Positions 1 through 64,000 of a stretch of 64,000 nucleotides of DNA are shown piece after piece. The notes under the pieces are model-generated. The model was not told where the DNA came from, searched no databases, and saw nothing but the letters and a program-made list of their open reading frames with translations. Source of the DNA: an uncultured Eubacteriales bacterium (lineage in GTDB: Bacteria; Bacillota; Clostridia; Oscillospirales; Oscillospiraceae); assembly GCA_900549405.1 (NCBI GenBank), contig URNZ01000005.1, positions 1-64,000 of the forward strand. Direction: 5' to 3'. Numbering within the stretch: position 1 is the stretch's first letter; every line of letters begins with the position of its first letter. A program made the translations under genes and the position numbers.

Positions 1-55
1 AGCAGAGCAGAGCAGAGCAGAGCAGAGCAGAGCAGAGCAGAGCAGAGCAGAGCAG
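1..55 (+). repeat. Pentanucleotide tandem repeat (AGCAG) x11
   Basis: Eleven perfect copies of AGCAG fill positions 1-55; the array may continue to the left of the window. The unit length is not a multiple of three, so each gain or loss of a unit shifts any reading frame that crosses it. GCAGAG within the array is also the 5' arm of the first downstream hairpin, so that arm survives changes in copy number. Perfect short arrays of this kind are typical sites of slipped-strand mispairing. Confidence 0.95.
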
Positions 56-58
56 TAA
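1..58 (+). CDS. Leader peptide of SLH gene 1 (partial, start outside window)
   Basis: A reading frame enters from the left edge, runs through the AGCAG repeat and ends at TAA (56-58), so the visible peptide is a repeating Ser-Arg-Ala-Glu-Gln pentad ending in AEQ. I call it a leader peptide because the second SLH locus in this window (9573-9617) has a complete short frame at the same place, with its own Shine-Dalgarno sequence, also ending in AE(Q) just before a terminator. The start codon and ribosome binding site lie outside the window, so the frame actually used is unknown. All three frames of the repeat are open and encode the same pentad. The other two frames continue to stops at 130-132 and 141-143, inside the second hairpin. 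Confidence 0.45.
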   Translation, partial: AEQSRAEQSRAEQSRAEQ

Positions 59-79
59 ACAGCCTCTCTGCCGCTTTTT
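47..79 (+). terminator. Leader terminator 1 of SLH gene 1
   Basis: GCAGAG (47-52) pairs with CTCTGC (66-71), followed closely by five T (75-79). The stem is only 6 bp, so this is a modest intrinsic terminator. The same GCAGAG/CTCTGC stem and T tract occur in the leader of the second SLH gene. Confidence 0.5.
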
Positions 80-105
80 GCTGCCTGAATCTAAATATCT
101 GGATG

Positions 106-157
106 AAAAGACCCATTTTCAACACGGGATAACCTCGTGCTGAAAATGAGTCTTTTT
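106..157 (+). terminator. Leader terminator 2 of SLH gene 1
   Basis: A long inverted repeat, arms 106-126 and 136-156, gives 19 base pairs with two mismatches and a 9-nt loop (127-135). It is followed by a T-rich tail. It ends about 35 nt before the start codon of the SLH gene, so an unregulated transcript would largely end here. This implies conditional read-through. Confidence 0.8.
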
Positions 158-192
158 ATATTTTTTCAGAACTTTTTATAGGAGGAAAGTAT

Positions 193-3147
193 ATGAAGAA
201 ACGATTATTGGCGCTGTGCATGTCGCTATGCTTGCTGGTCGGCTTATTGCCGACGGCGGCGTGGGCGGCGGACACACAGGCGGAAAACGCGAGCGGTTTC
301 TGCGATGCAGAGGAGAACGGAGAGAGCGTAAAGTGGGAATTGTCCCCGGATGAGGATGATTCGTCCGCTTATACGCTGACCATTTCCGGTGAAGGTGCGA
401 TGGCGGATTATAATAGCTATGCCAATACACCCTGGTACCAGTATGCAAAGACGAATGGTGCCATTGAAAATGAAAAAGATAAGGACTTTGCGAAGATCGA
501 TAAGGTCATTGTGGAGGGCGGGGTCACTCGTATTGGCAAGAATGCCTTTGCTTTTACCACGGTGACAGAGGCACAAATCGCCGATTCCGTGACTTCCATT
601 GGTAGCGGTGCATTTCTGTGGGACCTGGGGCTGAAAACTATTAGCATCCCGGCGTCCGTGACAAACTTACATGTAGACGAGAACGGGGACTATTATAACT
701 TCTTGGATGGCACGTTTAACCTGGAGTCCATTCAGGTGGGAGATGGGTCCCCCTATCAGGTCGTAGATGGGGTTTTGATCGGTAAGGTCAAAGATAGTTC
801 TGATTTGATGACTATTGTCTGCCCGGATAACCTGGGCGGCGGCGACACGACGGAGGTCGATCTCAGCGGCGTCGCTGATCTGACCCTGGTGGGCAGAACT
901 ACTTTCGGCGGCTGCCGGAATCTGAAGAGCGTTCATCTGCCTGACTCTGTGGAAAAAATCGAGTATAGTTCTTTTATGAAGTGCTATTCTCTGGAGTCCT
1001 TTGTAGTTCCTCCGAAGGTCACGGAACTTGAAAAGTGGACCTTTAGCGGATGCAGCAGCTTGGCTTCTGTGACTTTGAATAATGTTGAAACCATTGGGGC
1101 GCAGGCATTTTCGAAAATTGCGGCTGCGGAGCTTGACAACGCGCCGCATCCTTGCAGCGCTCTGGCTGAGATCGACCTGGGCAAGGTAACGAGCATTGCT
1201 GAAGGCGCTTTCCAGGAAACTGGTTTAACTTCTGTTTCCCTTGGCAGCGGCAGCGTTGGGGCCAATGCCTTTATGAACTGCGAAGCGCTGACTTCCATTG
1301 ACCTGGGCAATGTGACTGAGATTGGGGCAAATGCATTCAGAGGAACGGCAGTCGTAGACCTTACTATTCCCGCGACGGTAACCACGATTGGTGGCAACGC
1401 GTTTATTGACAGCACGGCACTGGAACAGGTGACCATGAGCCAGGATCATTCCAGCAAGATCGGACACAAAAAAGTCGCCCGGGATGGATATTGTATCGGG
1501 ACCCGTTGGTATCAGGACGGAACTCAGGTCCAGGTCAAAACGGTATTTGACAATAATCCGAACACAGAGCAGACCTTTACCTATATGCCGATCTACTTCT
1601 TTGATGTAAAATATGACGGCGTAGAGAATAAGACCACAAGATTCATCTATAATTCCAGAACCATGGAGCTGCTGGATTCCTGGGCAAAGTTGCAGACTGT
1701 ATCGGCGCTTGGCCTGACTGTGCCGGAAGGAAAAATGTTTGCCGGTTGGTCCGTTGCGGCAGACAGCAACGCTATTGTGGCGACAGATGGAGGGGTTCTG
1801 AACGAAAACCCGAGCCCTGAGGCCAGTGTACTTGTAAACACGATTCCCACGCTTACGCTGTATCCCGTTTGGATGACGGAACACAGCCATACGCTGGAGT
1901 TAGTAGACGGTCAGGCGGCTACCTGTACTGAAGCCGGTTGGACAAACTACTATCAGTGTACCTTTGACGGATGCGGCAAGTATTTCGCTGACGACGCCGG
2001 TGTGAACGAGATCATTGATTTGGATGCCTGGAAGCAGGGCGACGGGAAAATCCAGATGGTGGACCACCAGCTTGCCTACCATGAAGCCAAGACCGCAACT
2101 TGCACCGAGGACGGCACCAAGGCTTACTGGGAATGCGACGTATGCCACAAGCTGTTCACCGACGCGAACGGGCAGACCGAGACCACCCAGGAAGCTCTGG
2201 TCGTGCCCGCCACCGGTCACGACTGGAGCAATAAGGACGGCATCTGCAAGACCTGTCAGACCGCCTGTGACCAGCCCCACAACCCCGGCACCACCTGTGA
2301 GGTGTGCGGCAAGGTGACCGCTTCCACCTCCTCCGGTGGCGGCGGCGGTTCCAGCCGCGGCAACAGCTACGCCGTGTCCACCCCCAAGGCGGACAACGGT
2401 TCTGTGTCCGTGAACAACGGAGCCTCTGCCAAGAAGGGCGAAACTGTGACCATCACCGTCAAGCCCAACGAGGGCTATGAGATCGACAAGGTGACGGTCA
2501 CCGACAGCAAGGGCAACACGATCACTGTCACCGATAAGGGCGACGGCAAGTTCAGCTTTGTGATGCCTGACAGCAAGGTGGACGTGAAGGCGACCTTCGT
2601 GAAGAGCGAAGTCCAGCCCGACCAGCCCACTAAAACCACCTTTGTGGATGTCCCTGTTAACAGCTGGTACGCTGACGCTGCTGACTTTGTGGCCCAGCGG
2701 GGTCTGATGTCCGGCGTGGGCGAGAACCTGTTCGGCGGGAATCAGAACACCACCCGGGCCATGCTCATGACCATCCTGGCCCGTATGGACGGCCAGGACG
2801 TGACTGGCGGTTCCACCTGGTACGAGAAAGCCATGAATTGGGCCAAGGCCAACGGCGTGTCTGACGGCACCATGCCCGAGGTGAACATCACCCGCGAGCA
2901 GCTGGCCACCATGCTGTATAGCTACGCCAAGCTGAAGGGCATGAATACGATCCCCAACGGCATGGCTCTGTCCAAGTTCAGTGACGCCGACAGCATCTCC
3001 ACCTGGGCCAGCGAGGCTGTGTCCTGGGCCGCTTACTCCGGCATTATCTCTGGCCGCAGCAACGGCACCGTGGACCCCCAGGCGGGCGCTACCCGGGCCG
3101 AAATGGCCGTGATGCTCCAGCAGTTTGTGGGGCTGATGGAGCAGTAA
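193..3147 (+). CDS. BspA-type leucine-rich-repeat surface protein with SLH anchor
   Basis: A 984-residue secreted protein that probably binds the cell wall through three SLH domains. Residues 1-25 form a signal peptide ending AWA. Residues about 90-430 carry BspA/TpLRR-type leucine-rich repeats (repeated I-G-x-x-A-F motifs). About 450-560 resembles an InlB B-repeat ending LYPVW. About 570-710 has repeated C-x2-C pairs around TCTE-type modules. A Gly/Ser linker (about 712-722) leads to a module beginning YAVSTPKADNG, then SLH domains at about 817-984. The start follows AGGAGG. The N-terminal part looks less GC-rich than the SLH part, which is nearly identical to that of the protein at 9781-11523. 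This suggests a shared anchor with exchanged exposed regions. The ligand is unknown. Confidence 0.9.
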   Translation: MKKRLLALCMSLCLLVGLLPTAAWAADTQAENASGFCDAEENGESVKWELSPDEDDSSAYTLTISGEGAMADYNSYANTPWYQYAKTNGAIENEKDKDFAKIDKVIVEGGVTRIGKNAFAFTTVTEAQIADSVTSIGSGAFLWDLGLKTISIPASVTNLHVDENGDYYNFLDGTFNLESIQVGDGSPYQVVDGVLIGKVKDSSDLMTIVCPDNLGGGDTTEVDLSGVADLTLVGRTTFGGCRNLKSVHLPDSVEKIEYSSFMKCYSLESFVVPPKVTELEKWTFSGCSSLASVTLNNVETIGAQAFSKIAAAELDNAPHPCSALAEIDLGKVTSIAEGAFQETGLTSVSLGSGSVGANAFMNCEALTSIDLGNVTEIGANAFRGTAVVDLTIPATVTTIGGNAFIDSTALEQVTMSQDHSSKIGHKKVARDGYCIGTRWYQDGTQVQVKTVFDNNPNTEQTFTYMPIYFFDVKYDGVENKTTRFIYNSRTMELLDSWAKLQTVSALGLTVPEGKMFAGWSVAADSNAIVATDGGVLNENPSPEASVLVNTIPTLTLYPVWMTEHSHTLELVDGQAATCTEAGWTNYYQCTFDGCGKYFADDAGVNEIIDLDAWKQGDGKIQMVDHQLAYHEAKTATCTEDGTKAYWECDVCHKLFTDANGQTETTQEALVVPATGHDWSNKDGICKTCQTACDQPHNPGTTCEVCGKVTASTSSGGGGGSSRGNSYAVSTPKADNGSVSVNNGASAKKGETVTITVKPNEGYEIDKVTVTDSKGNTITVTDKGDGKFSFVMPDSKVDVKATFVKSEVQPDQPTKTTFVDVPVNSWYADAADFVAQRGLMSGVGENLFGGNQNTTRAMLMTILARMDGQDVTGGSTWYEKAMNWAKANGVSDGTMPEVNITREQLATMLYSYAKLKGMNTIPNGMALSKFSDADSISTWASEAVSWAAYSGIISGRSNGTVDPQAGATRAEMAVMLQQFVGLMEQ

Positions 3148-3165
3148 AAACAGCACTAAGACAGC

Positions 3166-3199
3166 AAAACCCCGGCGGCCTGCGGGCCGCCGGGGTTTT
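3166..3199 (+). terminator. Terminator of SLH gene 1 (bidirectional)
   Basis: A perfect 15-bp inverted repeat (3166-3180 with 3185-3199) with a 4-nt loop, flanked by A and T tracts. It can serve this gene and the converging lysC gene. Confidence 0.9.
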
Positions 3200-3221
3200 G
3201 AACGTTTTTGAATGAATCGTG

Positions 3222-4442
3222 TTAGATGCCGAACTCGCTGAAGAAGCGGTCGTGGATGGCCTGGACGGCGCGGTCGGCGTCCCGCTCGTCCACCAGGACG
3301 GACACCTTGATCTCGCTGGTGGAGATCATCTGGATGTTGATACCGGCGGAGTACAGGGCCTCGAACATCTTGGAGGCCACGCCGGCGTTGTGGGCCATGC
3401 CGGCACCCACGATGGACACCTTGGCCACGTGGTCGTCCACCTCGATGGACTTAAAGCCGATGGACTCCTTCAGCTCCTCCAGGATGGCCTTGGCGGTCTC
3501 GGCGTCGTCCCGGGCCACGGTGAAGCTGATGTCCTTGCTCTCGTCCCGGCCGATGGACTGCAGGATGATGTCCACATTGATGTCCTTCTTGGCCAGCAGG
3601 GAGAAAATTTTAAAGGCAATGCCGGGCTGATCGGCCAGACCGATCAGGGCCAGACGGGCTACGTTCTTATCTTTGGCAACGCCACTGACGTGAATTTTTT
3701 CCATGGTTTTTACAACCTCCTTGACTTTCGTGCCGGGCTTTCCGCTGAAGCTGGAAAGGACCTCCATATTGACGTTATACCGCTTTGCCATCTCCACCGA
3801 GCGGTTGTGCAGCACCTGGGCACCCAGGCTGGCCAGCTCCAGCATCTCGTCGAAAGTGATCTCCTCCAGCTTGCGGGCCCCGGTGACATGGCGGGGATCG
3901 GCGGTGTACACACCGTCTACATCGGTGTAGATCTGGCACAGGTCCGCGTGCAGGGCGGCGGCCAGGGCGACGGCGGAGGTGTCGGAGCCGCCGCGGCCCA
4001 GGGTGGTGATGTCGTCATACTTGTTGATGCCCTGGAACCCGGCCACCAGCACGATCTTCTTCTTGTCCAGCTCCTTCTGGATACGCTCGGTGCGGATGCG
4101 CTTGATCCGGGCGCTGCTGTAAGAGGAGTCGGTGAGCATCCCGGCCTGCCAGCCGGTGAGAGACACGGCCTGATAGCCCATGCGCTCGATGGCCATGGCG
4201 CACAGGGAGATGGAGATCTGCTCGCCGGTGGCCAGCAGCATATCCATTTCCCGCTTGGATGCGCTGGGGTTGATCTCCTTGGCCTTCTCGATCAGGTCGT
4301 CGGTGGTGTCGCCCTGGGCGGAGAGGACGGCCACAACGCTGTGGCCCTTGCGATAGGTCTCGGTGATGATGCGGGCCACATTGCGGATGCGGTCGGCATC
4401 GGCGACGGAGCTGCCGCCGAATTTTTGTACGATAAGTGACAT
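3222..4442 (-). CDS. lysC: Aspartate kinase
   Basis: Phosphorylates L-aspartate with ATP, the first step to lysine, threonine and methionine. The 406-residue protein starts with the KFGGSS nucleotide-binding motif and has the amino-acid kinase fold to about residue 230 (GRGGSDTSA, then TDVDGVYTADPR). Two C-terminal ACT domains follow (about 265-400), the sites where end products inhibit class-like LysC enzymes. It is the last gene of the ACT-hom-lysC operon, 74 bp after hom. A feedback ligand cannot be read from sequence. No lysine riboswitch is visible in the short gap before it. Confidence 0.95.
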   Translation of the reverse strand: MSLIVQKFGGSSVADADRIRNVARIITETYRKGHSVVAVLSAQGDTTDDLIEKAKEINPSASKREMDMLLATGEQISISLCAMAIERMGYQAVSLTGWQAGMLTDSSYSSARIKRIRTERIQKELDKKKIVLVAGFQGINKYDDITTLGRGGSDTSAVALAAALHADLCQIYTDVDGVYTADPRHVTGARKLEEITFDEMLELASLGAQVLHNRSVEMAKRYNVNMEVLSSFSGKPGTKVKEVVKTMEKIHVSGVAKDKNVARLALIGLADQPGIAFKIFSLLAKKDINVDIILQSIGRDESKDISFTVARDDAETAKAILEELKESIGFKSIEVDDHVAKVSIVGAGMAHNAGVASKMFEALYSAGINIQMISTSEIKVSVLVDERDADRAVQAIHDRFFSEFGI

Positions 4443-4516
4443 ATGTGTCGTTCCCCCTAAAGGTCAAATCATGTGAGACAGTGAAAAGCGGACGGTCCGC
4501 TCTCCATCTTATGGCG

Positions 4517-5728
4517 TTAGTCCAGCACGCGGAAGCGGGAGCGGACGTCCAGACCCTGGAGCTTATCCTTGATCTGGGGCTCGGTCATGGCCGCGGTGAG
4601 GAAGGCGACCTCTCCGGCGGGCGCACCGGCCCGGGCCAGCAGCTGGATGTCGCCGCAGGCCAGGCGGACCTGGTCCACGGGGGCCTGGGCCCGGACATAC
4701 CACCGGGAGGTGACGATGTCAGAGGAGACCACCAGGTCGGGAGCGCCGGGGCCCCACTCGTTGCGGTGATCCCGCTTCAGATCCTTGGCGATGTCGATGA
4801 CGTCGGCCACCACGGCGGAGGCGGTGGGCAGCTTGCCCGCGCCGCGGCCATAGAACATCACGTCGCCGATGGCGTTGCCGGTGACGGCGATGGCGTTGAA
4901 CACGTCCTCCACCCCGGAGAGCGGATTGCTGGCGGGCACCAGGTGGGGGGCCACAAAGGCGCACACCTTGCCCTCGGGCTGGCGGATGCAGCGGCCCAGC
5001 AGCTTGATCTTATAGCCGCAGGAGTCGGCATAGGCCACGTCCTCCAGGGTGACGTTGCGGATGCCCTCGGTGGGCACCTGGTCGGGATAGACGTGCTGGC
5101 CGAAGGACAGGGCGGCCAGGATGCAGATCTTGCGGCAGGCGTCGTGGCCGTCCACGTCGGCGGTGGGGTCCTTCTCGGCATAGCCGTTGTCCTGGGCCTC
5201 CTTCAGGGCCTGCTCAAAGGTCAGGCCAGCGCGGATCATCCGGGTGAGGATATAGTTGGTGGTGCCGTTGAGGATGCCGGTGACCTGGGTCAGCTCGTTG
5301 GCGGCCAGGCAGGAGGTGAGGGGCCGCAGGATGGGGATGCCGCCACCCACGCTGGCCTCGAAGAGATAGCTCACGCCGTGCTCCTTGGCCAGCTGAAGCA
5401 ACTCATAGCCGTGGGTGGCCACCAGCTCCTTGTTAGAGGTGACCACGCTCTTGCCCGCCTTCAGGGCCCGGGTGGTAAAGTCCAGGGCGATCTTGGCGCC
5501 GCCGATGGTCTCCACCACGATGTCCACCTCGGGGTCGTTCTCGATGACGGAGAAGTCCTTCACAAAGCAGTCCTTATAGGGGCTGTCGGGGAAGTCCCGC
5601 ACGTCCAGGATGTATTTCAGGCGGAGCAGATCGTCCACCCGCTGGTCAATGAGACCGCCGTTTTTCGTCAGCACCTCGGCCACGCCGGAGCCCACGGTGC
5701 CAAAACCCAAAATCGCTACGTTTACCAT
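4517..5728 (-). CDS. hom: Homoserine dehydrogenase with shortened ACT region
   Basis: Reduces aspartate semialdehyde to homoserine with NAD(P)H. The protein has the GFGTVGSGV dinucleotide-binding loop at the N-terminus, NGTTNYI in the middle and the usual catalytic domain. I chose the ATG at 5728, with TGAGGTGA about 6 nt upstream, over an in-frame GTG 9 nt earlier that overlaps this site; this gives 403 residues. The C-terminal 60 residues look like an ACT domain that has lost its central loop and helix: a first strand (RWYVRAQA) runs quickly to the last helix and strand. Full-length relatives are about 430 residues. The gene lies between a free-standing ACT protein and lysC. Confidence 0.93.
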   Translation of the reverse strand: MVNVAILGFGTVGSGVAEVLTKNGGLIDQRVDDLLRLKYILDVRDFPDSPYKDCFVKDFSVIENDPEVDIVVETIGGAKIALDFTTRALKAGKSVVTSNKELVATHGYELLQLAKEHGVSYLFEASVGGGIPILRPLTSCLAANELTQVTGILNGTTNYILTRMIRAGLTFEQALKEAQDNGYAEKDPTADVDGHDACRKICILAALSFGQHVYPDQVPTEGIRNVTLEDVAYADSCGYKIKLLGRCIRQPEGKVCAFVAPHLVPASNPLSGVEDVFNAIAVTGNAIGDVMFYGRGAGKLPTASAVVADVIDIAKDLKRDHRNEWGPGAPDLVVSSDIVTSRWYVRAQAPVDQVRLACGDIQLLARAGAPAGEVAFLTAAMTEPQIKDKLQGLDVRSRFRVLD

Positions 5729-5794
5729 TGCATTCACCTCATAGTTTCTGTGTCTTGCGGTCAGGCCGTCCGGCCCGCCGCGGAAAGCCGGGGG

Positions 5795-6235
5795 TTATCC
5801 GGCCAGTATCTCGCACTTGAGCACCCCGGGGCTGGCCTTGGCGTCCCCCAGGACCTCCTCCAGAGAGCGGCGGAGGGTGGAGGTCTCCGCCGTCATGGTG
5901 ACCACGGCGCAGCCGTTGGCGGGGATGTTCTGGTTGATGGTGAGGATATTCACGCCCGTCCCGGCGAACACGTTCAGCACGCCGGATAAGATACCCGGCT
6001 CATCCTTCAGCAGGATCTGGAACGTGACGATGCGCCCGTGGAGCATGTCGTTGAAGGGGCGGACAGAGTCCTTATACTTATAAAAGGCGCTGCGGCTGAT
6101 GCCCACGGCCCGGGTGGCCCCGTTCACGGTGGTCTCCTCCCCGGTCTCCAGCAGGCGCTTGGCCTCGGCCACCTTGCGGAAAATTTCGGGCATGGCGTCG
6201 GCCTCTACGATGAAATACTTTGCCGGCGTGTTCAT
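5795..6235 (-). CDS. ACT domain protein, PheB-like (UPF0735 type)
   Basis: A 146-residue protein with an N-terminal helix-turn-helix-like segment (about residues 35-58, including GISRSAFYKYKD) and a C-terminal ACT domain (about 70-145, with DEPGILSGVLN). It matches the family often annotated as PheB or UPF0735, whose members sit beside hom/thr genes and are thought to sense an amino acid. It is the first gene of the operon with hom and lysC, 66 bp before hom. A role as amino-acid sensor for hom or for transcription is inferred. The gene symbol is left empty because the biochemical role is not established. Confidence 0.85.
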   Translation of the reverse strand: MNTPAKYFIVEADAMPEIFRKVAEAKRLLETGEETTVNGATRAVGISRSAFYKYKDSVRPFNDMLHGRIVTFQILLKDEPGILSGVLNVFAGTGVNILTINQNIPANGCAVVTMTAETSTLRRSLEEVLGDAKASPGVLKCEILAG

Positions 6236-6303
6236 GGCCTCTCCTCCAGTCTACTCGCCCTGCGTGTCCGTGTTGCGCGGGCATTTGTTTTCCGATTTGG
6301 ACT

Positions 6304-6332
6304 ATTGTAACACAGGTCTGGGATGGGCGCAA
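6304..6332 (-). promoter_or_regulatory. Promoter of the ACT-hom-lysC operon
   Basis: On the minus strand TTGCGC (6332-6327) and TACAAT (6309-6304) are separated by 17 bp, a good sigma-A-type promoter about 70 bp before the ACT gene. Confidence 0.65.
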
Positions 6333-6463
6333 CGGTTACTTTCCCCAACGAGTGTAAAAAAATTCAGCCGAATTTGGTCCCCTTCCGTCGAATTGTACAA
6401 CGCCACACGAAAACACTTGTTTTTGTGGAAGCGACAAGCGGCAGAGCGGCGTCTGGGCCGCTT

Positions 6464-6510
6464 GGCTCCCCTGAAAGGGGAGCTGGCACGGCGCAGCCGT
6501 GACTGAGAGG
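6464..6510 (+). repeat. Dispersed double-hairpin repeat, copy 1
   Basis: Two adjacent stem-loops: GCTCCCC/GGGGAGC (65-71 with 77-83 of this kilobase position) and CACGGC/GCCGTG, followed by ACTGAGAGG. A second copy at 39768-39809 has the same layout with different but still complementary stem bases, ending ACTGAGGG. The rest of the 6236-6593 gap holds only the operon promoter and the PBP terminator; I see no gene in it. Confidence 0.75.
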
Positions 6511-6531
6511 TCACCCCCGCAGGGCAAAACT

Positions 6532-6572
6532 AAAGCCCTCCGTCTGGTTTTCCCCAAACGGAGGGCCTTTTG
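6532..6572 (-). terminator. Terminator of the PBP gene
   Basis: GCCCTCCGT (6535-6543) pairs with ACGGAGGGC (6558-6566). Read on the minus strand it is followed by a T-rich stretch. It lies 22 bp after the PBP stop codon. Confidence 0.75.
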
Positions 6573-6593
6573 TGGATGATAAACGTGTCTGCC

Positions 6594-9275
6594 TCACCCA
6601 ATGTCCTGAGAGGGGGGCTGTTCCGGCGTGGTGGGCTGGGTCTGTCCACCGGTGGTTCCGCCGGAGTGGTTCCCGCCGGGCTCGGTGGGCGTGACGGGTT
6701 CCGTGCTGGAGTCGGAGGGATCGGTGACGGAGCTGTCCGGGTCACTCGGGTCGGCGGGCTCGGGGTCGGGGACCACAGAGCTGGAGGTGTGGACGTCGCA
6801 GCTGCCGTGGGCTTCCACCACGCTCTTGCGGTACATGTTGTCGTTTGCGGTGGCGGTGCCGATCTGCTTGCGGTCATAGTCGGGCAGGCACATGGTGACG
6901 ATGCTGTCCTCCGGGCAGTGCTCCCCGGCCAGGTGATAGAGCCCGGTGGGGTTGCCGTTGGAGTCCAGGATGGGGGAGTCCTTGCACATGCGCACCACGC
7001 TGTTGGCGGTGTGGACGGTGCAGGCTCCGGTAGGCACGTCGCTCTGGAAGACGGAGTCGCTGGCGGCCCGGCTGCCCCGGGGGTCCATGGCGCAGTATTC
7101 AGTGGCCAGCATACCGCTGTCCAGACAGTACTGAACGCTCTTCAGGCCGTTGGCAGAGAAGAAGGACTTGTTGTCCAGCCCCTGGTGGACCTGGCTCATC
7201 ACCTTTTTCCACAGCTGGGCGGCGGGGTTGCCCGAGGTGCGCATCTTCTCGTTCTGGTCATAGCCGGTCCACACGGCGGCGGTGTAATAGGGGGTGTAGC
7301 CCACGAACCAGCGGTCATAGTTCTGGCTGGTGGTACCCGTCTTACCGGCGGCGGTCATGTTGGACAGGGCGGCCTCATAGCCCGTTCCGCTGGTGACCAC
7401 GTCCCGGAGCATGGAGTTCATATAATAGGCGGTGGATTCTTTAATGACGGGCTCCTGCACGCTGCTGTTGTCCAGCAGGACCTTGCCCGTGCTGTCCTCC
7501 ACCCGGGTATAGGTGCGGGAATAGGTGTAAACGCCCTTGTTGGGGAAGGTGGCATAGGCCTCGGCCATGTCACGGGTACACACGCCCTTGGTCAGACCGC
7601 CCATGGCCAGGGGGGCCACGTCGATGTCGCTGCTCACCTTGCCGTTTTTGGAGATCATGGAGTCCACCAGGTCGATGTGATACTGGTTCTGGACGAAGTT
7701 GAAGCTCTCCTGGGGGGTGACCATGTCGGCCAGCAGACGCACGGCGATGGTGTTCACCGAGTGGGTCAGGCCGCTGCGGACGGTAGTCAAGCCCTTATAC
7801 CGGGCCGCGCCGGAGTTGATGGGCCAGCCGGTGCCGTTGCTGTCGTTATAGGGGTAGTCGTCCACCACCGTGATGGGGGAGACCTTGCCCAGCTCCAGGG
7901 CCGGGGAGTAGACGGACAGGGGCTTTAAGGACGAGCCCGGCTGCCGCTGGGCGGTGTTGGCGTAGTTGTTCAGCAGGTTCTGGGTCTTCTCCCCGAACTG
8001 GCCAACGATGGCCACCACGTCGCCGGTGGAGTTGTCGATGATGGTGATGGAGGACTGCATGTCGTTGCCCCGGGCGGAGGTATAGTTCAGGTTGGCCCGG
8101 TTGGAATAGACCTCCTCGGCGATGGCCTGGATCTTGGGGTCGATGCAGGTGTAGATGCGCAGACCGCCCCGGCTGAGCAGCTGGGCCACCCGCTTGTCGG
8201 ACAGGTCGTATTTCTCCTTCAGGTCCTGCTTCACGTCGGACAGGACGGTCTCCTCATACCAGGAATAGACCTCCTGCTCGCTGGAGGCGGCGTTGCCGCC
8301 CCGGACGAAGACCAGCTCCTCGGCCACGGCCTGGTCGTGTTCCTCCTGGGTGATCATGCCCTGGGCGAGCATCTGGTCCAGCACGTTCTCCTGCCGCCAC
8401 TTGTTCCACTGCTTGGCGGTCCACACTTCGCCCTCCTTGTTCTTCACCCGGGCCAGGGAATAGGGGCCGTAGCGGGAGGGGTTGTTGGTGATGGAAATGA
8501 GGCTGGCGCACTCGGCCAGGTCCAGCTCGGACACGGACTTGCCGAAATAGGTGTAGGCGGCGGAACCCACCCCCTCGCACCGGCTGCCCAGGGGAATGAC
8601 GTTGAGGTACCAGGTGATGGTGTCCTCTTTCGAGTTGTTCTGGGTGAAGCGCAGGGCACGGACGATCTCGGTGATCTTGCGCTTGACGGTGGTCTCGTTA
8701 TAGCCGGTGAGGTTTTTGATGAGCTGCTGGGTGATGGTGGAGCCGCCGGAGATGTCCCCGCCGGTGAACATGTCCAGCACGGCCTTGGACGTGCGCTTCC
8801 AGTCCACGCCGGAGTGGGACCAGAACCGCTTGTCCTCGATGGCCACGGCGGCGTTGATCAGATTCTGGGGGATGTCGTCATAGTCCACCCAGATGGAGCT
8901 GGTGTCGCTGAGGAGGGTGACCAGCTCCTTGTCCTCCCCGGTGTCCGGGTCGGTGTAATACATCACGCTGTTCTGCCCCAGGGTGAAGTCGTCCAGGCTC
9001 AGGTCGGCCATGGGGAAGATCACCGTTTTGATATACACGGCGGCAAAGCAGCACAGAATGGCCCCCGTACACAGGAACACCAGCAGCAGAGTGCCCAGGA
9101 TAAAGGACAGCCGTCCGTGCTCCCGGCGGCCCCGGCGGGGACGGCGGGCGTGGCTCTGCCGCAGCGCGGCTCTGCGGCCGCCGTGGGTGTGCTCCGCCTC
9201 CCGGCTGGGATGGCGGCGGGGGGGATAGTCGCTGTTTTCATAAAGCGAGCGGTCGGAATGATACTGATCTGACAC
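6594..9275 (-). CDS. Class A penicillin-binding protein (PBP1A-like)
   Basis: Bifunctional peptidoglycan synthase with glycosyltransferase and transpeptidase activity, anchored in the membrane. The frame is open far upstream, but the GTG at 9275 has GGAGGT 6 nt before it and gives 893 residues. An Arg-rich cytoplasmic segment (1-55) is followed by one membrane helix (56-82). The GT51 domain shows EDKRFW (about 146) and GSTITQQLIKN (about 180). The transpeptidase shows SSLK (about 446, active Ser), SVN (about 503) and KTGT (about 644). The C-terminal 60 residues are Pro/Ser/Thr/Asp-rich and probably unstructured. It stands alone, divergent from the SLH gene at 9781. Confidence 0.93.
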   Translation of the reverse strand: MSDQYHSDRSLYENSDYPPRRHPSREAEHTHGGRRAALRQSHARRPRRGRREHGRLSFILGTLLLVFLCTGAILCCFAAVYIKTVIFPMADLSLDDFTLGQNSVMYYTDPDTGEDKELVTLLSDTSSIWVDYDDIPQNLINAAVAIEDKRFWSHSGVDWKRTSKAVLDMFTGGDISGGSTITQQLIKNLTGYNETTVKRKITEIVRALRFTQNNSKEDTITWYLNVIPLGSRCEGVGSAAYTYFGKSVSELDLAECASLISITNNPSRYGPYSLARVKNKEGEVWTAKQWNKWRQENVLDQMLAQGMITQEEHDQAVAEELVFVRGGNAASSEQEVYSWYEETVLSDVKQDLKEKYDLSDKRVAQLLSRGGLRIYTCIDPKIQAIAEEVYSNRANLNYTSARGNDMQSSITIIDNSTGDVVAIVGQFGEKTQNLLNNYANTAQRQPGSSLKPLSVYSPALELGKVSPITVVDDYPYNDSNGTGWPINSGAARYKGLTTVRSGLTHSVNTIAVRLLADMVTPQESFNFVQNQYHIDLVDSMISKNGKVSSDIDVAPLAMGGLTKGVCTRDMAEAYATFPNKGVYTYSRTYTRVEDSTGKVLLDNSSVQEPVIKESTAYYMNSMLRDVVTSGTGYEAALSNMTAAGKTGTTSQNYDRWFVGYTPYYTAAVWTGYDQNEKMRTSGNPAAQLWKKVMSQVHQGLDNKSFFSANGLKSVQYCLDSGMLATEYCAMDPRGSRAASDSVFQSDVPTGACTVHTANSVVRMCKDSPILDSNGNPTGLYHLAGEHCPEDSIVTMCLPDYDRKQIGTATANDNMYRKSVVEAHGSCDVHTSSSVVPDPEPADPSDPDSSVTDPSDSSTEPVTPTEPGGNHSGGTTGGQTQPTTPEQPPSQDIG

Positions 9276-9396
9276 GTTGTTACCTCCAGTCGGGCGCGGC
9301 AAGCCGCCCTCGACGGTCATGTTGAACGGAAAGAACGAAACTTTCCAGGGTCCCTTTGTCCCAGCTGCCCAAAACAGCAGCAAAAAGACAAATAAC

Positions 9397-9424
9397 ATTA
9401 TACCATATTTTACTCGTTTGTCCA
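9397..9424 (-). promoter_or_regulatory. Promoter of the PBP gene
   Basis: Minus-strand TGGACA and TATAAT separated by 16 bp, with TGG just before the -10 (extended -10). It lies about 120 bp before the chosen GTG start and supports that start over upstream ones. Confidence 0.7.
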
Positions 9425-9445
9425 CTGTTAGCTGAAATCGAGGTG

Positions 9446-9486
9446 GAATCCTCCAGCCGTCGCCTGCGGCGATGCCTGGAGGATTC
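9446..9486. repeat. 41-bp near-perfect palindrome between divergent promoters
   Basis: GAATCCTCCAG (9446-9456) is complementary to CTGGAGGATTC (9476-9486), and the centre holds a second stem, TCGCC/GGCGA. No T tract follows on either strand, so it is not a standard terminator. It sits between the PBP promoter and the SLH promoter; it may be a REP-like element or a protein site. Confidence 0.8.
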
Positions 9487-9516
9487 TCCCGATTCCCCCA
9501 AATCCCTCTTTCCCCA

Positions 9517-9545
9517 TTGCAATGCTCCCAAAACTGAGATATAAT
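9517..9545 (+). promoter_or_regulatory. Promoter of the SLH gene 2 leader
   Basis: TTGCAA (9517-9522), 17-bp spacer, TATAAT (9540-9545). Transcription from here would make a leader of about 230 nt before the SLH start codon, including the leader peptide and both hairpins. Confidence 0.8.
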
Positions 9546-9572
9546 AACAGGCAGAAAAAGGAGTTGACGGCA

Positions 9573-9617
9573 ATGGGCTGCGCGGGCTACACTGAAGCAA
9601 GCAAGCAAGCAGAGTAA
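9573..9617 (+). CDS. 14-residue leader peptide of SLH gene 2
   Basis: ATG at 9573 is preceded by AAAAAGGAG with 9-nt spacing, an excellent ribosome binding site about 10 nt into the predicted transcript. The frame encodes MGCAGYTEASKQAE and stops with TAA at 9615-9617, inside the first terminator hairpin's loop. The second half is encoded by four AGCA units. There is no run of one amino acid's codons, so classic amino-acid attenuation is unlikely. A change of one repeat unit moves the stop to 9680-9682 or 9691-9693, both inside the second hairpin. It is too short for standard gene calling. Translation is inferred from the strong site. Confidence 0.6.
   Translation: MGCAGYTEASKQAE
9596..9611 (+). 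repeat. Tetranucleotide repeat (AGCA) x4 in leader peptide
   Basis: Four perfect AGCA units lie within the leader frame. Four is not a multiple of three, so gain or loss of one unit changes the leader frame. The repeat differs from the AGCAG unit of locus 1 but sits at the same place relative to the stop and the first hairpin. Confidence 0.85.
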
Positions 9618-9638
9618 AGCAGTGCTCTGCCCTTTTTT
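9609..9638 (+). terminator. Leader terminator 1 of SLH gene 2
   Basis: GCAGAG (9609-9614) pairs with CTCTGC (9625-9630) and is followed by CC and six T (9633-9638). The leader stop codon lies in the loop. Same stem as at 47-71. Confidence 0.6.
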
Positions 9639-9667
9639 GCTGTCCAAAAGTTTATACAGACGACCAC

Positions 9668-9719
9668 AAGAGACGTTTTTGAACATGGAGTGACCATGCT
9701 TAGAATGCGTCTCTTTTTT
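9668..9719 (+). terminator. Leader terminator 2 of SLH gene 2
   Basis: AAGAGACG (9668-9675) pairs with CGTCTCTT (9708-9715). An inner stem CATGG/CCATG (9684-9688 with 9694-9698) closes a 5-nt loop, and six T follow. It lies about 60 nt before the SLH start codon and after the promoter, so it should attenuate the gene unless prevented from folding. Confidence 0.8.
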
Positions 9720-9780
9720 GCGCCCATGGAGAGACCGGGCTGGCCCTTGCCAGCGAAACAATAGAAACGGAGGAAACGAC

Positions 9781-11523
9781 ATGAAGAAAAAACTCTTGTC
9801 CCTTCTGCTGTCATGTGCACTGTGCCTGACGCTGCTGCCTGCGGCGGCGCTGGCGGCGGACGGGACAACTGCGAAAGTGACCACGGCGGACGAATTGACC
9901 GCCGCAGTGACAGAGAAAACAGTGTCCACCATTAAGCTGGGGGCGGATATTAACGTCACCAGCACCATTGGCATCAGACGCACCGTCAACCTCGACCTGA
10001 ACGACCATGTACTGAGAATGACCGGTGATGGCAATGTCATTGAGGTCGGGAATGGTGGCGATTTGACGCTGGTGGACGATGCACAGACGAAGACACCAAA
10101 GTACTTTGACAGGGGAGACAATGGTCTGTGGACGCTGCGGACGGATGATACTGAAACAGAATATACCATTACTGGCGGCGTCATCACCGGCGGTAAGAGT
10201 AAAACTGCCGCCGGTTACCGCACCGGAGGTGGTGTGGATGTGTATGGCGGTACGTTCACCATGACCGGCGGCAGCATCGTGGGCTGCGTAGCGACTGGCG
10301 ACGCCCACTTGGGCAGCAGCGGCGGCGGTGTGTGTGCAGAGGACGGTACTTTTTATGACGAAGTGATAAATCGCGGTACGATCAGGAATGGCACCTTCGA
10401 TGGCGCGGTGACGAATGTCTACGATGGTACCATCAGCGGCGGTACATTTAACGGGGAGCTGACGAATCACGGAACCATCGCCGACAGCGCTTACGTCACC
10501 GTGACCTTTGATTTAAAGGACGGCAGTGACGCGGCAGCGCAGAAGGTGGTAAAGGGACAGAAGGTCGCTGAGCCCAATGACGTTGCCAAGGAGGGGTATA
10601 CGCTCGCATGGTGTGCGGACGAGGACTGCACCCAAACGTATGATTTCGATACCCCCGTGACAGCGGATGTGACCCTCTATGCCAAGTGGACGGCCAACAG
10701 CTCCGGCGGCTCTTCCGGCGGCGGCGGTAGCCGCAACAACAGCTACGCCGTGTCTACCCCTAAGGCGGATAACGGCAGCGTCACCGTGAACAACGGCAGC
10801 ACCGCCAAGAAGGGCGACACCGTGACCATCACCGTGAAGCCCGACGAGGGTTATGAGATCGACAAGGTGACTGTGACCGACAGCAAGGGCAACAGCATCA
10901 CCGTGACCGACAAGGGCGATGGCAAGTTCAGCTTCGTGATGCCAGACAGCAAGGTTGACGTGAAGGCGACCTTCGTGAAATCCGAGGTCAAGCCCGACCA
11001 GCCCAGCAAGACTGCCTTCGTGGACGTGCCTGAAAACAGCTGGTATGCCGATGCCGCCGACTTTGTGGCCCAGCGGGGCCTGATGTCCGGCGTGGGCGAG
11101 AACCTGTTCGGCGGCGGCCAGAACACGACCCGCGCCATGCTGATGACCATCCTGGCCCGCATGGACGGCCAGGACGTGACTGGCGGCGCAACCTGGTATG
11201 AGAAGGCCATGAATTGGGCCAAGCAGACCGGCGTGTCCGATGGCACTATGCCCGAGGTGAACATCACCCGGGAGCAGCTGGCCACCATGCTGTATAGCTA
11301 CGCCAAGCTGAAGGGTGTCGACACCACCCAGGGCGGCATGGCCGTGCGGGAGTTCAACGACTACGACAGCATCTCCGCCTGGGCCAATCAGTCCATGGCC
11401 TGGGCCGTGAATGCTGGCATCCTGTCTGGCCGGGGCAACAACACCCTGGCTCCCACAGCTGGCGCCACCCGTGCCGAAATGGCCGTGATGCTCCAGCAGT
11501 TTGTGGGGCTGATGGAGAAGTAA
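9781..11523 (+). CDS. SLH-anchored surface protein with beta-helix-like repeats
   Basis: A 580-residue secreted protein. The start at 9781 follows GGAGG; an in-frame extension upstream lacks a signal peptide. Residues 1-23 are a signal peptide ending ALA. About 50-235 contain Gly-rich strands such as GGTFTMTGGSI typical of parallel beta-helix surface proteins. An InlB-like B-repeat ends LYAKW near 305. A Gly/Ser linker (about 306-319), the YAVSTPKADNG module and three SLH domains (about 414-580) follow; these last parts closely match the protein at 193-3147. The DNA of the shared part is also very similar, suggesting recent duplication or recombination. Expression is probably controlled by the leader hairpins. 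Confidence 0.9.
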   Translation: MKKKLLSLLLSCALCLTLLPAAALAADGTTAKVTTADELTAAVTEKTVSTIKLGADINVTSTIGIRRTVNLDLNDHVLRMTGDGNVIEVGNGGDLTLVDDAQTKTPKYFDRGDNGLWTLRTDDTETEYTITGGVITGGKSKTAAGYRTGGGVDVYGGTFTMTGGSIVGCVATGDAHLGSSGGGVCAEDGTFYDEVINRGTIRNGTFDGAVTNVYDGTISGGTFNGELTNHGTIADSAYVTVTFDLKDGSDAAAQKVVKGQKVAEPNDVAKEGYTLAWCADEDCTQTYDFDTPVTADVTLYAKWTANSSGGSSGGGGSRNNSYAVSTPKADNGSVTVNNGSTAKKGDTVTITVKPDEGYEIDKVTVTDSKGNSITVTDKGDGKFSFVMPDSKVDVKATFVKSEVKPDQPSKTAFVDVPENSWYADAADFVAQRGLMSGVGENLFGGGQNTTRAMLMTILARMDGQDVTGGATWYEKAMNWAKQTGVSDGTMPEVNITREQLATMLYSYAKLKGVDTTQGGMAVREFNDYDSISAWANQSMAWAVNAGILSGRGNNTLAPTAGATRAEMAVMLQQFVGLMEK

Positions 11524-11540
11524 GAACAAGCAATAACATG

Positions 11541-11586
11541 AACACCCCCTGGCGGCTGGTTGGCTGCCAGGGGGTGTTGGTTGTTT
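11541..11586 (+). terminator. Terminator of SLH gene 2
   Basis: A 15-bp inverted repeat (11541-11555 with 11564-11578, one G-T pair) followed by a T-rich stretch. Confidence 0.85.
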
Positions 11587-11600
11587 TGGGGACGGAGAAA

Positions 11601-11640
11601 CGGATTGCCACGTCGGGCGTTGCCCCCCTCGCAATGACGG
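11601..11640. repeat. REP-like palindromic repeat
   Basis: ATTGC near the left end is complementary to GCAAT near the right end, with GGGC/GCCC inside. The pattern around CACGTCGGGC and CTCGCAATGAC resembles a dispersed intergenic repeat that I recall from many gut Firmicutes. Only one copy is in this window. Confidence 0.5.
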
Positions 11641-11656
11641 GGGCTACGATGGGGGG

Positions 11657-12580
11657 TTAGTCCTCTTTGTTTTTCATCAGCAGGTACATGACGGCCTTTT
11701 GGGCGTGGAGCCGGTTCTCGGCCTCGTCGAAGATCTCCTGGGCGTGGGCCTCGAAGACGTCGGCGGTGATCTCCTCCCCACGGTGGGCGGGCAGGCAGTG
11801 CTGCACCATGCAGTCGGGGTGGGCCAGGTCCATCAGCTCTTGGTTGATCTGATAGCCCTCAAAGGCCTTGGCGCGGATGGCACGCTCCTCCTCCTGACCC
11901 ATGGAGGCCCACACGTCGGTGAACACCACGTCTGCGTCCACGGCAGCATCCTTGGGGGCGCGGTGGAGGGAGAACTTGAAGCTGGGGTCGCTGTGGGCAA
12001 AGTCCAGCACCTGCTGGTCGGGGTCATAGCCCTCGGGGCAGGCCACGGCCACCTCCATGCCGCACTTCAGACCGCCCACGATGAGGGAGTTGGCCATGTT
12101 GTTGCCGTCGCCGATGTAGCACATTTTCAAGCCCTCCAGAACGGCCTTGTGCTCCCGCACGGTCATCAGGTCGGCCAGCACCTGGCAGGGGTGGCAGAAG
12201 TCGGTCAGGCCGTTGATGATGGGGATGGTGGTGAAGCGGGCCAGCTCCTCCACCTCCTCCTGGGCGAAGGTGCGGATCATAATGCCGTCGCAGTAGCGGT
12301 CCAGCACCCGGGCGGTGTCCTCCACAGGCTCGCCCCGGCCGATCTGGCTCTCCTTGCCGGACAGGAACAGGGCGTGGCCGCCCAGCTGGAACATGCCCGT
12401 CTCAAAGGAGACGCGGGTGCGGGTGGAGTTCTTCTCAAAGATCATGGCCAGGGTCTTGCCATGGAGATAGTCGTGGACGATGCCGTGCTTCTGGTTATAT
12501 TTCAGCTGGTCCGCCGTGTTCAGGATGTTCAGAATGTCCTCCTTGGACAGGTCCAGCAGCTTTAACAGGTCTTTCTGCAT
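11657..12580 (-). CDS. argF: Ornithine carbamoyltransferase
   Basis: Joins ornithine and carbamoyl phosphate to give citrulline. The 307-residue protein, near the usual length, shows STRTR (carbamoyl-phosphate loop, about residue 51), FCHPCQ (about 128) and HCLP (about 263, catalytic Cys region), which together separate it from aspartate carbamoyltransferase. It is the last gene of the arginine operon, 29 bp after argD, on the minus strand. The adjacent argD supports a biosynthetic role. Confidence 0.95.
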   Translation of the reverse strand: MQKDLLKLLDLSKEDILNILNTADQLKYNQKHGIVHDYLHGKTLAMIFEKNSTRTRVSFETGMFQLGGHALFLSGKESQIGRGEPVEDTARVLDRYCDGIMIRTFAQEEVEELARFTTIPIINGLTDFCHPCQVLADLMTVREHKAVLEGLKMCYIGDGNNMANSLIVGGLKCGMEVAVACPEGYDPDQQVLDFAHSDPSFKFSLHRAPKDAAVDADVVFTDVWASMGQEEERAIRAKAFEGYQINQELMDLAHPDCMVQHCLPAHRGEEITADVFEAHAQEIFDEAENRLHAQKAVMYLLMKNKED

Positions 12581-12609
12581 GATAAACGCCTCCCGGTGAT
12601 TTTTTCAGC

Positions 12610-13788
12610 TTAGGACAGGGTGTTTTTGAGGATGGCCAGCCCCTTGTCCATCTCCTCCTGAGAGATGACCAGAGGGGGCAGCAGTCGCAGGCCGGGCCCG
12701 GCGGTGAGACACAGCAGACCGTGCTCGGCCAGCTTGGCGGCCAGCTCCCGGTTGGTCTGGTCGCCCTTGACCTCGATGCCGATCATCAGGCCCATGCCCC
12801 GGGTCTTGCCCAGGCAGGGCAGATCCATGGCCTCGATCTGGGCGCGGAGATAGGCGCCCTTCTCCTTCACCTGGTCCAGGAAGGCCTGGTCGATGGTGTC
12901 CAGCACGCAGCAGGCGGCGGCGGCCCCCACGGGGTTGCCCCCGAAGGTGGTGCCGTGGGTCCCGGCGGTGAACACGTTGCGGCACTTCTCGTTGGCCATC
13001 ACGCCGCCGAAGGGCAGACCGCCGGCGATGCCCTTGGCGAAGGACACCGCGTCGGGGGAGATGCCGTACTGCTGGAAGGCAAACAGAGAGCCGGTGCGGC
13101 CCACGCCGGTCTGCACCTCGTCAATGAGCAGCAGCCAGTCCCGCTTTTCGCACAGGTCGGCCACGGCGGAGACAAAGGCCCGGTCCAGGGGCAGCACGCC
13201 GCCCTCGCCCTGGATCAGCTCGAACATCACGGCGCACACGTCGTGCCCGGCCACCGCCTCCACGCTGTCCAGGTCGTTGGCGTCGGCATAGCGGAAGCCA
13301 TCGGGGAAGGGGAAGAAGTAGTTGTGGAACTTGTCCTGGCCAGTGGCGGTCAGGGTGGCCAGGGTGCGGCCATGGAAGGAGTTGTGCAGGGTGATGATGG
13401 TGCCCCGGCCCTTGCCGTATTTGTCATAGGAGTACTTCCGGGCCAGCTTGATCATAGCCTCGTTGCCCTCGGCCCCGGAGTTGGCGAACATCACGTTGGA
13501 CATGCCCGCCCGGGTACACAGCTTCTGGGCCAGCTTGGCATAGGGCTCGGCGTAGTACAGGTTGGAGATGTGGGCCAGCTTGGCGGCCTGGGCGGACACC
13601 GCGTCCACCCAGGGCTGATAGTCATAACCCAGGGAGCACACGCCGATGCCGGCGGTGAAGTCGATATACTCTTTCCCGGCCACGTCCCACACGGTGGCCC
13701 CCTTGCCGTGGTCCACGGCCACGGGGAAGCGGCTGTAGGCGGGCATCACATACTGCTCGTCCAGGGCTTTGATCTCTTCAAACGTCAT
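12610..13788 (-). CDS. argD: Acetylornithine aminotransferase
   Basis: PLP-dependent transfer of an amino group from glutamate to N-acetylglutamate semialdehyde, giving N-acetylornithine. Start at 13788 (MTFEEIKALDEQ) follows a GGGGGAA site; the 30 in-frame codons before it lie over the argB end and have no homology feel. The 392-residue protein has the class III aminotransferase pattern: NSGAEGNEA (about 100), LLIDEVQTGVGRTG (about 216-229, the PLP-ring Asp) and FAKGIAGGLP with the Schiff-base Lys (about 250). It lies between argB and argF in the operon. Confidence 0.95.
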   Translation of the reverse strand: MTFEEIKALDEQYVMPAYSRFPVAVDHGKGATVWDVAGKEYIDFTAGIGVCSLGYDYQPWVDAVSAQAAKLAHISNLYYAEPYAKLAQKLCTRAGMSNVMFANSGAEGNEAMIKLARKYSYDKYGKGRGTIITLHNSFHGRTLATLTATGQDKFHNYFFPFPDGFRYADANDLDSVEAVAGHDVCAVMFELIQGEGGVLPLDRAFVSAVADLCEKRDWLLLIDEVQTGVGRTGSLFAFQQYGISPDAVSFAKGIAGGLPFGGVMANEKCRNVFTAGTHGTTFGGNPVGAAAACCVLDTIDQAFLDQVKEKGAYLRAQIEAMDLPCLGKTRGMGLMIGIEVKGDQTNRELAAKLAEHGLLCLTAGPGLRLLPPLVISQEEMDKGLAILKNTLS

Positions 13789-13804
13789 AGAAATTCCCCC
13801 GCTT

Positions 13805-14662
13805 TCAGTGTACCAGCATGGTGCCGATGCCCGCGTCGGACAGCAGCTCGATGAGGATGGAGTGGGCCACCCGGCCATCCAGGATGATGGCGGAGTCCAC
13901 GCCGGAGCGCACCGCCTCCACGCAGCAGTCCACCTTGGGGATCATGCCGCCGGAGATGACGCCCTCCCGCACCAGGGCGGGGACGGAGGAGAGCTGAAGT
14001 TCGGAGATGAGGGTGGAGTCGTCCTTGGGGTCCCGAAGCAGGCCGCGCACGTCGGTGAGGAGGATGAGCTTTTCCGCCTTCAGGGCCACGGCCAGCTTGG
14101 CGGCGGCGGTGTCGGCATTGATGTTATAGGCGCAGTCGGCGTCCGTCCCCTGGGCCACGGTGGACACCACGGGGATATAGCCGTCGTCCAGGGCGTCGGT
14201 GACGGGGCTGGGGTTCACGTGGTGGATCTCGCCCACCAGGCCCAGCTTTTCGCTGAGCTGCTTGGCCTGGAACAGGCTGCCGTCCATGCCGCACAGGCCC
14301 ACGGCCCGGCCGCCCATGCGGTTCAGGGTGGCCACCAGGTTCTTGTTCACCCGGCCGCACAGTACCTGCTGCACGATGTCCATGGTCTCCGCATCGGTAT
14401 AGCGCAGGCCGTCCACGAATTTAGACTCCTTGCCCACCTTGGTCAGCATCTCGTTGATCTCGGGGCCGCCGCCATGGACCACCACCACCCGGATGCCCAC
14501 CAGGTTCAGCAGCACGATGTCAGAGATCACGGCCCGGCGCAGGTCCTCGGAGATCATGGCGTTGCCGCCGTATTTGACCACGATGGTCTTGCCGGAATAT
14601 TTTTGGATATAGGGCAGCGCCTCGGCCAGCACCTGAGCGCGGTCCACCTCGTTAAAAGCCAT
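13805..14662 (-). CDS. argB: N-acetylglutamate kinase
   Basis: Phosphorylates N-acetylglutamate in the second step of arginine synthesis. The 285-residue protein has VVKYGGNAM (about 29, catalytic Lys) and VVHGGGPEI (about 61), both typical of ArgB. A C-terminal pattern with GMIPKVDCCVEA is also typical. In many bacteria ArgB is the arginine-inhibited step when ArgJ recycles acetyl groups, as is the case here. It is 62 bp after argJ and 16 bp before argD. Confidence 0.96.
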   Translation of the reverse strand: MAFNEVDRAQVLAEALPYIQKYSGKTIVVKYGGNAMISEDLRRAVISDIVLLNLVGIRVVVVHGGGPEINEMLTKVGKESKFVDGLRYTDAETMDIVQQVLCGRVNKNLVATLNRMGGRAVGLCGMDGSLFQAKQLSEKLGLVGEIHHVNPSPVTDALDDGYIPVVSTVAQGTDADCAYNINADTAAAKLAVALKAEKLILLTDVRGLLRDPKDDSTLISELQLSSVPALVREGVISGGMIPKVDCCVEAVRSGVDSAIILDGRVAHSILIELLSDAGIGTMLVH

Positions 14663-14724
14663 GGGAAAGGCCCCCTTTTCAGTATGTTTGTAAAATATCT
14701 TGTCATTGCCCCACGGGGCATAGA

Positions 14725-15948
14725 TCAGGTGCGGTAGTCGCCGTTGATCTTCACGTAGTCATAGGTCAGGTCGCAGCCCCAGCACTCGGCGCTCTCGTCG
14801 CCCTCGTGCAGGTCCACGTCGATGATGACCTCTTTCTCGGTGAGGATGGTCTTGGCCTTGTCCTCGTCAAAGTCCACGCCGTCGCCCTGCTTGCACACCA
14901 GGATGGACCCGGCCTGAGAGCAGAAGGACACGTCCACATGCTCGGGACGGAAGGGGGCCTTGGAATAGCCCATGGCGCACAGCACACGGCCCCAGTTGGC
15001 GTCGGCGCCAAACATGGCGGCCTTCACCAGGGAGGAGCCCACCACGGCCTTGGCCAGGCGCTCGGCGCTCTCCTCACTGCGGGCCCCGTGCATCTTGCAG
15101 GTGACCAGCTTGCTGGCGCCCTCGCCGTCCCCGGCGATGGCCCGGGACAGATAACGGCAGACCTCCTCCAGGGCGGCCAGGAAGGTCTCATAGTCCTGGT
15201 CCTTCCATTCAATCAGGCTGTTGCCCGCCATGCCGTTGGCCAGCACCACGCACATGTCGTTGGTGGAGGTGTCCCCGTCCACGGTGACCCGGTTGAAGGT
15301 GCGGGCGACCACCTCGTGGAGGGCGTCGCTGAGCATCTCGTGGGTGATGGCGCAGTCGGTGGTGATGAAGGCCAGCATAGTGCCCATGTTGGGATGGATC
15401 ATGCCGGAACCCTTGGCGATGGCGCCCAGGCGGACCTCCTTGCCCCCGATGGTCAGGGAGACGGCGATCTCCTTCTTCACCGTGTCGGTGGTCATGATGG
15501 CGTGGGCGGCGGCGTCAGAGCCGTCGGCGGACAGGGCGGCGGCGGCCTGGGGCAGTCCGGCCTGGATGGCGGAGATGTTGATGGTCTGGCCGATGACGCC
15601 GGTGCTGGCCACCACAAAGTCGCCGGGCTCCCGGCCAGTGGCGGCGGCGGCGGAGACGCTCATGGCCTCGGCGTTCTCATGGCTCTGGGGGCAGCAGGCG
15701 TTGGCGTTGCCGCTGTTGGCCACCACGCCCCAGGCCACGCCGTTTTCCAGGTGGTCCATGGTCACATACAGGGGGGCGGCCTTCACCCGGTTCATGGTGT
15801 AGGTGGCGGCGGCGGCGCACTCCTTCTCCGACAGGATCAGGGCCAGGTCGTTCTTATCCGGGCTGCTGCCCGCCTTCACGCCGCAGTGGACGCCGGCGGC
15901 GGTAAATCCCTTGGCGGCACACACGCCGCCGGAAATCTGATTCAGCAT
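14725..15948 (-). CDS. argJ: Bifunctional glutamate N-acetyltransferase / ornithine acetyltransferase
   Basis: Moves the acetyl group from N-acetylornithine to glutamate, closing the acetyl cycle, and may also use acetyl-CoA. The 407-residue precursor of this family cleaves itself before a conserved Thr. Here the cleavage motif reads NMGTMLAF (about residues 184-191), with Gly instead of the usual Ala before the nucleophile Thr. The later DGDTSTND motif is intact. No argA or argE is seen in the window, which fits the cyclic route. It lies between argC and argB. Confidence 0.95.
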   Translation of the reverse strand: MLNQISGGVCAAKGFTAAGVHCGVKAGSSPDKNDLALILSEKECAAAATYTMNRVKAAPLYVTMDHLENGVAWGVVANSGNANACCPQSHENAEAMSVSAAAATGREPGDFVVASTGVIGQTINISAIQAGLPQAAAALSADGSDAAAHAIMTTDTVKKEIAVSLTIGGKEVRLGAIAKGSGMIHPNMGTMLAFITTDCAITHEMLSDALHEVVARTFNRVTVDGDTSTNDMCVVLANGMAGNSLIEWKDQDYETFLAALEEVCRYLSRAIAGDGEGASKLVTCKMHGARSEESAERLAKAVVGSSLVKAAMFGADANWGRVLCAMGYSKAPFRPEHVDVSFCSQAGSILVCKQGDGVDFDEDKAKTILTEKEVIIDVDLHEGDESAECWGCDLTYDYVKINGDYRT

Positions 15949-16023
15949 AGTGATCTTCCTCGCTTTCCTTAGATGACAGGGGCCGCGCCCCTGGAAGATG
16001 TTTTGACTGTTTGAACAGAACGG

Positions 16024-16968
16024 TCAGTCGATGTTCAGCCCGGTGCTCTCCGGGAAGCCCAGCATGATGTTCATGTTCTGCACCGCCGCGCCGGAGGCCC
16101 CCTTGCCCAGGTTGTCGAACTGGGCGGTGAGCAGGGTCTGGTCGGTGTGGCCGGACACGGTGATGGTCAGGTAATCCTTGCCCGCCAGGGCGCTGGTGGC
16201 CAGACGGGGGGTCTCGCCGCCGAAGGGCAGCACCCGCACCATCTCCTGCCCCTCGTAATAGGAGGAGAGCATCTCGCAGATGTCCTGGGCGGTGGGGGTG
16301 CCGCTGAGCAGCTTATTTTGCAGCATGACGGAGGTCATCATCCCCTGGCGGATGTCCCCCAGGATGGGGACGAACACGGGGGCGCTGTCCAGCCCGGCCA
16401 GCTTTTGCATCTCGGGCAGGTGCTTGTGGGCAAGACCGATGGAATAGAGGCTGGGGGCGTCCAGCAGAGGGCTGCGGTCAGGGGCCTCGTACTCGGCGAT
16501 CATCTTCTTGCCCCCGCCGGAGTAGCCGGTGAGAGAGAAGCAGGTGACGGGATAGTCCCGGGGCAGTACCCCCAGCTGGGCCAGGGGGGCGGCGGTGGAC
16601 AAAAAGCCGGTGGCGTGGCAGCCGGGGTTGGCCACCCGGCTGGCGAACTTGATGCGCTGGCGCTGGCCGGGCAGCAGTTCGGCAAAGCCGTACACCCAGC
16701 CCTCGGCGGTGCGGTGGGCGGTGGAGGCGTCGATGACCCGGGTCTTGGGGTTGTCGATCAGCGTGACCGCCTCTTTGGCGGCGGCGTCAGGCAGGCAGAG
16801 GAAGACCAGGTCGGCCTCGTTTAAAAACTTTCGGCGCTCCTCCGTGTCCTTGCGCTTGTCCTCGTCGATGAGCAGCAGTTCGATATCGTCCCGGCTGCCC
16901 AGGCGCTCATAGATCTGAAGGCCGGTGGTGCCCTCTTTCCCGTCAATGTATACCTTGGGTCGATTCAT
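16024..16968 (-). CDS. argC: N-acetyl-gamma-glutamyl-phosphate reductase, short type 2 form
   Basis: NADPH-dependent reduction of N-acetylglutamyl phosphate to the semialdehyde. Start at 16968 (MNRPKVYIDG) follows GGAGG; 25 upstream in-frame codons are unlikely. The protein is 314 residues and begins VYIDGKEGTTGLQIYERL. This and the short length are the hallmarks of type 2 AGPR rather than the roughly 345-residue type 1 more common in Firmicutes. The catalytic Cys is in NPGCHATGF (about 115). It follows the lipoprotein gene by 40 bp and precedes argJ. Confidence 0.92.
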   Translation of the reverse strand: MNRPKVYIDGKEGTTGLQIYERLGSRDDIELLLIDEDKRKDTEERRKFLNEADLVFLCLPDAAAKEAVTLIDNPKTRVIDASTAHRTAEGWVYGFAELLPGQRQRIKFASRVANPGCHATGFLSTAAPLAQLGVLPRDYPVTCFSLTGYSGGGKKMIAEYEAPDRSPLLDAPSLYSIGLAHKHLPEMQKLAGLDSAPVFVPILGDIRQGMMTSVMLQNKLLSGTPTAQDICEMLSSYYEGQEMVRVLPFGGETPRLATSALAGKDYLTITVSGHTDQTLLTAQFDNLGKGASGAAVQNMNIMLGFPESTGLNID

Positions 16969-17008
16969 GTTTTGATCCTCCCTTATGCGCTTTGCGCTGA
17001 AACGGGTC

Positions 17009-17806
17009 TCAGCCGTTGTGACCGGCAAAGCCCTCGCTTTCATTTACATTATAAAGTCCATAGAAGGACAGGGTGTCCTCCGGGCTCACTTCTTCCTTGG
17101 GGCCCTGATTGGTCCACAGGAGAAAATACTCCGGCAGGTCGGCTAATTTAGCCCCGGGGCAATAGAGCATGACCTCCTGGGCGTTGTCCAGGCCATAGGG
17201 GTCGGCGCTGACATAGCGCACCTGGTCCCGGATGACCTCGTTGCCCGGGGTGTCATACAGATGGATGAACTCCAGCTCCATGGAGTAGATGTGGGGCTTC
17301 TGCTCCACCGGCGGGGTGAAGCGGCCGCTGAAATCGCACTGATACACGGTGGAGTCATAGCCGTCCCCAGCGTCCCCGGCGTCGGCGTCCTCATAATGGC
17401 CGGTAAAGGTCCCGTCCGCCTTGATGGAGATTTGGGTGGACCAGGCCCCCGCGCCGCTGGAGAAGACAAAGGTCTGGGGCAGCTGGGCGAACAGGTCCTC
17501 CTGGGGCTGCTGTGCCTGGGGCTCCGGCTGGCCCGGGTCGGCCTGCTGAGACGGGTCTGGGTCCTGAGCCTGCTGGGGGTCGTCCTCCGGCGCTTGATCG
17601 CCGGAGCTGTCGCCGCTGCCGTCTGCCGGGGACTGGGTGCTCTTGTCAGTGCCTGCGGGGCGTTCCTCTCGGGCTGACGCCGAGGTGCTCACGGCGCTCT
17701 GGGGCGGCTGAGACTGGTCCAGCGGGCTCTCCCCCCGGCTGCCGCATCCGGCCAGCAGCAACACCGCCGCCGCCAGGGCCAGGGCCCGCTTTTTTATGTG
17801 ATACAT
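17009..17806 (-). CDS. Lipoprotein of unknown function, first gene of the arg operon
   Basis: A 265-residue lipoprotein. The start at 17806 (MYHIKKRALAL) has GGAAGAGAA upstream and gives a signal peptide with lipobox LLLAGCGS (Cys 21). Residues about 25-110 are low-complexity Pro/Gln/Asp/Ser, likely a flexible wall-spanning spacer. The folded C-terminal half (about 115-265) is hydrophobic and aromatic-rich (FVFSSGAGAW, FTGHYEDAD), but I do not recognise the family. It lies between the operon promoter and argC. Its place there may be chance, or it may share control with arginine genes. Confidence 0.75.
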   Translation of the reverse strand: MYHIKKRALALAAAVLLLAGCGSRGESPLDQSQPPQSAVSTSASAREERPAGTDKSTQSPADGSGDSSGDQAPEDDPQQAQDPDPSQQADPGQPEPQAQQPQEDLFAQLPQTFVFSSGAGAWSTQISIKADGTFTGHYEDADAGDAGDGYDSTVYQCDFSGRFTPPVEQKPHIYSMELEFIHLYDTPGNEVIRDQVRYVSADPYGLDNAQEVMLYCPGAKLADLPEYFLLWTNQGPKEEVSPEDTLSFYGLYNVNESEGFAGHNG

Positions 17807-17837
17807 CGGTTCTCTTCCTTCCCGGATAAAATGCGCG

Positions 17838-17857
17838 GGCGGGGGCAAGCCCCCGCC
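17838..17857 (-). terminator. Hairpin in the arg operon leader (candidate attenuator)
   Basis: GGCGGGGGC (17838-17846) pairs with GCCCCCGCC (17849-17857). Read on the minus strand the hairpin is followed by GCGCATTTTAT. It lies between the promoter at 17878-17906 and the lipoprotein start, so it could weaken read-through. The T tract is short and offset. Confidence 0.4.
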
Positions 17858-17877
17858 GCTAAAGGCTTTTCGCCACA

Positions 17878-17906
17878 ATCATACCCGGTCTGTGGTCCTT
17901 TTGCAA
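17878..17906 (-). promoter_or_regulatory. Promoter of the lipoprotein-argCJBDF operon
   Basis: Minus-strand TTGCAA and TATGAT separated by 17 bp, about 70 bp before the lipoprotein start. Confidence 0.65.
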
Positions 17907-17912
17907 CTGTTT

Positions 17913-17938
17913 TCCACAATGTCCTGCATTTTTGTGGA
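17913..17938. promoter_or_regulatory. Palindrome just upstream of the arg operon -35
   Basis: TCCACAA (17913-17919) and TTGTGGA (17932-17938) form 7-bp inverted arms 12 bp apart, 7 bp upstream of the -35. It may be a regulator site. The arms also resemble DnaA boxes (TTTTCCACA), which may be coincidence. Confidence 0.35.
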
Positions 17939-17974
17939 TTATTTTCGGGTTTGGTAAGTGTTTTTTAGGCCGCC

Positions 17975-19357
17975 TTACTTGGTGTGCTCGCCCACGAACT
18001 GCTCGATGAGTTCGATCTGCTTCTGGACGCTCTCCTTGGCGGGGCCGCCATAGACCTTGCGCTCGTTGACGCAGGTCTTCAGGGCCAGGGCGTCGTACAC
18101 GTCCTCGTCGAACAGGGAGGAGATGGCCCGGAAATCCTTCAGGGTCAGGGTGTCCAGGGTGTCGCCGGACTTGATGCACATGTTCACCAGGCGGCCCACG
18201 ATCATATAGGCCTCCCGGAAGGGCAGGCCCTTCTTGGTCAGATAGTCGGCGCAGTCGGTGGCGTTGATAAAGCCGCCTGCGGCAGCCTTGGCCATGTTCT
18301 TGGGCCGGACGGTGAGGGTGTCCACCATGGCGGCGAACACGGGCAGGCACAGCTCCACGGTGTCGATGGCGTCGAAGATGGCCTCCTTGTCCTCCTGCAT
18401 GTCCTTGTTATAGGCCAGGGGCAGGGACTTCATCACGGTGAGCAGGGTGACCAGTGCGCCGTAGACCCGGCCCGTCTTGCCCCGGACCAGCTCGGCCACG
18501 TCGGGGTTCTTCTTCTGGGGCATGATGGAGGAGCCGGTGGAATAGGCGTCGTCCAGGTCCACATACTTGAACTCCCAGGAGCACCACAGCACGATCTCCT
18601 CGGAGAAGCGGGACAGGTGCATCATCAGGATGGACAGGTCGGCCATCAGCTCGATGGCATAGTCACGGTCAGAGACCGAGTCCATGGAGTTGTCCGTGGG
18701 CTTGCTGAAGCCTAGGGCGTGGGCGGTCTGGAACCGGTCCACGGGATAGGTGGAGGTGGCCAGGGCGCCGGCGCCCAGGGGGCACTCGTCCAGCCGCTCC
18801 AGGCAGTCCTCCAGCCGGGTCACGTCCCGCTTGAACATGTTGGCATAGGCCATCATATAGTGGGCGAAGGTGGTGGGCTGGGCACGCTGAAGGTGGGTGT
18901 AGCCGGGCATCACCGTGTCCAGGTTGGCCTTGGCCTTTTTCACCAGCACCTGCTCCAGGTCCAGCACCTGCTTGATGATGGCGGGGATCTCTTCCTTCAC
19001 ATACAGGCGGGTGTCCACGGCCACCTGGTCGTTCCGGGAGCGGGCGGTGTGCAGCCGCTTGCCCGCGTCGCCGATGCGCTGGGTCAGCATGGCCTCGATG
19101 TTCATGTGGATGTCCTCGTTGTCCAGGGAGAACTCCACCTTGCCGTCATCGATGTCGGCCAGGATGGCCTTCAGGCCCTCGATGATCTTCTCGGCCTCGT
19201 GCTCCTCGATGATGCCCTGCTTGCCCAGCATGGCGGCGTGGGCGATGGAGCCCCGGATGTCCTGCTGATACAGCCGGGCGTCAAAGCCGATGGAGGAATT
19301 AAAGTCGTTTACCAGTGTGTCGGTCTCCTTCTGAAACCGTCCAGCCCAAAGCTTCAT
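17975..19357 (-). CDS. argH: Argininosuccinate lyase
   Basis: Splits argininosuccinate into arginine and fumarate, the last step of the pathway. The 460-residue protein starts MKLWAGRF and has the fumarase-superfamily signature GSSIMPQKKNPD (about residues 277-288), with the catalytic Ser in the mobile loop before it. Length is normal. It follows argG on the minus strand, but a strong 14-bp-stem terminator lies between the two, so argH probably depends on read-through or its own promoter. Confidence 0.96.
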   Translation of the reverse strand: MKLWAGRFQKETDTLVNDFNSSIGFDARLYQQDIRGSIAHAAMLGKQGIIEEHEAEKIIEGLKAILADIDDGKVEFSLDNEDIHMNIEAMLTQRIGDAGKRLHTARSRNDQVAVDTRLYVKEEIPAIIKQVLDLEQVLVKKAKANLDTVMPGYTHLQRAQPTTFAHYMMAYANMFKRDVTRLEDCLERLDECPLGAGALATSTYPVDRFQTAHALGFSKPTDNSMDSVSDRDYAIELMADLSILMMHLSRFSEEIVLWCSWEFKYVDLDDAYSTGSSIMPQKKNPDVAELVRGKTGRVYGALVTLLTVMKSLPLAYNKDMQEDKEAIFDAIDTVELCLPVFAAMVDTLTVRPKNMAKAAAGGFINATDCADYLTKKGLPFREAYMIVGRLVNMCIKSGDTLDTLTLKDFRAISSLFDEDVYDALALKTCVNERKVYGGPAKESVQKQIELIEQFVGEHTK

Positions 19358-19417
19358 AGTATTTTCTACCTTTCCGGCGTCCCCACAAACATCTGGTATG
19401 TGGGACGCAATATTAAA

Positions 19418-19451
19418 TTGAGAGTGGAGACGCGCGGGTCTCCACTCTCAA
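19418..19451 (-). terminator. Terminator between argG and argH
   Basis: Perfect 14-bp arms (19418-19431 and 19438-19451) with a 6-nt loop. On the minus strand it is followed by TTTAATATT. It ends the argG transcript at least in part. Confidence 0.85.
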
Positions 19452-19469
19452 AAAGCGTCTATTCGCGTC

Positions 19470-20687
19470 TTACTTCAGCTTACCCTGGTCCCGCAGCGCC
19501 TGAACGGTGTCGGGCAGGCCCCACAGGTTGATAAAGCCGGTGGCGTCATCCTGGTTATAGTCGCTCTCCTCAAAGGTGACCAGATCCTCGGAGTACAGGG
19601 TCTCGGGGGAGGTGACGGAGGCGGTGATGATGTTGCCCTTATAGAGCTTGAGCTTCACAGTGCCGGTGACGTGCTTCTGGGTGTCCACGGCGAAGGCCTG
19701 CAGGGCCTCCCGCAGGGGGGTGAACCACTTGCCGTTGTACACCAGGTCGGCAAAGTCCACGGCCAGCTTCTGCTTCATGTGCTTGGTGTCCTTGTCGATG
19801 GTGATCATCTCCAGCACCTCGTGGGCGCGGTAGAGGATGGTGCCGCCGGGAGTCTCGTACACGCCCCGGTCCTTCATGCCCACCAGACGGTTCTCCACGA
19901 TGTCCAGCAGACCGATGCCGTTGTCGCCGCCCAGCTTGTTCAGCTTGCGGATGATGTCGCTGGCCTTCATCTTCTCGCCGTCGATGGCCACGGGCCAGCC
20001 CTTCTCAAAGTCCAGGGTGACATAGGTGGCCTTGTCGGGGGCCACGGCGGGGGACACGCCCATCTCCAGGAAGCCGGGCTCGTCATACTTAGGCTCGTTG
20101 GCGGGGTCCTCCAGGTCCAGACCCTCGTGGCTCAGGTGCCACAGGTTCTTGTCCTTGGAATAGTTGGTCTCCCGGGAGATCTTCAGGGGCACGTTGTGGG
20201 CCTCGGCATAGTCGATCTCCTCGTCACGGCCCTTGATGGACCACTCACGCCAGGGGGCGATGATCTTCATCTCGGGGGCGAAGCGCTTGATGGCCAGCTC
20301 GAACCGGACCTGGTCGTTGCCCTTGCCGGTGCAGCCGTGGCAGATGGCGTCGGCGCCCTCCTTCTTGGCGATCTCCACCAGGCGCTTGGCGATGACGGGA
20401 CGGGCAAAGGCGGTGCCCAGCAGATAGTCCTCGTACTTGGCGCCCATCATCATAGAGGGGATGATGACGTCGTCCACCATCTCGTCGGTCAGGTCCTCGA
20501 TGTACAGCTTGGAGGCACCGGTCTTGATGGCCTTCTCCTCCAGGCCGTCCAGCTCGCTGCCCTGGCCCACGTCGGCGGAGACGGCGATGATCTCGGGGTT
20601 ATTATAGTTCTCCTTCAGCCAGGGGATGATGATGGAAGTATCCAGACCGCCGGAATAGGCGAGCACCACTTTTTTCACTTCAGCCAT
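19470..20687 (-). CDS. argG: Argininosuccinate synthase
   Basis: Joins citrulline and aspartate using ATP. The 405-residue protein opens with the PP-loop motif AYSGGLDTS (about residues 9-17), then has [13 protein letters not shown] (about 115) and the expected family length. GGAGGAAA precedes the ATG at 20687. Its promoter is at 20775-20803. It leads the argG-argH pair; with the operon at 11.6-17.8 kb the window encodes all steps from glutamate to arginine except carbamoyl phosphate synthesis. Confidence 0.96.
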
Positions 20688-20774
20688 GATGTATTTCCTC
20701 CATAAAGACAGTTTGAAAGGGATTTTCCGCGCTTTTTGCGGAAAGAAAAGCCTTTCGGTTGTTTCAGTGCTGTC

Positions 20775-20803
20775 AGTCTATCACTCTTAGGGCGGAATTG
20801 CAA
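20775..20803 (-). promoter_or_regulatory. Promoter of argG
   Basis: Minus-strand TTGCAA and TAGACT separated by 17 bp, about 90 bp before the ATG. The rest of the 20688-21015 gap is AT-rich regulatory sequence with no convincing gene. Confidence 0.5.
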
Positions 20804-20864
20804 CCCCCTATTCGCATAGTTATCCATATTTTTTCCCGACCTATCCGTATATTTTCACCAAAAA

Positions 20865-20910
20865 TGAATATTATGCAAAAAATCACTGGATTTTATACAT
20901 TACTATGCAT
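20865..20910. promoter_or_regulatory. Two candidate ArgR (ARG box) sites
   Basis: TGAATATTATGCA (20865-20877) and TACATTACTATGCA (20896-20909) resemble the ARG box TGAATnnnnATTCA, the first one base short in the spacer. They lie between argG and the divergent gene at 21016. The match is imperfect, and the sites lie upstream of the argG promoter rather than over it. Confidence 0.3.
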
Positions 20911-20928
20911 ACGAAAACAGTCCGGGAC

Positions 20929-20957
20929 TTGCCTTTTTCGCCGGGATGGGGTACACT
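20929..20957 (+). promoter_or_regulatory. Promoter of the DUF1294 gene
   Basis: TTGCCT, 17-bp spacer, TACACT, about 60 bp before the start codon. Confidence 0.5.
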
Positions 20958-21015
20958 GAGAAAAATTTGAACGAATAAAAAAGAGTGAATATCAAATCAA
21001 ACGAGGTGTATCTTT

Positions 21016-21303
21016 ATGCCAAAGCTCTTCTGGCAGGTTTTATATTATTATCTCATCGCGGTGAACGTCCTGGCCTTTGTCCTGATGGGCATCGACAAGC
21101 GCCGGGCCAAGAAAAACGCCTGGCGCATCCCGGAGAAGACATTGTTCCTCCCGGCGATTTTCGGCGGGGCGCTGGGGGGCGTGGCGGGGATGCGCCTGTT
21201 CCGCCACAAGACCCGCCACTGGTACTTCAAATATGGCTTCCCCCTGCTGCTGCTCCTCCAGCTGGCCGGGGCGGGCTGGTGTCTCTGGCGGTTCCGAGGA
21301 TAA
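21016..21303 (+). CDS. DUF1294 small membrane protein
   Basis: A 95-residue membrane protein with hydrophobic segments at about 7-24, 43-58 and 73-88. The MGIDKRRAKKNAWRIPE stretch (about 24-40), then a Gly-rich turn and RHKTRHWYFKYGFP (about 63-76), are characteristic of DUF1294 proteins. The function is unknown. An AGGTG site precedes the ATG. It is divergent from argG and 78 bp before a small Gln-rich gene. Confidence 0.85.
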   Translation: MPKLFWQVLYYYLIAVNVLAFVLMGIDKRRAKKNAWRIPEKTLFLPAIFGGALGGVAGMRLFRHKTRHWYFKYGFPLLLLLQLAGAGWCLWRFRG

Positions 21304-21381
21304 AAATTTTCTTCTTTCGGTATAGTTCTCCAGTGATCGGTCCAGACTATCCCCAGACCCAATGCAAAGGAGGCTTGGACC

Positions 21382-21501
21382 ATGCAGGCAAAGCACAAGG
21401 ACCGCACCCAGCGCACTCAGACCCAGGATGCCCGGCAGCCCCAGGAGCCGCAGAAGCAGCCCCAGACCCAGAACAGCCGGCAGACCCCCAGCAGCCGCTG
21501 A
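21382..21501 (+). CDS. 39-residue Gln-rich microprotein
   Basis: ATG at 21382 has a near-perfect Shine-Dalgarno sequence, AAAGGAGG, with 9-nt spacing, and a strong terminator follows the stop codon by 28 bp. The peptide begins MQAKHKDRTQ and ends TPSSR. About a third of its residues are Gln, the rest mainly Arg, Lys, Thr and Pro, with no hydrophobic segment. It is probably basic, soluble and unstructured. I do not recognise the family. The gene is supported only by its signals, not by homology. Confidence 0.55.
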   Translation: MQAKHKDRTQRTQTQDARQPQEPQKQPQTQNSRQTPSSR

Positions 21502-21528
21502 GACGCCCGACTCATGTGCATCCTCCCG

Positions 21529-21563
21529 CCGCCGGACCGCAGCCACGGTCCGGCGGAATTTTT
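21529..21563 (+). terminator. Terminator of the Gln-rich microprotein gene
   Basis: Perfect 11-bp arms (CCGCCGGACCG, 21529-21539, with 21546-21556), 6-nt loop, then AATTTTT. Confidence 0.9.
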
Positions 21564-21594
21564 GCGTTTCACACAAAAGTTCACAAATAAAATC

Positions 21595-21622
21595 TTGACT
21601 GCTGGGACAAATATTATATAAT
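21595..21622 (+). promoter_or_regulatory. Promoter of the gene at 21657
   Basis: TTGACT, 16-bp spacer, TATAAT; a near-consensus sigma-A promoter. Confidence 0.8.
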
Positions 21623-21656
21623 TTGCTTAGAAAGCCGGAGAAAGGGGGCCTGATCC

Positions 21657-22133
21657 ATGAAACGAAACATCGTGATCCCGGTGGCGGCAGTGACAGCCGT
21701 CCTGCTGCTGGTCATCAGCGGCGTGCGGGAGAGCCGCTACACCTATGAGACCCAGCCCGGCGGCTCTGTACAGGTCCAGGGCGGCGGCTTTGCCGGGCGG
21801 CAGTATCCCGGCGGCGTGGCCATGGGGGCCGGGGGCGGCCTGCTGTTCTGGCTGGACCAGGGCGGCCCCGAGCTGGAGCTGACGGCGGAGTTCCCCGACA
21901 AGGCCGTCCCGGTGTCGATCTCCCTGGGGGAGCTGGGCGGCATGAACGGAACGCCGGTGTTCGTCCCGGCTGACGAGAACTATTATAAGGTGTGGGTGGA
22001 TGTGTCCGCCCAGGTGACCCGGACGGATGTCTATCGGGTGGACCGGCGCACCGGCGCGCGGGAGCTGTGGAACAGCACCTATGCCACGGAGGAGGTCCAG
22101 GCCGTGCCGGAGGCCGTCCCGGTGGAGACATAA
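21657..22133 (+). CDS. Membrane-anchored protein of unknown function
   Basis: A 158-residue protein with an N-terminal hydrophobic segment (about 5-22) that is either a signal anchor or an uncleaved signal peptide. A Gly-rich stretch follows (about 40-66, QVQGGGFAGRQYPGG), then a beta-rich domain (about 70-145). AAAGGGGG precedes the ATG. It has its own promoter and terminator and lies before the two-component genes, so it is a monocistronic unit. I do not recognise a family; an extracytoplasmic location is the only safe statement. Confidence 0.7.
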   Translation: MKRNIVIPVAAVTAVLLLVISGVRESRYTYETQPGGSVQVQGGGFAGRQYPGGVAMGAGGGLLFWLDQGGPELELTAEFPDKAVPVSISLGELGGMNGTPVFVPADENYYKVWVDVSAQVTRTDVYRVDRRTGARELWNSTYATEEVQAVPEAVPVET

Positions 22134-22145
22134 GAGATCAGAATT

Positions 22146-22190
22146 GGCCGCCGCCGAAGTCCTGAAATGGGGCTTTGGCGGCGGTCTTTA
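22146..22190 (+). terminator. Terminator after the gene at 21657
   Basis: Stem of about 14 bp with G-T pairs (22146-22159 with 22173-22186), followed by TTTA. Confidence 0.75.
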
Positions 22191-22213
22191 ATATTTCTTA
22201 AGAAAATTCGCCC

Positions 22214-22241
22214 TTGCAACTTAATGGCGGTGTGTTATGCT
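22214..22241 (+). promoter_or_regulatory. Promoter of the two-component operon
   Basis: TTGCAA, 16-bp spacer, TATGCT, about 45 bp before the response-regulator start. Confidence 0.5.
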
Positions 22242-22284
22242 AGACACAAGACAAGAAATCTGATGACGCAAGGGAGAGCGGCGT

Positions 22285-22983
22285 ATGTATACCATTTTGA
22301 TCTGTGACGACGACAAGGACATCGTCTCCGCCCTGGATATCTATCTCACCAGCGAGGGCTATCGCACCCTGAAGGCCTATAACGGGCGGGAGGCCATCCA
22401 GGCCGTGGAGCAGAACGAGGTCCATCTGATCCTGATGGACGTGATGATGCCCGAGCTGGACGGCATCCGGGCCACCGCCAAGCTGCGGGAGGGGAGCAAC
22501 GTGCCCATTATCCTCCTCACCGCCAAGAGCGAGGACGCGGACAAGATCCTGGGCCTGAACATCGGGGCGGACGACTATATCACCAAGCCCTTCAACCCCC
22601 TGGAGGTGATGGCCCGGGTGAAGTCCCAGCTGCGGCGGTATACCAGCCTGGGGGGTGCGGACAAGGGCCCCGGCCTGCTCACCGTGGGACCCATCACCAT
22701 GGACGACGGGGCCAAGCGGGTGACGGTGGACGGGGAGCCGGTGGCTCTCACCCCCATCGAGTATAACGTGCTCAAGCTGCTGCTGTCCCACCCGGGACAG
22801 GTGTTCTCCTCCGCCCAGATCTATGAGCAGGTGTGGAACGACCCGGCCTATGGCTCGGAGAATACGGTGGCCGTCCACATCCGCCACCTGCGGGAGAAGA
22901 TCGAGATCGATCCCGCCGACCCCCGCTATTTAAAAGTGGTGTGGGGCCTGGGCTATAAGCTGGAGAAGGGGGCCGCGGGATGA
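22285..22983 (+). CDS. OmpR/PhoB-family response regulator
   Basis: A 232-residue regulator with a receiver domain (1-120) showing acidic DDD at 8-10, phospho-acceptor Asp 52 in LMDVMMPELDG, and the KPF motif near 100. A winged-helix DNA-binding domain follows (about 135-230; LTPIEYNVLKLLLSHPG, then VAVHIRHLREKIE). It overlaps the kinase gene by 4 bp (ATGA) and so is translationally coupled to it. It resembles VanR-type regulators. The targets are unknown. Confidence 0.93.
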   Translation: MYTILICDDDKDIVSALDIYLTSEGYRTLKAYNGREAIQAVEQNEVHLILMDVMMPELDGIRATAKLREGSNVPIILLTAKSEDADKILGLNIGADDYITKPFNPLEVMARVKSQLRRYTSLGGADKGPGLLTVGPITMDDGAKRVTVDGEPVALTPIEYNVLKLLLSHPGQVFSSAQIYEQVWNDPAYGSENTVAVHIRHLREKIEIDPADPRYLKVVWGLGYKLEKGAAG

Positions 22984-25004
22984 GAGAGCAGAAGCACACC
23001 GCCCGCTGGACGGCCTGGGCGGCCCTGGTGCTGTGTGCCCTGATGGCGGCCTATCTGGGTCTCACCGCCCTGTTCACCCTGGAGTGGCAGGGGATCGACT
23101 GGCAGGACAGCCGCCAGTTCCGCGCCCTGTGCCAGGACTGGAACGACCGGGTGGCCACCGCCGTGGCCGACTCCATCGCCCTGGAGAGCGACACCATCAG
23201 CTATGTGGAGCGCCAGCAGCTGGAGGGCACTATGGCGGAGTTCGAGGCGGATGTGGCCGCCAGCGAGACCAACTATCGCTTCCGCCTGCTGGACCGGAGC
23301 GGGAAGGAGCTGTCCTCCAATCTGGGGGATGGGGAGAGCCTGCTGACCGCCGTGGATCACATCGGCTATGCCAGCTTTGTCCCCGGGGCCTACGCCGCCG
23401 AGGGGCTGGACAGCTATGTCTATTACGCCCAGTACTACGGCTGGACGCGGCAGACCAACCAGGAGGCCTCCGCCCGGGAGGACGTGGCGAGAAACGGCGA
23501 AGATGCCGACGGCCAGTATGTCCTGGAGTATGGCGTGGCGGCTGAGCCGCAGATCGACGACAGCTTCTACCGGCTGCGGCAGGAGATCACCCGGGCCCAG
23601 GGGCAATTTGCCTTTCGGGTGGGGGTGGGTGCGGCGCTGCTGCTGGCGGCGCTGGCCAGCCTGGTCTGTCTGCTGTGGCTGTCGGCGGGGGAGGGCTGCG
23701 TCCCCACCTGGCAGGAGAAAATCTATCTGGAAGTCTATCTGCTGGGGGCAGGGGCCGTGGACATTCTGCTGACAGCGGCGGCGGGAATGGCCTGTCAGGC
23801 GGCCGCCATGGGTGAGATATGGTCAGAGCGGGCGGAGATGCAGTGGCAGGCGGACCTGGTGATCGCAGGGGGAGCTGCCGCCTTCGCCGGGGCCATGCTG
23901 TGTACAGCGCTGCTGCTGCGCACGCTGGCGGTGCGCCTGCACACGGGCACCCTGGGCCGGACCAGCCTGCTCTGCCGGGGCTGGAGCGCAGTGTATCGGG
24001 GCGTGGGGGAGCTGGTCCGCCAGTTGCCCCTGACCTGGCGGACCATCGCAGGCTTTTTCGTCTATCTGCTGGCCAATGTCCTGTCTGTGGCCATGGGCTA
24101 TGGCGGCGGGCTGCTGGTCATCCTGGTCAACGGGGCGGCCCTGGTGCTGCTGTGCCGGTGGACGGCCAGCTTTGCCCGCCTGCGCCGGGGCAGCCGGGCC
24201 ATCGCCGCCGGGGACCTGAACTATCGGGTGGACACCGCCCGGATGCCCGCCGACCTGCGGGCCTATGCCGAGGACCTGAACAACATCTCCATCGGCCTTG
24301 CCGGGGCGGTGGACGAGAAGATGAAGAGCGAGCGCTTTAAGGCCGAGCTCATCACCAACGTGTCCCACGATTTGAAGACCCCCCTCACCTCCATTATAAA
24401 TTATGTGAATCTGCTGAAGACCACCCAGCAGACCGACCCCAAGGCGGCGGAGTATATCGAGGTGCTGGACCGCAAGTCCCAGCGGCTGAAAAAGCTCACC
24501 GAGGACCTGGTGGAGGCCAGCAAGGCATCCACCGGCGTACTCAGCGTCAGCCGGGAGAAGATCGGCATGTCCCAGCTGCTGGACCAGGCCCTGGGGGAGT
24601 GGACCGAGAAGCTGGAGGAGCGGAAGCTGGCTGTGGTGACCACCGTGCCCGAGGGGGAGACCTGGGTCTATGCCGACGGGCGGCACCTGTGGCGGGTCAT
24701 CGACAACCTGCTGTCCAACTGCGCCAAATACGCCATGGAGGGCACCCGCATCTATGTGGAGCTCTCCCGGGGGAAGGGCCAGGTGACCCTGTCGGTGAAG
24801 AACGTCTCTCGGGAGGCGCTGAACGTCCCAGCGGAGCGGCTGATGGAGCGCTTTGTCCGGGGGGAGGAGTCCCGCAGCAGCGAGGGCTCCGGCCTGGGGC
24901 TGTCCATCGCCCGCAGCCTCACCGAGCTGCAGGGGGGCGAGTTCCGGCTCACTGTGGACGGGGACCTTTTTAAAGCGGAAGTCACCCTGCCCCAGGCAAA
25001 CTGA
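22980..25004 (+). CDS. Sensor histidine kinase with several membrane segments
   Basis: A 674-residue kinase partnered with the preceding regulator. A first membrane helix (about 11-32) and an extracytoplasmic region (about 35-205) are followed by helices at about 210-237, 245-275, 295-320 and 355-395, more than the usual two. A linker like a HAMP domain precedes the dimerisation domain with NVSHDLKTPL (phospho-His about 462). The ATPase domain shows the N box (NLLSNCAKYA, about 578) and GSGLGLSIA (about 639). The signal is unknown. The extra helices make a membrane-embedded cue or a partner membrane protein possible. Confidence 0.92.
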   Translation: MREQKHTARWTAWAALVLCALMAAYLGLTALFTLEWQGIDWQDSRQFRALCQDWNDRVATAVADSIALESDTISYVERQQLEGTMAEFEADVAASETNYRFRLLDRSGKELSSNLGDGESLLTAVDHIGYASFVPGAYAAEGLDSYVYYAQYYGWTRQTNQEASAREDVARNGEDADGQYVLEYGVAAEPQIDDSFYRLRQEITRAQGQFAFRVGVGAALLLAALASLVCLLWLSAGEGCVPTWQEKIYLEVYLLGAGAVDILLTAAAGMACQAAAMGEIWSERAEMQWQADLVIAGGAAAFAGAMLCTALLLRTLAVRLHTGTLGRTSLLCRGWSAVYRGVGELVRQLPLTWRTIAGFFVYLLANVLSVAMGYGGGLLVILVNGAALVLLCRWTASFARLRRGSRAIAAGDLNYRVDTARMPADLRAYAEDLNNISIGLAGAVDEKMKSERFKAELITNVSHDLKTPLTSIINYVNLLKTTQQTDPKAAEYIEVLDRKSQRLKKLTEDLVEASKASTGVLSVSREKIGMSQLLDQALGEWTEKLEERKLAVVTTVPEGETWVYADGRHLWRVIDNLLSNCAKYAMEGTRIYVELSRGKGQVTLSVKNVSREALNVPAERLMERFVRGEESRSSEGSGLGLSIARSLTELQGGEFRLTVDGDLFKAEVTLPQAN

Positions 25005-25027
25005 GCATTGCGTATCATGCCCGAAGA

Positions 25028-25067
25028 CCGCCGCCGTCGGCTATCCCTTGACGGACGGCGGCCTTTT
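25028..25067 (+). terminator. Terminator of the two-component operon
   Basis: CCGCCGCCGTC pairs with GACGG and CGGCGG across one bulge, 11-nt loop, then CCTTTT. Confidence 0.8.
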
Positions 25068-25122
25068 CGTTATGATGGATGAGAAAATCTGATTTATTTT
25101 ATCGTAAGTAAAGGAGCCTCAT

Positions 25123-25983
25123 ATGGATCTTTGCAATATCAACGAGATCAAGGCGCTGCTGGCCCGAAACGGCTTTCGCTTTTCCAAGTCCATGGGCCAG
25201 AACTTCCTCATCCAGTCCTGGGTGCCCGAGGACATCGCCGCCGCCTCCGGCGCGGGTCCCGGCACGGGGGTGCTGGAGGTGGGTCCCGGCATCGGCCCCC
25301 TCACCCGCCAGCTGGCCCGCCGGGCGGACAAGGTGGCGTCGGTGGAGCTGGACCGGTCCCTGCTGCCCATTTTAAAGGAGACCCTGGCCGACTGCCCCAA
25401 TGCGGAGATCGTCCCCGGGGACATTTTAAAGACGGACATCCCCGCCCTGGTGGGGGAGAAGTTCGCTGGATTAAAGGCGGTGGCCTGCGCCAACCTGCCC
25501 TATAACATCACCACCCCCGCCATCACCGCCCTGATCGAGGCGGGCTGCTTTCAGTCCATCACGGTGATGATCCAGCGGGAGGTGGCCCGGCGCATCTGCG
25601 CCAAGCCGGGCACGGGGGACTATGGGGCTTTCTCCGTCTTCTGCCAGTATCACACCGCGCCGGAGCTGCTGTTCGACGTGCCCCCCGACTGCTTCATCCC
25701 CGCCCCGAAAGTCACCTCCTCTGTGCTGCGCATGGTCCCCCGCCCCGCGCCGGAGGAGGTGGACGACCCGGAGCACTTCTTCCGGGTGGTGCGGGCCGCC
25801 TTTGCCCAGCGGCGGAAGACCCTGGTCAACGGACTGCACGCCGCCTTTGGGGACAAGCTGACCAAGGAGCAGCTGGCAAACATCCTTGTGGACTGCGGTC
25901 TGCCCGCCGACGTGCGGGGGGAGCGGCTGGGTATCGCCGAATTTGCAGGAATATCGAGAAAAATCCGTCAGACCCAGGGCTGA
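25123..25983 (+). CDS. rsmA: 16S rRNA (adenine1518/1519-N6)-dimethyltransferase
   Basis: Dimethylates two adjacent adenines in helix 45 of 16S rRNA using S-adenosylmethionine (RsmA/KsgA). The 286-residue protein has the SAM-binding loop LEVGPGIGPLT (about 44-54) after FSKSMGQNFL (about 19-28), and the catalytic NLPYNITTP (about 125-133). Length and motifs fit the family exactly. AAAGGAG precedes the ATG. It stands between the two-component operon and pckA. Confidence 0.96.
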   Translation: MDLCNINEIKALLARNGFRFSKSMGQNFLIQSWVPEDIAAASGAGPGTGVLEVGPGIGPLTRQLARRADKVASVELDRSLLPILKETLADCPNAEIVPGDILKTDIPALVGEKFAGLKAVACANLPYNITTPAITALIEAGCFQSITVMIQREVARRICAKPGTGDYGAFSVFCQYHTAPELLFDVPPDCFIPAPKVTSSVLRMVPRPAPEEVDDPEHFFRVVRAAFAQRRKTLVNGLHAAFGDKLTKEQLANILVDCGLPADVRGERLGIAEFAGISRKIRQTQG

Positions 25984-26012
25984 TTTTCGGCGCTTTTCCA
26001 CAGGACTGAATC

Positions 26013-26041
26013 TTGCCTTTCTCCACTAAATAGGGTAAAAT
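26013..26041 (+). promoter_or_regulatory. Promoter of pckA with structured leader
   Basis: TTGCCT, 17-bp spacer, TAAAAT. The roughly 110-nt leader contains two inverted repeats, GAAGT/ACTTC around 26053-26090 and GCGGCCC/GGGCCGC around 26095-26126. The second is not followed by a T tract. Confidence 0.65.
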
Positions 26042-26157
26042 GAACCGCAGTAAGAAGTGTTTTTGCAGACTGAATTGCTGAAAAACTTCACTGAGCGGCC
26101 CTCTCCCCCCTGAAAACCCGGGCCGCCCCACGCATATCAAATCAAGGAGGAACTGTT

Positions 26158-27729
26158 ATGGAAACTTATGGTTTGGAATCTCTCGGGATCATCAATCCCA
26201 GCGCTGTTTACCGCAACCTCACCCCCGCCAAGCTGGTGGAGAAGGCCCTGTGCCGCGGCGAGGGTAAGCTGAGCGCCACCGGCGCGCTGTGCGTGACCAC
26301 CGGAAAGTACACCGGCCGCTCCCCCGACGACAAGTTTATTGTTGACTCCAAGGGCGTCCACGACGACATCGCCTGGGGCAAGGTGAACGTGCCCACCACC
26401 CAGGAGGTCTTCGACGCCCTGTATGAAAAGATGGTCGCCTATCTGCAAAACCGGGAGATCTTCATCTTCGACGGCTATGCCGGTGCCGACCCCAAGTATA
26501 CCAAGGCCTTCCGCATCGTCAACGAGCTGGCCTCTCAGAACCTGTTCATCCACCAGCTGCTGCTGCGGCCCACCGAGGAGCAGCTGAAGAGCTATGTCCC
26601 CGACTTCACCATCATCGCCGCCCCCGGCTTTAAGTGCGTGCCCGAGCGGGACCACACCCACTCCGAGGCCGCCATCATGATCGACTATGAGAAGAAGCTG
26701 GTCCTCATCGCCGGCAGCCAGTATTCCGGCGAGATCAAAAAGTCCGTCTTCTCCGTCATGAACTATCTGATGCCTAAGCAGGGCGTGTTCCCCATGCACT
26801 GCTCGGCCAACATCGGCGAGAAGGGCGACTCCGCCATCTTCTTCGGCCTGTCCGGCACCGGCAAGACCACCCTGTCCGCCGACCCTGACCGCAAGCTGAT
26901 CGGCGATGACGAGCACGGCTGGGCCGACGACTCCGTCTTCAACTTCGAGGGCGGCTGCTATGCCAAGTGCATCGACCTGACCGAGGAGCGGGAGCCTGAG
27001 ATCTATCGGGCCATCAAGTTCGGCTCTCTGGTGGAGAACGTCATCATTGACGAGGAGACCCGCCAGGCCGACTATGCCGACGGCTCCCTCACCGAGAACA
27101 CCCGCGTGGGTTATCCCGTGGACTATATCCCCAACGCCGCCATCCCCGGCATCGGTGGCACCCCCAAGACGGTGATCTTCCTCACCGCCGACGCCTATGG
27201 CGTCATGCCCCCCATCTCTAAGCTGAACGCCAAGCAGGCCCAGTATTACTTCGTGTCCGGCTTCACCTCTAAGCTGGCCGGTACCGAGCGGGGCATCACC
27301 TCTCCCGTGCCCACCTTCTCCACCTGCTTCGGCGCGCCCTTCATGCCTCTGGACCCCTCCGTCTATGCCGGGATGCTGGAGAAGAAGGTGCAGCAGTCCG
27401 GCGCCAACGTCTATCTGGTCAACACCGGCTGGTGCGGCAACAGCGGCAAGCGCATGAACCTGAAGTATACCCGCGCCATGGTCACCGCCGCCCTGAACGG
27501 CGAGCTGGAGAAGGCCCAGTTCGTCACCGACCCCTATTTCGGCGTTCAGGTGCCCACCTCCTGCCCCGGCGTGCCCGATGAGCAGATGATCCCCGCCAAG
27601 CAGTGGGGCGACGACCAGGCCGGTTATGAGAAGAAGGCCAAGGAGCTGGCCCACTCCTTCGTGGAGAACTTCAAGAAGTATACCCACATGCCCGAGGACG
27701 TGGTCAACGCCGGTCCCAAAGCTGAATAA
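26158..27729 (+). CDS. pckA: Phosphoenolpyruvate carboxykinase (ATP)
   Basis: Interconverts oxaloacetate and PEP with ATP/ADP. The 523-residue protein has the kinase-1a P-loop GLSGTGKTTLSADP (about 238-251), an acidic metal site in IGDDEHGWADD (about 256-266) and RFE-like residues further on, all typical of the ATP type rather than the GTP type. AAGGAGG precedes the ATG. In fermenting Clostridia the enzyme often runs toward oxaloacetate to gain ATP. A strong terminator follows, so it is monocistronic. Confidence 0.96.
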   Translation: METYGLESLGIINPSAVYRNLTPAKLVEKALCRGEGKLSATGALCVTTGKYTGRSPDDKFIVDSKGVHDDIAWGKVNVPTTQEVFDALYEKMVAYLQNREIFIFDGYAGADPKYTKAFRIVNELASQNLFIHQLLLRPTEEQLKSYVPDFTIIAAPGFKCVPERDHTHSEAAIMIDYEKKLVLIAGSQYSGEIKKSVFSVMNYLMPKQGVFPMHCSANIGEKGDSAIFFGLSGTGKTTLSADPDRKLIGDDEHGWADDSVFNFEGGCYAKCIDLTEEREPEIYRAIKFGSLVENVIIDEETRQADYADGSLTENTRVGYPVDYIPNAAIPGIGGTPKTVIFLTADAYGVMPPISKLNAKQAQYYFVSGFTSKLAGTERGITSPVPTFSTCFGAPFMPLDPSVYAGMLEKKVQQSGANVYLVNTGWCGNSGKRMNLKYTRAMVTAALNGELEKAQFVTDPYFGVQVPTSCPGVPDEQMIPAKQWGDDQAGYEKKAKELAHSFVENFKKYTHMPEDVVNAGPKAE

Positions 27730-27758
27730 AACGACGAAAGAGACCAATTTAAACAGCG

Positions 27759-27796
27759 AAAGGAAAGACGTCTGGACTAGACGTCTTTCCTTTTTT
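27759..27796 (+). terminator. Terminator of pckA
   Basis: Perfect 15-bp arms (27759-27773 and 27779-27793) around a 5-nt loop, ending in six T. Confidence 0.95.
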
Positions 27797-27837
27797 AAGT
27801 CAAAAATCCGGCAAAATAACTTAGGTTGCGCCAAACA

Positions 27838-27874
27838 AAGTAGACATACTTATTTGGTATAGCAAATATATAAT
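27838..27874 (+). promoter_or_regulatory. Overlapping palindromes and -10 upstream of hutU
   Basis: AAGTA/TACTT (27838-27842 and 27847-27851) and TATTTG/CAAATA (27851-27856 and 27863-27868) lie side by side, and TATAAT (27869-27874) begins right after the second. No good -35 is visible at the normal distance, which would fit an activated promoter. A later hairpin, GCAGGTG/CACCTGC, sits in the leader. Confidence 0.45.
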
Positions 27875-27985
27875 ACAAGTTCTTTTCTAAAGGGCAAAAT
27901 TCTGTTAAAATGTGCCCATAGGATAAAGACCCCCGCAGGTGCAAAACACCTGCGAGAATTTAACAGAAAGAAGGAACTTAAAGTT

Positions 27986-30007
27986 ATGACAGCCAATGAT
28001 GCCATGACCATTAAGCTGGACTACGACCTGCCTGAGTATCCTAAGATGGATCCCCAGTATCGTCGTGCTCCCCGCCGTGAGTCCCACCTGTCCGAGGCGG
28101 ACAAGGCTCTGGCCATTAAGAACGCTCTGCGTTACATCCACCCCGACCATCACGAGCAGATGGCCAAGGAGTTTGCTCAGGAGCTGGAGGAGCACGGCCG
28201 TATCTATGGCTACCGCTTCCGTCCCGAGGGCAAGCTGTACGGCAAGCCCATCGACGAGTACAAGGGCGTCTGCATTGAGGGCCGCGCCATCCAGGTCATG
28301 ATCGACAACAACCTGGACTTCGACGTTGCTCTGTATCCCTACGAGCTGGTCACCTACGGTGAGACCGGTCAGGTCTGCCAGAACTGGATGCAGTATCGTC
28401 TGATCAAGAAGTATCTGGAGGTCATGACCGACGAGCAGACTCTGGTCGTGATGTCCGGTCACCCCCTGGGCCTGTTCCACAGCCACAAGATGGCCCCCCG
28501 CTGCATCATCTCCAACGGCCTGATGGTCGGCACCTTCGATGATCAGAAGAACTTCAACCGCGCTGCCGCTCTGGGCGTTGCCAACTACGGCCAGATGACC
28601 GCCGGCGGCTGGATGTACATCGGGCCCCAGGGCATCGTCCACGGCACCTTCAACACCCTGCTGAACGCCGGCCGTCTGAAGCTGGGCATTCCTCAGGATG
28701 GCAACCTGGCTGGCCGTCTGTTCGTGTCCGCCGGTCTGGGCGGCATGTCTGGCGCTCAGGGCAAGGCCGCTGAGATCGCCGGTGCTGCCTCCATCATCGC
28801 CGAGGTCGATGACTCCCGTATCGAGACCCGTTACACCCAGGGCTGGGTCAGCCACCGCACCGACAGCCTGGACGAGGCCTGGAAGATCGCCAAGGAGCAC
28901 ATGGATTCCAAGCAGCCCTGCGCCGTCGCCTATCACGGCAACATCGTGGATCTGCTGGAGTATCTGTACAACAACAACATCCATGTTGATCTGCTGTCTG
29001 ACCAGACTTCCTGCCACGTTCCTTACGACGGCGGCTACTGCCCCCAGGGCCTGACCTTCGAGCAGCGCACCGAGATGCTGGATAAGGACCCCGAGCAGTT
29101 CGCCAAGCTGGTCAACAAGACCCTGCAGCACCACTATGAGATGATCTGCAAGCTGCACGAGAAGGGCACCTACTTCTTCGATTACGGCAACAGCTTCCTG
29201 AAGGCCGTGTACGACACCGGCGTGAAGAGCATCTGCAAGAACGGCGAGAACGACCTGGACGGCTTTGTCTTCCCCTCCTATGTCGAGGACATCCTGGGTC
29301 CCTGCCTGTTCGACTATGGCTATGGTCCCTTCCGTTGGTGCTGCCTGAGCCGCAAGCCCGAGGATCTGCACAAGACCGACGTGGCTGCCGCCGAGTACAT
29401 CAAGGCTCACAACCGCCGCTATCAGGACTACGACAACTATGTCTGGGTCCGCGACGCTGAGAAGAACAAGCTGGTCGTCGGTACCCAGTGCCGCATCCTG
29501 TATCAGGACGCCATGGGCCGTATGAACCTGGCTCTGAAGTTCAACGAGATGGTCCGCAACGGCGAGATCGGCCCCGTCATCCTGGGCCGTGACCACCACG
29601 ACACCGGCGGAACCGACGCCCCCTTCCGTGAGACCTCCAACATCAAGGACGGCTCCAACATTATGGCTGAGATGGCCACTCAGTGCTACGCCGGCAACGC
29701 CGCCCGCGGCATGAGCTACATCGCCCTGCACAATGGTGGCGGCACCGGTATCGGCAACTCCATCAACGGCGGCTTCGGCATGGTGCTGGACGGCTCCGAG
29801 CGCGTGGACACCATCCTGAAGATGTCCATGCCTTGGGATACCATGATCGGTGTTTCCCGCCGCGCCTGGGCTCGCAACGAGAACGCTATGCCTGTCGTTG
29901 CCGAGTACAACAAGATGTATGAGGGCAAGGATCACATCACCCTGCCTTACATCAACGAGAAGGACGACGAGTACATCGCCGAGGCTATGAAGGCCCTGAA
30001 CATGTAA
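27986..30007 (+). CDS. hutU: Urocanate hydratase, long form
   Basis: Converts urocanate to imidazolone propionate, the second step of histidine breakdown, using tightly bound NAD+. The protein is 673 residues, about 115 longer than the common bacterial form, and matches the long urocanase type. Typical segments include MSGHPLGLF, TAGGWMYIGPQGIVHGT and GRDHHDTGGTDAP. Codon choice (many CGT, TCT, GCT and GTT codons) differs from its neighbours and suggests high expression. GAAGGAA precedes the ATG. No hutH is seen in the window. Confidence 0.95.
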   Translation: MTANDAMTIKLDYDLPEYPKMDPQYRRAPRRESHLSEADKALAIKNALRYIHPDHHEQMAKEFAQELEEHGRIYGYRFRPEGKLYGKPIDEYKGVCIEGRAIQVMIDNNLDFDVALYPYELVTYGETGQVCQNWMQYRLIKKYLEVMTDEQTLVVMSGHPLGLFHSHKMAPRCIISNGLMVGTFDDQKNFNRAAALGVANYGQMTAGGWMYIGPQGIVHGTFNTLLNAGRLKLGIPQDGNLAGRLFVSAGLGGMSGAQGKAAEIAGAASIIAEVDDSRIETRYTQGWVSHRTDSLDEAWKIAKEHMDSKQPCAVAYHGNIVDLLEYLYNNNIHVDLLSDQTSCHVPYDGGYCPQGLTFEQRTEMLDKDPEQFAKLVNKTLQHHYEMICKLHEKGTYFFDYGNSFLKAVYDTGVKSICKNGENDLDGFVFPSYVEDILGPCLFDYGYGPFRWCCLSRKPEDLHKTDVAAAEYIKAHNRRYQDYDNYVWVRDAEKNKLVVGTQCRILYQDAMGRMNLALKFNEMVRNGEIGPVILGRDHHDTGGTDAPFRETSNIKDGSNIMAEMATQCYAGNAARGMSYIALHNGGGTGIGNSINGGFGMVLDGSERVDTILKMSMPWDTMIGVSRRAWARNENAMPVVAEYNKMYEGKDHITLPYINEKDDEYIAEAMKALNM

Positions 30008-30032
30008 TTGTCGCCGCATACGGCAAAACTCC

Positions 30033-30062
30033 AAAAAGGGGCCCGTTTTCGGGCCCCTTTTT
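30033..30062 (+). terminator. Terminator of hutU
   Basis: Perfect 13-bp arms (AAAAAGGGGCCCG and its complement) around TTTT, ending in five T. Confidence 0.95.
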
Positions 30063-30122
30063 CTTATCAAAAATAGTCCAAAACTGCAAGACTGCGAGAC
30101 TAATCGTAATTAGGAGGTTTTC

Positions 30123-31352
30123 ATGATGGGAAACATTCTGGTAAAGAACATCGGTATGCTGGCCACCCCCCAGGGCAAGACCGCCAAGAAGGGCGCCGAG
30201 CAGGGCCAGATCCAGATTCTGAAGGACGCCTGGGTCCTGGTGAAGGACGGGGTCATCGACTCTGTGGGCACCGGCGCGGCCCCCGCCGCCCCCGGCGCTG
30301 AGGTCATTGACGCCCAGGGCAACCTGGTCACCCCCGGCCTGGTGGACGCCCACACCCACCTGATCTTCGGCGGCTGGCGGCAGAACGAGCTGGGCATGAA
30401 GCTCCACGGCAAGACCTATCTGGAGATCCAGAACGCCGGCGGCGGCATCCAGTCCACCACCAACGCCACCCGCCAGGCCACCGAGGAGGAGCTGACCGAG
30501 AAGGCTGCCAAGGCCCTGAAGGAGATGATGGGCTTTGGCGTGACCACCGTAGAGGCCAAGAGCGGCTACGGTCTGGCCACCGAGCACGAGCTGAAGGCCC
30601 TGCGGGTCATCAAGGACCTGAACGACACCATGCCCATGGACGTGGTGGCCACCTTTATGGGCGCCCACCTGGTCCCCGCCGAGTATAAGAACAACCGCGC
30701 CGAGTACATCCGTCTGGTGTGCGAGGAGATGATGCCCAAGGTGAAGGAGCAGGGCATCGCCAAGTTCTGCGACGTGTTCTGCGAGGCCGACACCTTCACC
30801 GTGGAGGAGTCCCGCCAGGTGCTGGAGGCCGGTCTGAAGTATGGCCTGCGGCCCAAGATCCACGCCGACGAGATCGAGGCCATCGGCGGCTCCGTCCTGG
30901 CCGGTGAGATCGGCGCCATCTCCGCCGAGCACCTGATCGTCTGCCCCCCCGAGGGCATCGCCAGCATGGCCAAGGGCGGCACCATCGCCTGCCTGCTGCC
31001 CGCCACCAGCTTCAACCTGGGCTCCACCTTCGCCCCCGCCCGGGACATGGTGAACGCCGGTGTGGCCGTGGCCATGGCCACCGACTTCAACCCCGGCTCC
31101 TGCCCCTGCCTGAACCTGCAGTTCGTCATCAACCTGGGCTGCCTGAAGTATAAGCTGACCCCCGAGGAGGTCCTCACCGCCGTCACCCTGAACGGCGCCG
31201 CCGCCATCGACATGGCCGATCAGGTTGGTTCTGTGGAGGCCGGGAAGAAGGGCGACCTGGTCATCTGGGACGCCCCCGACCTGGACTACATCTGCTACCG
31301 CGTGGGCAGCAACCTGGCCAAGACCGTCATCAAGGCCGGTAAAGTGATGTAA
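30123..31352 (+). CDS. hutI: Imidazolonepropionase
   Basis: Opens the imidazolone ring to give N-formiminoglutamate. The 409-residue amidohydrolase has the metal-binding DAHTHLIFGG (about 72-81), EAKSGYGL (about 142) and later His and Asp ligands (KIHADE about 240, ATDFNPG about 316). AGGAGG is followed by two adjacent ATG codons (30123 and 30126). The second has the better spacing, so the protein may begin one residue later. It is split from hutU by a terminator and so is probably expressed partly on its own. Confidence 0.95.
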   Translation: MMGNILVKNIGMLATPQGKTAKKGAEQGQIQILKDAWVLVKDGVIDSVGTGAAPAAPGAEVIDAQGNLVTPGLVDAHTHLIFGGWRQNELGMKLHGKTYLEIQNAGGGIQSTTNATRQATEEELTEKAAKALKEMMGFGVTTVEAKSGYGLATEHELKALRVIKDLNDTMPMDVVATFMGAHLVPAEYKNNRAEYIRLVCEEMMPKVKEQGIAKFCDVFCEADTFTVEESRQVLEAGLKYGLRPKIHADEIEAIGGSVLAGEIGAISAEHLIVCPPEGIASMAKGGTIACLLPATSFNLGSTFAPARDMVNAGVAVAMATDFNPGSCPCLNLQFVINLGCLKYKLTPEEVLTAVTLNGAAAIDMADQVGSVEAGKKGDLVIWDAPDLDYICYRVGSNLAKTVIKAGKVM

Positions 31353-31388
31353 GTTCTCCCGTTTGGGAAAAAGAGCATACGCGCAACA

Positions 31389-31431
31389 GTTGGGCGGACG
31401 GCTTAAAAAACCGCCGCCCAACTTCTTTTTT
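31389..31431 (+). terminator. Terminator of hutI
   Basis: GTTGGGCGG-A-CGG pairs with CCG-C-CGCCCAAC around an 8-nt loop, then TTCTTTTTT. Confidence 0.9.
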
Positions 31432-31463
31432 CCCGTTCTTTTTACAGGCTGGGCGGGAAAGAA

Positions 31464-31491
31464 TTGACTTTCTGCCGCTATCAGATATAAT
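31464..31491 (+). promoter_or_regulatory. Promoter of the formate/nitrite channel gene
   Basis: TTGACT, 16-bp spacer, TATAAT; near consensus. Confidence 0.85.
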
Positions 31492-31554
31492 ACAAGCATT
31501 AGTCCGCCCCGGGCGGACCCGAGGAAAAAGAAAAAAGAGGATAAATAGGAAAGG

Positions 31555-32385
31555 ATGACCCACAATATGGAAAGTTTGACCCCCGCGGAGATCGCGGCCA
31601 AATACGCCGCCGCCGGTGAAGGAAAGGCCAAGCGGTCTACCGCGCTTTTGGTGGTCCTGGGCATGCTGGCCGGGGCCCTCATCGCCCTGGGCAGCGCCGC
31701 CACCAACACCGCCGTCTATGGCATCGATGCAGTCTGGACCGCCCGCACCATCTGCGGCCTGCTCTTCCCCTTCGGCCTGGGCATGGTGGTCATCATGGGG
31801 GCGGAGCTGTTCACGGGCAACTGTCTCATCACTATCTCTGTGCTGGACCGCCGCTGCACCCTGGGCCAGATGCTGCGCAGCTGGGTCATCGTCTATCTGG
31901 CCAATCTGGTCGGCTCCCTGCTGGTGGCCGCCGGCTGCGCCTGGTTCGGCCAGATGAACTACTCCGGCGGGGCCCTGGCGGTTTACACCATGAAGGTGGC
32001 CCTGGGCAAGTGCAACCTGCCCTTCCAGAACGCGGTGGTGCTGGGCATCCTGTGTAATTTCCTGGTGTGCCTGGGTGTGCTGATGGCCATGTCCGCCAAG
32101 GACAGCGCCGGGCGCATCATCTCGGCCTTCCTGCCGGTGTGCTACTTTGTGCTGTGCGGCTTTGAGCACTGCGTGGCCAACATGTACTACATCCCCGCGG
32201 GCCTGATGGCCAAGGCCGTCCCCGCCTATGCCCAGCTGGCGGCGGAGAGCGGGCTGGACCTGTCCGCTCTGACGGTGTCTAACTTCGTGGTGAAGAACCT
32301 GATCCCCGTGACCATCGGCAACATCCTGGGTGGCGTAATCCTGTCCCTGCTGATGTGGTTCTGCTATCTGAGAAAGAAAAAGTAA
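31555..32385 (+). CDS. Formate/nitrite transporter family channel
   Basis: A 276-residue FNT-family membrane protein with about six helices. LFPFGLGMVVIMGAELFTGN (about 78-97) is the family's first signature, and GFEHCVANMYYIP (about 202-214) carries the conserved central His. FNT proteins form pentameric channels for formate, nitrite, hydrosulfide or lactate. The sequence cannot tell which. Starts at 31555 and 31567 are both possible, because AGGAAAGG touches the first ATG and lies 12 nt before the second. It follows hutI but has its own promoter. A link to one-carbon products of histidine breakdown is only a guess. Confidence 0.9.
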   Translation: MTHNMESLTPAEIAAKYAAAGEGKAKRSTALLVVLGMLAGALIALGSAATNTAVYGIDAVWTARTICGLLFPFGLGMVVIMGAELFTGNCLITISVLDRRCTLGQMLRSWVIVYLANLVGSLLVAAGCAWFGQMNYSGGALAVYTMKVALGKCNLPFQNAVVLGILCNFLVCLGVLMAMSAKDSAGRIISAFLPVCYFVLCGFEHCVANMYYIPAGLMAKAVPAYAQLAAESGLDLSALTVSNFVVKNLIPVTIGNILGGVILSLLMWFCYLRKKK

Positions 32386-32399
32386 GTATGCGTAAACGC

Positions 32400-32437
32400 G
32401 CCCGGGCCGAATCCCTTCGGCCCGGGCTTAAAATTTT
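32400..32437 (+). terminator. Terminator of the FNT gene
   Basis: GCCCGGGCCG (32400-32409) pairs with CGGCCCGGGC (32418-32427), followed by TTAAAATTTT. Confidence 0.85.
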
Positions 32438-32440
32438 ACC

Positions 32441-32471
32441 TTGACTCTATAATAATGATAGAGTTTATAAT
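32441..32471 (+). promoter_or_regulatory. MerR-type promoter and operator of the MATE-merR operon
   Basis: TTGACT (32441-32446) and TATAAT (32466-32471) are 19 bp apart, longer than the usual 17, and the spacer holds the palindrome ACTCTAT-7-ATAGAGT (32444-32464). This is the classic layout of promoters that MerR regulators activate by untwisting DNA. The operon it drives encodes such a regulator. Confidence 0.85.
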
Positions 32472-32521
32472 GCGGTTGCTGTAAAAAACTTCGCGTTCGC
32501 GACTAGGAGTGCTGCAAGACC

Positions 32522-33886
32522 ATGAGAAGAGACCTGACCCAGGGCAGCGTGCTGAAAAACGTGGTGCTGTTTTCCCTGCCCTATCTGCTGTCCTATTTTC
32601 TACAGACCCTTTACGGCATGGCCGACCTGTTCATCATCGGCCAGTTTCGTGGGGTGGAGAGCACTACGGCGGTGTCCGTTGGCTCCCAGGTGATGCACAT
32701 GCTCACCGTCATGCTGGTGGGCCTGGCCATGGGGGCCACGGTGAGCATCGGCCAGGCGGTGGGCGGCGGCGACCACAGGCGGGCCTCCCGGTGCATCGGC
32801 AACACGGTCACCCTGTTCATGGGTCTGTCCGTGGTCCTCACCGGGGTGCTGCTGTGCCTCACCCGGCCCATCGTGGCCGTCATGTCCACCCCGGCAGAGG
32901 CGGTGGAGGGCACGGTGGCCTATCTCACCATCTGCTTTTTGGGCATCCCCTTCATCACGGCCTATAACATCATCAGTTCTATTTTCCGTGGGCTGGGGGA
33001 CAGCAAAAGTCCCATGTATTTCATCGCCGTGGCCTGCGCGGCCAACATCGCTCTGGACTATCTGTTCATGGGGGCCCTGGACTTAGGCCCCGCCGGGGCG
33101 GCCCTGGGCACCACCCTGGCCCAGACGGTGAGCGTGGCGGTGTCCCTCTTCGTCATCCTCCGCCGGGACATGGGCATCCGCATCCGTAAGAGCGACCTGC
33201 GGCCCGACGGGGCGGTGATGAAAAAGATCTTGAAGATCGGCATTCCCGTGACTTTGCAGGACGGCTTTATCCAGATCTCGTTCATCATCATCACCATCAT
33301 CGCCAACCGCCGGGGCCTGACTGACGCGGCGGCGGTGGGTATCGTGGAGAAGATCATCGGATTTTTGTTCCTGGTCCCCTCCTCTATGCTGTCCACCGTG
33401 TCCGCCCTGGGGGCCCAGAATATCGGTGCGGGCAAGCCCAAGCGGGCCATGGCTGCCCTGGGCTATGCCGCCGCTCTGGCCGGAGCCTTTGGAGCAGCCG
33501 CTGCGGCGGCAGTGCAGCTGATGGCGGAACCCCTGGTGGCCCTGTTCACCGACAGCGCCCGGGCCGACGGGGCGCAGGTAATAGAAATGGGCGGGCAGTA
33601 TCTGCGCAGCTATGTATGGGACGTGTTTTTTGCCGGGGTCCATTTCAGCTTCAGCGGCTATTTCTGCGCCCGGGGAAAGTCGGGCCTGTCCTTTCTGCAC
33701 AACTGCCTGTCCATCATTCTGGTGCGGGTGCCCGGGGCCTATCTGGCCTCCACCCTCTTCCCGGACACCCTGTTCCCCATGGGCCTGGCCAGCGCGGGGG
33801 GATCTCTGCTGTCTGATATCGTGTGTCTGATTTGCTTTTTCTGGCTCATGGGCCGAGACAAAAAGCAAAGCGGGGTGCCGGTGTGA
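32522..33886 (+). CDS. MATE-family multidrug efflux transporter
   Basis: A 454-residue, 12-helix membrane protein of the MATE family; it probably exports organic cations or drugs in exchange for Na+ or H+. The N-terminal half starts with LTQGSVLKNVVLFSLPYLLS, with a charge-bearing GMADLFIIGQ region (about 35-44) typical of the DinF/MepA branch. The second half repeats the fold from about residue 235. It shares a 4-bp overlap (GTGA) with the following merR gene and is driven by the MerR-type promoter at 32441-32471. Confidence 0.93.
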   Translation: MRRDLTQGSVLKNVVLFSLPYLLSYFLQTLYGMADLFIIGQFRGVESTTAVSVGSQVMHMLTVMLVGLAMGATVSIGQAVGGGDHRRASRCIGNTVTLFMGLSVVLTGVLLCLTRPIVAVMSTPAEAVEGTVAYLTICFLGIPFITAYNIISSIFRGLGDSKSPMYFIAVACAANIALDYLFMGALDLGPAGAALGTTLAQTVSVAVSLFVILRRDMGIRIRKSDLRPDGAVMKKILKIGIPVTLQDGFIQISFIIITIIANRRGLTDAAAVGIVEKIIGFLFLVPSSMLSTVSALGAQNIGAGKPKRAMAALGYAAALAGAFGAAAAAAVQLMAEPLVALFTDSARADGAQVIEMGGQYLRSYVWDVFFAGVHFSFSGYFCARGKSGLSFLHNCLSIILVRVPGAYLASTLFPDTLFPMGLASAGGSLLSDIVCLICFFWLMGRDKKQSGVPV

Positions 33887-34707
33887 GCGGGGGAGAACTG
33901 TTTCGCATCGGGGAGGTGGCCCGGCTGTTCCATCTCAGCGTGAGTACCCTGCGCCACTATGAGCGCTTAGGGCTGGTGACCCCGGAGCGGGTGGACCCGG
34001 ACACGGGCTATCGCTATTACAGCGCCCGGCAGTTCGAGGCGCTGAACACCGTGCGCTATCTCCGGGCCCTGGACATGCCACTGGAGGAGATATCCGACTT
34101 TGTCCACAACCGGGACCTGGACAACATCCAGGCCAAGCTGCGCCAACAGCGGGAGACCGTGGCCCGAAAGCGGGCGGAGCTGGAGCGGGTGCAGCGGAAG
34201 ATCGACGCCCGCCTGGAGCAGCTGGAGGAGGCCCGCCACTGCGAGCTGGACCACATCCGTCTGGTGGAGGCTGCCCCCTGCCGTATCGTGTGGGTGGGCG
34301 GGGCGCTGACCATCCGGGACTATCACGACATGGAGCTGCCCGTGAGCCGCCTGTCCCGGGACGAGGAGGAGGCGGTGGTCTTTCTGGGAAAAGTCGGCCT
34401 CGGTCTGTCCGTCCAGGCCCTGGAGCGGGGGGAGTTTGACCGGTATGACGGCATCTTTCTGGTGCTGGACCGGGCGGACCGCTTCGCCGGGGAGACGGTG
34501 GACCTGCCCGGGGGCCGATGCGCCCAGGTGCGCTTTCGGGGCAGCCATGGGGAGGCCCCGGCCCAATACCGCCGCCTGATGGACTTTCTGACCGGGGAGC
34601 GCCTGCGCCCGGCGGGCTTTGCCCGGGAGATCACCATGATCGACTATGGCGTCACCGACGACCCCAGCCAGTTCGTGACGGAGATCACAGTTCCCGTAGA
34701 GGGATGA
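33883..34707 (+). CDS. MerR-family regulator with effector-binding domain
   Basis: A 274-residue regulator. The GTG at 33883 overlaps the MATE stop codon and places the DNA-binding domain at residues 6-75 (FRIGEVARLFHLSVSTLRHY, then DPDTGYRYYSARQ). A long dimerising coiled coil (about 80-120) and a GyrI/BmrR-like ligand-binding domain (about 125-274) follow. It lacks the metal-binding Cys pairs of metal sensors. The layout is like BmrR or BltR, which sense drugs and activate an efflux gene. It probably activates its own operon. The last codons fall in an inverted repeat. Confidence 0.93.
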   Translation: MSGGELFRIGEVARLFHLSVSTLRHYERLGLVTPERVDPDTGYRYYSARQFEALNTVRYLRALDMPLEEISDFVHNRDLDNIQAKLRQQRETVARKRAELERVQRKIDARLEQLEEARHCELDHIRLVEAAPCRIVWVGGALTIRDYHDMELPVSRLSRDEEEAVVFLGKVGLGLSVQALERGEFDRYDGIFLVLDRADRFAGETVDLPGGRCAQVRFRGSHGEAPAQYRRLMDFLTGERLRPAGFAREITMIDYGVTDDPSQFVTEITVPVEG

Positions 34708-34762
34708 GTTAGGAGTGATGAGATAGGAGTAAACTCATCACTCCTAACTCCTATCTCATCCC
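34701..34762. repeat. Complex inverted repeat at the end of merR
   Basis: GTTAGGAGTGATGAG (34708-34722) is complementary to 34734-34748, GGGATGAG (34701-34708) to 34755-34762, and ATAGGAGT (34723-34730) to 34747-34754. The pairings compete, so at least two folds are possible. No T tract follows. The rest of the gap to 34848 holds nothing I recognise. Confidence 0.75.
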
Positions 34763-34847
34763 TATCCTGCGGTGCTATTTTGACAGAGCGCCCCCATACA
34801 GGGGGTGCGGCTTCGTGAAAACAGACAAAGTAATAGACACGACCAAG

Positions 34848-34875
34848 AAATCCGCTTGACAAGAGCGGATTTTTT
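34848..34875 (+). terminator. Terminator overlapping the fab promoter
   Basis: AAATCCGCT pairs with AGCGGATTT across a 7-nt loop, followed by T. The -35 of the fab operon lies in the loop and closing base. Confidence 0.7.
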
Positions 34876-34883
34876 CTTATAAT
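34856..34883 (+). promoter_or_regulatory. Promoter of the fatty-acid operon
   Basis: TTGACA (34856-34861), 16-bp spacer, TATAAT (34878-34883). The AT-rich leader after it has AAATTT-x6-AAATTT at about 34909-34926, a possible regulator site. Confidence 0.85.
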
Positions 34884-34951
34884 AAGGCTCAAGCATTTTA
34901 CCTAAAAAAATTTAACTAAAAATTTATAACCGTTTGAGAGGAAGTAACACT

Positions 34952-35188
34952 ATGGAGATCAATTTCGAGAACGTCCGCGACATCATCGTCAACACTCTGA
35001 GCTGCGAGGCCGACCAGATCACCCCCGAGACCAACCTGTATGAGGACCTGGAGGCCGACTCCCTGGAGGCCGTGGAGCTGTCCATGGCTCTGGAGGAGGC
35101 CTTTGGCGTGGGCATCGCCGACGAGGACATGACCCAGGTGAAGACCGTGGCCGACATCGTGAACTATCTGTCCGGCAAGAAGCAGTAA
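34952..35188 (+). CDS. acpP: Acyl carrier protein
   Basis: A 78-residue acidic carrier that holds growing acyl chains on a phosphopantetheine arm. The attachment Ser is in ADSLEAVEL (about residues 35-43). Start at the ATG after GAGAGGAA; an in-frame TTG 18 nt upstream lies inside that site. It is first in a twelve-gene operon for malonyl-CoA and fatty-acid synthesis. Confidence 0.95.
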   Translation: MEINFENVRDIIVNTLSCEADQITPETNLYEDLEADSLEAVELSMALEEAFGVGIADEDMTQVKTVADIVNYLSGKKQ

Positions 35189-35247
35189 TTTTTAAGCAGT
35201 AATTTTTTTCGTTGGAGCGTCAAGCTCCGGTTGTAAGGAGACTACCT

Positions 35248-35697
35248 ATGGAATTAGAGGAGCTGTACGCGCTGATGGAGCGCTTTGCCCGCTCCGGGCT
35301 CACCGACCTGGAGTGGGAGCGGGAGGGGGAGAAGATCGCCCTGCGCCGCTCCGCCGCCCCCGTGGTGGTGAGCGCCCCCTCCGCCGCCCCTGCCGTTCAG
35401 GCGGCCCCGGCCCAGGCGGAAGCCGCCGCCCCTGTCCCTGCCGCTGGGCAGGACCAGGGGGAGACGGTGAACGCCCCCCTGGTGGGCACCTTCTACGCCG
35501 CCCCCGCCCCGGGAGAGGAGGCCTTTGCCGCCCCCGGCAAGCAGGTGAAGAAGGGGGAGACCCTGTGTCTCATCGAGGCCATGAAGATGATGAGCGAGAT
35601 CCCCGCCCCCGCCGACTGCGTGGTGGAGGAGGTCCTGGCCCGGGACGGCGAGGCCGTGGGCTTTGGGGAGCCGCTGTTCCGCATTCGGAGGGTTTAA
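35248..35697 (+). CDS. accB: Biotin carboxyl carrier protein of acetyl-CoA carboxylase
   Basis: A 149-residue protein that carries CO2 on biotin between AccC and AccAD. The start at 35248 follows AAGGAG. An N-terminal helical part (1-45), an Ala/Pro-rich linker (about 46-80) and the biotinyl domain (about 80-149) with EAMKMM (biotin on Lys about 115) are visible. Length is normal. It ends 4 bp before accC. Confidence 0.95.
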   Translation: MELEELYALMERFARSGLTDLEWEREGEKIALRRSAAPVVVSAPSAAPAVQAAPAQAEAAAPVPAAGQDQGETVNAPLVGTFYAAPAPGEEAFAAPGKQVKKGETLCLIEAMKMMSEIPAPADCVVEEVLARDGEAVGFGEPLFRIRRV

Positions 35698-35701
35698 AGT
35701 T

Positions 35702-37087
<1,386 letters not shown>

Positions 37088-37100
37088 CGGCCTGGAACAA

Positions 37101-37126
37101 AGAGCCGAAGCGATTCGGCTCTTTTT
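37101..37126 (+). terminator. Internal terminator between accC and accD
   Basis: AGAGCCGA (37101-37108) pairs with TCGGCTCT (37115-37122), followed by five T. It lies inside the operon and could lower downstream expression relative to acpP-accB-accC. Confidence 0.7.
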
Positions 37127-37152
37127 CTGGATACGGCGGGAAAGGAGAAGCT

Positions 37153-38007
37153 GTGAATTATTTCTTTCGCCAGCGCCGGGACCGGCTGCTGACCTATCAG
37201 GCCATGCGGGAGGGCAAGATCCCCTCCGCCCGCAAGGTCCCCTGCCCCCGGTGCGGAGAGGACAGCTCCGCCCTGGACTGGAGCCGCAATCGCCAGGTGT
37301 GCCCCCGGTGCGGCTTTCACAAGCCCATCGGGGCCTATTACCGCCTGTCCATCATCCTGGACCCGGGCACCTTTCAGGAGCTGGAGGAGAAGCTGGAGCC
37401 AGCCGACCCCCTGAACTTCCCCGGCTATCCGGCCAAGCTGGCCGTCCGGGAGGAGGAGACCGGCCTGCGGGACGCGGCGGTGGCCGCCGTGGGCAAGATC
37501 ATGGGCCGCAAGGCCGTGTGCGTGGTGCTGGACAGCCGCTTCTTCATGGGCAGCATGGGCACCGCCGTGGGGGAGAAGGTCACCCGGGCGGCGGAGTATG
37601 CCACCCGGCGGCGCCTGCCCCTCATCATCTTCGCCGCCAGCGGCGGGGCCCGGATGCAGGAGGGCATTTTCTCCCTGATGCAGATGGCCAAGACCGCCGC
37701 CGCCATCCAGCGGCATCAGGATAAGGGCGGGCTGTATATCTCCTGCCTGACCCACCCCACCACCGGCGGGGTGACGGCCAGCTTTGCCTCCTTGGGGGAC
37801 ATCATGCTGGCCGAGCCGGGGGCCCTCATCGGCTTTGCCGGTCCCCGGGTCATTGAACAGACCATCGGGGAGAAGCTGCCCGAGGGCTTCCAGCGGGCGG
37901 AGTATCTGCTGGACCACGGCTTTTTGGACCGCATCGTCCCCCGGGACCAGTGGCGGGCCGTTCTGGGCCAACTGCTGGCCCTGCACGAGGGAGGTGGACG
38001 GGCATGA
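37153..38007 (+). CDS. accD: Acetyl-CoA carboxylase carboxyltransferase subunit beta
   Basis: Transfers the carboxyl group from biotin to acetyl-CoA together with AccA. The 284-residue protein has a four-Cys zinc ribbon (CPRCGEDS then CPRCGFH, about 33-59) and the crotonase-like core with SGGARMQEG (about 163-171). GTG start at 37153, with AAAGGAG 5 nt upstream. It overlaps accA by 4 bp, so the two carboxyltransferase subunits are translationally coupled. Confidence 0.95.
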   Translation: MNYFFRQRRDRLLTYQAMREGKIPSARKVPCPRCGEDSSALDWSRNRQVCPRCGFHKPIGAYYRLSIILDPGTFQELEEKLEPADPLNFPGYPAKLAVREEETGLRDAAVAAVGKIMGRKAVCVVLDSRFFMGSMGTAVGEKVTRAAEYATRRRLPLIIFAASGGARMQEGIFSLMQMAKTAAAIQRHQDKGGLYISCLTHPTTGGVTASFASLGDIMLAEPGALIGFAGPRVIEQTIGEKLPEGFQRAEYLLDHGFLDRIVPRDQWRAVLGQLLALHEGGGRA

Positions 38008-38828
38008 GCCACTATACGCCGGAAGAAAAAGTGAAGATCGCCCGTGACCCGGGCCGCCCGGGGACGGCGGACTTTATCTCCGCCCTGTTCACCGACTTTT
38101 TTGAGCAGCGGGGAGACCGCCAGTGCCGGGAGGACGGCAGCATTCTGGGCGGCATCGCCCGCTTTCATGGCCGAGCGGTGACGGTGATCGGTCACCGGAA
38201 GGGCAAGAACCTGGAGGAGAACCTGAAGTGCAACTTCGGGATGCCCGGGCCGGAGGGCTATCGCAAGGCCCAGCGGCTGATGCGCCAGGCGGAGAAGTTT
38301 GGCCGCCCCATCATCACCTTTGTGGACACCCCGGGGGCCTATCCCGGCAAGGAGGCCGAGGAGCGGGGCCAGGGCGAGGCCATCGCCCAGTGCCTGGCCC
38401 TGATGAGCTCCCTCACCGTGCCCGTCATCTCCATCATCACCGGGGAGGGGGGCAGCGGCGGGGCCCTGGCTCTGGCGGTTGCCAACCGGGTGCTCATGCT
38501 GGAGCATGCGGTGTACTCTGTGCTGTCCCCGGAGGGCTTTGCCTCCATCCTGTGGAAGGATGCCTCCCGCAGCGGGGAGGCCTGCGCCGTGATGAAGCTC
38601 ACCGCCCAGGATCTGCGCCGGGGAGGCATCGTCCAGGGGGTGCTGAAGGAGCCGGAGGGGGGCGCCCACACCGATTGGGAGGCCACCTTCCACACCATGG
38701 ACGCCGCCCTGCGCAAGGAGCTGGCTGCCCTGGACAAGCTGAAGGGCCCCGCGCTGGCCCGCCAGCGATATGAAATGTTTCGCGCCATGGGGCAGGGACT
38801 GCCTCCGGCAAGAGAGGAGGAGCCATGA
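38004..38828 (+). CDS. accA: Acetyl-CoA carboxylase carboxyltransferase subunit alpha
   Basis: Partner of AccD. The 274-residue protein shows FGMPGPEGYRKAQRLM (about 75-90), FVDTPGAYPGKEAEERGQGE (about 104-123) and EGGSGGALA (about 146-154), the oxyanion region of this family. The ATG at 38004 lies in ATGA with the accD stop, which sets the start. It ends in another ATGA overlap with fabH. Confidence 0.96.
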   Translation: MSHYTPEEKVKIARDPGRPGTADFISALFTDFFEQRGDRQCREDGSILGGIARFHGRAVTVIGHRKGKNLEENLKCNFGMPGPEGYRKAQRLMRQAEKFGRPIITFVDTPGAYPGKEAEERGQGEAIAQCLALMSSLTVPVISIITGEGGSGGALALAVANRVLMLEHAVYSVLSPEGFASILWKDASRSGEACAVMKLTAQDLRRGGIVQGVLKEPEGGAHTDWEATFHTMDAALRKELAALDKLKGPALARQRYEMFRAMGQGLPPAREEEP

Positions 38829-39763
38829 GCGCACCGAAATTTTTAGCCACCGGACGCTGCCTGCCCGCCAAGATCGTCACCAACGACGATCTGAGCCGCA
38901 CGGTGGACACCAACGACGAGTGGGTGTTCAGCCGCACGGGCATCCACGCCCGGTACTTCTGCCAGGAAGAGAGCGGCATGGACCTGGCGGAGGGGGCGGC
39001 CCGGCAGGCCCTGGAGCGCTCGGGCTTAAAGCCGGAGGACATCGGCGTGTGCCTTGTCGCCACTTTTACCCCCGACTTTGCCAGCCCCTCTATGGCCTGT
39101 ATGCTCCAGCAGCGGCTGGGGCTGAAGGAAGACACCATCTGCTTTGACTTAAACGCCGCCTGCGCCGGTTTTTTGTATGGGACCAAGACGGCCCACGCCC
39201 TGCTGGCCGACGCCCCCCGGCCCTATGCCATCGTGGTGGGGGCAGAGGTCATCAGCCGGGTGCTGGACCACACAGACCGGAACACCTGCGTCCTCTTCGG
39301 CGACGGAGCGGGGGCGGCGGTGATCGCCCGGGACGACAGTGCCCGGTGGCACACGGTCTTTGGCTCCCGGGGGGACGAACAGAGCATCTGGGTCCAGGGC
39401 CCCGGGCCGGAGAAGGCCGCCGTCCACATGGAGGGCAAGGCGGTGTTCCGCTTTGCCACCGAGGTGGTGGAGGGCTCTATCCGTGAGCTGACAGCGGCGG
39501 AGGGCTGCGATGTCAACGACCTGGACCTGGTGGTCTGCCACCAGGCCAATGCCCGGATCATCGACTTTGTGGCCAAGCGGCTGAAGGCCCGGGAGGGCCT
39601 GTTCTATAAAAACATGGAGCACTATGGCAACACCTCTGCGGCCAGCATCCCCATGGCCCTGGACGAGCTGGTGGAGAAGGGGCTGTTAAAGCCCGGCATG
39701 CGGGTGCTCACCGTGGGCTTTGGCGGCGGCCTGACCTGGGCCGGAGCGCTGTTTACCTGGTAA
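38825..39763 (+). CDS. fabH: 3-oxoacyl-ACP synthase III
   Basis: Starts chains by condensing acetyl- or other short acyl-CoA with malonyl-ACP. The 312-residue protein has catalytic Cys in LNAACAGFLYG (about 110-120), His in CHQANARI (about 239) and Asn in YGNTSAAS (about 269). The start overlaps the accA stop (ATGA). It is followed by a dispersed repeat that separates it from fabK by 106 bp. Confidence 0.96.
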   Translation: MSAPKFLATGRCLPAKIVTNDDLSRTVDTNDEWVFSRTGIHARYFCQEESGMDLAEGAARQALERSGLKPEDIGVCLVATFTPDFASPSMACMLQQRLGLKEDTICFDLNAACAGFLYGTKTAHALLADAPRPYAIVVGAEVISRVLDHTDRNTCVLFGDGAGAAVIARDDSARWHTVFGSRGDEQSIWVQGPGPEKAAVHMEGKAVFRFATEVVEGSIRELTAAEGCDVNDLDLVVCHQANARIIDFVAKRLKAREGLFYKNMEHYGNTSAASIPMALDELVEKGLLKPGMRVLTVGFGGGLTWAGALFTW

Positions 39764-39767
39764 TATG

Positions 39768-39809
39768 GCCCCCTTGTGAAAGGGGGCTGTCAGCGAAGCT
39801 GACTGAGGG
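39768..39809 (+). repeat. Dispersed double-hairpin repeat, copy 2, inside the fab operon
   Basis: GCCCCCTT/AAGGGGGC (39768-39775 with 39780-39787) and GTCAGC/GCTGAC (39789-39794 with 39798-39803), then TGAGGGATT. Same plan as 6464-6510, but the stems differ by compensating changes. Confidence 0.75.
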
Positions 39810-39869
39810 ATTCCACATTTGCAACAGGCGCACTTGCAAAGAGGGCGCGGAAGGCGAGGAGAAGCGAAT

Positions 39870-40802
39870 ATGAAATTGAATGAACTGCTGGGGACCGAGT
39901 TTCCCCTGATCCAGGGCGGCATGGCCAACATCGCCACCGGCGAATTCGCCGCCGCCGTGTCCAACGCCGGGGCCCTGGGCCTGATCGGCGCGGGGGGCAT
40001 GAATGCCGACACCCTGCGGGAGCACATCCGCCGGTGCAAGGCCCTGACCAATAAACCCTTCGGCGTGAACATCATGCTGATGAACCCCGCCGCCGCCGAG
40101 ATGGCCAAGGTGGTGGTGGAGGAGGGCGTTCAGGTGGTCACCACCGGAGCCGGCGTGCCCAGCCAGTATGTCCCCGCCTGGAAGGAGGCGGGCATCAAGG
40201 TATTCCCCGTGGTCCCCGCCACCACCCTGGTCCGCCGCCTGGCCCCCCTGGGGGTGGACGGCTTCATCGCCGAGGGTACGGAGAGCGGCGGCCATGTGGG
40301 CGAGCTGACCACCATGGCCCTGGTGCCCCAGGTGCGGGAGATGACCGACCTGCCTGTGATCGCCGCCGGCGGCATCGCCGGAGGACGGCAGCTGGCCGCC
40401 GCCTTTGCCCTGGGGGCCTGCGGCGCCCAGATCGGCACCTGTCTGCTGGTGAGTCAGGAGTGCCCCATCCACGAAAATTATAAGCAGGCCCTGCTGAAGG
40501 CCAAGGACAGCGACACCACCGTCACCGGCCGCAGCGTGGGCGCGCCGGTGCGCATCCTGAAAAACCAGATGGCCCGGGAGTACCTGGCCCGGGAGCGGGC
40601 CGGTGCGGACAAGATGGAGCTGGAGAAATATACCCTGGGCTCCCTCCGCCGGGCGGTGTTCGACGGGGACACCAAGACGGGCTCTCTCATGGCCGGTCAG
40701 GTGGCCGGGATGCTCCACGAGATCCGCCCCCTGCGTGCTATTTTTGAAGAGATGTACGCTGAGTATCAGGCCACCGTGGCCCGGCTGGCCCAGGAGGTTT
40801 GA
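39870..40802 (+). CDS. fabK: FMN-dependent enoyl-ACP reductase II
   Basis: Reduces the trans-2-enoyl-ACP double bond with NAD(P)H and FMN in place of FabI. The 310-residue TIM-barrel protein belongs to the nitronate monooxygenase-like family: LIQGGMANIATGE near the N-terminus, GTESGGHVGEL (about 136-146) and AAGGIAGGRQLAAA (about 169-182) for the FMN phosphate. Start at 39870, after GAGGAGAAG. No FabI-type gene is in the operon, so FabK is probably the working reductase and triclosan tolerance would be expected. Confidence 0.95.
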   Translation: MKLNELLGTEFPLIQGGMANIATGEFAAAVSNAGALGLIGAGGMNADTLREHIRRCKALTNKPFGVNIMLMNPAAAEMAKVVVEEGVQVVTTGAGVPSQYVPAWKEAGIKVFPVVPATTLVRRLAPLGVDGFIAEGTESGGHVGELTTMALVPQVREMTDLPVIAAGGIAGGRQLAAAFALGACGAQIGTCLLVSQECPIHENYKQALLKAKDSDTTVTGRSVGAPVRILKNQMAREYLARERAGADKMELEKYTLGSLRRAVFDGDTKTGSLMAGQVAGMLHEIRPLRAIFEEMYAEYQATVARLAQEV

Positions 40803-40804
40803 AC

Positions 40805-41740
40805 ATGAAATTAGCCTTTGTATACGCCGGTCAGGGAAGCCAGAAAGTCGGCATGGGCCGGGACTTCTATGACCAGTACCCCGAATACCGGGCGGTGCTG
40901 GACAACGCCGGGCTGGACTTTGACCTGAAGACCCTCACCTTCGAGGGTCCCATCGAGGAGCTGTCTCAGACCCGCTATACCCAGCCCTGCATGGCGGCCT
41001 TCGCCGTGGGGGTCACCGACCTGCTGTATGCCCGGGGCATCCGCCCCTGCGCGGCGGCGGGCCTGTCCCTGGGGGAGTACTCCGCCCTGTATGCCGCCGG
41101 GGTGCTGGACCGGGAGACCGTGCTGAAGACTCTGGCCTTCCGGGGCCGTGCCATGGAGCAGGCCGCTGAAGGCCTGGCATGCGGCATGACCGCCGTCCTC
41201 TCCCTGGAGCGGGACAAGCTGCAAGCGGCCTGCGACCAGGCAAGTGAGCTGGGCGTGGTGCAGATCTGCAATTATAACTGCCCCGGCCAGTTGGTCATCA
41301 GCGGCGAGAAGGCCGCTGTGGACCGGGCCGGAGAACTCGCCAAGGAACTGGGTGCCAAGCGCTGTATGCCCCTGCGGGTCAGCGGCCCCTTCCACACCCG
41401 GCTGATGAAGCCCGCGGGCGACGCCCTGGCCGACTATTTCAAGACCATTACATTCCACCCCATGGCCCTGCCCGTCTATTTCAACTGCAAGGGCGGCCCT
41501 ATGGAGGCGGGAGACGCTATTCCCGCCCTGCTGGAGAAGCAGGTGCAGTCCTCCGTCTATTGGGAGGACACCGTCCGCCGCATGGAGGCCGACGGCATCG
41601 ACGCCATTCTGGAGATCGGGCCGGGCAAGACCCTCACCTCCTTTGTGAAAAAGACCGCCCCCGGCATCCAGACCTATCATATCGACACCGCCGACGACTT
41701 TGAGGCCGTGGCGGAGCAGCTGAAAGGAGCAGCCCAATGA
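40805..41740 (+). CDS. fabD: Malonyl-CoA:ACP transacylase
   Basis: Moves malonyl from CoA to ACP. The 311-residue protein begins MKLAFVYAGQGSQ and has the nucleophile Ser in GLSLGEYSAL (about 88-97), Arg about 118 and the catalytic His in GPFHTRLM (about 198). Start at ATG 40805, 2 bp after the fabK stop codon; an in-frame TTG overlaps that stop. It overlaps fabG by 4 bp. Confidence 0.96.
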   Translation: MKLAFVYAGQGSQKVGMGRDFYDQYPEYRAVLDNAGLDFDLKTLTFEGPIEELSQTRYTQPCMAAFAVGVTDLLYARGIRPCAAAGLSLGEYSALYAAGVLDRETVLKTLAFRGRAMEQAAEGLACGMTAVLSLERDKLQAACDQASELGVVQICNYNCPGQLVISGEKAAVDRAGELAKELGAKRCMPLRVSGPFHTRLMKPAGDALADYFKTITFHPMALPVYFNCKGGPMEAGDAIPALLEKQVQSSVYWEDTVRRMEADGIDAILEIGPGKTLTSFVKKTAPGIQTYHIDTADDFEAVAEQLKGAAQ

Positions 41741-42480
41741 CCATGAACGAATCTGTGGCCCTTGTCACCGGCGGCAGCCGGGGCATTGGCCGGGCCATCT
41801 GCCTGGAGCTGGCCCGCCAGGGCGCGGCGGTGGCCGTGAACTACGCCGGAAACGAACAGGCCGCCCAGGAGACGGTGGAGGCCTGCCGGGCCCTGGGCGT
41901 TCAGGCGGAGGCCTTTCAGGCCGACGTGTCTGACCCCGCCGCCTGCGAGAGTCTCATCGCCCAGGTGAAGGAGCGCTTTGGCCGCCTGGACATCCTGGTG
42001 AACAACGCGGGCGTCACCCGGGACGGTTTGCTGATGACCGCCAAGGCAGAGGACTTTGACAAGGTGCTGGACACCAACCTGAAGGGGGCCTATTTCTGCA
42101 TGAAGGCCGCCGCCAAAGTGATGATGCGCCAGCGCTATGGCCGCATCGTCAACCTGAGCAGCGTGGTGGGCCTGCGGGGCAACCCGGGCCAGACGGGCTA
42201 TGCCGCCAGCAAGGCGGGCGTGCTGGGCCTGACCAAGGCCGCCGCGAAAGAGCTGGCCAGCCGGAACATCACGGTGAACGCCGTGGCCCCCGGCTTTATC
42301 GAGACGGACATGACCGCCGTGCTGCCCGAAAAGGCCAAGACGGCCATGCTGGCCACCATCCCCATGGCCGCCCCCGGCCAGCCGGAGGACGTGGCCCGGG
42401 CCGCGGCCTTCTTCGCCCGGCCAGAGAGCGCCTATATCACCGGACAGGTGCTGTGCGTAGACGGCGGAATGGCCGTGTGA
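41737..42480 (+). CDS. fabG: 3-oxoacyl-ACP reductase
   Basis: NADPH-dependent reduction of 3-oxoacyl-ACP. A 247-residue short-chain dehydrogenase with GGSRGIGRA (about 12-20), NNAGVTRDG (about 89-97), catalytic Ser in NLSSVVGLRG and YAASKAG (about 154-160). Length and operon position are typical. The ATG at 41737 overlaps the fabD stop. Confidence 0.96.
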   Translation: MTMNESVALVTGGSRGIGRAICLELARQGAAVAVNYAGNEQAAQETVEACRALGVQAEAFQADVSDPAACESLIAQVKERFGRLDILVNNAGVTRDGLLMTAKAEDFDKVLDTNLKGAYFCMKAAAKVMMRQRYGRIVNLSSVVGLRGNPGQTGYAASKAGVLGLTKAAAKELASRNITVNAVAPGFIETDMTAVLPEKAKTAMLATIPMAAPGQPEDVARAAAFFARPESAYITGQVLCVDGGMAV

Positions 42481-42495
42481 GTTTAGGAGGTTACT

Positions 42496-43737
42496 ATGGA
42501 AAAACGTAGGGTCGTGATCACCGGCATGGGCACGGTGAACCCCATTGGAAACAGCGTGGCGGAGAGCTGGCAGGCGGCCAAAGACGGCAAGTGCGGCATC
42601 GGCCCCATCACCCGGTATGACTGCTCGAACATGCGGGTAAAGCTGGCCGGAGAGGTGAAGGACCTGGACATCGACGGCATCCTGGGCAAGCGGGAGGCCA
42701 AGAAGATGGACCGCTTTACCCAGTTCGCCCTCATCGCCGCCCAGCAGGCCATGGATGACAGCGGCCTGGACCGGGAGCGGGAGGACCTGTCCCGCTGCGG
42801 CGTCATCTGCTCCAGCGGCATCGGCGGCTTTGAGACGGTGGGCGGTGCCTTCCTGCGGGGGGAGAGCCGGGGCTATGACTCCGTGTCCCCCTTTATGATC
42901 CCCATGATCATCTCAAACATGGCCGCCGGTCAGATCGCCATCCGCTTCGGCTTTCAGGGCATGTGTACCTGTGTGGTCACCGCCTGCGCCGGGGGCACCA
43001 ACGCCGTGGGCGACGCTTTCCGCCACATCCGGGACGGCTATGGCGACGTGATGCTGTGCGGCGGCGCCGAGGCGGCCATCACCCCCCTGGCCATGGGCGG
43101 CTTCACCGCCATGAAGGCCCTGTGCGAGAGCACGGACCCCGCCCGCGCCTCCATCCCCTTTGACGCGGAGCGCAGCGGTTTTGTCATGGGAGAGGGCGCC
43201 GGGATGCTGGTGCTGGAGGAGTATGAGCACGCAAAGGCCCGCGGGGCCAAGATCTATGCCGAGGTGGCGGGCTATGGCGCCAACTGCGACGCCCACCACA
43301 TCACCGCCCCCGCCCCCGGGGGAGCCGGCGGCGCGGCCTGCATGGCCCAGGCCCTGGCCGACGCCGGGATGGAGCCGGAGGCCATCGGCTATATCAATGC
43401 CCACGGCACCGCCACCCACATGAACGATGCCTGCGAGACGGCGGCCATCCATACGACGTTTGGCGACCACGCCGCCCGCCTGGCCGTCAGCTCCACCAAG
43501 TCCATGACCGGCCACCTGCTGGGGGCCGCCGGGGCGGTGGAGGCCATCTTTGCCGCCATGGCCCTGGTGGAGGGCTACCTGCCCGCGACTATCGGCTATC
43601 AGGTCCCCGACCCCGCCTGCGACCTGGACATCGTCCCCAACCAGGGGCGGAAGGCGGACATCAAGGCCGCCCTGTCCAACTCCCTGGGTTTTGGCGGACA
43701 CAACGCCTGCATCGTGCTGAAAAAGTGGGAGGGCTGA
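42496..43737 (+). CDS. fabF: 3-oxoacyl-ACP synthase II
   Basis: Elongating condensing enzyme. The 413-residue protein has the Cys-His-His triad: [15 protein letters not shown] (Cys about 163), [11 protein letters not shown] (His about 303) and [10 protein letters not shown] (His about 338). TAGGAGG precedes the ATG by 6 nt, the best ribosome binding site in the operon. It ends 2 bp before fabZ. Confidence 0.97.
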
Positions 43738-43739
43738 AC

Positions 43740-44177
43740 ATGGAACTGAACATCGACCAGATCGAAAAGCTGCTGCCCCACCGCTATCCCTTCCTGCTGG
43801 TGGACAAGATCGTGGAGTGCGTCCCTGGCCAGAGCGCCGTGGGCCGCAAGTGCGTCACCGCCAACGAGCCCTTTTTCCAGGGCCACTTCCCCGGCTTTAA
43901 GGTGATGCCTGGCGTGCTCATCATCGAGGCTCTGGCCCAGGTGGGTGCGGTGGCCATCTTGACGGAAGCGGGAAATCAGGGTAAACTTGCATTATTCGGC
44001 GGCATTAAAAATGCCCGGTTCAAGCAGCAGGTACGGCCCGGCGACGTGCTGGAGCTGTCCTGTCAGCTGACGGCCCGCCGGGGTCCCGTGGGCTTTGGCA
44101 CTGCGGAGGCCCGGGTGGACGGCAAGCTGGCCTGTAAGGCGGAGCTGACCTTTGCCCTGACGGACAAGCCTGAATAA
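43740..44177 (+). CDS. fabZ: 3-hydroxyacyl-ACP dehydratase
   Basis: Dehydrates 3-hydroxyacyl-ACP. The 145-residue hotdog-fold protein has [13 protein letters not shown] (about 10-22), the catalytic [19 protein letters not shown] (His about 50, Glu about 64) and normal length. Start at ATG 43740. No FabA, FabM or FabN is in the window, so how unsaturated chains are made, if at all, is not shown. Confidence 0.96.
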
Positions 44178-44194
44178 ACAAGATTACGGGGAGC

Positions 44195-44680
44195 GTGCGG
44201 GATTTGTTGGAGGAGAGCTTTTCCGAGGTGTACACGAAATTCAAGCTGCATTTTTACCAGGAAGTATTTTCCCGGTTCCAGAACCGGGAGGCCAGCCTGA
44301 CGGCGGTGGAGACCTTTTGCATGGAGATCATTCAGGCGCTGAAGGAGCCGACCATCAACGAGTTTGCCGCCTTTGTCCACATCTCCTCGCCCAATGCGGC
44401 ATATAAAGTCAACAGCCTGATCCAAAAGGGCTATGTGGAGAAGATCCGTTCAGACCAGGACCGGCGGGAGTATCACCTGCGGCCCACCCAGAAGTATATG
44501 AACTATTACAACATCAGCAGCCAATATATGCGCCAGGTGATGAAGCGGATCCAGAACCGCTTCACCCCAGACGAGGCCCGCCAGCTGGATCGGATGCTCC
44601 AGGTGGTAGGGGAGGAGCTGATGCCCGAGGTGGACCTGAAGTCCTGCGGGGATCTGTTCGCCGAGCCGGAGAACTCCTGA
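44195..44680 (+). CDS. MarR-family regulator of the fatty-acid operon
   Basis: A regulator of about 161 residues with a winged helix (about 55-105: TINEFAAFVHISSPNAAYKV, then SDQDRREYHL) and flanking dimer helices. As the last gene of a fab operon it is likely to play the role of FabT in streptococci, which represses fab genes with acyl-ACP. The fold and context are seen; this role is inferred. The start is uncertain: GTG 44195 has only a weak GGGGA close by, and in-frame ATT or ATA codons exist upstream, so a start slightly upstream is possible. Confidence 0.82.
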   Translation: MRDLLEESFSEVYTKFKLHFYQEVFSRFQNREASLTAVETFCMEIIQALKEPTINEFAAFVHISSPNAAYKVNSLIQKGYVEKIRSDQDRREYHLRPTQKYMNYYNISSQYMRQVMKRIQNRFTPDEARQLDRMLQVVGEELMPEVDLKSCGDLFAEPENS

Positions 44681-44692
44681 GAGAACAAAGCC

Positions 44693-44734
44693 AGGGCGCT
44701 GTCCCTCCCAAACCGGGGGCAGCGTCCTGTTTTT
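44693..44734 (+). terminator. Terminator of the fab operon
   Basis: A 13-bp stem with two G-T pairs (44693-44705 with 44716-44728), then GTTTTT. Confidence 0.85.
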
Positions 44735-44776
44735 CTGCAAAAAAGAGCAGAAGCTGAACAAAAGTGCAGAAAACGA

Positions 44777-44805
44777 TTGACCAAAGGGGCAAAATCATGT
44801 AAAAT
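44777..44805 (+). promoter_or_regulatory. Promoter of the NSS symporter gene
   Basis: TTGACC, 17-bp spacer, TAAAAT, about 75 bp before the start codon. Confidence 0.75.
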
Positions 44806-44880
44806 ATATCGGCATCGCGGTCCGTATTTAAGAGAAGAGGGCGGGCCGCGTGAATCAGAAGAGGAGATGTTGATTTTCTT

Positions 44881-46269
44881 ATGGAGAAGAGAGAGACCTT
44901 TTCCTCCCGGCTGGGCTTTCTGCTGATCTCGGCAGGCTGCGCCATCGGGCTGGGAAATGTGTGGCGGTTCCCCTATATCACGGGGCAGTATGGCGGCGGG
45001 GCCTTTGTGCTCATCTATCTGCTGTTCCTGATCATTCTGGGCCTGCCTGTGATGGTCATGGAGCTGGCCGTGGGACGGGGGAGCCAGCGGAGCATCGCCC
45101 GCTCCTTCCACGTGCTGGAGCCCAAGGGGACCAAGTGGCACTGGTACTGCTGGTTCGGCATCGCGGGCAACTATCTGCTGATGATGTTCTACACCGTCAT
45201 CGCCGGGTGGCTGCTGCTGTACTGCCTGAAAATGGCCAAGGGCGACTTTGTGGGCCTGGACGCCGACGGAGTGGCCGGACAGTTCGGCCAGCTGATGGGC
45301 CAGCCGGGGATCATGACCCTGTTTATGGCCATCGTGGTGCTCATCGGCATGGGCGTGTGCCTCCAGGGCCTGCAAAACGGCGTGGAGCGCATCACCAAGG
45401 TGATGATGCTCTGCCTGCTGGCCATCATGGCCGTGCTGGCCGTGCGCTCCCTCACCCTGGAGGGGGGTGCCGAGGGCCTGAAGTTCTATCTTCAGCCCAA
45501 CTTTAAGAATCTGATGTACGACGCCAACGGCAAGTGGCGGCTGGGGGAGAGCATCTTCGCCGCCATGGGCCAGGCTTTCTTCACCCTGTCCCTGGGCATC
45601 GGGGCCATCGCCGTGTTCGGCAGCTATATTGACCGGCAGTACGCCCTGGAGGGCGAGGCCCTGCGCATCGGCATTCTGGACACCTTTGTGGCCTTTGTGG
45701 CGGGCCTGATCATCTTCCCCGCCTGCTCCGCCTTTGGGGTGTCCCCCGACCAGGGCGCGTCCCTGATCTTCATCACCCTGCCCAACATCTTCAACGAGAT
45801 GCCCCTGGGCCAGCTGTGGGGCGCCCTGTTCTTTGTGTTCCTCTCTTTCGCGGCCCTGTCCACCGTCATCGCCGTGTTCGAGAATATCATTTCCTTCGCC
45901 ATGGATATGTGGGGCTGGAGCCGGAAGAAGGCCGTGCTGGTCAACCTGGTGGCCATCTTCCTGCTGTCTATGCCCTGCGTGCTGGGCTTTAACCTGTGGG
46001 CGGGCTTCCAGCCCATGGGTCCGGGCAGCAACATCTCTGACCTGGAGGACTTTATCATCTCCAACAACCTGCTGCCCCTGGGTTCCCTGGTCTATCTGCT
46101 GTTCTGCGTGAGCAAAAAGGGCTGGGGCTGGAAGAACTTCCTCAGCGAGGCCAACACCGGCAGCGGCCTGAAGTTCCCCACCGCCGTCCGCCTGTACGTC
46201 ACCTATATCCTGCCCCTGATCGTCCTGTTCATCTTTGTGATGGGCTATTGGAACAAGTTTGTGGGCTAA
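44881..46269 (+). CDS. Sodium-dependent NSS-family (SNF) transporter
   Basis: A 462-residue membrane protein with 11-12 helices that imports an amino acid or a related amine with Na+. The first helix carries the hallmark unwound segment AIGLGNVWRFPY (about 21-32). The fold repeats in an inverted second half. TM6 has GIGAIAVFGSYI (about 240). The C-terminal helix ends VMGYWNKFVG. The substrate cannot be read from sequence. It has its own promoter and terminator. Confidence 0.93.
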   Translation: MEKRETFSSRLGFLLISAGCAIGLGNVWRFPYITGQYGGGAFVLIYLLFLIILGLPVMVMELAVGRGSQRSIARSFHVLEPKGTKWHWYCWFGIAGNYLLMMFYTVIAGWLLLYCLKMAKGDFVGLDADGVAGQFGQLMGQPGIMTLFMAIVVLIGMGVCLQGLQNGVERITKVMMLCLLAIMAVLAVRSLTLEGGAEGLKFYLQPNFKNLMYDANGKWRLGESIFAAMGQAFFTLSLGIGAIAVFGSYIDRQYALEGEALRIGILDTFVAFVAGLIIFPACSAFGVSPDQGASLIFITLPNIFNEMPLGQLWGALFFVFLSFAALSTVIAVFENIISFAMDMWGWSRKKAVLVNLVAIFLLSMPCVLGFNLWAGFQPMGPGSNISDLEDFIISNNLLPLGSLVYLLFCVSKKGWGWKNFLSEANTGSGLKFPTAVRLYVTYILPLIVLFIFVMGYWNKFVG

Positions 46270-46283
46270 TTGGTTTTAACGAG

Positions 46284-46322
46284 AAAAATCCCGTCGGTTC
46301 AAACGAACCGGCGGGATTTTTT
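46284..46322. terminator. Bidirectional terminator between the NSS and CobW genes
   Basis: A 16-bp inverted repeat (46284-46299 with 46306-46321) with A and T tracts on both sides. It serves both converging units. Confidence 0.9.
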
Positions 46323-46350
46323 GCACATATTTCGAAAAATTGTGGAAAGG

Positions 46351-47301
46351 TTACACGAAATATACTAATGGATCTTCCGGGCGCTCGCCGGGTTCGACGC
46401 TTTGAGCATAGAGGACCACGCCCTCGCCGTCGTACACGGCGGCCTGCTCCCAGCGGACCTCGGCGGTGACCTTGACCCACTCGCCCTTTTTCAGGCTCTT
46501 GGCCTTGTCATACTTGCACAGGAAGCCGAAGAAGCGGATGTCCTCGGCGCAGCAGGTCATGGCGTTGCGCCCGGGGACAAAGCAGCCCTTGGGCACCCGC
46601 CCGCCCACCATGGCCTGGGCGGTGAAGGTGACCGTCTTGCCCACATAGCGGTCCGGGTGCTCCTGGATGTCCAGATACCAGATGCCATAGTCCGGGTCCT
46701 CCAGGTCGATGTGGCTGCTCTCCAGGTCATAGGGGAGGATGTCCTCCACCTCCAGCTCGTCGCCGTTCTCGTCCTCAAAGGCCATCTGGCACATGCGGTT
46801 CACCGCCCGGATGGAGCGCTTCCAGCCGGACAGGGGCATGTTCTCCTTACAGCGGTTGAACAGGACCATGTCCGCCTCGGTCACCATGTCGATGATCATG
46901 GACTGCATGTTGCTGCGGTACATCTCGAAGGTGGTGCCGTCGATCACGTCGATGGCCTGGTACAGGCCCCAGTTCTTGGGCAGCTTCAGGTCCCGCAGAA
47001 GCTGGATGGGCCACATGCCGTTATACTCCAGCAGCACCCGCTCGGGCTGATAGCGGCGGTCGATCTCCTCCAGGAAAGCGGTGTTCAGCTGGCTCTGGTC
47101 CTCAATGGGGATCAGGCGGCAGTTGCGCTCGGCCAGATACTGGGCGTTATACTCCACCTCGCCGTCCTCGCACATGAGCAGCACGGTGCGCTGGCCGTCG
47201 TTGAAATAGTCCATCTCCAGGGTGTCGATGAGCAGGGTGGTCTTGCCGCTGTCCAAAAACCCGGTGATGAGATACAGGGGGATACGGGGATCGTTATTCA
47301 T
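46351..47301 (-). CDS. CobW-like GTPase fused to a YcgQ-like C-terminal domain
   Basis: A 316-residue protein. Residues 1-200 are a G3E (CobW/UreG-type) GTPase with P-loop GFLDSGKTT (14-22). The family's CxCC metal motif is absent, and the base-binding NKxD appears as FNRC. Residues about 205-316 look like the soluble domain of YcgQ / TIGR03943 proteins: HPDRYVGKTVTFTAQA, then GRNAMTCCAEDIRFFGF and KKGEWVKVTAEV. In Bacillus, ycgR-ycgQ and the CobW gene yciC are separate genes in a Zur-type setting. Here the GTPase and YcgQ-like parts are one polypeptide. It lies 11 bp after a CobW gene with a His tract. A metal-supply role is inferred. Confidence 0.8.
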   Translation of the reverse strand: MNNDPRIPLYLITGFLDSGKTTLLIDTLEMDYFNDGQRTVLLMCEDGEVEYNAQYLAERNCRLIPIEDQSQLNTAFLEEIDRRYQPERVLLEYNGMWPIQLLRDLKLPKNWGLYQAIDVIDGTTFEMYRSNMQSMIIDMVTEADMVLFNRCKENMPLSGWKRSIRAVNRMCQMAFEDENGDELEVEDILPYDLESSHIDLEDPDYGIWYLDIQEHPDRYVGKTVTFTAQAMVGGRVPKGCFVPGRNAMTCCAEDIRFFGFLCKYDKAKSLKKGEWVKVTAEVRWEQAAVYDGEGVVLYAQSVEPGERPEDPLVYFV

Positions 47302-47312
47302 GGCGCGTCACC

Positions 47313-48470
47313 TCAGGCCAGCAGGAACAGCTTCTCCAGCTGGTCCTCCTTCAGGTCAGAGCCAATGACGCACAGGCGGCCGGTGTAGTCGGCAGCGCCC
47401 TCCCGGATCTGGAACTCCTCGGGCACCAGGTCGAAGTGCAGCCAGGTCTGGCCGTCCTCGCAGGGCACCATGCCCTTGGCCCGGAGGATATAGCCATAGT
47501 CCTGGCCCATGGCCAGGGCGGACAGGGCATCCTGCAGCTCCTCGCGGCTGTACTTGCGGGCGGTCTCCCGGCCCCAGGAGGTGAACACCTCGTCGGCGTC
47601 GTGGTCGTGGTGGTGATGGTCGTGGCCGCAGCAGCAGTCGCAGGTGCAGTCATCCCCGTGGTCGTGGTGATGATGCTCGTGCTCGTGGTCATGGTCATGA
47701 TCGTGCTCGTCGTGGTCGTGGTCATGATGATGCTCGTGCTCATGGTCGTGCTCGTCGTGATCGTGCTCGTCATGGTCATGCTCGTGATCGTGATGGTGGT
47801 GATGATGCTCGTGGTCGTGGTGCTCGTGGGCGATCTCCTCCATCAGCTCCTCGGCCAGGGAGTGGCCGCCCTCCATGGCGGAGACGATCTGCGCGCCGGT
47901 CAGCTGGTCCCAGGGGGTGGTGAGAATGGCGGCCTTGGCGTTCTTCTCCCGCAGGAGACGGACGGCGGTATCCAGCTTGGCCTGGTCCATGTTCTGAGTG
48001 CGGGAGAGGAGGATGGCGGAGGCGTGCTCCACCTGGTTGTTGAAGAACTCGCCGAAGTTCTTCATATATACCTTGGCCTTGGTGGCGTCCACCACGGTGA
48101 CAAAGCTGTGCAGGTGCAGGGCGGGGGTGGTCTTCTGCACGCCCTCCACGGCGGCGATCACGTCAGACAGCTTGCCCACGCCGGAGGGCTCGATGATGAT
48201 GCGGTCGGGGGCATAGTCGTCCAGCACCTTCTTCAGGGCCGCGCCGAAGTCGCCCACCAGGGAGCAGCAGATGCAGCCGGAGTTCATCTCGGTGATCTCC
48301 ACCCCGGCGTCCTTCAAAAAGCCGCCGTCGATGCCGATCTCGCCGAACTCGTTCTCGATGAGGACCACTTTCTCGCCCCGGAAGGCCTGGTCCAGCAGCT
48401 TTTTGATGAGGGTGGTCTTGCCGGCCCCCAAGAAGCCGGAGATAATGTCGATCTTGGTCATAGTTGTCAT
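47313..48470 (-). CDS. CobW/G3E GTPase metallochaperone with His/Asp-rich tract
   Basis: A 385-residue GTPase that probably delivers zinc or another divalent metal. P-loop GFLGAGKTT (12-20), metal motif GCICCS (65-70), EPSGVGK (94-100) and a CobW C-terminal domain (about 295-385) are present. Residues 215-291 are an extreme metal-binding tract of His, Asp and Glu with a Cys cluster, CTCDCCCG (275-282), inserted between the two domains. This is much longer than the usual short His stretch. The base-recognition motif is SRTQNMD rather than NKxD. ATG codons at 48470 and 48461 are both usable. Downstream is the CobW-YcgQ fusion. Confidence 0.9.
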   Translation of the reverse strand: MTTMTKIDIISGFLGAGKTTLIKKLLDQAFRGEKVVLIENEFGEIGIDGGFLKDAGVEITEMNSGCICCSLVGDFGAALKKVLDDYAPDRIIIEPSGVGKLSDVIAAVEGVQKTTPALHLHSFVTVVDATKAKVYMKNFGEFFNNQVEHASAILLSRTQNMDQAKLDTAVRLLREKNAKAAILTTPWDQLTGAQIVSAMEGGHSLAEELMEEIAHEHHDHEHHHHHHDHEHDHDEHDHDEHDHEHEHHHDHDHDEHDHDHDHEHEHHHHDHGDDCTCDCCCGHDHHHHDHDADEVFTSWGRETARKYSREELQDALSALAMGQDYGYILRAKGMVPCEDGQTWLHFDLVPEEFQIREGAADYTGRLCVIGSDLKEDQLEKLFLLA

Positions 48471-48538
48471 ATCCTTTCTGAAATCACACGGCCCGCGCCC
48501 GCAGCGGGGGGACCGGAGGGGTCAAATAAAAGAGATGC

Positions 48539-50401
48539 TCACTGCCACAGCATGTGCAGGCTGTCCATCATGGCATACAGCATCCCGGCGGCAGTCTCCC
48601 GGGTGGCCAGGTCCTGGGGCTGGAGGTCGCCCACCAGAGCGCCCAGCTGGTCCATGATCCAGGCGGGCCTTTGGGCCCAGGGGGAGAAGTCCTGATAGTC
48701 GGCCAGGGAGATATCCGTCTTGCCGTTCAGCTCCTCCGCCGACATGCTGGCCCACACGGCCACCGAGGACAGGATGGTGGTCATCTGCTCATAGGTGATG
48801 GTGTCGTCCGGGCGGAAGGTCCCGTCCCCCATGCCGGAGACAAAGCCCCGGGCGGCCATGGCGGACACGGCCTTGTTATACCAGGCGTCGTCGGCCACGT
48901 CGGAGAAGGACAGGTTCTGTCCCTCGGGCAGGTCCAGCACGTTGGAGAGCATGGCGCAGAACTCGGCCCGGGTGATGGCATTGGTGGGGCGGAAGGTGCC
49001 GTCCTCATAGCCCTCCAGCAGGCCGAAGGTGCTCAGAGTGTCGATCTCGGTGGCAAAGGGGCTGTCCGCCGCGTCGGCAAAGGTGCGGGCGTGGAAGTCA
49101 AGCCCCAGGCTCTCCGCCAGCTTGGCGGGGGTCACGGCGTTCCAGCCGCTGTTGCGCTCCCCCTCGTACAGGGCGGCGGAGGGGGGCAGGGCCTCCAGCA
49201 GCTCGGTAAAGGCGGCTCGGTTGTCCCCGGACAGGGCCTCGTCCCGGCTGATGTAGAAGGTCCAGCCCGCCAGCTCCAGCTTATAATAGCCCGCGTTGCG
49301 GCTGGGCTCCGGCTGGGTGAGGAGCATGGCGGCGGTCTTCGTATTCTCCTTGGACATCACCAGGGTGGGGATCACGCCCATCCACTGGTTGGTGGTGCCG
49401 TCGGGGGAATAGAAGCGATAGACGGTGATCTTCATGGCGTCCCCGTCGAACAGGTCCTCGGTGTTGGCGCTGTTGAAGATCATCTGGGCGATGCCCTTGC
49501 CAAAGGTGGTCTGACCGATGGCGATGCCAAAGCCCAGGTCCCGGGCGTCGGCGGAGAACAGCTCGGCCCCGCTGGCGGAGTAGTCACTGGTGAGGATGAT
49601 GAGGGGCTTGTCCGTCAGGTCGGGGCAATATTGGGTGGTGCCCACAAAGCGATAGTTGCCGTTGGCGTCCCGGAAATAGACCATGATGTCGCTGCCCACA
49701 AACAGACCGGCGGACACGGCGGCGGCATCGGCATCGCCGCCGGGGTTGCTGCGCAGGTCCATGATCCAGGCGGCCACGTCAGGCTCCAGGGCGGTCAGGG
49801 CCTCCTCGATGGTGTCGCCGGTGGAGTCGCCAAAGCTGATGCACTCGATGACCCCGGCATTGCCCTCCTTGTCATAGGTGACGATGGGAATGACCACCGC
49901 CCGGCGCTGCATGGTGAAGTCCCGCACCTGGCCGTCGGAGCGGCGGATGGTCAGGGTGACGGTGGAACCCTCTTTCCCGGTGACGGCGCTGCGCACGTCG
50001 GTGGTGGCGGTCATGTCCACGCCGTCCACGGCGATGATCCGGTCACCGGCCTGAAGCCCGGCCTCCTTGGCGGGGGAGTTGGGCAGGATGGACAGGACCA
50101 GAAAGCCGTCGTCATAGGCGGTCTGCACCGTGATGCCCACGCCCACCAGGGTCTCGCCGTTGACGGAGTCGGTGAACTGCTGATACTGCTCGGCGGTCAT
50201 GTAATAGGTGTAGGGGTCGCCCAGGGCCTCCAGGATCTCGTCCAGGGAGTCCAGAGACAGGATGCTCTCAGGGATCTGGTCCACATAGTGGTCCCGCAGC
50301 AGCTGCCGGGCCTCGTCCAGGGTGAGGGCGGCGGCGGGGGCGGCGGATAGGGAGAAGGTGAGGCTGAGAGCCAGCAGGGCGGACAGAAGTTTACGTTTCA
50401 T
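48539..50401 (-). CDS. S41 C-terminal-processing protease with SLH repeats
   Basis: A 620-residue secreted protease. Start at 50401 (MKRKLLSALLA) follows GGAGAA, giving a signal peptide (1-25). A PDZ domain (about 75-160: VGVGITVQ, AGDRIIAVDG) leads to the S41 catalytic domain, with SASGAELFSADARD (nucleophile Ser about 280) and FGKG (general base Lys about 305). Three SLH motifs occupy about 440-620, more diverged than those of the two surface proteins. Such a protease is likely to process proteins at the wall surface. It lies 68 bp upstream of the CobW genes and may share their transcript. Confidence 0.9.
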   Translation of the reverse strand: MKRKLLSALLALSLTFSLSAAPAAALTLDEARQLLRDHYVDQIPESILSLDSLDEILEALGDPYTYYMTAEQYQQFTDSVNGETLVGVGITVQTAYDDGFLVLSILPNSPAKEAGLQAGDRIIAVDGVDMTATTDVRSAVTGKEGSTVTLTIRRSDGQVRDFTMQRRAVVIPIVTYDKEGNAGVIECISFGDSTGDTIEEALTALEPDVAAWIMDLRSNPGGDADAAAVSAGLFVGSDIMVYFRDANGNYRFVGTTQYCPDLTDKPLIILTSDYSASGAELFSADARDLGFGIAIGQTTFGKGIAQMIFNSANTEDLFDGDAMKITVYRFYSPDGTTNQWMGVIPTLVMSKENTKTAAMLLTQPEPSRNAGYYKLELAGWTFYISRDEALSGDNRAAFTELLEALPPSAALYEGERNSGWNAVTPAKLAESLGLDFHARTFADAADSPFATEIDTLSTFGLLEGYEDGTFRPTNAITRAEFCAMLSNVLDLPEGQNLSFSDVADDAWYNKAVSAMAARGFVSGMGDGTFRPDDTITYEQMTTILSSVAVWASMSAEELNGKTDISLADYQDFSPWAQRPAWIMDQLGALVGDLQPQDLATRETAAGMLYAMMDSLHMLWQ

Positions 50402-50418
50402 GGCGTTCTCCTTATTGA

Positions 50419-50453
50419 CACACGCCGGATGCCGAAACGGCACCCGGCGTGTG
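50419..50453 (-). terminator. Hairpin after purA
   Basis: CACACGCCGG (50419-50428) pairs with CCGGCGTGTG (50444-50453), with TGCCG/CGGCA inside. There is no good T tract, so it may be a weak terminator or an RNA-stabilising hairpin. Confidence 0.5.
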
Positions 50454-50461
50454 AAACATGA

Positions 50462-51754
50462 TTACAGCTTGGTGGCGCGGTGGGTGATCTCGTGGCGCTT
50501 GGGGCCGGTGGAGACCAGGGTGATGGGGTGGCCGATGTGGGCCTCCAAAAAGTCAACGTACTTCTTGGCGTTCTCGGGCAGGGCGTTATAGTCGGTGCAG
50601 CCCCGGATGTCGCACTTCCAGCCGGGCAGCTTTTCGAACACGGGCTTGGCCCGCATCAGATCGGGGGTGGTGGGGAACCTGTCGGTGATCTTGCCGTCGA
50701 TGTCATAGCCCACGCACACGGGGATCTCGTCCAGATAGCCCAGCACGTCCAGACAGGTCAGGGCCACCTGAGTGGCGCCCTGGACCATGCAGCCATACTT
50801 GGTGGCCACGGCGTCGAACCAGCCCACACGGCGGGGACGGCCGGTGGTGGCGCCGAACTCGCCCTTGTCGCCGCCCCGGCGGCGCAGCTCGTCCCCGGCG
50901 TCCCCCAGGACCTCGCTGACGAAGGGCTCGGTGTGGGAGCCCACAGAGGAGGAATAGGCCTTGGTGACGCAGATCACGTCCTCCATGGCGGTGGGGGGCA
51001 CGGGAGCGCCCACGCAGCCAAAGCCCGCCAGGGTGTGGGAGGAGGTGGTCATGGGGAAGATGCCCAGGTCGGGGTCCTTCATAGAGCCCAGCTGGCCCTC
51101 CAGCAGGATGGTCTTGTTCTGGGCCAGGGCCTCGTGGATAAAGGTGACCACGTCGCCCACATAGGGGCGCAGCTGCTCCCGCAGGGCCAGCAGCTGGTCC
51201 ATCAGCTCGTCCACGTTCAGGGCGGGCTTGTGATACAGGTGCTCAAACAGCACGTTCTTCAGGGTGACGGCGGCGGTGAGACGCTCCCGCAGCCGGTCCT
51301 CGTGGAACAGGTCGCACACCTGGATGCCGATCTTGGCGTATTTGTCGGAGTAGAAGGGGGCGATGCCGCTCTTGGTGGAGCCGAAGGCCTTGCCAGCCAG
51401 GCGCTCCTCCTCATAGCTGTCCTGAAGCACGTGATAGGGCATCAGCAGCTGGGCCCGCTCAGACACGATCAGGTTGGGGGCGGGCACGCCCTGGTCGGTG
51501 ATAGACTTCAGCTCGGCCACCAGCTTGGCCGCGTCCAGGGCCACGCCGTTGCCGATGATGTTGGTGATGTGGGGATAAAAAGCGCCGGAGGGGAGGATGT
51601 GCAGGGCAAAGCGGCCATAATCATTGATGATGGTGTGGCCCGCGTTGGCTCCGCCCTGAAAGCGGATGACCACGTCGGACTGCTCGGCCAGCATATCCGT
51701 GATCTTGCCCTTGCCCTCGTCGCCCCAGTTGGCGCCCACAATAGCTTTTACCAT
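50462..51754 (-). CDS. purA: Adenylosuccinate synthase
   Basis: Makes adenylosuccinate from IMP, aspartate and GTP in AMP synthesis. Start at 51754 follows GGAGG; 26 upstream codons are rejected. The 430-residue protein begins MVKAIVGANWGDEGKGK, the family GTP-binding loop, and includes QGGANAGHTI (about 34-43) and TTTGRPRRVGWFD-like residues (about 300). Length is normal. It is monocistronic or leads into the S41-CobW genes through the hairpin. Confidence 0.96.
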   Translation of the reverse strand: MVKAIVGANWGDEGKGKITDMLAEQSDVVIRFQGGANAGHTIINDYGRFALHILPSGAFYPHITNIIGNGVALDAAKLVAELKSITDQGVPAPNLIVSERAQLLMPYHVLQDSYEEERLAGKAFGSTKSGIAPFYSDKYAKIGIQVCDLFHEDRLRERLTAAVTLKNVLFEHLYHKPALNVDELMDQLLALREQLRPYVGDVVTFIHEALAQNKTILLEGQLGSMKDPDLGIFPMTTSSHTLAGFGCVGAPVPPTAMEDVICVTKAYSSSVGSHTEPFVSEVLGDAGDELRRRGGDKGEFGATTGRPRRVGWFDAVATKYGCMVQGATQVALTCLDVLGYLDEIPVCVGYDIDGKITDRFPTTPDLMRAKPVFEKLPGWKCDIRGCTDYNALPENAKKYVDFLEAHIGHPITLVSTGPKRHEITHRATKL

Positions 51755-51830
51755 ATATGTTACCTCCGTAGACCGGGATTCGCAACCGCTGTGCGGATTT
51801 GCCTTATCCGGCGCATAACGCAACGCATAC

Positions 51831-51859
51831 ATTATACTGCGTTTTTCCTATGCTGACAA
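51831..51859 (-). promoter_or_regulatory. Promoter of purA
   Basis: Minus-strand TTGTCA and TATAAT separated by 17 bp, about 80 bp before the start codon. Confidence 0.85.
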
Positions 51860-51913
51860 GGGGACAGCCCATAGAAAAAACGTAGAAAATCCTGCTTTTC
51901 CAAAGGTCCATCG

Positions 51914-52771
51914 TCATTTAGAGAAGCGGCGGCGATAGCCGCACCGGCGGCACAGCGCCTCGGCGGCCCGGCCCTGGGAGAACCCGTCGTAAATGGCCCT
52001 GGCCCGGGGGGAGGACAGGATGTCCTCCAGGCTGCCGTCATACAGGTTCCCCAGGGGGATGTCCCCCTCGTGGTCCAGGCAGCAGGGGACCACCGTGCCG
52101 TCCCACAGCACGCCGACGTGGTCCCGCAGGCCCTGGCAGAAGCCGGACTGTCCCTGGTCGTCGGCGTTCAGGTCGGGCCACTCGAATCGCTCCCCCCACT
52201 CCAGATAGACCCGGGGGGCCAGGGTGGTGCCCTGCCAGCCCTCCTTCCAGGGCCGGGGGAAGGTCTCCTCCAGGCGGCGGAGGATGACGTCGTTGCAGGA
52301 ATTGGCCCCCTGGGTGGTCTCGCCATCTAAATTCCACAGCCGCAGGGCGCACCGCTTGCCCGCCTGGGCGGCCTGCCGGGCAAAGGCGATGCAGCCGTCC
52401 AGATAGGGCAGCAGCTGGCCCTGGCCCTCGTTCCCCTCGAAGGAGTGGAGGGAGACGCTGACCTTCCGCACCGCCGGGCTCTGGCACAGCAAACTGGCCC
52501 GCTGGGGGAGCAGGGTGCCGTTGGTGGTGAGATTCACCTGAAAGCCCAGCCCGGCGGCGATGTCTAACAGCTTTGGCAGCTGGGGGTGGAGGAGCGGCTC
52601 CCCCATGAGATGGAGATAGAGATACTCCGTGTGGGGCCGCAGCTTTTGGGCTAAAACAGAAAAGTCCTCCGGGGACAGAAAGCCCTGGGGGCGGCGGGTG
52701 CCGGGACAGAAGTCGCAGCGCAGATTGCACACGTTGGTGATCTCCAGATAGACCTTTTTCAGCTGATACAT
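51914..52771 (-). CDS. Radical SAM protein with SPASM-like C-terminus
   Basis: A 285-residue radical SAM enzyme. The cluster motif is CNLRCDFC (16-23), followed by GEPLLHP (about 57) and a normal partial barrel. The C-terminal part holds further Cys residues: FCQGL, VVPCCLDHEGD, then LCRRCGYRRRF at the end, fitting a SPASM/twitch auxiliary cluster. Relatives modify peptides or act in sugar and cofactor pathways. The substrate here is not apparent, and no precursor peptide gene is visible beside it. It follows the end of the pentose operon and may be read from it through the terminator at 52813. Confidence 0.88.
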   Translation of the reverse strand: MYQLKKVYLEITNVCNLRCDFCPGTRRPQGFLSPEDFSVLAQKLRPHTEYLYLHLMGEPLLHPQLPKLLDIAAGLGFQVNLTTNGTLLPQRASLLCQSPAVRKVSVSLHSFEGNEGQGQLLPYLDGCIAFARQAAQAGKRCALRLWNLDGETTQGANSCNDVILRRLEETFPRPWKEGWQGTTLAPRVYLEWGERFEWPDLNADDQGQSGFCQGLRDHVGVLWDGTVVPCCLDHEGDIPLGNLYDGSLEDILSSPRARAIYDGFSQGRAAEALCRRCGYRRRFSK

Positions 52772-52812
52772 GGGGCAGGCTCCTTTGGTTGAGTTGGTGG
52801 GAGAGAAGCGAA

Positions 52813-52846
52813 AGAGAGGACAAGCGCCGGGGCGCTTGCCCTCTCT
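52813..52846 (-). terminator. Terminator of the pentitol/pentose operon
   Basis: Arms of 16 nt (52813-52828 with 52831-52846, one mismatch). On the minus strand it is followed by TTTCGCTTCTC. Confidence 0.65.
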
Positions 52847-52864
52847 GATTTGGCAGGGATTTAC

Positions 52865-53557
52865 TTAGCCCTGGCCGTAATAGGCGTTTTTGCCGTGCTT
52901 GCGCAGATAGTGCTTGTCCAGCAGGACCTGCTGCATGGGGCCGTGGCCGGGGTTGAGCATCAGGGCGTGGTAGTTCATAAAGGCGACCTCCTCCATGACC
53001 ACCGCGTTGTGGACGGCGTTCTCCGGGTCAGTGCCCCAGGAGAACACGCCGTGGCTGTGGACCAGCACGCCGGGGATGGACATGGGGTCCTTGCCCTGGA
53101 AGGTCTCGATGATGACGTTGCCCGTCTCCAGCTCATACTCCCCCCGGATCTCCTCCTCGGTCATCTTCCGGGTGCAGGGGATCTCGCCGTAGAAATAGTC
53201 CCCGTGGGTGGTGCCCATGGCCTCGATGCCCACGCCCGCCTGGGCGAAGCTGGTGGCCCAGCGGCTGTGGGTGTGGACCACGCCGCCAAGATCGGGGAAG
53301 GCCCGGTACAGGGCCAGGTGGGTGGGGGTGTCGGAGGAGGGCTTATAGCGGCCCTCCACCCGCTCGCCGGTCTTCAGGTCCAGCACCACCATGTCCTCGG
53401 CGGTCATGGTGTCATACTCCACGCCGGAGGGCTTGATGACCACCAGGCCCTTCTCCCGGTCAATGCCGGAGACGTTGCCCCAGGTGAAGGTGACCAGGTC
53501 ATACTTGGGCAGCATCAGGTTGGCTGCGCATACTTTTTCTTTCAGTTCTTCCAGCAT
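52865..53557 (-). CDS. araD: L-ribulose-5-phosphate 4-epimerase
   Basis: Converts L-ribulose 5-phosphate to D-xylulose 5-phosphate. The 230-residue class II aldolase-fold protein has [26 protein letters not shown] (about 92-105, two zinc His) and [12 protein letters not shown] (about 164-175), as in AraD/UlaF. I chose ATG 53557, which has GGAG 8 nt upstream. A GTG at 53566 overlaps the preceding stop (GTGA) but sits directly on that site. It ends the pathway begun by the kinase and UlaE-like enzyme. Confidence 0.92.
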
Positions 53558-53562
53558 ATCGC

Positions 53563-54411
53563 TCACTCCATTGTGTCCAGAATCTCGCTCATCTTGTCAT
53601 GGGCGAAGCAGATGTCCTCTTTCCATTCCGGCTTGCCGGTGTCCCACATCTCGGTGACGAAGCGGCGCACCCCCAGCTGCCAGCCCTTGCGGATGACGGC
53701 GGGGAAGTCCACGTGGCCGGTGAGGAAGGGGATCTCCCGGAACTTGCCGGGCACGGTCTCCTTCAGGTGCATGGCAACTAAGTGGCCCCGGCCCGTCTCC
53801 AAATCGTCCAACACGCTGGTGCCGTATGTCTTGGCGGCGTTGGTCAGGTTGCCCACGTCGGGATAGACGCCCAGATAGGGGTTGTCGATGAGCTTGACAT
53901 ACTGCATGCTCTTTTCCACGGTGTTCATGAACTCGGTCTCCATGGTCTCAAAGCCCAGGACCACCCCGTGGACGGCAGCCATCTCCACCGCCTTTTTCAG
54001 GTTCTCGGCAAAGTCTTTCCGGGTCTGCTCAGTGCCTTCCTCATAGTACACGTCATAGCCCGCCAGCTGGATGACCCGGATGCCCAGGTCGTCGGCCAGC
54101 TGAATGGCCTTTTCCATGATCTCCAGGCTGCGCTGGCGCACGGCGGGGTCGCTGGCCCCGAAGGGATACTTCCGGTGGCCGGACAGGCACATGCTGCGGA
54201 TGGGCACGCCGATCTTCTGCATGGTCTCCCGCAGCTGGGCCCGCTCCTGGGTGGTCCACTCCAGCCGGGCCAGGCGGGCGTCGGACTCGTCGATGCTGAT
54301 CTCCACAAAGTCATAGCCGCAGTCCCGGGCGCACTGGAGCTTCTCCTCCCAGTTCAGAGCGGAGGGCATGGCCTTTTCGTAGAGGCCGATGTGATATTTC
54401 TTGTTTCCCAA
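53563..54411 (-). CDS. L-ribulose-5-phosphate 3-epimerase, UlaE/SgaU type
   Basis: A 282-residue TIM-barrel enzyme of the AP endonuclease-2/xylose-isomerase-like superfamily. The opening [28 protein letters not shown] (about 35-52), [11 protein letters not shown] and the metal site around [10 protein letters not shown] fit UlaE/SgaU, which turns L-xylulose 5-phosphate into L-ribulose 5-phosphate. With AraD it leads to D-xylulose 5-phosphate. It lies 15 bp after the kinase. The family is clear; the exact substrate is inferred. Confidence 0.9.
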
Positions 54412-54426
54412 GGTGATCTCTCCCTG

Positions 54427-55941
54427 TCAGATTTTTTCCACCGCGGTCCGCTCCACGTCCAGCCCCTTGTCATAGGCGGCCAGATAGCGGGCAAAGCCCT
54501 CCACCTCGGCGGGGTCGGGCTGGGCCGTGGTGATCTTGGCGTGGACAAAGACCCGCTGGCGCAGGAACTCCTCCAGGGGCAGCTCATGCTCGTCCATAAA
54601 GGCGGCCAGCAGGGCGATGCCATAGGGGCCGCCCTCTCCGGCGGTCTCCATGCAGGTGATGGAGGCGTTGCAGGCGGCGGCCAGATAGCGCTGGGCCACG
54701 CCGGGGGTCTTGAAAATGCCGCCGTGGCCGGTCATGCTGTCGATCTTCACGTGCTCCTCGGCCAGGATGTCCATGCCAAGGCGCATGGTGGCGATCTCCG
54801 CATAGACGCTGCTGCGCATGAAGTTGGCCAGGCTGAAATGGCTGTCCGGTTTGCGCACCACCAGGGGGCGGCCCGCGTCCAGGTGGGTGATGCCCTCGCC
54901 GGCCATGTAGTTATACACCAGCACGCCGCCGCAGTCGGCCTCCCCCTCCAGGCTCTTCTGATAGAGCTTGGTGAAGACCTCACCGGCGGACACGTTGCAG
55001 CCGAACAGGCCCAGGGTCTCCCGCAGCAGACCGATCCAGGCGTTGATGTCAGAGGTGCAGTTGTTGCAGTGGACCATGGCCACGTCCTTGCCAGAGGGGG
55101 TTGTGACCACGTCGATCTCAGTATAGACCTTGCTCAGGGGTTTTTCCAGCACCACCATGGCAAAAATAGAAGTACCGGCGGACACGTTGCCCGTGCGGGG
55201 GGCCACGGCGTTGGTGGCCACCATGCCGGTGCCCGCGTCGCCCTCCGGGGGCGCGAAGGGCAGCCCCTCGGGCAGCAGGCCCTTCACCCAGGCGGAACCG
55301 GACGCCGTCAGGCGGCCTGCGTCCTGACCGGCCAGCAGCACCCGGGGCAGCACGTCCCGGATGTTCCAGGGCTGGTCCTGGGTGAGGGTCTCGAACTTTT
55401 TCAGCATCTCCTCGTTCCAGTTGCCGGTGGCGCTGTCGATGGGGAACATGCCGGAGGCCTCGCCCACGCCCACCACGTTTTCCCCGGTGAGCATATAGTG
55501 GACATAGGAGGACAGGGTGGTGATGTGGGCGATCTGGCTGACGTGAGCCTCGCCGTTCAGAATGGCCTGATACAGGTGGGCGATGCTCCACCGCTGGGGC
55601 ACGTTGAACTGGAACAGCTGGGTGAGCTGCTCCGCCGCGTCGGCGGTGATGGTGTTCTGCCAGGTGCGGAAGGGCACCAGCAGGTTCCAGTCCTTGTCAA
55701 AGGCCAGATAGCCGTGCATCATGCCGGAGATACCGGCGGCGGCCAGGCCCTCCCGGTCCTTCAGCTGGCTGAGCACCTGGCACAGGCCCTCCCGGGCGTC
55801 CGCCAGGTCATAGGTCCAGATGCCGTGGTCATAGGTGCTCTCCCACTCAAAGTCCCCGGACTCCACGGGGGCAAAGCTCTCGTCGATGACCACGCCCTTG
55901 ATGCGGGTGGAGCCCAGCTCCACGCCTAAATATTTTTTCAC
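54427..55941 (-). CDS. FGGY-family carbohydrate kinase
   Basis: A 504-residue sugar kinase with the two-domain actin-like fold: phosphate-1 loop GVELGSTRIKGVV (about 6-18), GISGMMHGYLAFD (about 70-82, catalytic region), GTSIFAMVVLE (about 270) and a C-terminal nucleotide-binding loop (GGIFKTPGVAQRYLA about 420). Followed by UlaE- and AraD-type epimerases, its likely substrate is L-xylulose, with L-ribulose or L-lyxose as alternatives. An ATG with GGAGGAAA upstream sets the start. Confidence 0.9.
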   Translation of the reverse strand: MKKYLGVELGSTRIKGVVIDESFAPVESGDFEWESTYDHGIWTYDLADAREGLCQVLSQLKDREGLAAAGISGMMHGYLAFDKDWNLLVPFRTWQNTITADAAEQLTQLFQFNVPQRWSIAHLYQAILNGEAHVSQIAHITTLSSYVHYMLTGENVVGVGEASGMFPIDSATGNWNEEMLKKFETLTQDQPWNIRDVLPRVLLAGQDAGRLTASGSAWVKGLLPEGLPFAPPEGDAGTGMVATNAVAPRTGNVSAGTSIFAMVVLEKPLSKVYTEIDVVTTPSGKDVAMVHCNNCTSDINAWIGLLRETLGLFGCNVSAGEVFTKLYQKSLEGEADCGGVLVYNYMAGEGITHLDAGRPLVVRKPDSHFSLANFMRSSVYAEIATMRLGMDILAEEHVKIDSMTGHGGIFKTPGVAQRYLAAACNASITCMETAGEGGPYGIALLAAFMDEHELPLEEFLRQRVFVHAKITTAQPDPAEVEGFARYLAAYDKGLDVERTAVEKI

Positions 55942-55980
55942 AGTCGTTTCCTCCCTTGTTGGGGATTTTAAGCCCGTATG

Positions 55981-56766
55981 TTAAGCAGGGTCCTGGACGA
56001 TGTCCAGAAACTCTGCCTGGAGCAGGCCGTTGGAGCAGCAGATGTCGCTGTTGAAGGGCAGCTTTGGGTCCTGCCCGGCGCAGTCGGACAGCTTGCCCCC
56101 GGCCTCGTGCAGGATGACGCTCCCGGCGGCGTAGTCCCAGGGCTTCAGGTTATACTCCACATAGCAGTCGGCCCGTCCGCAGGCCACCCAGCACAGGTCC
56201 AGCTCCGCGCTGCCCAGGCGGCGGATGTCGGCGCTGCGCTGGAAGATGCGCTTGACCATGTCGAACACCCGGTCCGTCTTCTCCCGCTCATAGGGGGAGG
56301 TGCCCACGATGACCAGGGCCTTTTCCATCTCGCTCATGTCGCTGACGTGGATGGGCTGGCCGTTGAGATAGGCCCCCTTGCCCAGCTCGGCCACGAAGGT
56401 CTCCTCCCGGAAGGGGTTATAGCAGCAGCCGAACACCAGCTTCTCCCCGTCCCACAGGGCCAGGGCTACGCAGCTCTGGTGGCAGTCGTGGATCAGGTTG
56501 GTGGTGCCGTCGATGGGGTCTAAGATCCAATAGGGCCGGGCGGGGTCCACGTGCTGCATGTGGTTCTCCTCGGCAAAGAACTGGACGTCGGGATACAGCT
56601 CGTGGAGCTTGGTCTGCATATAGGTCTGGACCTCGTAGTCCACGGCGGTGGCAAAATCAGACCGGCCCTTCTGGGTGATGTCCCCGGCCTTGTGCCGGTC
56701 CAGCACCAGGGCGCGGGTGGAGTGGATCAGGTCGATGACGGCCTGATATTGAAGATCTTGATACAA
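55981..56766 (-). CDS. Inositol-monophosphatase-family phosphatase
   Basis: A protein of about 261 residues with the Mg-dependent phosphatase motifs: FFAEEN (about 60-65), WILDPIDGTTNLIHD (about 78-92) and PWDYAAGSVILHEAGG (about 205-220). I propose the TTG at 56766 (MYQDLQYQ), with AGAGGGA 8 nt upstream, over an ATG at 56808 that has no ribosome binding site. Family members hydrolyse inositol phosphate or other small phosphates. In this operon it may remove a dead-end sugar phosphate, but that is a guess. Confidence 0.85.
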   Translation of the reverse strand: MYQDLQYQAVIDLIHSTRALVLDRHKAGDITQKGRSDFATAVDYEVQTYMQTKLHELYPDVQFFAEENHMQHVDPARPYWILDPIDGTTNLIHDCHQSCVALALWDGEKLVFGCCYNPFREETFVAELGKGAYLNGQPIHVSDMSEMEKALVIVGTSPYEREKTDRVFDMVKRIFQRSADIRRLGSAELDLCWVACGRADCYVEYNLKPWDYAAGSVILHEAGGKLSDCAGQDPKLPFNSDICCSNGLLQAEFLDIVQDPA

Positions 56767-56826
56767 AAGAAATCCCTCTTTGCTTATTTTCAAAATGGGT
56801 CGGCCCATATCAGGCCGAAATGGGAC

Positions 56827-56871
56827 AAAATCTGCAAGAGGTCCGGGAGACCGGGACCCCTTGCAGATTTG
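56827..56871 (-). terminator. Terminator after the ABC transporter genes
   Basis: CAAATCTGCAAG pairs with its complement (56860-56871 with 56827-56838), and an inner GGTCC/GGACC stem extends it. The T tract on the minus strand is short (ATTTTG), so partial read-through to the enzyme genes is likely. Confidence 0.65.
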
Positions 56872-56881
56872 TCAGACGTAT

Positions 56882-56995
56882 TTACTCCTTGAACAGGCCA
56901 AGGAAGATCGCGATGATGTTCCAGATGGAGCCCCAGATCTGCCAGGCCAGGACAAGCAGGATGACTACGGATAAAATGGTCGCAAAAGTCGTCAT
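56882..56995 (-). CDS. 37-residue single-helix membrane microprotein
   Basis: ATG at 56995 follows AAGGAG with 9-nt spacing and lies 12 bp after the ATPase stop codon at 57008, so it is in the same operon. The peptide starts MTTFATILSVVILLVLAWQI and ends GLFKE, with one or two closely spaced hydrophobic segments (about 5-18 and 21-35) and three Trp. No soluble part remains. It may be a small subunit or regulator of the adjacent ABC transporter. Two-ATPase glycerol transporters (GlpSTPQV) are also reported with an extra small membrane protein. I do not recognise the family. Confidence 0.65.
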   Translation of the reverse strand: MTTFATILSVVILLVLAWQIWGSIWNIIAIFLGLFKE

Positions 56996-57007
56996 AACAC
57001 TTGCTCC

Positions 57008-58126
57008 TTACTTCTCTTTGATGCGCGCGCCGGTCTCCAGGTCGAACAGGTGGGTCTTGTCGCCCCGGACCTCCAGCTTGATGACGTCACCGGCGTGATA
57101 GCGGGTCTCGTCAGAGGTGATGAGCATCAGCAGAGACTCGCCCACGCTGATACCGATGCGCCGCTCGTCGCCCAGATTCTCGAAGGTGGTGATCTTCTCG
57201 GGGGTGCCCTGAGAGTCCGCGCCGCCCACCAGCACGTCCATGGGCCGCACGCCCATCTTGCACCGGAAGCCGTCGCTGACCACGCTGTAATACCGCTTGG
57301 GCACGGCGATCTTCAGGTCGCTGTCCTTAAAGGTGAAGAAAAAGTCGTTGTCGATCTTCACGGTGGTGGTCTCCAGAATGTTCATGGGGGGGTCGCCGAT
57401 GAAGGAGGCCACAAACTCGTTCACGGGGTCGTCATACACCTCGGCGGGGGTGCCGTACTGCTGGAGCACGCCGAAGTTGATGACGGCGATCTTGTCGGCC
57501 AGGGACATGGCCTCCAGCTGATCGTGGGTGACGTAGACGGTGGTGCACTTGATCTTGTGGATCAGGCGCTTGATCTCGGTACGCATGGCCTGGCGGGCCT
57601 TGCCGTCCAGGTGGGACAGAGGCTCGTCCATCAGCAGCAGCTCGGGCTCGCGGATGATGGCGCGGGCGATGTTCACACGCTGCTTCTGGCCGCCGGAGAG
57701 CTTGACGGGCATCTTGTCCAGCAGGTCGTCGATCTGCATCAGGGGGGCGATCTCCCGCACCCGGCGGTCGATCTCCGCCTTGTCCACGCCCTTGGCCCGC
57801 AGGTTGAAGGCCACGTTGTCATAGACGGTCAGGGGGGGATACATGGCGTAGTCCTCAAAGGCCAGGCCGATGTGGCGGTCCTTGGGGTGCAGGTCGTTCA
57901 CCCGGCGGTCCCCGATGTAGATGTCACCGTCGGTGATGTCCTCCAGACCGGCGATCATCCGCAGGGTGGTGGTCTTGCCGCAGCCGGAGGGGCCCAGGAA
58001 GGCCACAAACTCGCCCTGCTCACACTCCAGGTTCAGGTCCTTTACGGCGAAATCGTTCACCGTCTTTTTCTTCTTGCCGCTGTTTTCATATCTCTTGTAG
58101 AGATGGCTTAACGTCAAACCAGCCAT
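57008..58126 (-). CDS. Sugar ABC transporter ATPase (MalK/UgpC type), intact
   Basis: A 372-residue ATPase. Walker A GPSGCGKTT (about 43-51), signature LSGGQKQRVNIARA (about 143), Walker B ELLLMDEPLSHLD and H-loop VTHDQ are all intact. A C-terminal regulatory TOBE domain (about 245-372) is typical of CUT1 sugar importers. It lies 3 bp after the other ATPase gene. Two different ATPases in one CUT1 operon suggest a heterodimer, as in glycerol transporter GlpST. Confidence 0.93.
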   Translation of the reverse strand: MAGLTLSHLYKRYENSGKKKKTVNDFAVKDLNLECEQGEFVAFLGPSGCGKTTTLRMIAGLEDITDGDIYIGDRRVNDLHPKDRHIGLAFEDYAMYPPLTVYDNVAFNLRAKGVDKAEIDRRVREIAPLMQIDDLLDKMPVKLSGGQKQRVNIARAIIREPELLLMDEPLSHLDGKARQAMRTEIKRLIHKIKCTTVYVTHDQLEAMSLADKIAVINFGVLQQYGTPAEVYDDPVNEFVASFIGDPPMNILETTTVKIDNDFFFTFKDSDLKIAVPKRYYSVVSDGFRCKMGVRPMDVLVGGADSQGTPEKITTFENLGDERRIGISVGESLLMLITSDETRYHAGDVIKLEVRGDKTHLFDLETGARIKEK

Positions 58127-58129
58127 AAC

Positions 58130-59287
58130 TTACGCCTCCTCGTTGGCCAGGGCGCGGTAATCCGCCTCGGCATAGCGCCCGACAAAGTTCTCGCTCTGTC
58201 CGTCAAAGAACATGGCGTGGCCCACGTCGGGCTTGACATAGACCGCCTGGTCGATGTCCACATGCAGGCCGTTGGGCGCGATCATCCGCACCTGATAGCC
58301 GCCGCACTCGGCCACGATGACCGACTTGTTGCCGATGCTCTCGTAGCTGTAGACGGTGGCCTTGAAATAGCCCTCGGCAGGCTCGAAGCGATAGGCGATG
58401 TTCTGGGGCCGCAGGCCCATCTCCAGCTTGGCGGCGTCCTGCTGGTCCAGCTTGGCGAACAGGGGGGCATCCTCGGGCATGGGGAGGGCCACCTCCTGGC
58501 CCAGGACGTTGATGACGAACTGGCGCTGACCGCCATTCACCACCATCTTACCGGCGATGATGTTGATCTGGGGCTCGCCCATCAGCTGGGCCACGAACTT
58601 ATTGCAGGGCAGGTAGTAGATCTCGTCGCCGGAGCCCACCTGCACGATGCGGCCCTCTTTCACGATGGCGATGCGGTCGCCCAGGGCCATGGCCTCCAAA
58701 AAGTCGTGGGTCACGTAGATACAGGTGGAGCCCAGGTTGGCCTGGATCTTCTTCAGCTCGGTGCGCATGGAGTTGCGCAGCTTGGCATCCAGGTGGGCCA
58801 GCGGCTCGGCCATCAGGAAGACGTTGGGGTTGCGCACCAGGCTGCGGCCCATGGCCACACGCTGCTTCTGACCGTTGGACAGCTGGCTGGGCAGACGCTC
58901 CAGCAGATTCTCCATCTTCATGATCTTGGCGGCGGCATACACCTTTTCCTTGATGGTGGCCTCGTCGGTCTTATAGAGGTTGCTGCGCAGGGCGGCGGCC
59001 ATGTTGTCATACACGGTCATCTGGGGGTACAGGGCGTAGTTCTCAAAGGTCATGGCCACGTTCCGGTGGGCGGGGTCCACCAGGTTCATGATCTCCCCGT
59101 CGAACTTTATCAGGCCCTCCTCGGGCAGCGTGATGCCGGCGATGCAGTTGAGCATGGTGGTCTTGCCGGCACCGGCGGGCCCGAACAGCACGAAGAACTC
59201 GTTGTCCTTCACGTCGATGGTCACGCCGTCCAGGGCGGTCACCTTGCCGAACTTCTTCTTCACATTTTCCAGTTGAATTCTTGCCAT
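58130..59287 (-). CDS. Sugar ABC transporter ATPase with altered Walker B
   Basis: A 385-residue MalK-like protein with Walker A GPAGAGKTT (about 36-44) and H-loop VTHDF. The signature reads LSNGQKQRVAMG instead of LSGGQ, and Walker B reads NVFLMAEPLAHLDA: the Asp that normally precedes the catalytic Glu is Ala (codon GCC), while Glu and the D-loop Asp remain. The TOBE domain is present. A heterodimer with one weak site is likely. It lies 9 bp after the MalG-type permease gene. Confidence 0.92.
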   Translation of the reverse strand: MARIQLENVKKKFGKVTALDGVTIDVKDNEFFVLFGPAGAGKTTMLNCIAGITLPEEGLIKFDGEIMNLVDPAHRNVAMTFENYALYPQMTVYDNMAAALRSNLYKTDEATIKEKVYAAAKIMKMENLLERLPSQLSNGQKQRVAMGRSLVRNPNVFLMAEPLAHLDAKLRNSMRTELKKIQANLGSTCIYVTHDFLEAMALGDRIAIVKEGRIVQVGSGDEIYYLPCNKFVAQLMGEPQINIIAGKMVVNGGQRQFVINVLGQEVALPMPEDAPLFAKLDQQDAAKLEMGLRPQNIAYRFEPAEGYFKATVYSYESIGNKSVIVAECGGYQVRMIAPNGLHVDIDQAVYVKPDVGHAMFFDGQSENFVGRYAEADYRALANEEA

Positions 59288-59296
59288 AATCGCACC

Positions 59297-60121
59297 TTAT
59301 CCCTTCACAGCGCCGAAGCTCAGGCCGCGCACCAGATGCTTCTGGATGCAGAGCGCGAACACGATGGCGGGTATTGCAGACACAGTGGCCGCCACGGCCA
59401 GCTGGCCATAGTGGGCGGTGTCAGTGCCCAGATACTTGGTGATGGCCACGGTGATGGGCTGCACCTTGGAGCTGGCCAGGATCAGGGGGAAGGTGAAGCT
59501 GTTCCAGGCGAAGATGAAGGACAGCAGGGCAGCGGCCACGATGCCGGGCTTGACCAGGGGCATCAGCATCTTGAAGAAGATCTGATACCAGGTGTAGCCG
59601 TCCACCTGGGCGGCATACTCGATCTCCACGGAGATGTCCTCGAAATAACCGCGGACCACCCAGATGAGCAGGGGCATACAGATGAGCTGATACACCCAGA
59701 TCAGACCCAGATAGGTATCATAGAGACCGATCTTCTGATAGATCATGAACAGGGGCAGCACCACCAGGATCTCGGGGGCGAACTTGAAGGACAGGATCTG
59801 GAAGGCCAGGTCCTCCTTGCGGTTGAAGTTATACCGGGCCAGGGCATAGGCGGCGGGGATACCCACCACCACAGACACCAGCACGGAGCCGCCGGCCACG
59901 ATCAGGCTGTCCTTCATGTACTGCACGTAGTTAGACTCCAGCAGCACCGCGGTATAGTTGCTCAGGGTGGGGTGGAACAGGAAGGTGGTGGTGAACACCT
60001 CGGTGTCCGACTTGAAGGAGATGAGCAGCATCCAGATCAGGGGGAAGATGGCGAAGACCGCATAGACCAGCAGCAGGAAGTTCATCACGATCCGCGAAAG
60101 GCGGAATTTCTGCGTTTTCAT
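59297..60121 (-). CDS. Sugar ABC transporter permease, MalG type
   Basis: A 274-residue permease with six helices and the EAA loop EYAAQVDGYTWYQIFFKMLMP (first part EYAAQVDGYTWYQIFFK, about 187-203), which docks to an ATPase. Lys/Arg at the N-terminus is cytoplasmic. It pairs with the MalF-type permease 15 bp upstream in the operon. Confidence 0.93.
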   Translation of the reverse strand: MKTQKFRLSRIVMNFLLLVYAVFAIFPLIWMLLISFKSDTEVFTTTFLFHPTLSNYTAVLLESNYVQYMKDSLIVAGGSVLVSVVVGIPAAYALARYNFNRKEDLAFQILSFKFAPEILVVLPLFMIYQKIGLYDTYLGLIWVYQLICMPLLIWVVRGYFEDISVEIEYAAQVDGYTWYQIFFKMLMPLVKPGIVAAALLSFIFAWNSFTFPLILASSKVQPITVAITKYLGTDTAHYGQLAVAATVSAIPAIVFALCIQKHLVRGLSFGAVKG

Positions 60122-60136
60122 TTTGACATTCCCTCC

Positions 60137-61066
60137 TTACTCGTCCAGACCGGCGGCCTGCTTCTGGGCAGAGCGCTGGCGCTTCACGATCTCTTTGGCC
60201 ACCACGTTGATGATGAGCCACAAAATCAGGATATAGGGCAGGGCCGCGCCGAACTTTTGGAACTTGAAGCCCTGCTGATAGGCGGTAAGGGACAGGGACA
60301 TCAGCGCGTCGCCGGGGCCGCCCTTGGTCAGGGCGTAGATGACGGCGTACTCCTGAAGGGCTGCCATCAGACGGAACAGCAGGGCGATGTACAGGCTGGG
60401 GCGCAGCATGGGCAGGGTCAGGTTGCGGAAGTTGAACCAGTTGCTGCCGCCGTCGATCTTGGCGGACTCGAAGGGGGACTTGGGCAGGGACTGCAGACCG
60501 GCCAGCACCAGCAGGATGACGAAAGCGGTGTTCACCCACACGTCGATGAGGACCACGGTCATCATGGCGGTCTTGGGGCTGGAGGCCCAGGGGAAGTTAT
60601 ACACATTGAAAACGTTCAACAGCTTCTCCACGATACCGGCGGAGCTGTTCAACATCAGTTGCCAAACGATAGTTGCGGTGACGGGAGCCACCATCAGGGG
60701 GAAGATCAGCACCACCCGCATGATCTTGGAAAAGCGGTTGTTCAGGCTGTTGAGCAGCATGGCAACGCCCATGCCCAGGGCCATCTCCACCACGGTGGAG
60801 GCGACGCCATAGAGCAGCGTGACCCAAATCGCCTTCCAGGTGCTGCCGGAGGAGAGCACGTTTACCCAGTTGGTCAGTCCAATGAACTTGTGGGTGGGCA
60901 GCTTGAAGGAGAAGTTGGTCAGGGAGTACCAGATGGCCATTACGAAGGGGACCATGATACCGATGGTGATGATGAGGGAGGGGGCCACGATCAGATAGGG
61001 TCTGACCCGCGTTTTAAAGGGCACCCGGTTTAGATCCGGGAGCTTTTCTTTTTTCGTTTTACTCAT
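60137..61066 (-). CDS. Sugar ABC transporter permease, MalF type
   Basis: A 309-residue permease with six helices after a cytoplasmic N-terminus rich in Lys/Arg. The EAA motif ESAKIDGGSNWFNFRNLTLP (about 201-220) is visible. It is the first permease gene after the binding protein, separated from it by a terminator. Confidence 0.93.
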   Translation of the reverse strand: MSKTKKEKLPDLNRVPFKTRVRPYLIVAPSLIITIGIMVPFVMAIWYSLTNFSFKLPTHKFIGLTNWVNVLSSGSTWKAIWVTLLYGVASTVVEMALGMGVAMLLNSLNNRFSKIMRVVLIFPLMVAPVTATIVWQLMLNSSAGIVEKLLNVFNVYNFPWASSPKTAMMTVVLIDVWVNTAFVILLVLAGLQSLPKSPFESAKIDGGSNWFNFRNLTLPMLRPSLYIALLFRLMAALQEYAVIYALTKGGPGDALMSLSLTAYQQGFKFQKFGAALPYILILWLIINVVAKEIVKRQRSAQKQAAGLDE

Positions 61067-61157
61067 AATACATAACCTCGGGACACAATAGTTTTTCAGA
61101 AAGGACAGCGCACCGGCGCGGATAAACAGAAATCACACACAGGGAGTCGATCGTTTG

Positions 61158-61187
61158 AAAAAAGCGGGGGGAGAGCGCTCCCCCCGC
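61158..61187 (-). terminator. Attenuating terminator between binding protein and permease genes
   Basis: GCGGGGGGAG (61164-61173) pairs with CTCCCCCCGC (61178-61187), 4-nt loop, followed on the minus strand by six T. It would make binding protein mRNA exceed permease mRNA, as in many sugar ABC operons. Confidence 0.85.
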
Positions 61188-61234
61188 CTTTTCATTCATG
61201 GAAATTGCTGTTCAAGGTGATGTTATGAGCCGTC

Positions 61235-62662
61235 TTAGCCAACGTCCAGATCAGACACCATCTGAGTCATGGTATCGGCCAGCTGGTTCATAGCCTCCTC
61301 CACGGAGCTGTACTTGTCGGTGGTGACCAGCTCCTGCAGGGTCTTGGCCCACTCGGTGGTGGTCTCAGTGAAGTAGGGCTGAGCGGTGAAGTAGATGCTG
61401 GCGGTGTCCTTCACGGTGTTGAAGGCCTCGTAGTAGCCCTCGGCGTCGGACAGGCACTTGACGTACTCGTCGCTGTTCAGCACGGACTCACGAGGAGTAT
61501 CGGTGCAGGCACCCTCGGTGCCGGACCACTGCATAAAGTCCTTGCTGGTGAAGTACTGCAGGAAGTACCAGGCGGCTTCCTTGTTCTGAGAGGCGGAGTT
61601 CATGGCCATGGACCACACCCACAGGTTGGACTTCATGTCGGCCTCGGTCTTGCCGGCATCGGTGGGATAGGGAACGGTGCCGAAGGCCAGGTTTCCGGAC
61701 TGAGCGGAAGCACCGGCCACGTTCTGGGTATAGCCGCCGCGGTCGGCATCCCACATCATAGCGGCCTTGCCGGCGCCCAGGTCAGCACCGGCCATCTCCC
61801 AGCCATAGGTGGCCCACTGGGGAGCGGAGCCGTTCTTGACCAGGTTGACCCAGTACTCGGTCATAGCAATGGCCTCGGGGGAGTTGACCTTGGACACCAG
61901 CTTGCCGTCCTCGATCTCGAAGTCCTTGGCGCCCCAAGTGGTGTACATGGACATGTAAGCGGGGTGGATGGTGCCCCAGTCGGCGGTGCCGCGCAGAGCC
62001 AGACCATAGGTGCCGGAGCCGTCGAACTCCTTCAGAGCGGTGGCGGCGGCCAGCAGCTCCTCAGCGGTCTTGGGGGGAGTGATGTTGTGGTCAGCCAGGA
62101 TCTGCTTGTTATAGGTCAGGATGTTGATCTCCCAGCCCATGGGCAGAGCCCACTGAGAGCCGGTGCCCACAGCGTGGCCGGGGACGCAGTCCCACTTCAG
62201 GGCGTCGATCACGCCGTCGATGAAGTCGTCGTAGTCGTAGTCAGCGGAGGTGAGGGAGCTGTTCTCGATGTAACCCTCCAGGGGCTCCATGTAGCCGGCG
62301 GTGGCATACTCCCAGGCCTGATAGGCGCCGGTCATGAACACGTCGATGGAGCCGGACTTACTGGCCAGCTCTACGTTCAGCTTCTCGTAGTAGTTGGACT
62401 CGGGCATGGTGGTCAGATTGACCTTGATGCCGGTCAGGTCCTGGAAGTCGTTCAGCTTGGCCTTCACGGCGTCAGCATAGGTGTGCTCGCTGAACAGCAC
62501 GTTCAGCTCGGTGCCCTCATAGGCACGCCAGTCGAACTCGCCGGTCGCAGCGGGGGTGGAGGAGGCGGAACCGGTGGAACCGGAGTCGCCGCCGGTCTTG
62601 CCGCAGGACGCCAGAGAGACAGTCATGGACGCGGCCAGGGCCAGTGCAAGCAGTTTTTTCAT
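61235..62662 (-). CDS. Sugar/polyol ABC transporter substrate-binding lipoprotein
   Basis: A 475-residue CUT1-type binding protein with lipobox VSLASCGK (Cys 20), a Ser/Thr/Gly spacer (about 22-42) and a periplasmic-binding fold 1 core. Aromatic-rich stretches such as YQAWEY, WALPMGWEIN and YTTWGAKDF are typical ligand-stacking sites in polyol or sugar binders. The ligand, probably a pentitol or pentose, is inferred from the enzymes of the operon. Confidence 0.93.
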   Translation of the reverse strand: MKKLLALALAASMTVSLASCGKTGGDSGSTGSASSTPAATGEFDWRAYEGTELNVLFSEHTYADAVKAKLNDFQDLTGIKVNLTTMPESNYYEKLNVELASKSGSIDVFMTGAYQAWEYATAGYMEPLEGYIENSSLTSADYDYDDFIDGVIDALKWDCVPGHAVGTGSQWALPMGWEINILTYNKQILADHNITPPKTAEELLAAATALKEFDGSGTYGLALRGTADWGTIHPAYMSMYTTWGAKDFEIEDGKLVSKVNSPEAIAMTEYWVNLVKNGSAPQWATYGWEMAGADLGAGKAAMMWDADRGGYTQNVAGASAQSGNLAFGTVPYPTDAGKTEADMKSNLWVWSMAMNSASQNKEAAWYFLQYFTSKDFMQWSGTEGACTDTPRESVLNSDEYVKCLSDAEGYYEAFNTVKDTASIYFTAQPYFTETTTEWAKTLQELVTTDKYSSVEEAMNQLADTMTQMVSDLDVG

Positions 62663-62794
62663 TTTTTTCCTTCCTTTCGATCATCTGATTTCTGTTTATC
62701 TCCACGCTTTCGCGCATGAGAACGTAAGAATGCAAGACGATTGTCTCACTCAATGGATGTGCCGGGGAAGTGCTGGTGAATTTGTGTCCGAGGT

Positions 62795-63883
62795 TTAGTC
62801 GAACTGGAAGGCGACCTTGAAATCGCCGTACTTGCCGGTGGCGTAATCAAAGGCCTTCTCCCACTCCTCGATCTTGAAGATGTGAGAGACCACGCCGTCG
62901 GTCTTCAGGTTGCCCTTGAGCATGTTCTCAATGACAAAGGGATAGGCGTAGGGGCTCAGGTGGGAACCCAGAATGTTCAGCTCCTTGCGGTCGCCGATGA
63001 TGGACCAGTCGGCGGTGGTCTCCTTGCCGAACACGCTGAACTCCACAAAGGTGCCCAGCTTGCGGATGATGGTCAGACCCTGGATGACGCTGGCGGGGTT
63101 GCCGGTGGCCTCGATGTAGATGTCGCAGCCATAGCCGTCAGTGAGGGCCTTGATCTCCTTGTCCACGTCGCACTCGCCGGGGTTGAACACCAGGTCAGCG
63201 CCGAACTCCTTGGCCTTGTCCAGGCGGTTCTGCTGCATGTCCAGCACGATCAGCAGCTTGGGGTTCTTCATGCGGGCATAGGTGATCATGCCCAGGCCCA
63301 GGGTGCCGGCGCCGGAGATGACCACCACGTCCTCGTTGGAGATGTTGGCGCGGTCCACGGCGTGCTTGGAGCAGCCATAGGGCTCGATCAGGGCGGCCTG
63401 CTCCAGGCTCATCTCATCGGGCACGCGGCTGATGACGCAGGTCTTGGGATAGCGGACATACTCGGCCATGCCGCCGTTGTTGTAATACTGATAGCCCAGC
63501 ATGTCGTGGGGCTGGCACATCCAGTAGTGGCCGTCCTTGCAGAAGCGGCACTTGCCGCAGGGGACGATCTGGTCGGCGGTGATGCGGTCACCCAGCTCAT
63601 AGCCGGTGACGTTCTCACCCATCTGGACGATGCGGCCAAAGAACTCGTGGCCGGGGATGAAGGGGGGCTTGACCCAGGAGGGCTGCACGTCGTCGCCCCA
63701 GAACATGGCCGCGCCGTGCTTGCACTTCAGGTCACCGGCGCACACGCCGCAGGCCTCAGTCTTGATGATGATGTCGTCGGGCCCGCACTCGGGGGTGGGG
63801 TACTCCAGCTCCAGACGGTAGTCGTCCTTGCTGTAGGCCACCAGGGCCTTCATCGTCTTGGGGATGCTTCCTTTTACTGCCAT
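62795..63883 (-). CDS. Zinc-dependent polyol dehydrogenase (sorbitol/erythritol dehydrogenase type)
   Basis: A 362-residue medium-chain dehydrogenase/reductase. Catalytic zinc ligands are in CGVCAGDLKC (about 41-50) and GHEF (about 78-81). The structural zinc site CGKCRFCKDGHYWMC (about 109-123) is complete. The NAD loop is GAGTLGLG (about 195-202). It resembles polyol dehydrogenases, and at the head of an operon with a kinase and two epimerases it probably oxidises a pentitol, such as L-arabitol or xylitol, to L-xylulose. AGGAGGAAA precedes the ATG. Confidence 0.9.
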   Translation of the reverse strand: MAVKGSIPKTMKALVAYSKDDYRLELEYPTPECGPDDIIIKTEACGVCAGDLKCKHGAAMFWGDDVQPSWVKPPFIPGHEFFGRIVQMGENVTGYELGDRITADQIVPCGKCRFCKDGHYWMCQPHDMLGYQYYNNGGMAEYVRYPKTCVISRVPDEMSLEQAALIEPYGCSKHAVDRANISNEDVVVISGAGTLGLGMITYARMKNPKLLIVLDMQQNRLDKAKEFGADLVFNPGECDVDKEIKALTDGYGCDIYIEATGNPASVIQGLTIIRKLGTFVEFSVFGKETTADWSIIGDRKELNILGSHLSPYAYPFVIENMLKGNLKTDGVVSHIFKIEEWEKAFDYATGKYGDFKVAFQFD

Positions 63884-63935
63884 AACTCATTTCCTCCTAG
63901 ATCTATAGCTGTAAATTTGAGAGTTACCTATTTTA

Positions 63936-64000
63936 TCAGACCTCGAACTTCTCCCACACGGTGTCCAGCGCGTCGCTGACGGCCATGTAGCGCTCGAACT
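63936..64000 (-). CDS. C-terminal end of an unidentified gene (partial)
   Basis: The last 20 codons of a minus-strand frame, ending KFEV and a TGA at 63938-63936, 52 bp upstream of the dehydrogenase. The visible end FERYMAVSDALDTVWEKFEV is too short to name. It is probably the preceding gene of the same operon. Confidence 0.55.
   Translation of the reverse strand, partial: FERYMAVSDALDTVWEKFEV

Follow-up and report, generated by a model that had tools for sequence, protein, structure and literature searches.

A repeat-bearing leader peptide before a predicted terminator: a candidate phase-variable attenuator recurring upstream of SLH surface protein genes in Clostridia

Introduction

In the closest described system, GCAGA repeats within the frame of a leader peptide control the pil1 pilus of Streptococcus gallolyticus (Danne et al. 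2014, PMC3894217). According to that report, leaders with 22+3n repeats stop early and give mostly-low populations, while other counts allow the hairpin to be reached and give high expression; isolates in which 28 nt or more separate the leader stop from the terminator retain a mixture that is mostly low. Removal of the leader start lowered pil1 expression, removal of the terminator raised pilB 11-fold, and, against the authors' expectation, a mutant carrying stops in every frame came out slightly higher than the low state (PMC3894217). The pil3 leader of the same species carries 13 such repeats (PMC3894217). The sequence-only reading of the locus analyzed here knew of no described system for S-layer proteins in which a slippage repeat and a leader peptide are joined to tandem terminators. 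The claim of novelty is not supported: pil1 unites repeat, leader peptide, and terminator, though with one terminator and for pili (PMC3894217). By title and abstract, this paper was the only match in our literature search on that combination, with subscription papers mostly outside the search. Searches on SLH phase variation, repeats in gut Clostridia, and the Pseudoflavonifractor S-layer gave none by title or start of abstract among the matches listed.

Two further classes of regulation bear on the locus. One is ribosome-mediated attenuation, as at pyrBI, where the formation of a terminator depends on a translating ribosome. The trp attenuator, discussed in the pil1 report, is alike in this respect (PMC3894217). 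The signal at trp and pyrBI is an amino acid or a nucleotide, whereas here it would be the count of a DNA repeat. The other is the classical phase variation of Neisseria, Haemophilus, Campylobacter, and other bacteria, in which slippage of short repeats located in promoters or coding regions switches surface genes, as is also discussed there (PMC3894217). In contrast, the frame shifted here would be that of the leader and not that of the surface gene, and the output would be transcriptional read-through.

Results

Anatomy of leader 2

The window, as we call the whole 64-kb stretch of DNA that was analyzed, looks to be from a bacterium related to the gut genus Pseudoflavonifractor. A penicillin-binding protein encoded next to the locus has its best match (73%) in Pseudoflavonifractor phocaeensis, and the arginine genes match genomes G001 (P. 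phocaeensis) and G041 at the DNA level (84 to 89%). The leader of interest, which we refer to as leader 2 (9517 to 9781), is flanked on one side by this penicillin-binding protein gene, which is divergently oriented, and on the other by SLH gene 2 (9781 to 11523, plus strand). SLH gene 2 encodes a signal peptide (identified by eye), a pectate-lyase-like adhesive domain, List-Bact and InlB-B repeats, and SLH domains.

All parts of leader 2 are on the plus strand. Promoter P1 (TTGCAA-17-TATAAT, 9517 to 9545) matches the consensus and would transcribe the whole leader; none of 300 shuffles of the upstream 130 bases contained an equally good match. A predicted ribosome-binding site, AAAAAGGAG (9555 to 9563), precedes the leader frame MGCAGYTEASKQAE, which runs for 14 codons from the ATG at 9573 to the TAA at 9615 to 9617. 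Within this frame is the tandem repeat (AGCA)x4 (9596 to 9611), whose unit length is not divisible by three and which is free of stops in all frames. Hairpin T1 (9609 to 9630), whose 5' arm is partly made of the end of the repeat, is followed by CCTTTTTT, with a T-run to 9638. Terminator T2 (9668 to 9719) consists of a hairpin (9668 to 9715; loop at 9689 to 9693) and a T-run. These positions of promoter, ribosome-binding site, leader frame, and two hairpins agree with those of the sequence-only reading on recheck. Beyond its observation of leader 2 lie a second promoter-like core, P2 (TTGACG-18-TACACT, 9564 to 9593), which is the most conserved part of the leader and whose transcription start would fall on the repeat, and the repeat of a further leader at 1 to 55.

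Changing the repeat count virtually reproduced exactly the stops proposed earlier: 9615 with the four units present, 9680 with five, and 9691 with three. Counts of one and seven returned the stop to 9615, so that the pattern recurs modulo three. The stops at 9680 and 9691 are both inside T2, while the early stop (n = 4) lies 50 nt upstream of it. Folding set T2 apart (region 9660 to 9725, z = -5.0; no equally good folding in 200 shuffles). Hairpin 1 was unremarkable (38 nt, z = -1.86; 10 of 200 shuffles as good), and a 91-nt stretch of leader 2 did not fold better than its shuffles (z = +0.47).

The earlier proposal that the present frame stops before the 3' arm of T1 stands, but T1 would not then be free to form, because a ribosome stopped at 9615 would itself cover hairpin 1. 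For this reason, and because several relatives described below have a weak T-run, or none, behind hairpin 1, terminator 2 rather than terminator 1 is the likely gate of leader 2. The weak T-run also argues that tandem terminators, which had been put forward as part of the switch, are not its essence.

By sequence, leader 2 shares with pil1 a tandem repeat in a leader-peptide frame and a premature terminator before the gene for a surface structure, features described for both pil1 and pil3 (PMC3894217). The repeat unit is not divisible by three; P1, AAAAAGGAG, and the ATG all precede the repeat; a predicted intrinsic terminator (T2) separates leader and gene; and one frame stops far before that terminator while the others stop in or next to it. 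The arrangement of stops resembles that of pil1, where one frame likewise stops early while the remaining two end within the hairpin or close to it (PMC3894217). Leader 2 differs from the pil1 leader by an extra hairpin and T-run at the end of the repeat. No run of one residue, as expected of an amino-acid attenuator, occurs in MGCAGYTEASKQAE, and Rfam gave no match at gathering scores anywhere in the window, so that no riboswitch, T-box, or other curated RNA leader was detected.

Taken together, leader 2 is probably a phase-variable attenuator in which the repeat count sets whether ribosomes arrive at T2 and, hence, whether the SLH gene is transcribed. The transcript would begin at P1. With four units, translation would stop 50 nt before T2, T2 could form, and the gene would be OFF. 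Gain or loss of a single unit would keep the frame open through hairpin 1 and end it inside T2; a ribosome there would cover the loop or the 5' arm, prevent termination, and turn the gene ON. One frame in three would thus be OFF and two ON. The pil1 rule carries over directly, and by it leader 2 as assembled should be OFF because its stop lies 50 nt before T2.

A second leader in the window

Perfect repeats with 4- to 5-base units and at least four copies occur twice in the 64 kb, each time in the leader of an SLH gene; shuffled windows had a mean of 0.01 such repeats, and 2 of 200 shuffles contained any. The second one is (AGCAG)x11 (1 to 55, plus strand), which runs off the start of the window. 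Its unit is a rotation of the GCAGA of pil1 (PMC3894217). It belongs to leader 1, whose start lies outside the window and which contains hairpin T1 (47 to 71, plus strand; 5' arm made of repeat) and a long terminator T2 (103 to 159, plus strand). SLH gene 1 (193 to 3147, plus strand) follows, with BspA-type leucine-rich repeats and SLH domains. The three exit frames of leader 1 stop at 56 (early), 130 (T2 loop), and 141 (T2 3' arm). A third SLH gene (48542 to 50443, minus strand), whose product is an S41 peptidase that also carries PDZ and SLH domains, has no repeat leader by the scan for perfect repeats across the 64 kb. Judged by sequence, leader 1 shares the layout of leader 2, with a longer repeat that would be more prone to slippage. 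The slippage proposed earlier for leader 2 is upheld as to the repeat, which is real, but four units of four bases are short and the slippage rate may be low. Leader 1 is the better candidate for slipping, and leader 2 may slip only rarely.

Relatives of the module

P. phocaeensis has no leader beside its corresponding penicillin-binding protein gene, the DNA of 9500 to 9800 matched neither its genome nor the second-best genome, and the SLH region matched a plasmid collection over nothing more than one 41-base stretch. Across the 64 genomes of the genus of G001, the hairpin-1 pattern matched in five, in no case with a repeat. Upstream of SLH matches in G041, G001, G130, and G202 (60 regions, among the matches listed), no such leader was found. 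In 177 loci plus the window, only the window's two leaders combined a repeat of 15 bases or more with a terminator no farther than 130 bases away; this survey covers the matches listed, and the longest frame taken at a locus was not always the SLH gene. Two loci upstream of relatives' SLH genes, L121 and L134, have leaders that resemble cobalamin riboswitches by eye, with three terminators and one, respectively.

All searched genomes are one per species. The string (AGCAG)x4 was present in 6 of 400 genomes of the P. phocaeensis family, and these matches share a common module. A pattern combining TTGACR-16/20-TAYRCT with the start of a repeat found L423 in the 64-genome genus, with the AAGC unit of the window, and L425 and L437 in the order; these three are also named L452, L450, and L451, respectively. 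A sequence model of the head and the first repeat units added two members, with (CAGG)x13 and (CAGA)x8, each cut by a contig end. A model of the head alone found L476, a decayed member that retains the head and hairpin 1, has no repeat array and no T2, and lies directly before a surface-protein gene; it is possibly a locked-on relic.

Matches were sifted as follows. The head-plus-repeat model gave 21 matches in 19 of 400 genomes, of which 8 in 7 genomes were kept (G071 with two, G066, G156, G296, G336, G299, and G452); of the other 13, nine look like ordinary promoters, and L468, L471, L472, and L474 were left out. The pattern search matched 22 of 394 genomes, with 4 kept (two already known) and the rest judged by the matched string, and 4 of the 64 genomes, with 1 kept, L422 inspected and dropped, and two judged by string. 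The head model matched 5 of 87 genomes of the family of G738, with G738 and the decayed L476 kept and three dropped, and 3 of the 64 genomes, with 1 kept and two dropped after inspection.

The module is also present in two viral contigs. Repeat matches in viral contigs comprised 84 stretches, of which 80 were scanned; inspection covered those that showed either 7 or more units or a promoter-like sequence, and 2 were kept. In viral contigs the leader-1 and A-type patterns had no match, while the B-type pattern recovered the 2 already known; another viral search with at least 120 matches is outside the element count. Viral repeats also occur in other settings: L262, L270, and L281 carry 10, 9, and 24 copies of AGCAG right behind an ATG, within closely similar flanks, possibly as a frame-switching gene, and L227, L234, L240, L273, L285, and L290 have (AGCAG)n of differing length, seemingly inside coding frames, the frame of L290 resembling by eye the start of a DNA methyltransferase.

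The total comes to 17 elements: the two of the window, 13 from genomes, and two from viral contigs. Twelve, including leader 2, are complete, with a head of about 45 bp, a short repeat, a hairpin, and a strong terminator. The contigs of L214, L459, and L460 end inside the repeat or just past it; because contigs end at the repeats in this way, assemblies can conceal the state of a switch.

These relatives bear on whether leader 2 still switches. It may be a decayed or locked-OFF copy, with only leader 1 still varying, as its four units against at least 11 in leader 1 and the existence of a decayed member such as L476 would suggest; we regard this as possible but rather unlikely, since all parts of leader 2 and its frame layout are intact.

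The head and its two promoter-like sites

Of the 12 complete heads, 11 have an ATG or GTG at a distance of 9 to 10 bases from where TTGAC[AG] begins, although the near-identical heads of L208, L209, L255, and L283 among them reduce the number of independent cases; the start codon was not a criterion in any search that yielded these heads. In the remaining head, that of L211, an ATG lies further upstream and follows AAAGGAG. At the position of AAAAAGGAG, most relatives have a purine run, a feature also seen before the TTGACA of ordinary promoters among the model matches. P1 is clear in the window, L452, L211, L212, L213, L208, L255 (99 bases upstream), and L459, and weak in L450, L451, and L283; in L460 it is placed before a terminator-like hairpin, and the search of the heads of L209, L210, and L476 did not find it. 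Pairing between the head and the stretch behind hairpin 1, suspected by eye, was clearly longer than in shuffles in none of 12 elements (lowest fraction, 0.06).

The P2-like core (TTGACR-17/18-TAYRCT) was present in all 14 aligned heads, five of which came from a pattern or model that required it; the six genome heads found via the repeat alone (L208 to L213) carry it too. In most heads it overlaps the leader start codon, whereas the described pil1 promoter lies upstream of the leader (PMC3894217). This conservation, L208 to L213 included, together with the missing or weak P1 of several elements, would fit P2 being the working promoter. RNA from P2 could not be translated as the leader because its start would fall on the repeat, and the repeat would then act through RNA length, structure, or stability. 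We consider this unlikely, as it leaves unexplained why the start codon is kept and why one frame stops early and two late. P2 may give a terminated RNA, a basal level of expression, or a pause that helps coupling.

The frame layout recurs

We followed each of the three exit frames to its first stop in the 12 complete elements and leader 1 (13 in total); outside this test are L214 (no head), L459 and L460 (ending in the repeat), and L476 (no T2). In all 13, one exit frame stops 22 to 65 nt before T2, and each of the other two has its first stop inside T2, beyond it, or no more than 3 nt ahead of it. A hairpin of -17 to -36 kcal/mol is predicted ahead of a T-rich stretch in each. Exactly two frames reach T2 in 6 of the 13 elements at a margin of 0 nt, in 11 at 5 nt, and in 12 at 28 nt, and multiplying the shuffle probabilities of 8 lineages, which were grouped by eye, gives 0.0003, 0.0008, and 0.0018 at margins of 10, 15, and 20 nt, with the margin chosen after the data had been seen. 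Among the 12 complete elements, the encoded frame is the early-stopping one in five (leader 2, L423, L210, L213, and L283) and reaches T2 in seven. These results support, at the level of sequence, a frame-dependent layout that recurs across different repeat units and diverged sequences. The proposal of a slippage switch is supported in part, with the assembled frame of leader 2 predicted to be OFF.

The layout also speaks to whether the repeats are neutral microsatellites in untranslated leaders whose terminators simply damp expression. The four units of leader 2 are a short tract, as such a view would allow, but both such repeats of the 64 kb sit in SLH leaders, and 8 lineages share the head and the layout although their units differ, which makes neutrality very unlikely.

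Repeat units are exchangeable

Four units occur across the elements, AGCAG, AAGC, CAGG, and CAGA, as against the GCAGA of pil1 (PMC3894217). All four are stop-free in every frame, a property that is weak alone, given that 81% of 4-mers and 76% of 5-mers are stop-free too. L209 mixes AGCAG with a 7-base unit, and L423 has under three units. Unit lengths of 4 to 5 were partly selected by the pattern searches, and only L459 and L460 (CAGG and CAGA) came from the model. Because the unit changes while head and layout are kept, length modulo three appears to be the selected feature. Copy number differs even between close sequences: L212 has 7 units and L450 has 10, and the 476 bp that follow the repeat are 95.6% identical, while upstream of the repeat the two are alike over 44 bp only; they are different sites in two genomes, and G071, the genome of L212, is outside the 87 genomes of the family of G738.

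TRAP binds GAG or UAG triplets separated by spacers of 2 to 3 bases. A repeat-binding protein of this type could read the GAG triplets that (AGCAG)n presents every five bases, but we dropped this highly improbable candidate because the AAGC repeat of leader 2 and the AAGC, CAGG, and CAGA arrays of relatives lack any GAG/UAG series.

Genes behind the leaders

The next long frame on the same strand encodes an SLH protein or another large secreted protein in 11 of the 13 elements. SLH genes lie behind eight: both window genes, L450, L451, L452 (two frames), L211, L212, and L213. Ig-like or beta-helix proteins whose ends are outside the sequence at hand lie behind L255 and L283, and a signal-peptide protein (by eye) with no Pfam match, cut by the contig end, lies behind L208. 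L209 has no surface gene in reach, and L210 reaches its contig end. A small helix-turn-helix gene lies between T2 and the SLH gene in two loci (L212, 5445 to 5705; L213, 4543 to 4863); because it is on the opposite strand, read-through RNA would be antisense to it. Serine-recombinase-like frames (by eye) stand directly before the leader and surface gene of L255 and L283, and a tyrosine recombinase (PF00589) is upstream of the leader of L210.

L212 and L213 are 78.7% identical over about 47 bases before the repeat and 94.5% identical over the 109 bases after it (T2 included); further upstream there is no match, and similarity returns near the start of the surface gene (81.8% over 148 bp). L255 and L283, unlike the pairs L212/L213 and L212/L450, are alike over 1.5 kb upstream (88%). 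The islands of similarity suggest that the module can move as a unit.

Discussion

The sequence anatomy, the frame layout, and its recurrence in related genomes describe a pil1-like arrangement in Clostridia. We infer that the leader is translated, that its repeat slips in growing cells, and that a ribosome at T2 would act as the antiterminator. Such a mechanism is likely but known in principle from pil1; the experiments belong to the Streptococcus system, and the switch described here is predicted from its sequence. The new part, as read from the genomes, is a diversified module that recurs before Clostridia SLH surface proteins and has exchangeable repeats, whereas pil1 serves sortase pili with one terminator (PMC3894217).

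Tentatively, and with somewhat more doubt than confidence, we picture a portable cassette of head (about 45 bp, bearing the promoter-like core and the start of the leader), exchangeable repeat, and terminator that passes between surface-protein genes of Clostridia, partly beside site-specific recombinases. Unrelated adhesin-like proteins would thus acquire stochastic expression with one frame in three OFF, and the repeat could be replaced because only its length modulo three would matter.

From sequence, then, the pil1-type switch of one Streptococcus appears as a recurring SLH module of Clostridia. If it works, clones would bear mixed surfaces, and a single repeat count, taken modulo three, would tell whether a surface gene is ON or OFF.
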